Below are positions 1-23,495 of a stretch of DNA of 23,495 nt, piece after piece; within the stretch, counting starts at the first letter, position 1, and every line of letters begins with the position of its first letter. Source of the DNA: a virus; IMG/VR virus record IMGVR_UViG_3300047491_000332, positions 1 through 23,495 of that record. One strand, given 5' to 3'. The notes below the pieces were generated by a model. That model made no database searches, was not told the origin of the DNA, and saw only the letters and a list, made by a program, of their open reading frames with translations. A program made the position numbers and the translations under genes.

Positions 1-407
1 CTCAAATAAAGCTTTGCTGTGCTTTGATTGCTGACGGAAACTCCCCGCCGATTTGAATTGGAGGCGAGAATAGTCACGCTTGTAGCACTAGACGCCACGC
101 TCGTCGTGGTTGGGGTTCGGTTCGCGCCTTCAGGAACAACCTTCCCCGACGGATTTTCATAAACAACCTGCAACACATCCCCAGAGGAGTGCGCTGAGGT
201 ATCGAATTTGAGCGTTACCGTTGTTCCGCTCACATTACTATAGCCTGCCGACGTTGACGCCGTTGAATATATGACCACACCGCGAGTTTGGTTGATTATT
301 GCTACCAACCTTTTCACGTTGAAATCGGCTATACCACTAAGGTTCACGGTACCAACTTCGGAGGCTCCCGGAGCGAACGTATAAGTTGGAGTGATAAATT
401 CTTTCAT
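1..407 (-). CDS. Virion structural protein, N-terminal part (cut by window edge)
   Basis: An open frame starts at ATG 407 (MKEFITPTYTF...) and runs off the left edge without a stop after about 135 codons. AGGTGA lies just upstream, overlapping the stop of the collagen-like gene, so the two are translationally close. The visible part is rich in Ser, Thr, Val and Gly with alternating hydrophobics, suggesting beta structure. Near the edge it reads SNSNRRGVSVSNQSTAKLYL, a wording common in phage tail, fibre or decoration proteins where a strand carries '(R)xGxxVxNxSxAxLYL'. No enzymatic motif is visible. Its place after a collagen-like fibre gene supports a role in the virion surface or fibre. 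The true length and the C-terminal domain cannot be seen. Confidence 0.8.
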   Translation of the reverse strand, partial: MKEFITPTYTFAPGASEVGTVNLSGIADFNVKRLVAIINQTRGVVIYSTASTSAGYSNVSGTTVTLKFDTSAHSSGDVLQVVYENPSGKVVPEGANRTPTTTSVASSATSVTILASNSNRRGVSVSNQSTAKLYL

Positions 408-414
408 ATTTCAC

Positions 415-1200
415 CTACCCGAAAATGAGTGCTGTAGTAATTGAATCGCCGCTTTCTCCCGGAGGGCCTTGAATGCCTTGTGGACCCTGTGGACCGGTTG
501 CTCCCGTTGCTCCAGCTGGACCTTGTGGTCCGGTATCACCGGTTGCTCCCGTTGCTCCAGCTGGACCTTGTGGTCCGGTATCACCGGTTGCTCCCGTTGC
601 TCCAGCTGGACCTTGTGGTCCGGTATCACCGGTTGCTCCCGTTGCTCCAGCTGGACCTTGAATGCCTTGTGGACCTTGTGGTCCGGTGTCGCCAGTGTCA
701 CCCTTTAGTCCCTGTGGACCTTGAATGCCTTGTGGACCCTGTGGACCGGTATCACCGGTTGCTCCCGTTGCTCCAGCTGGACCGGTTGCTCCGGTGTCGC
801 CCTTTAGTCCCTGTGGACCTTGAATGCCTTGTGGCCCTTGTGGTCCGGTGTCGCCGGTTGCTCCCGCTGGACCGGTTGCTCCGGTGTCACCCTTCGGCCC
901 CTGTGGACCCGTTGCTCCGGTTGCTCCGGCATCACCCTGTGGACCGGTTGCCCCCGTTGCTCCGGTTGGACCCTGTGGACCCGCTGGACCAGTGTCACCC
1001 TGTGGACCCGCCGGTCCGGTTGCTCCGGTTGGACCCTGTGGACCTTGTGGGCCCGGAGCACTGAGAAGGACCCAATCTGCAGCCGTCGATGTGCCTTTAG
1101 ATAAATATTGATCGCCAGTTGTTATATCAACATAATGGTGACCAATTTGCGGGGGTGCAAACGTTGGGGCACCAGCTTTTTTATAAATATGCTTAGCCAT
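415..1200 (-). CDS. Collagen-like Gly-X-Y repeat virion protein (fibre candidate)
   Basis: The protein has 261 residues. I place the start at ATG 1200 ([10 protein letters not shown]) because AGGAG sits 5 bases upstream; the frame stays open further upstream but lacks a comparable site. Residues 1-48 form a small non-collagenous head. Residues about 49-250 are almost uninterrupted Gly-X-Y triplets dominated by [12 protein letters not shown] and GIQ, and a short hydrophobic end (SITTALIFG) follows. Such repeats are known to form trimeric triple helices in phage fibres and bacterial surface proteins, so a rod-like trimer on the virion is the likely structure. DNA here looks visibly more GC-rich than most neighbours, forced by Gly, Pro and Ala codons. 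Part of the repeat is a perfect 45-bp tandem array that could change length in frame. The function of the rod (adsorption, decoration) is inferred. Confidence 0.9.
493..660 (-). repeat. 45-bp in-frame tandem repeats in the collagen-like gene
   Basis: About 3.7 near-perfect copies of a 45-bp unit can be followed by the phrase gctgga at about 515, 560, 605 and 650. Each unit encodes five Gly-X-Y triplets ([15 protein letters not shown]). Since 45 is a multiple of 3, gain or loss of units keeps the frame and changes rod length. Confidence 0.9.
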
Positions 1201-1208
1201 ATCTTCTC

Positions 1209-1586
1209 CTAATAGGTCCCATCGTCTTCTTCCAACTGTTGGTCCATTTCGAATGGCACATTGTCCGTAGACCACATCTCATCATTCAAATACAAGATCT
1301 CGCCATTTCCAACTAAAACATCGTCACCTTGTACCAGGGTGTAATATTCATCCATCACCACCTGGTTATCTTGAATCAAACCTATCGCGTATCTATGCGG
1401 TAAGTCATCTTCACCGTCGTTAATAACCAATCTATCCGAAACAATGAATTCTATAATATCTCTAGATGCAGACCATAAATCCCAATCTTGACACACCAAC
1501 TCATATGAACTATCTGCCGCTATAACAACACCTGTATCGTGTATTTCGATATCTAAATTAGTGGTATTTATCAAAATCTTACGCAT
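1209..1586 (-). CDS. Hypothetical virion-associated protein, 125 aa
   Basis: The product is an acidic protein of 125 residues starting [10 protein letters not shown]. The SD is poor: the nearest GGAG is about 13 bases upstream, inside the end of the preceding gene, so translation may depend on coupling to that gene. Many beta-type segments are visible ([30 protein letters not shown]), and the C-terminus ends in an acidic stretch ([10 protein letters not shown]). I recognise no family. It lies between two presumed fibre or structural genes in the same direction, so a small structural role is likely but unproven. Confidence 0.7.
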
Positions 1587-1588
1587 TT

Positions 1589-2083
1589 TTAAGTTGTTAC
1601 TCCACGCACTATTACTCCAGCAACAACATTGTTACATGAGCCAGACGTTACCTTCATCGCTAACTGCTTATTTTTAGCAATCGCTATACTAACTATTTTA
1701 GTATCACCTCTTGAAGCCACTATAGAAATAGTATCTAATAAAGCTAAATTGATACTATTTCCATCATGCGAATAAAGACCCAATGTATATGTATCACTCG
1801 CTTGTGAGGAAACAAAGAACTCTACTATTACAGCACTATTCAATGGGACACCACGACCTGTCAAATTAGATGGAACCGTATCATTGAGTAACCATGTATT
1901 AGTGTTCACATTACCACTTCTACCAAAAGTAAAACCAGGGCTAGCTGAATTACCGCCGACGCCATTCGCTAGTTCATCAATAGCACCTTGTACGTCTTCT
2001 GAAGACAACCCACTAACGCTGTTATCATAAGGAACATCAGCGGCTTCTTGCGAACGTATAACTGGAAGAACTTTGATGCTCAT
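1589..2083 (-). CDS. Virion structural protein, 164 aa (fibre- or tail-associated)
   Basis: Start at ATG 2083 (MSIKVLPVIRS) with GGAG 8 bases upstream, inside the end of the previous gene. Residues about 20-40 read VSGLSSEDVQGAIDELA, a phrase widely seen in phage tail-fibre and appendage proteins ('lsa.nVQaAIdEL'), where it marks the N-terminal part joining a fibre to its base. The rest is Ser, Thr, Asn and Val rich and looks beta-stranded, with no enzyme motif. Together with the collagen-like gene downstream it suggests that this end of the window encodes exterior virion parts. The family assignment rests on the short motif only. Confidence 0.75.
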   Translation of the reverse strand: MSIKVLPVIRSQEAADVPYDNSVSGLSSEDVQGAIDELANGVGGNSASPGFTFGRSGNVNTNTWLLNDTVPSNLTGRGVPLNSAVIVEFFVSSQASDTYTLGLYSHDGNSINLALLDTISIVASRGDTKIVSIAIAKNKQLAMKVTSGSCNNVVAGVIVRGVTT

Positions 2084-2087
2084 TATT

Positions 2088-2795
2088 TTAACTCCACAAT
2101 ATCACTTCGTATTTACCACCATTAACTGTCGAATCAATCTTTAACACCCCAAAAACTCCTGAGATATAGTAAGCTTCACCTCTATTAAGCGACACATATT
2201 TAGGTGTAGCAGCGCCATCTATATTAATTCTAAGAACAATATTAGCACTATTAGCATTGGGGCCCTTACTTGGATTCTTAATAAATGCTAATTGTATTGG
2301 CTGACCAGATGTGGGTACTATAGAATTAGGTACACCAGCAGTTGCTACAGCACCCTCAATATTCTCGGGAGTCGAGGCAACATCATCTACTATAGGTAGC
2401 GGGTTACCGTTATCTATACTATTACCTAAAGTATCAACTAGAATAACACGCCTAGCTACAACTGGCTCTTCCTCATAGGTATTCCGCTCTACTTCTTGCT
2501 CGGGTATCTTTGGCCGCATCTGCTCGTCAGCGTAGACAAACGCTCCAGAGGCCACTGTAAATCCGCTGGTGTTGTTTCTATTATCTATTGACCCGCCGAC
2601 TGGACCCACATACATGACAGTTGAGGATTCTATTCGCTTTATCTCGACTGTTAGTGAGTCGCTACCAGGTATCTGTAGCTTTACTATCTGCTTTACTTTG
2701 AATAGTTTAGTATTAGATACGGAAACAAGACCGTAGACGTCACCGTCGACTATTAGAAGTTGCGGCGCTACCGCTTTAAACCGCTTCTCCATCAT
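2088..2795 (-). CDS. Hypothetical structural protein, about 235 aa
   Basis: The frame is open from a TTG at 2822, but I prefer ATG 2795 (MMEKRFKAVAPQ) because AGGGG lies 8 bases before it, while the TTG has a cramped upstream site. An alternating beta pattern is seen through residues 15-90 (LLIVDGDVYGLVSV, VKQIVKLQIPG). A Pro/Glu-rich linker follows (IPEQEVERNTYEEEP), then a second beta-rich domain (ANIVLRINIDGAATPKYVSL) with an aromatic end (YEVILWS). The two-domain beta architecture suits a baseplate, decoration or fibre-adaptor protein. No specific family is recognised. It follows the transglycosylase-like gene after a gap with a small hairpin and a GTATAAT element. Confidence 0.75.
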   Translation of the reverse strand: MMEKRFKAVAPQLLIVDGDVYGLVSVSNTKLFKVKQIVKLQIPGSDSLTVEIKRIESSTVMYVGPVGGSIDNRNNTSGFTVASGAFVYADEQMRPKIPEQEVERNTYEEEPVVARRVILVDTLGNSIDNGNPLPIVDDVASTPENIEGAVATAGVPNSIVPTSGQPIQLAFIKNPSKGPNANSANIVLRINIDGAATPKYVSLNRGEAYYISGVFGVLKIDSTVNGGKYEVILWS

Positions 2796-2825
2796 GAGAA
2801 GTTCCCCTACCCAATTATCCAAACA

Positions 2826-2843
2826 CCTTGAACCATATCAAGG
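2826..2843 (-). other. Small perfect hairpin in leader
   Basis: On the minus strand CCTTGA-TATGGT-TCAAGG forms a 6-bp stem with a 6-base loop between the end of the transglycosylase-like gene and the start of the next gene. No T-run follows, so it is not a convincing terminator; it may be a leader structure. Confidence 0.3.
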
Positions 2844-2854
2844 CTTATCAGTAT

Positions 2855-2860
2855 ATTATA
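2855..2860 (-). promoter_or_regulatory. Candidate -10 element (GTATAAT)
   Basis: GTATAAT on the minus strand overlaps the GTA TAA ending of the transglycosylase-like gene. Transcription would start near 2848 and serve the structural gene starting at 2795. No -35 box is evident. The call rests on its likeness to the other gap elements. Confidence 0.3.
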
Positions 2861-4250
2861 CCTCTTCGCAGGCTTGACGATACCTTTCTTCCGATGTTTT
2901 TGCTTCAGCTTCAAGTATCTCTTCCTGCGTAGGGATATGAGACTGTATAATTCTAATTATTTCTTCGTCTGTTGGTTGTCTAGTTCTAATTTCATTCAAA
3001 ACTTGTTGAATAGGTTTTTCTTCTTTTTTAAGCTCTTCGCTAGTTGCTTTAGCAAGTGCTGATTTTAATAGCTCTAGTTTTACTTGTGCCTTTTGCAGTG
3101 AAGTTACGCGCTTAGCATCTTCATCTTTCAGCTGTTGGTACTTTTGCACGTATGGGTCGTTCAGTATTGCCTCAATACCGCCTTTAGCATAGGTACTTGC
3201 TGCTCCAGTTACACCCCTACGGTGAGCAGCGACACCTAGTAACTCCAAGTGTTCCGGATCTGAAGTAAATTTACCTAAACGAGACTCATTGTAGTTCCAG
3301 ATGTGTTTAGCAACGTGATTGTCGAAATTTACGTCTCTAGTTAAGTTATTAACATCTTCTGGAGAAGACATAGAAGATATCAACTTACCAGCAAAAGAAT
3401 TCTTAAGTGGTTTATATTTTTCTGCAGCCTCTTTTACATACAATGGCATTAAACCATAACTAGAAACTGATTTAGTCCCCTTATGTATACCTGATTGTAC
3501 CATGTTGTGCTCTCTATTTTTACCACCACTAGATTCCATAAAAGCAATACGTTGTAGATGAGGAGGAACTGATTGGCTTGGTACAGATTGAACTTGATGT
3601 TGGTAAGCAGGTACACCATCGTCTTTTTTCATGTATTCTGCTTCAAGTTTTGCCTTTTCTTCTGGAGATAGATCTGCCAATGTTCTAACTGGTTGACGTC
3701 GATTAACAGCTAGATCTCTTTTAGCCTGTACGTCAGCTTGTTGTTTCGCTGTACCCTGTGTAGCAGAAGTGTACTCTTTAACGTTTTTATTTTGGCCTAG
3801 ACCTTCAATAGTCTCTACATTTTTAGCCTTACGCTTTTGATTTACAGTTGGATCATAGAGACCTGCACCTTTTGGACCATAGTTAGATTTCGTCAATCCT
3901 GGGTTGTAATCCTCTAATCTATTCTGATGAACAACACCTTCTGGGTGTCCTTCAAGCTCGTACCAATTTTCACCCACATGAGAAACTATAGGTCTACTCT
4001 TATCAACGCCAACGTTTTTTACTCTATACCATTTACCATCAACCATGGCTTGATGGTCACCTTTATAATTAGGATCAGGTGTAATTGCTTTATCTAATTT
4101 TTCTGGTTTATACTCTTCACCTTGTAATAGTGCCTTCAACTCTTTCACCTGACGCTCGTACTCTTCAAGGCGCTCCTTAAGCGTACCATCCTTGAGTATA
4201 CGGGTTAGGCGCTTATGCTCTTCTATTAGTTCTTTTTTAGACTCAGACAC
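2856..4250 (-). CDS. Lytic-transglycosylase-like virion protein, 464 aa
   Basis: Start is GTG 4250 (MSESKKELIEE) with GGAGG 5 bases upstream. Residues 1-45 are a charged coiled coil. Residues about 65-115 look like an SH3/KOW-type small beta domain (GKWYRVKNV...NWYELEG...GVVHQNRLED). Residues 228-350 match the outline of a lysozyme-fold SLT transglycosylase: IAFMESSGGKNREHN with Glu239 as candidate catalytic residue, then SYGLMPLYVKEA, then the LLGVAAHRRG helix region. Family enzymes cleave the peptidoglycan glycan strand; in a virion this could open a local hole during DNA entry. Residues 370-464 are helical, and residues 425-448 match a segment of the 250-aa protein upstream. The acidic, Lys-rich tail is unusual for a soluble enzyme. 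The transglycosylase call rests on the ESSGG and YGLMP motifs only. Confidence 0.75.
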   Translation of the reverse strand: MSESKKELIEEHKRLTRILKDGTLKERLEEYERQVKELKALLQGEEYKPEKLDKAITPDPNYKGDHQAMVDGKWYRVKNVGVDKSRPIVSHVGENWYELEGHPEGVVHQNRLEDYNPGLTKSNYGPKGAGLYDPTVNQKRKAKNVETIEGLGQNKNVKEYTSATQGTAKQQADVQAKRDLAVNRRQPVRTLADLSPEEKAKLEAEYMKKDDGVPAYQHQVQSVPSQSVPPHLQRIAFMESSGGKNREHNMVQSGIHKGTKSVSSYGLMPLYVKEAAEKYKPLKNSFAGKLISSMSSPEDVNNLTRDVNFDNHVAKHIWNYNESRLGKFTSDPEHLELLGVAAHRRGVTGAASTYAKGGIEAILNDPYVQKYQQLKDEDAKRVTSLQKAQVKLELLKSALAKATSEELKKEEKPIQQVLNEIRTRQPTDEEIIRIIQSHIPTQEEILEAEAKTSEERYRQACEEV

Positions 4251-4261
4251 GGAAACCTCCG

Positions 4262-5230
4262 TTACTTACTCTTTATATAGCTATCCCAATGAAACTTAGA
4301 CATCTCACTGTGGTGAGCGGGTAAATCAGGGTGGACATGTTGTTTCATATTTGATGCTGAAAGTTCTTTAGCTTTATTAGCATGCATAAAATATGCTTGT
4401 TTATGTTCCTCTGGGGTAAAGGCAGAGTGATAGGCATTTGCTTCATCTCTACCGTGAGTAGACATAATTGGTTTACCAGATTCAGTTGTACCCATTTGAT
4501 AATGTTTTGGTTTACCAGTCATAGCAGGTCCTGGACCTACAACACCATTCTTAACACCGAACATTTCTTTTTCTTTACTTGCTGCCTTAAGATCATCAAG
4601 TGCTTTTTCTAGTTGCTCTAGTTTCTCGTCAAGTTCTGATTTAACCATCATGTTAGGTGTTTTATTGATATGTGTGTTGTAGAAATTGTGAAGTGCTGCT
4701 TTAGCTTTCTCAGCATCTGGACCAAAAAAGTTACCAGTAGCAGTCTTATTTTTATCAGTATGCTCAATGTTAAACGTAGAAGATGGATGCTCAGGTGACG
4801 CCTTGAATTGGCCAGGTTCCTTAACAACAGAACCTGATTTTCCACCTACATGGTATTCCCCCATAACATTCATTGCACTTAACCTGTTGTGCAGATCAGT
4901 GTGAGGATCAACATCTGCGTGCGCGGTATTAGCTGCAAGTCCAGCAGCCGCTAAACCAGCAGCAGCAAGTGTACTCTTAATACCTTTTTCCATATCTTCG
5001 GTATCGTTTTTTGTAAGTGGAACCTTAGGCTGTGCAACCTTAAACTGTGGTTGCTGCGGTTGCTTAATCTTCTTTCTATCTTGTCTAGCTACAACATTAG
5101 ACTCAGAAGTGGTTAGAGGATAATCCTCAGTTGGTTTTCCAGCTTTACCTTCTTCTATCTCTTTGTCAAGGTTTAGTTCTATCTTCTCTATATTCCACTG
5201 TCCATTCTTATTTTTAGTTATCTTTTCCAT
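4262..5230 (-). CDS. Hypothetical protein with Ala-rich segment and His-rich C-terminus, 322 aa
   Basis: Start ATG 5230 (MEKITKNKNG) with GAGGA 8 bases upstream. Residues 1-80 are charged and low in predicted structure. Residues 80-105 (from MEKGIKSTLAAAG to AANTAHA) look like a Sec signal peptide placed internally, with an AHA/D pattern at the end. Residues about 200-225 form a heptad-like helix (ELDEKLEQLEKALDDL). Residues 240-322 are His-rich, with repeated HA and HH pairs (FTPEEHKQAYFMHANKAKEL, HPDLPAHHSEMSKFHW). I recognise no enzyme family. It lies between the transglycosylase-like gene and an acidic coiled-coil gene, so it may be a virion interior or head-associated protein. Confidence 0.75.
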   Translation of the reverse strand: MEKITKNKNGQWNIEKIELNLDKEIEEGKAGKPTEDYPLTTSESNVVARQDRKKIKQPQQPQFKVAQPKVPLTKNDTEDMEKGIKSTLAAAGLAAAGLAANTAHADVDPHTDLHNRLSAMNVMGEYHVGGKSGSVVKEPGQFKASPEHPSSTFNIEHTDKNKTATGNFFGPDAEKAKAALHNFYNTHINKTPNMMVKSELDEKLEQLEKALDDLKAASKEKEMFGVKNGVVGPGPAMTGKPKHYQMGTTESGKPIMSTHGRDEANAYHSAFTPEEHKQAYFMHANKAKELSASNMKQHVHPDLPAHHSEMSKFHWDSYIKSK

Positions 5231-5231
5231 A

Positions 5232-5984
5232 TTACTTATCCTCTTTTGCTTTAGACTTAATTGCTGCTACTTTTGCTTCCAACTCCTGCTCAAGAAACTT
5301 AAGTCTAAGTTCCTTCTCCTTCTTGGCATGTTCAAACTCCAAGTCGGTCATGCGTTTCTTGTGATCTACATCGATATCGTGGTGAGCATCTTTATGATCT
5401 AATTCTTGATCTTGTTTAGCGCCCTTATGTTTAAGGTCTTGAACTGTTTCAGCGTGCTTAAGTTCTTCCTTAGTTGGTTGAGCAGGAACTTGGTGATGAA
5501 CTATGTATGCAATCTCTGAATCAGAGTATCCCTCTTCTTTAAGAAGCTGTACCAACTCCTCTTCTGAATAGGGTTGCTCTTCTTGTTGATCTTGTGGTTG
5601 AGCTTGATCTTGCTGCGAAGCAGTGTCGGCTTGTGGATCTACTCCTCCGTCCTGATTTGGCACTTGACTACTATCAGCCATACCAGGTTCTCCACCCTCT
5701 CCTCCGCCTTGTGTATCATCGACTGGTACGGAGCTCCCCACAGGGTTACCTGTGTTTGGTGAGCTTCCTCCTTGGTCGGTATCTTCTTTCTTCTCATCAT
5801 CTTCACCGAGCATACTTAAAAAAGCACTAGAGTTAGATAAATCAGCCTTAAGAACCTTCCAGCGATCTTTTAATGACTTCTTGTCCTTTGGCTTTTTAAG
5901 TGGTTCTTCACCTTCAAAACGGAAAACAGATCCATCTGGATTTGTAACTTCACCCTCTTTAAGATCGTCTTTAATCTTACTCAT
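5232..5984 (-). CDS. Acidic low-complexity coiled-coil protein, 250 aa
   Basis: The frame is open 22 codons further upstream into the HNH gene, but ATG 5984 (MSKIKDDLKEG) is chosen because GGAG lies a few bases before it, inside the last codons of the HNH gene. Residues 60-137 are Gly, Asp, Gln, Pro and Ser rich and probably disordered. Residues 138-176 are helical and carry EEGYSDSEIAYIVHHQVP, matching the C-terminus of the transglycosylase-like protein. Residues 176-246 form a long charged coiled coil (HKDAHHDIDVDHKKRMTDLEFEHAKKEKEL). This composition resembles phage scaffold-like or internal head proteins, but the motif is not specific. No catalytic residues are seen. Confidence 0.75.
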   Translation of the reverse strand: MSKIKDDLKEGEVTNPDGSVFRFEGEEPLKKPKDKKSLKDRWKVLKADLSNSSAFLSMLGEDDEKKEDTDQGGSSPNTGNPVGSSVPVDDTQGGGEGGEPGMADSSQVPNQDGGVDPQADTASQQDQAQPQDQQEEQPYSEEELVQLLKEEGYSDSEIAYIVHHQVPAQPTKEELKHAETVQDLKHKGAKQDQELDHKDAHHDIDVDHKKRMTDLEFEHAKKEKELRLKFLEQELEAKVAAIKSKAKEDK

Positions 5985-5985
5985 T

Positions 5986-6582
5986 TTATACTCCACAGAA
6001 TTCTTTGTGTATCCATTTTCTACCCAACAACTTAACGCACATTTCTTCACCCTCTGGTGTCCAGGAATCTGATTTAGATAGGTTAGTGGTCTTATCGAGA
6101 ATCCTTAAATTCATATAATGTTGTAACCTTATTAATTCTTCTTCGTTCTGAGCTTGTGAACAGGGACAGATATGGTCAATATGTTCATTAGTGTTTGGAC
6201 ATCGTTTAAGGTAAACCATTAACTCTTTAATTGAACACCCTAACATATCTTCACTACTAGATTTTTTACTTCCTCTTTTAATAGCACAATTAATTCTATT
6301 TCTAACCTTTATAGATAAAACTTCTATTTGCTGTTCATGCGAGGCTGAACCATTTTCTACTGCTTTATATATAGCTCTTCTTCTTTCATTGTGCTTCTGG
6401 TAAATCTTATTTTTATTGATACGAAAATACTCTGCTTTATGTTCCTTAACATGTTTTGAGTGTTTTATTTTTTGAAATTTACTTTTATGATTTGCACAGC
6501 AAAATTTTGCCATATGACTTTTAGTTTTATCAATAAACATTGAGCCACACATTTCACATTTTTTTTCTACATAACAACTCAT
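5986..6582 (-). CDS. HNH homing endonuclease, free-standing
   Basis: The protein has 198 residues, starting at ATG 6582 with GAGG 5 bases upstream. The N-terminus is a zinc-finger pattern (C9-x2-C12 ... C28-C29), followed by a basic helical linker. Residues 112-126 read DMLGCSIKELMVYL, the helix that commonly precedes phage HNH cores. The HNH core is HIDHICP (H134, D136, H137), then N158 in MNLR and N167 in TTNLSK. Family members nick or cut DNA and spread by homing. It is inserted between two head or structural genes and its last codons (GGA GTA TAA) supply the SD of the next gene, so insertion did not disturb that start. The AT-rich composition differs from the capsid genes. A possible 6-bp stem (TAACAA/TTGTTA) spans its own start codon. 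Confidence 0.9.
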   Translation of the reverse strand: MSCYVEKKCEMCGSMFIDKTKSHMAKFCCANHKSKFQKIKHSKHVKEHKAEYFRINKNKIYQKHNERRRAIYKAVENGSASHEQQIEVLSIKVRNRINCAIKRGSKKSSSEDMLGCSIKELMVYLKRCPNTNEHIDHICPCSQAQNEEELIRLQHYMNLRILDKTTNLSKSDSWTPEGEEMCVKLLGRKWIHKEFCGV

Positions 6583-6589
6583 TGTTACC

Positions 6590-7423
6590 TCAAATAAAGT
6601 CTACAAGTACACGCTTATTATAATAGGACTTAACTGCATCCATCTCTTGCTGAATTTGCTGAGCTAAATCCTGCAATCGACCGACTAAAAATTGGTTACC
6701 AGCATTACCAGTACCCTGACTTACTCCATCAATCCCGATACTTACAGAATTATACGGAAATATCAAATGGCCTAAGTTAGATAACACCATATATGCAGCC
6801 ATCTTCTCTACTAATGAAGCGATTAAAGCAGGACACTTGTCGTTATCAAAGCCAGCACGATACTTAATTCGCACGGCGCCAGGGAACACGTCAAGACCGC
6901 TTGCGATCATAGCGTGGAACTGTGCGCCGGCGAATGACGATAATAAAAATCCAGACAAACTTGAACCATAAGCTGGAACGAGTCTTATAGCTGAATCTTG
7001 TGGATCAACAAATACGTGTTCAAGTGGAAAGTTAATAAGAGCGGGTTCTGGTTCGGATTGATTTGAAAAACTAAGTTTAATTTCTTGCACATCTAACACT
7101 GGACTGTTGTTTAATTTAATCCAGGCATAAGATTGGGCCCACAATTTTCTGTTGTAATCGTGTCGCTCGCTAAAGTGAACTGGAGTTATAAAAATATTTA
7201 ACTCATGTTCAACTCTAGAGATAGCTTTAGTAATATAATCTTGTATCGTTTCATCTGGTATTGTTTCACCTGTAAGTGCAGACTTTAAAGGTATACCAAA
7301 CAAAGATGTTCTTTTCAAAATAGCTGGAGTAGGTATCGGAAGATGTCTTTCTGGGTGTGGTGACTCTTCTTCTGTCGACCAATGCGGAAACGGATTGTTA
7401 TAGGGCGAGTTTGAAATCGACAT
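6590..7423 (-). CDS. Putative head-tail connector (adaptor) protein, 277 aa
   Basis: Start ATG 7423 (MSISNSPYNNPF) with GAGG 6 bases upstream. Residues about 55-80 read PDETIQDYITKAISRVEHELNIFITPVHF, which follows the helical pattern of gp6/gp15-type head-tail adaptors ('lxdlIxxAxxxVExxL'). A beta-rich middle follows (WIKLNNSPVLDVQEIKLSF, VFVDPQDSAIRLVPAYG). The end (from CPALIASLVEKMAAYMVLSNLG to ISIGIDGVSQGTG and a helix with LQDLAQQIQQEMDAVKSYY) resembles the terminal helices of such proteins. Connectors dock under the portal and close the head for tail attachment. The call rests on general resemblance and location in the head gene block; it could also be another neck protein. Confidence 0.55.
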   Translation of the reverse strand: MSISNSPYNNPFPHWSTEEESPHPERHLPIPTPAILKRTSLFGIPLKSALTGETIPDETIQDYITKAISRVEHELNIFITPVHFSERHDYNRKLWAQSYAWIKLNNSPVLDVQEIKLSFSNQSEPEPALINFPLEHVFVDPQDSAIRLVPAYGSSLSGFLLSSFAGAQFHAMIASGLDVFPGAVRIKYRAGFDNDKCPALIASLVEKMAAYMVLSNLGHLIFPYNSVSIGIDGVSQGTGNAGNQFLVGRLQDLAQQIQQEMDAVKSYYNKRVLVDFI

Positions 7424-7426
7424 ACT

Positions 7427-8239
7427 TTACCTCTTATTTTTATTGTATAAGGCTTCCAATTCCGCAAATCTCTTCTGCCTCTCTTCTGGCGTCATATCGG
7501 CAGAACTTACAACCTTACCGTGCGGACTTTGTTGTGGAGCTGGTTGTTCAGCTGCCGGCGTCGCTGTTGGTGCTGCAGCTGCTGGTGCTTGAGGACTCTG
7601 TGAAGAAGAACGAGCTTGATTAACTGCTTCAAATCTTTTTCTAGCATCTTCCGACAACATATTTGGGTTTAGTCTACGTTTTGTCTCTTCTATCTTAGAT
7701 TCAAGCCACTTCTTCGCCTGCGGCGTGTTTTGGACAATACTAGCAGCAGCCATAGATGGATCTTTTTCCATAGATACACCGTGCGCTTGTCCACCTTCAC
7801 CACCCTCATCAAAGGTCTGTCCAAGTTCTTCAACAACCCTACGAGATGAATCCTTTGGTTGAACCATCTGTGTCGGTGTAGAATCACCTTCTTGTTTAAA
7901 ACTTTTAATTTTCTTATAGTCAGCTTGTGAAACTTGTTTAGGTTTATTAGCAGTAAGTATATGGCCCATGATAGTTCGTAGGGCGTAAGGTTTAAATGGC
8001 CCGACTTCAGGTTTATACGAATTAACTGCATGCATCAAACCGTTGATACCACTTTCGTGGTGATCTTCTTCTTCTGTGTTCGGTGGTAGGTGACCCTTAG
8101 ATTTAAGCTTTCTAACAGCGTGACCAATCAGCGGAGAAAAATTACTAAATATATACTCGGCCACTTTCTTCTCGTTAGGAGAAGACGGAGAATGTGTATC
8201 TTGCTCTGTTGGACTTGCGTTGCCTTGTTTCGTTTCCAT
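7427..8239 (-). CDS. Protein with sigma-70 region-2-like domain, 270 aa
   Basis: The frame opens at a TTG (8251), but ATG 8239 (METKQGNASP) has GGAG 6 bases upstream and is preferred. Residues 25-100 strongly resemble sigma-70 region 2: a helix FSPLIGHAVRKLKSKGHLP, then EEEDHHESGINGLMHAV (compare 'DLvQeGliGLlrAv'), then YKPEVGPFKPYALRTIMGHI (compare 'fdpekG.FstYAyrwIrgaI'). Region 2 binds the core polymerase clamp helices and melts the -10 element. Residues 100-200 are helical with no clear region 4, and residues 210-240 are an Ala/Pro/Gln-rich linker ending in a small helix (MTPEERQKRFAELEALY). It sits inside the virion gene block, so it may instead be a structural protein that reused the fold. 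A late sigma role is inference. Confidence 0.7.
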   Translation of the reverse strand: METKQGNASPTEQDTHSPSSPNEKKVAEYIFSNFSPLIGHAVRKLKSKGHLPPNTEEEDHHESGINGLMHAVNSYKPEVGPFKPYALRTIMGHILTANKPKQVSQADYKKIKSFKQEGDSTPTQMVQPKDSSRRVVEELGQTFDEGGEGGQAHGVSMEKDPSMAAASIVQNTPQAKKWLESKIEETKRRLNPNMLSEDARKRFEAVNQARSSSQSPQAPAAAAPTATPAAEQPAPQQSPHGKVVSSADMTPEERQKRFAELEALYNKNKR

Positions 8240-8251
8240 TTTTATCTCCAA

Positions 8252-9106
8252 CTAAATTTTATCTTCATCTTCTTGTGAATAATCCAAATCTTCAGGTAAA
8301 GCATCATAATCTGGGGATTCAGTAGAACCACTTCCGCCGCTCAACATGTGCATGCGTTGTTGTAGCAATTCAAACTGACGAGCTGCCGCAGCGTGATCAT
8401 GAATTTCATTTAGTTGTTTAGCTGTCTCTGATGCTTTTTGTTTTTCTTGCTCTTTGTTAAGAGCGTGCCACTCGGCCGTTTTTTTCTGTATTGCTGCGGC
8501 CTTTTGATGAGGTAGCATTCCGTCTAAAGCACCGGATGCCTTAAAATCACTTAAGTGTTGATTAAGATCTTTAGCTAAATCCTTAGTAACCTTACCACTC
8601 TGGTGGTGTTCGAATATAACAGGGTTGTGGTGCGACTCAGCAGATTCACCGCGTATTTCTTTTAATTTTTGAACATGATTTGCTGCGTATTTCTTAGCGT
8701 GTTCTAGCATAGCATCAGACATCTCGTTAGATTTTCTTGTGCTTTTTAAGCTGTAAGGTGTAGACCTAATACCAGTCATATGAGCAGCCTCATGGTGACT
8801 GAATCCTTTATCTAACCACGGTTTAATTTTTTCTGTTTCTTCGGGTGTAAACATAGAAGCAGGATCAGACTCTTTTTCAGCTTTATCCAAGATTTCGATA
8901 GATTGTTTTAGAACCTTTAGTGCCTTACTAAGATCGTCCAATTCTTGCTTAGCTTTTACTTTTTCATCTTTAGTAGGTAGAGTAGGTACACCCTGTTGTG
9001 CTAATTTTTGACGTTTAATCTTTACATCTATAGCATCTATTTTCTTTTTATATTCCGGGTCAGACATTGGGTTAACAATTTTTTCAGTTCTAACGAAGCC
9101 AGGCAT
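8252..9106 (-). CDS. Hypothetical helical protein, 284 aa
   Basis: Start ATG 9106 (MPGFVRTEKI) with GAGG 7 bases upstream. Nearly all helical: a Lys-rich coiled coil at 18-80 (DAIDVKIKRQKLAQQ, LDDLSKALKVLKQSIEIL), then FTPEETEKIKPWLDKGFSHHEAAHMTG at about 86-112, a short helix pair recalling the YSDSEIAYIVHH motif of two neighbours. A His- and Lys-rich helical region follows, and an acidic tail (PEDLDYSQEDEDKI). No known domain is recognised. Its stop (TAG) lies a few bases before the SD of the sigma-like gene, so the two are probably co-translated. A head-interior or assembly role is possible from position only. Confidence 0.7.
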   Translation of the reverse strand: MPGFVRTEKIVNPMSDPEYKKKIDAIDVKIKRQKLAQQGVPTLPTKDEKVKAKQELDDLSKALKVLKQSIEILDKAEKESDPASMFTPEETEKIKPWLDKGFSHHEAAHMTGIRSTPYSLKSTRKSNEMSDAMLEHAKKYAANHVQKLKEIRGESAESHHNPVIFEHHQSGKVTKDLAKDLNQHLSDFKASGALDGMLPHQKAAAIQKKTAEWHALNKEQEKQKASETAKQLNEIHDHAAAARQFELLQQRMHMLSGGSGSTESPDYDALPEDLDYSQEDEDKI

Positions 9107-9115
9107 ATCGATACC

Positions 9116-10198
9116 TCATTTATTTCTAATTCTAGCTAAAATAGCATCTAAAGTTTTGGGATCCATGTTGGCCAACTGTTGTTCAAGCATCTTGTCGTAA
9201 TCAGGTGTCGCAGCTTGAGGGGCAACTTGAGAAGCAACTTGAGGAGAAGATTGTTGTGTGGCTTCGTCTAACTTAGCACCTACACTTCCTTCACCTGATC
9301 TGGATGCTCTAGCCGTATACACAGCAGGATTATGGGCGGGTTGAGATACCTGCACTCCAGAATCTGGATGCATTGCTCGCTCTAAAACCTTATCATTAAT
9401 ATCATTGAAAGCAGATGAATTTTCGTAACCAACTAGATCCTCTTTATATTTAGCTGCATGTTGATCAGTGTGTTGCTTATCACGCACGTGAAAAACGTCC
9501 ATTATAGGGTGGTGATCCATTGGGTGCAATTGACCAGGAGCAACATCTTCATGTAGTGTTATGTACTTGTTGTTTATCTTAGCGTGCTCCATTGGATATG
9601 CACCATCGTGGTACCGAGATTCACCATTTTCTATAGAGTGTGGAGCTTGGAAAATTTCTTTAGAATAAGAAGAATGTGGTGGTTTACGCATCCAACTAAA
9701 ATCACCACCGTTATCGTGGTGAGCCTTCCAACCAGTGCAGTTCCATTTACCATCTTTTTGAAGGAAACGGGAGTCGTTACGCTGCCAAGGTTGAAGAGCG
9801 GGGGCATCAAAAGATAGAACATCTGGGGCTTGTCTAGACACTTTATAAGCTAGATTGCCGTACTGTACAAACTTACGAGCGTGATTAGTTGCGTCGTTCA
9901 TCTTACCTTGTTCTAGTGATTTCTTATAAGCAGAAGCGTGGTGACCCATCGCGTCCCTAATAGAAGCAACAAAACCCGGTTCTCCACCGTCCAGCATGTC
10001 TTTTTGTGTCTTCAACTTTTCAGTAAAGTCTGCCAGTGAGGCATTAGGAGATGAACTTGCACCTCTGTAGTGTGCCATCTTCTCCAGAGACTCAATAACG
10101 TGCTCAGCAAGAGATTCTTGAGATAGATTTTTAATTAAATTCTTCATCTCATCTGAGTCGATTTTACGCAGTAATAGTTTTCTGAATGAGGAAAGCAT
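9116..10198 (-). CDS. Hypothetical His-rich protein, 360 aa
   Basis: Start ATG 10198 (MLSSFRKLLL) with GAGGA 7 bases upstream. Residues 15-45 are amphipathic helices. Residues 76-120 read as a helical pair with IRDAMGHHASAYKKSLEQG and ATNHARKF. The middle (140-250) is rich in His, Trp and Tyr (GKWNCTGWKAHHDNGGDFSW, PGQLHPMDHHPIMDVFHVRD) and looks globular. Residues 300-335 are an Ala, Gln and Ser linker, and the C-terminus is a small helix (MDPKTLDAILARIRNK). The spaced His residues could bind metal, but I see no known metalloenzyme signature. It follows the small protein gene downstream of the tRNA and precedes other helical virion-region proteins. Confidence 0.7.
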   Translation of the reverse strand: MLSSFRKLLLRKIDSDEMKNLIKNLSQESLAEHVIESLEKMAHYRGASSSPNASLADFTEKLKTQKDMLDGGEPGFVASIRDAMGHHASAYKKSLEQGKMNDATNHARKFVQYGNLAYKVSRQAPDVLSFDAPALQPWQRNDSRFLQKDGKWNCTGWKAHHDNGGDFSWMRKPPHSSYSKEIFQAPHSIENGESRYHDGAYPMEHAKINNKYITLHEDVAPGQLHPMDHHPIMDVFHVRDKQHTDQHAAKYKEDLVGYENSSAFNDINDKVLERAMHPDSGVQVSQPAHNPAVYTARASRSGEGSVGAKLDEATQQSSPQVASQVAPQAATPDYDKMLEQQLANMDPKTLDAILARIRNK

Positions 10199-10200
10199 GA

Positions 10201-10503
10201 TTAAATCCTCTCAACTTCGCGACCCACCTGTGCGTATACAGCAGCACCAAACACAACAGTAACTGTGTCTTTATTATCGCTAACTGTTCCGCGTCCAACG
10301 TTTAATATAATAATTTCATCTGCTTTTAGTGTACAAGCTAAGATACCATCTATTGTTACTGTTCCAGCAGCAACAGCTCTAACACGAACAGCTGAATACT
10401 TAAGAACTTCTTTAGTTCCAGCTGCATTAGATAGAATCTCTTCATACACTAAACCAACTTCACTTGTTCTCATGCCACCGGTCGGTAAATTAGTATTTCT
10501 CAT
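10201..10503 (-). CDS. Small beta-rich protein, 100 aa (decoration candidate)
   Basis: The frame is open to 10539, but ATG 10503 (MRNTNLPTGG) has AGGAG 7 bases upstream and is the likely start. The sequence is hydrophobic and beta-like (VLKYSAVRVRAVAAGTVTIDGILACTLKADEIIILNVG, DTVTVVFGAAVYAQV), of the size and look of small head-decoration or capsid-cementing proteins. No signature residues fix a family. It is the first structural gene after the endonuclease/tRNA island; before that island was inserted it may have followed the major capsid gene directly. A TAGAAT -10-like element lies at 10530-10535. Confidence 0.7.
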   Translation of the reverse strand: MRNTNLPTGGMRTSEVGLVYEEILSNAAGTKEVLKYSAVRVRAVAAGTVTIDGILACTLKADEIIILNVGRGTVSDNKDTVTVVFGAAVYAQVGREVERI

Positions 10504-10579
10504 CGTAGTTCTCCTATTAAGACTAAGATATTCTACCACGTTTTACATTTAGATGTGCTTCGGTTTTATTTCGGTGTGA

Positions 10580-10664
10580 TGGTGGCGGGGCCACGAATTG
10601 AACGTGGTTAGTCTTACGACATGGGGTTATGAGCCCCATCAGCTTCCGTTACTTCATCCCCGCG
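10580..10664 (-). tRNA. tRNA with CAU anticodon, initiator-like but with long variable arm
   Basis: The 85-nt cloverleaf includes an encoded CCA (10580-10582). Acceptor CGCGGGG pairs with CCCCGCC except for a C1 x C72 mismatch. T-arm is CCACG-TTCAATT-CGTGG. Anticodon arm is TGGGG-CTCATAA-CCCCA with CAT at 10629-10631. The unpaired 1-72 position and the GGG/CCC anticodon stem next to CTCATAA are hallmarks of bacterial initiator tRNA-fMet. However, the variable region is 14 nt and can form its own stem (GTC-GTAA-GAC), as in class II tRNAs, and the D stem pairs poorly in the normal register. It may be an elongator or initiator Met tRNA, a lysidine-type Ile tRNA or a diverged one. Confidence 0.85.
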
Positions 10665-10670
10665 AGGTTA

Positions 10671-10676
10671 ATTATA
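10671..10676 (-). promoter_or_regulatory. Candidate -10 element for the tRNA (GTATAAT)
   Basis: GTATAAT on the minus strand overlaps the GTA TAA ending of the GIY-YIG gene. Six bases separate it from 10664, the first base of the tRNA, so a start at the usual distance falls exactly on the tRNA 5' end. No -35 is seen. Confidence 0.45.
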
Positions 10677-11385
10677 CCCTTAGCTCATCTTCTATACTAT
10701 CTGTATACTCAAAAATATATCCATAACATTGTTTTCGCTCGCCTTTCAAGCATAGACCAATAATATTTGGTTGAATATTTAGTTCTCTACCACATTCAGT
10801 TCTGTTGACCCAGGTACCTACGAATCTACCTTTTGTCCAATGTCTCTTGCAACCAAGTGCAATGAACACATTAAACGGTTTACACCCCTTGCCTAAGGAT
10901 ATATTTAGACCTGAGCCTTCTTTAAACTTACGTCCAGTGAAAGATTTGGACATCCTCTTTTTAGTCTCATCAGATCTCTTTAAGCCTTTTCCACCTAATG
11001 ATATCTTTTCTTTAATACACTCAGGTAGTTGAACACCAGTTAACTTCTTTGATATCTTTTCTTTCGTATCTTCGGGTCTTGATATTCCTTTATTCCATGG
11101 AGTAAGACCTCTATGTCCACCTAAGCCACCAGAACAAATATTAGCTTCGCAGTCTCCAAAGAATCTGTGCCACATTATTAATTGTTCTTCTCGCTTAAAG
11201 GCATCTTCTTCATTTTCAAAGTAATCCAATATAACAACTTGATATTTATGTTTTTTTACGATACTACACCAATATTGGTTTCTATCGTTTTTACTCCATG
11301 CTCTTTTTTTAGAACCTTTGCCTATATAAAACACAGTTTTAGTATCTAATCTAATATGGGCATAAACATAAAAAAGCTTATCCAT
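10672..11385 (-). CDS. GIY-YIG homing endonuclease with NUMOD3-type repeats
   Basis: The protein has 237 residues, starting at ATG 11385 one base after the stop of the preceding GIY-YIG/kinase gene. The catalytic domain spans residues 4-95: FYVYAH ... FYIGKGSKKRAW (the GIY and YIG strands, with a nearby basic residue), then REEQLIMWHRFFG with Glu67 or Glu68 as metal ligand. Residues 106-150 carry NUMOD3-type DNA-binding repeats (DTKEKISKKLTG, CIKEKIS, ETKKRMSKSFTG). The C-terminus (GTWVNRTECGRELNIQPNIIGLCLKG ... GYIFEY) is a NUMOD/helix-turn-helix-like module. Such enzymes cut cognate alleles and spread by homing. It sits beside a tRNA gene, as known for phage seg genes. It is AT-rich compared with the major capsid gene. 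Confidence 0.9.
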   Translation of the reverse strand: MDKLFYVYAHIRLDTKTVFYIGKGSKKRAWSKNDRNQYWCSIVKKHKYQVVILDYFENEEDAFKREEQLIMWHRFFGDCEANICSGGLGGHRGLTPWNKGISRPEDTKEKISKKLTGVQLPECIKEKISLGGKGLKRSDETKKRMSKSFTGRKFKEGSGLNISLGKGCKPFNVFIALGCKRHWTKGRFVGTWVNRTECGRELNIQPNIIGLCLKGERKQCYGYIFEYTDSIEDELRV

Positions 11386-11386
11386 T

Positions 11387-12616
11387 TTAAAGCCTTAATT
11401 CATTTAACATATAGGAAAGAACTTCATTCGAAGTGCCTGAGAATACACCATATTTTTCAGAACGCTTGGTTATTTGTTTAATGCGTTTAGTTAAAGAGTC
11501 AGTCCACTCACCACCACGACTAGCAATACGTTGTTTAAGAGTTTCTTCTGACTCTATAATAAATACTGCTTTAATATTAAAAAGATGACCATGGCGTTTT
11601 ATAAATGTCGAAATCTTAAAAGTCGGATCGTAACAAACTGGTAAACCATTCTCACCTGCTTTTTGAAGAAGTTCTAAGTGGTCTTTTTTACTATTACCAT
11701 CAAAGGAGATATATGAACAGTTGGTTAGTTGGTTACAGACCCATGACTTGCCGGCACCTGGGACGCCACAGATTAGATAGAGAGTTGGGAGAGTGGTTAC
11801 TACTGTAGTTTCTTTTTCTTCTAAGTATTTAAAAATTCTACCACCTGCTGTTTTATATCTACCCTTTAAAACCTTAATTATAGTAGACCCATGACAATTA
11901 TTTTTTTCTGCTGCTTCTTTAATGGATTGATATATCACTCCATTATCGTCTATTACTGGACGTTGTTGTTTTTTGTAAACTTCATCCATTTTAGCTTTAA
12001 CTTCAGGTTTAGCTTGAGCTTTTTTAACTTGTTCAGAAATATAACGTTTATGTTCTTCTGTTGTAAAAGCTTTTGCTTTTTCAGAAGCAATAATGTGAGC
12101 TTCTTCTGATGCCCAACGTTTATTTAAGACATCTGTAATCTTATTATAATACTCAGGGTCTTGCCATCTTTCTTTCATATGTTGAGACATTTCTTGTCTA
12201 AGTTCTTCTGATTTCCATCTCTCTTTATGAGAAATAGACATTCGTTCTTTTGTCACCCCTGGAAGACTAGTTCCTAATTTAACTTCTGACATTTTTTGTT
12301 TTGTTTCTTCATGAAATTCATAACCACTTGTTCCTCCTGTCATGAGGTTGTAACCATTTGGAAATATAGAATTATATTCTATGATATACTTGCGTTCTAA
12401 CTTATCTAATTCTTCTTTTGTTGTACACATAGCTAAAACAGAAAATGTAAAATTCTCCTTACCATATTTATTTATGGCTAATTTTATTAGTGGTTGGTAT
12501 TTTATATTTTTCTTTAGAGAACAATGGGCTTGCCATCTTCGCTCTATTCTCTTTTGAGAAGTCTGCCCCACATAACATTTACCGTTTAAATTGTTTTTTA
12601 TTAAATAAACGTACAT
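11387..12616 (-). CDS. GIY-YIG endonuclease fused to a P-loop kinase, 409 aa
   Basis: Start ATG 12616 (MYVYLIKNNL) with AAGGAG upstream, inside a hairpin loop. Residues 1-95 are a GIY-YIG nuclease (VYLIKN ... CYVGQTS, arginine at 23-27, Glu74 in DKLERKYIIEY). Residues 102-215 carry NUMOD3-like repeats (ETKQKMSE, KERMSISHKERW, RWQDPEYYNKI). Residues 218-266 match NUMOD1 (VIYQSIKEAAEKNN, STIIKVLKGRYKTAGG). Residues 277-409 are a P-loop kinase: ICGVPGAGKSWV is the Walker A (284-291), with VFIIESEETLKQRIASRGG as a lid or base-sensing helix. Similar stand-alone kinases of about 130-160 residues occur in phages. No ATG, GTG or TTG start with an SD precedes the kinase in frame, so the fusion appears real. 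Its substrate is unknown. Confidence 0.88.
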   Translation of the reverse strand: MYVYLIKNNLNGKCYVGQTSQKRIERRWQAHCSLKKNIKYQPLIKLAINKYGKENFTFSVLAMCTTKEELDKLERKYIIEYNSIFPNGYNLMTGGTSGYEFHEETKQKMSEVKLGTSLPGVTKERMSISHKERWKSEELRQEMSQHMKERWQDPEYYNKITDVLNKRWASEEAHIIASEKAKAFTTEEHKRYISEQVKKAQAKPEVKAKMDEVYKKQQRPVIDDNGVIYQSIKEAAEKNNCHGSTIIKVLKGRYKTAGGRIFKYLEEKETTVVTTLPTLYLICGVPGAGKSWVCNQLTNCSYISFDGNSKKDHLELLQKAGENGLPVCYDPTFKISTFIKRHGHLFNIKAVFIIESEETLKQRIASRGGEWTDSLTKRIKQITKRSEKYGVFSGTSNEVLSYMLNELRL

Positions 12617-12641
12617 TGCTTTCTCCTTTAAAGCAATTATA
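12615..12641 (-). promoter_or_regulatory. SD-trapping hairpin with overlapping -10 element (GIY-YIG/kinase gene)
   Basis: On the minus strand ATTGCTTT and AAAGCAAT (plus 12630-12637 and 12615-12622) form a perfect 8-bp stem with the SD in a 7-base loop (AAAGGAG), and the start codon begins in the right arm. TATAAT at 12636-12641 overlaps the left arm. RNA starting near 12629 would lack the left arm and expose the SD. Confidence 0.5.
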
Positions 12642-12681
12642 CCCCATTGTTATTATAGGTAGCTTATCGATGTTTATAAAT

Positions 12682-12708
12682 AAAAAAGGCACCATATAAT
12701 ATGGTGCC
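12682..12708 (-). terminator. Rho-independent terminator after the major capsid gene
   Basis: Minus-strand GGCACCAT-ATTAT-ATGGTGCC is an 8-bp perfect stem (12688-12708) followed by a run of six T (12682-12687). It begins 23 bases after the MCP stop. The plus strand also has a T-run after the stem, so it could work in both directions. It would separate capsid transcripts from the endonuclease/tRNA island. Confidence 0.85.
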
Positions 12709-12730
12709 CTTTTTAAGTAACTTATTGATA

Positions 12731-14182
12731 TTACTTACCAACGTTCCTCATAACTGCATTAAACTTAGGAGCATAAACAAACAGTGCACCATACATGAGA
12801 AGGAGGAATTCGAGAGCAGTTGTTACTACCGCGAGATTCATCTTAGCAAGAGGAGCAAGTTGTTTGAACTTCATGGTTTCAGCGGACATATCCAAGAGGA
12901 ATGCTTCGCCAAGACCGGGCTTCTTCCATCCAACATCCTTATAAGCAGCCAAGCCAAACTTATAGTTACCGATGAACTGAGCTGTAGAAGCAGCAGCACC
13001 GCTAGCAGAACGATACACCTTCATGTACTTCGTTCCAGTAGGGATACCACCAATAGTAAGGGTCACTTCTTGTCCAGCGGTCACAGTTACAGCAGCAGCA
13101 GTCACAACTGGAGCAGATTCACCAAAGTCATTGACAAAGGTAACCGCATATTTAAAGTCACCAGCAGGGAGAGCAGAACCTGAACCAGCAGCAGCAGCAG
13201 TTACAGAAGCACCAGCGATGTTGGGGCAGTTTGCGTTCACGGCAGCAGGGCGAACCTGTTGACGAGGACGGAGGAAGAGGTTGGGTTTAAGATCAACAAC
13301 ACCAGCGGTGGTTGTAACCTTCGATACATCGTAACCCACAGTCTGACCAGAGAGACCTGGGTCAGAACGGAACTGAGGATAGAATTGACGAACGAAAGCA
13401 GAGATCGCAATGGGTTCAGCGTGGAACTGCGAAGGAGCACCGAAGTTTTCCAAGCAGCGAACAGCCATTTCTTCAACATCGTCCTGCACGAACGTTGCGC
13501 CAGCGAGGTCTTTAAAGATCGAATTGGATTCAGAGCCCCATCCTTCAAAATCAAGAGCACGGAACTGACTGTCAGAGTCGCCTTTGAGAAGCTGCTGGAG
13601 CAAGCCGCTCATTGCGAGTGAGTTAACTGGAAGGTCACCAATTGCACCGGTCTGTTTACCAAGTGCGTCCACGAAGTGTGCATGGCCCCAATAGAGCTCG
13701 CGTTCGACGTTCTTCAAGAGATCCATCGTTCCTTCTTTTGCCTGCTGAGCAACAACGTCACCAACAGTTGTGCGAACAAGAGTCATCTGGTGTGAAACCT
13801 TACGACGCTTGCTGAAGAACGCGATCCGTTGACCGTCGCGTACGTATGTTGAATCTTCTTCCTGCCCTGCTCCGCCTTCACCGATATAGGGAGACGAATC
13901 AGAACCGTAACCAACCAAACGGTTGTACTGTTCGAAGAGGTTGTAAGCCTTATCTATAGTGACTGCTGGCCAGAATTTGAGATTCTTCATGTCGAAGGTA
14001 ACGACTTTGAGTGTCGATTCCAACGATTCAGTCTGAATCACACCACCATACACGAGGTCGGTCGGGCGACCGGCTCCACCGTATCCAGCTGTAATAGCTT
14101 TGTTAAGGGCTTCGACCTCAGCCTGGGAGACAATCCCCTGCTCAAGACCTTGCATAATTTGGTTCATTGCGTCGGTATACAT
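12731..14182 (-). CDS. Major capsid protein, HK97 fold, with Ig/FN3-like insertion
   Basis: The protein has 483 residues; start ATG 14182 (MYTDAMNQIM) with GGAGGAG 8 bases upstream, a strong site. It builds the icosahedral shell. The N-terminal part (TAGYGGAG ... QTESLESTLKVVTFDMKNLKFWPAV) and the following YNRLVGYG, FFSKRRKVSHQMTLV, and YWGHAHFVDA match the pattern I associate with SPO1/A511-type capsid proteins. Residues about 320-400 look like an inserted Ig or fibronectin-III-like domain (GDFKYAVTFVNDFGESAP, then GTKYMKVYRSASG), probably exposed on the shell surface. The order protease, small protein, scaffold, MCP is classic. Residues 28-59 reappear in the protease. The DNA looks more GC-rich than the surrounding genes, consistent with codon selection for high expression. 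A terminator follows. Confidence 0.92.
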   Translation of the reverse strand: MYTDAMNQIMQGLEQGIVSQAEVEALNKAITAGYGGAGRPTDLVYGGVIQTESLESTLKVVTFDMKNLKFWPAVTIDKAYNLFEQYNRLVGYGSDSSPYIGEGGAGQEEDSTYVRDGQRIAFFSKRRKVSHQMTLVRTTVGDVVAQQAKEGTMDLLKNVERELYWGHAHFVDALGKQTGAIGDLPVNSLAMSGLLQQLLKGDSDSQFRALDFEGWGSESNSIFKDLAGATFVQDDVEEMAVRCLENFGAPSQFHAEPIAISAFVRQFYPQFRSDPGLSGQTVGYDVSKVTTTAGVVDLKPNLFLRPRQQVRPAAVNANCPNIAGASVTAAAAGSGSALPAGDFKYAVTFVNDFGESAPVVTAAAVTVTAGQEVTLTIGGIPTGTKYMKVYRSASGAAASTAQFIGNYKFGLAAYKDVGWKKPGLGEAFLLDMSAETMKFKQLAPLAKMNLAVVTTALEFLLLMYGALFVYAPKFNAVMRNVGK

Positions 14183-14197
14183 GGGTTTATCTCCTCC

Positions 14198-14842
14198 TTA
14201 TTTAATACCGTATTTAGTTGCAATTTCTTCAAGATCCGACAAGCCGCCGAGTTCCGCACGGAACACATCTTCAGAGGCCACCGGTTTTCCAGACTTCTTC
14301 AAAGTAACGAGTTCATCGAGAACCTTTGATTTAGTGAGAGGTTGTGACTCTTCACTCTTAGCCAAGGGTTGAATCGATTTAAAAGTAGATCCGCGAGCAG
14401 GAACTGGAGAATCAGCGAGCTTTTTCACAAGCGACGTGATTTCTTCAAGCCGAGCTTCGATAGGTTGAATACGAGCGTCAATGGACTTTTTAATTTCCTC
14501 TTTCTCCTCGAGAACCCCCTTCTTCATTGCGTCGCGTTTAGCACAAGCTGCTTTAAATGCTTCTTCTGCCTTAGCGCATTCTTGTTCGGCCTTTTCCATT
14601 TCGTCTTCTTCGTCTTCTTTTTCCTCTTCTTTATCTTCTGCCTTTTCAGCTTTTTCCTCTTCCTTTTCCTCTACCTTCTCTTCATCTTTCTCTTCGTCTT
14701 CCTTCTTAGCCACCATCTCACCGTTGGCTTTGTTGTCGCCAAGTTCGATCTCTTCAGCATCAAATCGACCTTTCTTCAAGGTTTCGATTTCCGCTAGAGT
14801 CTCGTCGATGAGCTCAGTAAGGCTTTTAACCAAATCGCTCAT
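14198..14842 (-). CDS. Capsid scaffold candidate, highly charged coiled coil, 214 aa
   Basis: The frame is open to 14884, but ATG 14842 (MSDLVKSLTEL) has AGGAGG 7 bases upstream and is chosen. Residues 1-25 form a helix. Residues about 30-80 are almost only Glu, Lys and Asp (runs such as EEKDEEKVEEKEEEK), residues 80-145 form a long coiled coil (ECAKAEEAFKAACAKRDAMKKG, IDARIQPIEARLEEITSLVKKL), and residues 150-214 end in short helices with a basic/hydrophobic tail (EEIATKYGIK). Such charged helical proteins placed directly before the major capsid gene typically serve as scaffold, assembling the procapsid and being removed by the protease. No sequence-specific scaffold family is recognised; identification rests on composition and position. 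Confidence 0.65.
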   Translation of the reverse strand: MSDLVKSLTELIDETLAEIETLKKGRFDAEEIELGDNKANGEMVAKKEDEEKDEEKVEEKEEEKAEKAEDKEEEKEDEEDEMEKAEQECAKAEEAFKAACAKRDAMKKGVLEEKEEIKKSIDARIQPIEARLEEITSLVKKLADSPVPARGSTFKSIQPLAKSEESQPLTKSKVLDELVTLKKSGKPVASEDVFRAELGGLSDLEEIATKYGIK

Positions 14843-14867
14843 TTTGAATCCTCCTAAAAGAGATAGA

Positions 14868-15209
14868 TTACTGACCCATGCCAATCAAATCTGCGTGACC
14901 AGGAATAATAACTCCGTGAGTAACGAGATTAAGACTATTAGCAAAACGAGCACACACCGCAAGAAGCGTAAACTCGTCGTTTGTGTTGATAGTACCGGTT
15001 AGTTTAATCACGTTAGGATTAGCTACGCCAATACCAATGAAAGGAGATGCAGAACCATCAACGCCACCCATGGGTTTCAGGATTTCTGGATCTTCCAAGG
15101 TTACAACAACACTACCGACAGTAATGTCAGCAGCACCACGCACCACAACCACGCCCATCTGCTCAAGGTTGCGTTGCATCTTATCCAAAATAAACTTCTC
15201 GTTCGCCAT
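14868..15209 (-). CDS. Small head protein, 113 aa (decoration or head-associated)
   Basis: ATG 15209 (MANEKFILDKMQ) is chosen over the upstream ATG 15242 because AAGGAG stands 7 bases before it. A short N-terminal helix is followed by beta-like sequence (VVVVRGAADITVGSVVVTLEDPEIL, NVIKLTGTINTNDEFTLLAV) and Gly-rich turns. The size and location between protease and scaffold fit a small head-decoration or internal capsid protein. No catalytic residues are seen. It is preceded by one of the longest non-coding leaders in the window, so a promoter for the scaffold and capsid genes is likely there. Confidence 0.7.
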   Translation of the reverse strand: MANEKFILDKMQRNLEQMGVVVVRGAADITVGSVVVTLEDPEILKPMGGVDGSASPFIGIGVANPNVIKLTGTINTNDEFTLLAVCARFANSLNLVTHGVIIPGHADLIGMGQ

Positions 15210-15388
15210 GTCTCTTCTCCTTCTAGTTAAATTGATAGACACGTAGATTAACTCTATCAGAGTTCACTAGTTAAACACAAGCGTTGATTTTACTACAGTT
15301 TTAACTTGTGCCGCTAGTTACCCCAACAGCTATGGTTATACCTACTTTACTTATTATGTTTACTTTAGAGATTTGGTGGGATTTTTAG
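15210..15388 (-). promoter_or_regulatory. Leader before the head genes with GTATAAC element and repeats
   Basis: The spacer between protease and small head gene holds a GTATAAC element (TATAAC at 15335-15340, minus strand), three copies of TAACTAG (two as TTTAACTAG), and an imperfect stem built from ACTAG...CACAAG and CTTGTG...CTAGT. A smaller stem, AACTC-TGATA-GAGTT, lies at 15250-15264. No -35 and no ORF of note are seen. It probably drives the small head protein, scaffold and MCP genes, but the exact start is unknown. Confidence 0.4.
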
Positions 15389-16243
15389 TTACTCTTTAGT
15401 AAAGAACTTAGCCAACGTATCAAATGGGTATGCTTTACTACAATGACGACATCTTACTTGATACCTCATATAGATGTTACTTTTACCACAACTTGGACAC
15501 TCTATCTCTCTATTTTTAAGACCACTATCTAGTGCTTCTGTTTGAAGAACTTGTCCACCTGTTTTATCTGTAGGTGAACCACCACCGAATCCAGCTGTTA
15601 ATGCTTTTGCTAAATCTTTTATCTTCTCTACGTTAGAGCGAATTTTAGTTTCAGATAAAACATCTGCAACCTCAATAAACGATGGGACATCGTCTCTAGC
15701 GAAAGGAACAAGTGATTTTATAAGTGCTTCGTCGGCTGCTGGATTTAAAGATTTTTTTAAATTAAGACCTTCGACTAGTGTTGCGTTGTTAGCTGGAACA
15801 AACGTAAGAGCTACACCCTTAAGTTTAGTCCTCTTTAATAGAGATTCATCTTTTTCACCGCGCTCAACTATGCCACCTTCTACAGAGGCCTTTAACTTAA
15901 GTGGAGAGTCATCTTTATGTTGGTGTCTTAGGATTGCTGCTGTTGCTTTAGCGGAGCGATGATCGCCATCGTCATCGTACAGTTTTCCCTTGACATAAAT
16001 ATATGGGGCTTTCACTTTATTCCAAAAATAAGTTTGACGCTCATCTGAGCAGTCTTCTGGTCCAAAGATTTTCTTAGCAAAAGTAATGCGCCCTAAGACA
16101 TCTGGCAACTTATTAGAGTGATTATCGTTAAGGTAACCGCGACCCGCTTCAAGCTCAGAAATATCGCATCCCTTAACGTCAAGTATTTCACCTTGAACAT
16201 CACGAAGTTGACTACCAGCTATCATATCTATTTCTGTAGACAT
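15389..16243 (-). CDS. Prohead maturation protease with MCP-like segment and C-terminal zinc ribbon
   Basis: The frame opens at 16261, but ATG 16243 (MSTEIDMIAG) has GAGGAG 7 bases upstream, made of the last codons of the HNH gene. Residues 14-160 fit the herpesvirus/HK97-type serine protease fold: LNDNHSNKLPDVLGRI holds candidate catalytic His42, LKLKASVEGG holds candidate Ser120, and LKGVALTFVPANNATLVE is the usual last strand region. It would cleave scaffold and MCP N-termini during head maturation. Residues 213-243 (KALTAGFGGG ... QTEALDSGLK) match MCP residues 28-59. Residues 249-268 form a C4 zinc ribbon (CPSC ... CRHC). Both additions lie beyond the protease domain. The position two genes before the scaffold supports the call; catalytic residues are inferred from family patterns. 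Confidence 0.8.
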   Translation of the reverse strand: MSTEIDMIAGSQLRDVQGEILDVKGCDISELEAGRGYLNDNHSNKLPDVLGRITFAKKIFGPEDCSDERQTYFWNKVKAPYIYVKGKLYDDDGDHRSAKATAAILRHQHKDDSPLKLKASVEGGIVERGEKDESLLKRTKLKGVALTFVPANNATLVEGLNLKKSLNPAADEALIKSLVPFARDDVPSFIEVADVLSETKIRSNVEKIKDLAKALTAGFGGGSPTDKTGGQVLQTEALDSGLKNREIECPSCGKSNIYMRYQVRCRHCSKAYPFDTLAKFFTKE

Positions 16244-16247
16244 TATA

Positions 16248-16829
16248 TTACTCCTCTTCAAATTCTATTGTATCAGGAGTCCACTTTCCGCTTTTTGATC
16301 TATTCTCTTGAAACCACAATGGTTGTAAATTAGTGTAATGATTCGCATCTTTTAAACTTTGACTGTTATTCCAATCAAATGCTGCTAATGGTTTTACATG
16401 ATCTATTTCCCATCCATTTTTTCCATAGTTGTCCCATGACATTCCAGGTTGAAACTTTGACTCTAAGTATTTAATAAGTTCATCTTTAGAGCATCCTAGT
16501 GCTTCTTCTATGTGTTTAGCTTGCGTTTTATTCATTCCTCTCTCTTTTAAAAACATCTTAAATCTATAAGAAATATTTCTAACTATATGATACTCTTTAG
16601 GTTGAGAATATCTCCATTTATTTTGTTGAGCTGTAACCTTATCTCTATTCTTCTTTCCCCATTCTCTTTGATATTCAGCAAACTCTTCATTATGTTCCTT
16701 ATGCCAAGAAGCAATACGTTTATTGTTACACTCCTTACATGACGAGTATAAACCATCTTTTTTCTTTTTATCTTTAATAAATTCTGTTATATCTTTAGTC
16801 TTGTGACACTTTGAGCATTCTTTTTGCAT
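16248..16829 (-). CDS. HNH homing endonuclease with N-terminal zinc finger
   Basis: ATG 16829 (MQKECSKCHK) is chosen with GAGG 5 bases upstream; the frame extends two codons further to a GTG. Residues 5-34 form a C4 zinc finger (C5, C8, C31, C34), typical of phage HNH proteins. A basic helical linker follows. Residues 108-128 read EEALGCSKDELIKYLESKF, the usual helix before the core, then SWDNYGKNGWEIDHVKPL (D143, H144), N167 in TNLQPLW and N176. It is inserted directly upstream of the protease and its last codons form the protease SD. Its own start region lies in an inverted repeat containing a TATAAT element. AT-rich compared with the capsid gene. Confidence 0.92.
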   Translation of the reverse strand: MQKECSKCHKTKDITEFIKDKKKKDGLYSSCKECNNKRIASWHKEHNEEFAEYQREWGKKNRDKVTAQQNKWRYSQPKEYHIVRNISYRFKMFLKERGMNKTQAKHIEEALGCSKDELIKYLESKFQPGMSWDNYGKNGWEIDHVKPLAAFDWNNSQSLKDANHYTNLQPLWFQENRSKSGKWTPDTIEFEEE

Positions 16830-16865
16830 AACCACCTCGTTTTAAGACGATTATACTGTGGTTAT
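16828..16865 (-). promoter_or_regulatory. SD-trapping hairpin with internal -10 element (HNH gene)
   Basis: Minus strand ATAACCAC and GTGGTTAT form a perfect 8-bp stem (16858-16865 with 16828-16835), with an inner TCGT/ACGA stem. GAGG and the ATG lie in or beside the right arm. TATAAT at 16850-16855 sits in the loop; RNA starting near 16843 would lose the left arm and free the SD. Confidence 0.55.
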
Positions 16866-16869
16866 CATC

Positions 16870-17157
16870 TCACCAAAAAATGCGGGTAGGTATAGTTTTT
16901 CCGTGAATTTTGAATAAACCTTGACCAGTTTGAGCTCTCTGAATATAAGAGGCCTCTAACCTTTTTTCTATAGATTCTTCTGGTTCACCACCCTGTAGTG
17001 CAGATAAAAAATCATCCGCACTGAAACCTAAACCCTCTTCTAGCTGGTCTTGGTCTTCGGTGTCACTATCTGAAATGGATTGTTCTTGATCGTCGTCTGC
17101 GATAGCTTCGCTTAACTTACGAATTGCCTCTAATTCATTCGCAGTATATCGTTTCAT
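16870..17157 (-). CDS. Hypothetical acidic protein, 95 aa
   Basis: ATG 17157 (MKRYTANELE) is preferred to the TTG two codons upstream because AGGAG lies 6 bases before it. Residues 5-20 are a helix, residues 21-45 are very acidic (DDDQEQSISDSDTEDQDQLEEG), and the C-terminal part is mixed (SIEKRLEASYIQRAQ, KIHGKTIPTRIFW). It overlaps the end of the upstream HTH gene by 23 bases, so the two are probably coupled. A GTATAAT sequence lies at 17181-17187 within that gene. No family is recognised. Confidence 0.7.
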   Translation of the reverse strand: MKRYTANELEAIRKLSEAIADDDQEQSISDSDTEDQDQLEEGLGFSADDFLSALQGGEPEESIEKRLEASYIQRAQTGQGLFKIHGKTIPTRIFW

Positions 17158-17551
17158 CTTCAACTCCTAACCTATCGTCAATTATACGACCGCCATCTAG
17201 TTCCTTCTTTATTTCTACTACGAATTTAGCTGACTGAAGTTTCTCAGTTGCAGCGTCGGCGGTCTTTTTCACTGTATCGACCGATAGATTTAGGAGAGCA
17301 GCTATTTCTGCATCATTTTTAGGGGATTCTGAGAGGAATTTAGCTTCGTACACAAACCAGCAGTAACATGACATCTGGTCTTGTATGGCCCAAGCGCATG
17401 GCGTTGCTGTTTCTTCTTCCTCAGGGGTTGGCTCACGACCTAAAGAGCGCATCCACTTTAGACGCTTAACAGCAAGTGGACACCAGTGATCTGGTAGCGA
17501 CTTGAGTTTACGTGGGCATCTATTTTGAAAGCGCTCTTCTAAATCAGACAC
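17135..17551 (-). CDS. Cys-rich protein with sigma-region-4-like HTH, 138 aa
   Basis: The frame is open from a TTG at 17587; I prefer GTG 17551 (MSDLEERFQN) because GAGG lies 5 bases upstream, overlapping the end of the previous gene. Alternative upstream GTG and TTG starts cannot be excluded. Residues 12-64 hold five cysteines (RCPRK, HWCPLAVKRLKWM, ATPCAWAIQDQMSCYCWF), suggesting a zinc or iron-sulphur site. Residues 79-106 read NDAEIAALLNLSVDTVKKTADAATEKL, a helix-turn-helix of the sigma region 4 type ('EIA..l.iS..TVk'). Such a protein could bind DNA and RNA polymerase. It lies between portal/kinase and head genes. A late transcription factor role is inference. Confidence 0.7.
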   Translation of the reverse strand: MSDLEERFQNRCPRKLKSLPDHWCPLAVKRLKWMRSLGREPTPEEEETATPCAWAIQDQMSCYCWFVYEAKFLSESPKNDAEIAALLNLSVDTVKKTADAATEKLQSAKFVVEIKKELDGGRIIDDRLGVEDETIYCE

Positions 17552-17558
17552 ATAAACC

Positions 17559-18122
17559 TCATTCTGCTGGTTTAACACGGACACCAAGTAGTGTTACTAC
17601 GTGTTTAACCCCACTAAGTTGTACTTCAACAACATCACCGACAGTTTTATTTATCAACCCATCGATCAGTTCTTTACTTCCAGTTTCACTTAAAAGAACC
17701 TTAGATCTAAAAATACCTTTATCTTCTGCTTCGTCTGGAGTCTTTGAGGTTATGATCACTACATCTGAAGCTGATGTCACTGTGTTAGCCTCTTGAAAAC
17801 CATTATCGATGTCGTCTTTTTCCGAGGCCTTAGTCCAATCCTCAAGTTTCATTGAATCCGAAATCTTTGCTACATCTTCTGCGTTTACGTTTAACAATTT
17901 CTGTGTAGCAAGGAAACGGTATTGAAAGTCATTGAACATACCGGTAAGATTTTTTGCCTCTCCACCGAGATTAACTAGGTTGTCCATAAGCTGCTTAAGC
18001 ATAGCCTGATTGATACGCATGGCCATGTTTAAATTCTCAGTTTGCTTTTTAAGTGCCTCTATCTCTTGTTCTAGTGTTTTAACATCTTTGTTTGTGTTTC
18101 TAATTTCTTGCGTAATTTTCAT
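17559..18122 (-). CDS. Coiled-coil protein with small beta C-terminal domain, 187 aa
   Basis: Start ATG 18122 (MKITQEIRNT) with AGGAGG 4 bases upstream. Residues 5-60 form a long coiled coil (DVKTLEQEIEALKKQTENLNMAMRI). Residues 60-115 are mixed helix. Residues 120-182 look like a compact beta domain with FKBP/GreA-like phrasing (SKELIDGLINKTVGDVVEVQLS ... VTLLGV), but the likeness is weak. It overlaps nothing important downstream; the HTH gene starts within a few bases of its stop. No function can be assigned; an assembly chaperone is one possibility. Confidence 0.7.
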   Translation of the reverse strand: MKITQEIRNTNKDVKTLEQEIEALKKQTENLNMAMRINQAMLKQLMDNLVNLGGEAKNLTGMFNDFQYRFLATQKLLNVNAEDVAKISDSMKLEDWTKASEKDDIDNGFQEANTVTSASDVVIITSKTPDEAEDKGIFRSKVLLSETGSKELIDGLINKTVGDVVEVQLSGVKHVVTLLGVRVKPAE

Positions 18123-18134
18123 GTGTCCTCCTAA

Positions 18135-18401
18135 TTATTTATAAAGATCTGTCTTAATTAAACTACCTAAATATGAAATATGTTTTCTTCTATACTCTTT
18201 TACAGGGATATTTTCTGGACGATGTTTAAGGATACAGTCACGAGCAGGTATTGGATTAGTTTTTAATGTTAAACCCTCTACATCTGTCAAGAGTAAATAA
18301 AAAGGTTCCGAATTACACCAAACCTCAACAACCCTCATATCACATTCACCAAGCACATTGATAACTGTCACGATATCACCAACCTTAAAGGTATTTTTCA
18401 C
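18135..18401 (-). CDS. Hypothetical small SH3/KOW-like protein, 88 aa
   Basis: Start GTG 18401 (MKNTFKVGDIVTV) with GGAGG 5 bases upstream. FKVGDIVTVINVLGECDMRVVEVW and FYLLLTDVEGL outline a small beta barrel of the SH3/KOW kind, often found in ribosomal, polymerase-associated and virion proteins. The C-terminal part is basic (KEYRRKHISYLGSLIKTDLYK). It sits 12 bases before the coiled-coil gene and 16 after the kinase gene, as part of one transcription unit. The domain call is from hydrophobic pattern only. Confidence 0.65.
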   Translation of the reverse strand: MKNTFKVGDIVTVINVLGECDMRVVEVWCNSEPFYLLLTDVEGLTLKTNPIPARDCILKHRPENIPVKEYRRKHISYLGSLIKTDLYK

Positions 18402-18417
18402 TTACTCCTCCAGTTCA

Positions 18418-19236
18418 TTACTTTTTCTTGTGGGCCTGTTTGATGAGTGTCTTAAGGAAAAGAATCTCGTCTTCTGAGAATACAGAGGGATTAGGTGTTG
18501 TCATACCTATTAAATTAGAAAGTTCACTGTTTAAAAATGTCCGTATCTTATTCTCAATGACATCGTAAAAGTTACCCTTTTTCTTAATAATCCTGGTTGA
18601 CAAAATATCATTGATGGTGTTAGCCTGTAGGAGGCGTTTCTGTTCTGGTGTTAAATCTGTTTCTACTGCCTTTTTAAGCTCAACAGTCTTAATGTCTTCT
18701 GTTTTTTCAGCCACCTTCTCTTCTATAGAGGGTGCTTCTACCGCCTGTGCTTCGGGTGGTTTCACGTAGTCTAAAAGTGTGTGTTTCACGAAGCTATATT
18801 TATAGACAAGCGTAGCATTGTAAAGTCTACCAGCTTGTATAAACTGAACCTTTGTAAGCGGTTCTTTATTCTGTACACATCGATTCCAGTGTTCTTCTGT
18901 GTTTGGGTCATGCATTAGGACATATTGTGTATCGTTTTGCTGCTCGATTTCCTTAAGAACTTCAAAATCTTCTTCAGATAACTGAGGTGGACGATTGTAA
19001 ACGTGACTCCATATTAATTCACCGTAAGCAGATCTATCCCAAAAAACGTCTTTACCTGTTTTAGAAACGTACAGTTCAATCATCTCGTCTAAATAACTAG
19101 GGCCACTGTAGCCAGGTTGGCTGTACTTCTTATCTGGAGCAGATAAGTGAATGACTTCGTATCCTTGTTGTTTGTATATCTCTGCTACAGTTGACTTGCC
19201 AGAACGGTCTAAACCTTCGCAAATAATCCAAGTCAT
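18418..19236 (-). CDS. Thymidylate/deoxynucleoside kinase-like protein with C-terminal extension, 272 aa
   Basis: Start ATG 19236 (MTWIICEGLD) with GAGG 6 bases upstream. Residues 3-16 (IICEGLDRSGKSTV) are a Walker A of the thymidylate kinase group ('EGxDgsGKsT'). FWDRSAYGELIW at 65-76 carries the DR(S) motif of nucleotide-binding kinases of this group. QYVLMHD is a core strand. After a Pro/Ala/Glu linker (160-192), residues 192-270 add a helical domain (LTPEQKRLLQANTINDIL ... YDVIENKIRTFLNSELSNLIG ... SEDEILFLKTLI), absent from standard kinases. The enzyme would phosphorylate a (deoxy)nucleotide with ATP; substrate is not clear. The gene lies between the portal and small genes. An inverted repeat covers its SD. 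Confidence 0.8.
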   Translation of the reverse strand: MTWIICEGLDRSGKSTVAEIYKQQGYEVIHLSAPDKKYSQPGYSGPSYLDEMIELYVSKTGKDVFWDRSAYGELIWSHVYNRPPQLSEEDFEVLKEIEQQNDTQYVLMHDPNTEEHWNRCVQNKEPLTKVQFIQAGRLYNATLVYKYSFVKHTLLDYVKPPEAQAVEAPSIEEKVAEKTEDIKTVELKKAVETDLTPEQKRLLQANTINDILSTRIIKKKGNFYDVIENKIRTFLNSELSNLIGMTTPNPSVFSEDEILFLKTLIKQAHKKK

Positions 19237-19242
19237 ATTATG

Positions 19243-19292
19243 CCTCGTTTGATTTTATAGATTTACAGGTATTTTATACAAAATCAAACGAG
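19243..19292 (-). promoter_or_regulatory. 13-bp inverted repeat covering the kinase SD, with internal -10 element
   Basis: Minus strand CTCGTTTGATTTT (19280-19292) and AAAATCAAACGAG (19244-19256) pair perfectly across a 23-base loop. The GAG of the kinase SD (GAGG) is in the right arm. GTATAAA (19273-19279) lies in the loop, so RNA starting near 19266 would lack the left arm. No T-run follows, so a terminator is unlikely. Confidence 0.55.
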
Positions 19293-19301
19293 ATAACAGT
19301 C

Positions 19302-21221
19302 TTATTCTTTGTCGTCTTTAGCATAGACATTTATTGGGTTTGCTATGACTTTGCCACCTATGTTAGTAGAACCAGTAGCACCAGCTTCTTTTGCTATATC
19401 TTGTAATGATCTTGGTGGTTGTCCCGCTGCTACAGCTAAGCGAGCGTGCTCACTTCTTGTTGTAGCAACCTCGTGATCGTGTTTCTCTTGTTCGCGGGCC
19501 TCTTGTTGTTGCTGTAATTGGTTTTGCTGTTCCATCTGTTGTTGTTGCATGGCCTCTTGTTTCTTCATATTGCTAATCGTTAATAGCATTTGCTGCCACG
19601 ATGCAAACATTGAGTCGCCTGGGATATACTGAAGTTCCGGTCGTTGTGAAGCCCCAACATCACCAAAAAAGGTTTCACGAATTTCACCGCGGGTCATGTT
19701 CTTTTCAACCATAGCCCAGAATGACTGATTAAGTGGTAACTTAGCAACCGGATGATCTATTTCTTTCTTCTCTTCCCAGCGAAGCAGATCATTCATGGAT
19801 GCAAAGGTTGTCATTTGACCCTGACGAAGTGCTAAATCTGTTTGAGCTGTTTCATCAGTATAGCCGAAAAATTTAAACCTATACTTTTGAGCAAAAACAG
19901 GGTTAAGAACTGGAACTATGTCGTTGTTTATGACATCTTCAATAAACATTAAAATAGGAATAAGTCCGCGTTCCCTGGAGTAAGTTATCTTAAACTGACC
20001 AGACTCTTTAGCTTGAGCAGCACCACGACCATTAGCAGATGTCAAATAGTCTAAACCAACCTCAATAGGGTCAATTTGGAATTGAGAGCAGATTGACCTC
20101 ATAATATGGGAGTTGAAGTTGATATACTCCATTTCGCGAGCACTACCGCTCATGGGTATCCATTGGACTTCATCTAGACCAGAAACAATCGGGGTTCGCC
20201 ATGCATTGTTTGAACCAGAAATTGTGTTATAAAACTGGCGCCTAAACGAGGCTAAAGAGTTCTGTGTAACCGTCCCCTTTAAGTGTAAAATTCCGCGAGC
20301 AGCGTAGCCATGGGTAAAGTAGTTAGAGTTATATGCTTCTACATTGAGATGGTTGGTAATCATAATAACAGCTTGCTCAACCATCGATATAGAGTAACCG
20401 TTAGAATCTGGGAAATTCTTTGGATTAAAGAGTCGGAAAACCAAGTCCTCATCACCAAATGCGGCTAATGTCCGACCATCAACAGACATTTGAACGTACT
20501 TGTAATATTCGATTGGCGGTTCGTTAAGTTGACCGTCACCTGTTGGGTCGTTATCTGATCGTTTGCGTTTATACTGCGTATTAGCTGTTTTAACCTGTTC
20601 AGACATAACATCACGGTTTACAGTTGGATTGACACGATACACTGTTTCAGCTGTCAATGGACGAAAACGGTGCAGCGTTCCACCTCGTGTTAAAACCTTT
20701 TCTATAGCTACATGCCCAAAGGTTAAAGCATCTGCGGTTACAAGTTTAACGAAGTCACCAAAAATCATTTCTTCGCCTTTTGGTGTACCGTCTAATCTAC
20801 CGCAGTTAGATATAAAATCTTGAAGTTGTTTTATGTTGATGTTATCTTCATCTGAAAGTTCTGAATTATCTGTTTTAATGAAACGAAACCCCATGTCGTA
20901 CTTCTTCTCTTGAGGACGAGAGAAGCGTAGAACAGTATCGCCACGTATCTGTAGGATGGTATTTACGAGCCAGTCGCGTATTGTGATATCGCGTAGGGTT
21001 TTGTTAGCAATACGGTTTGTTTTACCCTTAGTCAAAAAGAAACCGCTGCTAGTCTGATCGTAGTAGGGATCAGTTAGAATTGCCTTGCTTTGAATGAGTT
21101 CAGCTTTATCCTCTGTTTTAGCTTCTTTTGTTGGGTTCTCTAATTCAGACCACGTCATCTTAGTAACGTCATCTTTTACTGAATCAATAATTGATTTTTT
21201 AAGGTCTTCAATCCAGCCCAT
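19302..21221 (-). CDS. Portal protein, 639 aa
   Basis: Start ATG 21221 (MGWIEDLKKSII) with AGGAG 6 bases upstream. The portal is the dodecameric ring through which DNA enters and leaves the head. The gene follows the terminase and has the size of large phage portals. Consistent with the family: TLRDITIRDWLVNTILQIRG in the N-terminal wing, GRTLAAFGDEDLVFRLFNPKNF in the middle, EAYNSNYFTHGYAARGILHLKG and QFQIDPIEVGLDYLTSANGRGAAQAKESGQ, phrases typical of phage portals. The C-terminus (about 550-585) is Gln-rich (QQQQMEQQNQLQQQQEA) and then basic/acidic, probably flexible. A stem-loop lies just after the gene. I identify it by gene order plus these phrases. Confidence 0.85.
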   Translation of the reverse strand: MGWIEDLKKSIIDSVKDDVTKMTWSELENPTKEAKTEDKAELIQSKAILTDPYYDQTSSGFFLTKGKTNRIANKTLRDITIRDWLVNTILQIRGDTVLRFSRPQEKKYDMGFRFIKTDNSELSDEDNINIKQLQDFISNCGRLDGTPKGEEMIFGDFVKLVTADALTFGHVAIEKVLTRGGTLHRFRPLTAETVYRVNPTVNRDVMSEQVKTANTQYKRKRSDNDPTGDGQLNEPPIEYYKYVQMSVDGRTLAAFGDEDLVFRLFNPKNFPDSNGYSISMVEQAVIMITNHLNVEAYNSNYFTHGYAARGILHLKGTVTQNSLASFRRQFYNTISGSNNAWRTPIVSGLDEVQWIPMSGSAREMEYINFNSHIMRSICSQFQIDPIEVGLDYLTSANGRGAAQAKESGQFKITYSRERGLIPILMFIEDVINNDIVPVLNPVFAQKYRFKFFGYTDETAQTDLALRQGQMTTFASMNDLLRWEEKKEIDHPVAKLPLNQSFWAMVEKNMTRGEIRETFFGDVGASQRPELQYIPGDSMFASWQQMLLTISNMKKQEAMQQQQMEQQNQLQQQQEAREQEKHDHEVATTRSEHARLAVAAGQPPRSLQDIAKEAGATGSTNIGGKVIANPINVYAKDDKE

Positions 21222-21354
21222 GTTGTTCTCCTGAAACAGTATGTGGTTTTATTCTACTCTATCCAACTACGATTAAGTAAAATAATGCACATCTCTTCCG
21301 ATTCGTTAGTTCTTCTTTATCTTTTTCCATTATCAACCTAACATAAAGATAATA
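21222..21354 (-). promoter_or_regulatory. Terminase-portal spacer with GTAGAAT element
   Basis: This 133-base spacer holds GTAGAAT on the minus strand (TAGAAT at 21251-21256), a -10-like element that would serve the portal gene with a leader of about 20 bases. A possible 23-codon frame (21259-21330, starting MEKDKEEL) has only a weak upstream AGG and is not called a gene. Confidence 0.3.
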
Positions 21355-23433
21355 TTACATAATCCACATAAATCCGCCAGAACCATCAACCTCTTGCTCA
21401 GGTTCTTCAAGTTCAGATAAGCGTCCTATTTTACCTAAGTTATCGATATTAACTTCATTATTAAAAGGTATACTGTATATCTTAGCATATTCTTCTGCCG
21501 TCGGGACCTTTAAAAGATCACCAGATGGAGTGATAACTTTAGAAATATCCACATCTATGCCAGAACTCATTATAACCTGGGATTTACCAAAAAGAGACTG
21601 AAAAACATACCTAAGTGCATCTAACCAGTGATCATTTTCGGTGTCTGGATCTTCTGTTATTTGACCAGCAGAATTTGTCTTATAGTGGTACAACTGAAAC
21701 TCTTTCATTAATGGTTGACAAGTTTCAGAAGCTAAGAAAATCTTTGGTTCTGCAGTCATTGGGGCCCTAAGCCACTTTTTAATAACTTGGATACCTGTGC
21801 TAATGTTACCCTTATCTACGTTGGTATGAGCTGGTAGACCAGCTTTTTGCATCTCCACAATATCACCAGGATCAGCGGGGTCAGGAAAATATAGTGATGT
21901 TCCGTATATTGGATGGTACTTTCTGGCTACATACGCTATCCACTCGGGGTGAGATCGATAAGTGATACCATCACACCTAACTACGTATACGTTTTCTCTA
22001 TTATCTACACACATGATAACAACTGTATTTGGGTTATGCCAACCAAAGTCCATACCAGCAAAAAAAGACAACCCCATCTTCTTAGCTGTTAAAATAAACA
22101 TATCGTGATCACAGATTCCTGGAAAATCTTTTCCAGTTAGAATCTTAAACATTTGATTCCACGTCTTAACATGCGTTTTTTCTTCATACTCTTTAAAGAT
22201 AATGCCCTCTACAGAGGGTTTTAAGTTAAACAACTGAGCAGATGTCCAATCTGGACCTTCAGATAACACCTTTTGTGCTATTTCTGGAACAGACTTAAGC
22301 ATTGGTGAGGTTGATTTTTGATTCTTAGCATCACCCCGACACCAAGGTAACAGTGGACATTTATTACAGTTTTCAAAGGCTTGCGTTGGTTCGTAATCTG
22401 TTCGTTTACTACTCGGTAGCTTTTCCCATTCTTCAACTGTGTATGAAACACCCTCATCAACAGAAACGTAGAACGTTGTCTCCTTTGTTCCAGATCTGGT
22501 ATCGGGACAACGTTGCATGAATTCTAGAGCGGTCCATCTTCTTACTGTTTTACCGATCTTGTCGGCTGAAGATATCTGCTGCTCCATTAGACCATAGCGT
22601 GATTTTCTAGTTGAAATGTTAACACGTAAGGGTCTTTTCCCTCTTTTTGAGTCTAACATACCACTGATATCTTTATAAGCCTTTAAACCCTCACCAGAAA
22701 TAGTGTCAACCTCATCAACAGTTACCAGCGGAACGTGTGGACCGTTTACTGATTTTAGAGTACACGGAACAATTTCAATCGTGCAGTTTTCGCCCCTAAT
22801 GTTGAACACGGTTTTTTCTGTGGTATTTTTTTTAAGTATTTTCTGTTCTTCCGGCACCTTAGGTGGACTAACAACCTTTGAAACACGTTCATTTAGAATA
22901 TACTTCTGAATATAGTCGTAGGCTCTTTTTGCTTGATTTTCAATAGCTCCAACATGGACAACATCCATTTGACCGTGAACAACAGCAAGCAACTGTGCTA
23001 AAGAAACAGATACAGTTTTTCCAGAACCTCGACCAGCGACGTATATCAGTTCACGAATGTCATCTGGATTATCTTCTAAAACTGTGATTTTATACATCTC
23101 CCAGAGTGCACCAAATGGGTTGGTATCAGCGTACCTGGATACAGTGTGATCAGGTAGCTGTAAATTAAAGAAATACTTAGTAAAGTTTTTAAGTTCTTGT
23201 TCTGTTTTACACTGGCGCAAGAATAATTTTTCCATCTTTTGTGGTGAAACTACTATCTGTCCACTAGATGTGTTTTTGGTAACTGTGTTGTGCTGCTGGT
23301 TGTTTTGCACCGCAGCGGCTGCCTTTTTCTTTTTAGCAGTTGGATTATCTATAAATTTTTTATAGTGCTTTTTACAGTAACCCTTACAGTAATGTGGATT
23401 ATTGCATCCAGCAACAGAACAGCCCTTAGTCAT
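21355..23433 (-). CDS. Terminase large subunit with N-terminal Cys/His knuckle, 692 aa
   Basis: Start ATG 23433 (MTKGCSVAGC) with GAGGA just upstream, overlapping the previous gene's end. Terminase pumps and cuts DNA at the portal. The ATPase domain has Walker A GRGSGKT (134-140) and Walker B LVTVDEVD (236-243). The nuclease domain has FFAGMDFGW (Asp462), an acidic PDPADPGD (about 517-524) and DHWLDALRY (Asp601/605). A four-residue cluster ENCNKCPLLPWCRGDA (about 355-369) adds a cysteine motif between domains. Residues 5-23 form a small knuckle (C5, C10, C16, C20, H23), unusual for a terminase and followed by a Lys/Ala/Gln-rich linker (31-60). Its separate origin or DNA-binding role is inference. 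Confidence 0.93.
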   Translation of the reverse strand: MTKGCSVAGCNNPHYCKGYCKKHYKKFIDNPTAKKKKAAAAVQNNQQHNTVTKNTSSGQIVVSPQKMEKLFLRQCKTEQELKNFTKYFFNLQLPDHTVSRYADTNPFGALWEMYKITVLEDNPDDIRELIYVAGRGSGKTVSVSLAQLLAVVHGQMDVVHVGAIENQAKRAYDYIQKYILNERVSKVVSPPKVPEEQKILKKNTTEKTVFNIRGENCTIEIVPCTLKSVNGPHVPLVTVDEVDTISGEGLKAYKDISGMLDSKRGKRPLRVNISTRKSRYGLMEQQISSADKIGKTVRRWTALEFMQRCPDTRSGTKETTFYVSVDEGVSYTVEEWEKLPSSKRTDYEPTQAFENCNKCPLLPWCRGDAKNQKSTSPMLKSVPEIAQKVLSEGPDWTSAQLFNLKPSVEGIIFKEYEEKTHVKTWNQMFKILTGKDFPGICDHDMFILTAKKMGLSFFAGMDFGWHNPNTVVIMCVDNRENVYVVRCDGITYRSHPEWIAYVARKYHPIYGTSLYFPDPADPGDIVEMQKAGLPAHTNVDKGNISTGIQVIKKWLRAPMTAEPKIFLASETCQPLMKEFQLYHYKTNSAGQITEDPDTENDHWLDALRYVFQSLFGKSQVIMSSGIDVDISKVITPSGDLLKVPTAEEYAKIYSIPFNNEVNIDNLGKIGRLSELEEPEQEVDGSGGFMWIM

Positions 23434-23434
23434 T

Positions 23435-23495
23435 TCATTCCTCTGCCAACTCTGCTAATAAAACAGAGTCATCGTCTTCCTGTTTAAGCTCTTTA
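23435..23495 (-). CDS. C-terminal end of an upstream gene (cut by window edge)
   Basis: The last 19 codons of a frame read KELKQEDDDSVLLAELAEE and stop (TGA) one base before the terminase start codon. Its final codons provide the terminase SD. Small terminase subunits are often in this place, but the short acidic tail cannot identify it. Confidence 0.6.
   Translation of the reverse strand, partial: KELKQEDDDSVLLAELAEE

Follow-up and report, generated by a model that had tools for sequence, protein, structure and literature searches.

Three gene starts on the minus strand of the window (the whole 23.5-kb virus fragment that was analysed) are probably translation switches gated by the site at which the RNA begins. 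RNA entering from upstream genes would carry a segment that lies at or just upstream of the -10 box, and pairing of this segment with the SD/AUG region would keep the gene silent. RNA begun at a GTATAAW promoter, six bases past the box, would lack the segment and would be translated. Such read-through RNA is presumed to exist, the stem is expected to block the ribosome, and the purpose may be one of timing or dosage.

The original prediction had placed perfect minus-strand stems of 8, 8 and 13 bp at these starts, each with a GTATAAW either in its loop or in its left arm; the stems are found where expected and the motifs match the sequence. The sites, their promoters and the genes behind them are the following.

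12614..12642, minus strand: site 1, start of the GIY-YIG gene, with stem ATTGCTTT (12637-12630) / AAAGCAAT (12622-12615)
12642-12636, minus strand: site 1 promoter, GTATAAT, predicted +1 at 12629
16827..16865, minus strand: site 2, start of the HNH gene, with stem ATAACCAC (16865-16858) / GTGGTTAT (16835-16828)
16856-16850, minus strand: site 2 promoter, GTATAAT, predicted +1 at 16843; the left arm is upstream of the box
19243..19292, minus strand: site 3, start of the kinase gene, with stem CTCGTTTGATTTT (19292-19280) / AAAATCAAACGAG (19256-19244)
19279-19273, minus strand: site 3 promoter, GTATAAA, predicted +1 at 19266; the left arm is upstream of the box
11387..12616, minus strand: GIY-YIG homing endonuclease fused to P-loop (kinase-like) and NUMOD-like parts; it lies immediately after the capsid gene
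16248..16829, minus strand: HNH / endonuclease VII-like gene (PHROG 1035 endonuclease VII, 1.3e-22)
18418..19236, minus strand: nucleotide (thymidylate-type) kinase (PHROG 761, 7.7e-6)

The GIY-YIG gene matches PF01541 (3.8e-13) and PF22083 (1.9e-7), weakly AAA_18/AAA_33, and also PHROG 314; a Pfam search with the HNH gene gave no match. At site 1 the left arm (12637-12630) occupies positions -8 to -1 and ends exactly at -1. The loop (12629-12623) begins at the predicted +1 and holds the SD, AAAGGAG, and the right arm (12622-12615) closes off the spacer between SD and AUG as well as the AU of the start codon (AUG 12616-12614). At this start the stem is as proposed, and the SD itself sits in the loop. 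The right arm of site 2 (16835-16828) overlaps part of the SD and the AU of ATG 16829, best read as the HNH start in preference to GTG 16835, and that of site 3 (19256-19244) overlaps the SD.

For 26 gene starts of the window, the longest perfect stem with its right arm over the SD-AUG region was compared with that obtained after dinucleotide shuffling of the sequence upstream (n = 400 for the kinase). Only three of the 26 starts reach at least 8 bp, and they are the three predicted ones. The 13-bp kinase stem was reached in 0 of 400 shuffles (p < 0.0025, for one of 26 starts tested). The 8-bp stems at the HNH (p = 0.013) and GIY-YIG (p = 0.048) starts are weak alone, with p values uncorrected for the 26 genes. 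The folding free energies of the three regions have z-scores of -3.64 (kinase), -2.50 (GIY-YIG) and -1.48 (HNH). It is unlikely, though not negligibly so, that chance accounts for these features, in that an SD (AGGAG) often complements the pyrimidine-rich stretch after TATAAT and the stems at the endonuclease sites would be accidental. The two endonuclease p values, taken alone, agree with such an origin, and the length of the kinase stem argues against it, as does the fact that the three stems fall at three of the window's few starts close to a promoter.

The promoter motif was defined in relatives from uncultured contigs, a set of 64 non-redundant loci; these are metagenomic, and gene starts were assigned with a simple script from SD and ORF length. 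In the 64 loci, no other 7-mer in the region 12-60 nt before starts comes near the enrichment of GTATAAT (127 vs 2.7 expected); GTATAAA is enriched in the same region (25 vs 2.2 expected). GTATAAT counts over whole records gave no consistent enrichment over the reversed pattern and are uninformative, so that only placement before starts carries information. No -35 element was seen in 174 aligned GTATAAW sites, and a scan for sigma-70 -10/-35 sites found fewer than in shuffles. Six nucleotides after the box, however, the 174 sites display a +1 signature (T-1 53%, A+1 59%, C+1 2%). The arrangement GTATAAW-N6-ATG, where the ATG opens a frame of 60 codons or more, occurs in 77 cases (relatives L198-L225 plus kinase and protease leaders), against 0-3 for each shorter spacing, 25 at seven nt and 12 at eight nt. 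These genes, which include those for DNA polymerase, dUTPase, portal and protease, look leaderless, with the ATG at the inferred +1, and leaderless mRNAs appear to be numerous in the phage clade. A further landmark is found in the window.

10664..10677, minus strand: GTATAAT (10677-10671), with the predicted +1 at 10664, the first base of a tRNA-Met gene

This tRNA-Met (CAU; 10664-10580, minus strand), found by ARAGORN, begins CGCGGGG and ends CCCCGCCACCA; in our reading its positions 1 and 72 would be mismatched (C1-C72), as they are in initiator tRNAs. Together, the +1 signature, the leaderless spacing and the tRNA 5′ end allow the start point to be deduced with single-base precision. As the start lies six nucleotides after the box, the promoter RNAs of all three sites would be without the whole left arm: starts at 12629, 16843 and 19266 leave out all three arms, in agreement with the proposal that RNA from the TATA element lacks the 5′ arm.

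Predicted folding of the RNAs with and without the left arm supports the switch, as predicted opening of the SD-AUG region rises at all three sites when the arm is removed. For the kinase, predicted opening from SD through AUG goes from ~1e-9 in the long RNA to between 1e-4 and 7e-3 in the promoter RNA; for HNH it goes from 7e-5 to 0.02, and for GIY-YIG from 2.5e-6 to 0.34 with 30 nt of coding sequence included. Extension of the coding part to 60 nt lowers the last value to 6e-4, at which the GIY-YIG promoter RNA would itself be mostly closed, and this dependence on coding length makes site 1 less certain. In the window and in the clade, the SD and/or the start codon are predicted to be paired in long transcripts.

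Further evidence comes from co-evolution of the arms. The original prediction had proposed a comparison of covariation in relatives, and ~150 leaders, non-redundant though not fully independent, do show selection for pairing, confined to the region upstream of +1. In a swap test on 115 non-redundant promoters, the segment upstream of +1 was paired with the SD region of its own gene or of other genes. Duplexes of the left segment with its own SD average -7.66 kcal/mol, a value reached in 0 of 5000 permutations; swapping gives -6.06±0.19 kcal/mol. Perfect stems of at least 8 bp are present in 13 of the 115 leaders, where 2.1 are expected after swapping and about 0.9 at starts without the motif, and SD-covering stems scoring at least 7 number 28 vs 7.6 in swaps. 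Stems of at least 6 bp persist in swapped leaders (25 of 115), which is in keeping with chance complementarity; nevertheless, own segments strongly outdo swapped ones and orthologous ones. By gene, the effect is strong at kinase, g14 and GIY-YIG genes and absent at portal and g23, which have the same promoter. Strong masks are found at only a minority of SD-led promoters.

In the strictest control, the leader segment was swapped among orthologues only. The kinase gave -8.19 with its own segment vs -6.89 (z = -4.5, 0 of 20000; 51 leaders), and g14 gave -12.67 vs -8.85 (z = -8.4, 0 of 20000; 29 leaders). Orthologous swaps of the sequence downstream of +1 gave no signal at kinase or g14, and the controls were flat (portal z = +0.6, protease z = -1.2). 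Complementarity is therefore lineage-specific and limited to the part that would be missing from promoter RNA. The kinase effect becomes smaller when set against shuffles that preserve composition (t = -1.8 for the left segment as a whole, -3.0 for motif and spacer together); in the leader set used for these shuffles the g23 class had zero motif-bearing leaders. A swap scored on base-pair probabilities showed a modest effect (0.47 vs 0.39), since swapped leaders share the pyrimidine bias, and for this reason the duplex and orthologous-swap tests were used. Compensatory changes are present at two pairs in a five-leader g14 cluster, where values as high as those observed arise in 48 of 500 shuffles, and at one pair in another small g14 cluster, counts that are too few alone. 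Sites 1 and 2 are individually marginal; the orthologue comparison draws on kinase and g14, without near leaders of either endonuclease, and the site 1 mask is absent at a GIY-YIG/kinase homologue that is 48% identical (L012).

Other features were seen around these leaders. Three g14 leaders (L164:2969-3001, L166 and L168) have a 12-bp SD-masking stem with a degenerate GTATAAW (GTATGGC, ATATAGC, GTATAGT). Between the capsid gene and site 1 lies a hairpin of its own.

12688..12712, minus strand: terminator-like hairpin, GGCACCATATTATATGGTGCC followed by a T-run; it is symmetric and was also scored on the plus strand

Placed 5′ of site 1, it would lower the amount of read-through RNA available to mask. 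Terminator-like hairpins (CCCGAA...TTCGGG, often followed by Ts) also stand just before many masked g14 promoters (L167-L197), where terminator and mask come in the same order as at site 1.

Inverted repeats that overlap a promoter might instead be DNA operators, for a repressor or for the endonucleases themselves. The dyads do overlap promoters, and there is a precedent in the documented autorepression of I-TevI at its own late promoter (PMC2988022). However, the arms vary between orthologues while complementarity to the own SD is kept, the right arm tracks the SD/AUG, and portal displays no dyad excess despite having the same promoter. Departures from perfect pairing are also more often of the G.U type than of the A.C type. 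With a stem scoring that treats G.T and A.C alike, G.T:A.C is 27:7 in SD-covering stems vs 69:47 over twelve swapped sets (Fisher p = 0.025), and 16:2 in the strongest SD-covering stems (p = 0.016); over all stems, not only SD-covering ones, the count is uninformative (32:23). The excess of G.T over A.C speaks for pairing in the sense RNA and against a DNA palindrome, and an operator origin is considered very unlikely. It is highly improbable, too, that the hairpins are RNA-processing or stability elements, with an RNase III-type cut freeing the start as a longer RNA matures. A cut within the loop would also take off the left arm, and T4 uses mRNA processing elsewhere (PMC3014915), but the loop or left arm is where the promoter motif with its +1 signature lies, and relatives in which the same gene is leaderless do without a stem.

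Of the three genes, the kinase alone is not an endonuclease. The original prediction had offered, as one option, that its hairpin remained after loss of a mobile gene. Mobile genes are indeed frequent near the kinase; yet the order portal-kinase-g23-sig is conserved, with the kinase at that place in nearly all relatives, and GTATAAW is present in nearly every kinase leader of one comparison and in 61 of 77 non-redundant leaders of another. The masks are lineage-specific, and gene and masked promoter are conserved without any mobile gene. In sister L083 the stem survives one G-C to G-U change. A scar is hardly credible in view of this core position and of the gene's own promoter and mask in many leaders, which point to a core gene with a switch. 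In some relatives the kinase is leaderless or nearly so (e.g. L061 and L057, with ATG at +1). A mask overlapping the promoter and a leaderless +1 start may thus be interchangeable devices at orthologous genes. Tentatively, and with somewhat less than even confidence, the principle may extend across the clade, promoter-proximal genes being translated only from RNA of their own promoter by way of either an SD mask or a leaderless start. If so, read-through RNA would be translationally silent for promoter-proximal genes.

The late timing implied by the original prediction is unproven: in relatives, GTATAAW is also found before DNA polymerase III alpha, dUTPase and lysozyme genes, and as it precedes replication genes, lateness cannot be called from sequence. 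One gene of the window encodes a protein that might read the promoter.

17135..17551, minus strand: conserved HTH protein, sigma-70 region 4-like, with four invariant Cys (alignment, weak PDB sigma hits)

A Sigma70_r4 match is found in 12 of 25 members and is sub-threshold in the window member. The protein has only the region 4-like HTH, compared with regions 2 and 4 in sigma factors; as a speculation, it is a candidate promoter-recognition factor.

The clade consists of large uncultured phages and appears distantly SPO1-like by its capsid and portal proteins. Identity to the SPO1 group is 31-33% for the MCP and 28-30% for the portal, a distant relationship without a near cultured relative, and a near-identity search of a cultured phage collection found no relative of the window. 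Relatives L226, L227 and L228 are binned in Saprospiraceae, Cytophagales and Flavobacteriaceae MAGs. Of the clade's long-gene starts, 54% have an SD core (control 5%), while Bacteroidia are reported not to use the SD (PMC9976891); the Bacteroidota host suggested by the MAG bins and the use of SD are therefore in tension. A phage-encoded bS21, considered as an explanation of SD use in the supposed Bacteroidota hosts, was found in 0 of 16 records. Two other observations concern gene content. Relative L198 carries at 4459-4534 a tRNA with a CUA anticodon (tRNA-Pyl according to ARAGORN), a possible amber suppressor, and window positions 415-1200 encode a collagen-like Gly-X-Y repeat protein that is probably tail-associated.

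The masking logic itself is known from T4, where the RBS of e (lysozyme), soc and 49 is hidden in long early RNA and free in RNA from the late promoter (PMC3014915). As in those genes, the stem is predicted here to sequester the SD/AUG in read-through RNA, the promoter is in or beside the 5′ arm, and core phage genes are involved. The differences are that the gp55-dependent late promoter TATAAATA is replaced by GTATAAW, that capsid and portal liken the phages to SPO1 and not to T4, and that the promoter also serves replication genes, with many sister starts being leaderless. The arrangement thus works like the T4 case without the T4 late-promoter element. No description of such a switch in SPO1-like phages was found among the open-access papers searched. 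What appears to be new is the different promoter, the unrelated phage lineage and the use at core genes in many species.

The homing endonuclease hairpins of T4 I-TevI, I-TevII, I-TevIII and segB and of Aeh1 mobE follow the same logic (PMC2988022). The GIY-YIG and HNH starts resemble them in their predicted masking, with the promoter inside the stem-loop; they differ in belonging to free-standing genes, after the capsid gene and near the protease gene, in an unrelated clade. Leaderless mRNAs offer a third comparison, with ATG at the inferred +1 in the 77 cases noted above, and some kinase lineages use this start in place of a masked SD. Unlike plain leaderless mRNAs, it alternates here with SD-masked leaders at one orthologous gene. 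As a leaderless start replaces the kinase mask in some lineages, the purpose of the mask becomes a directly testable question. A start base together with a co-evolving arm constitutes a sequence signature that allows a search for switches of this kind without experiments. The findings indicate that an unrelated, uncultured lineage with another promoter has the T4 means of silencing read-through RNA, which either evolved a second time there or is far older.
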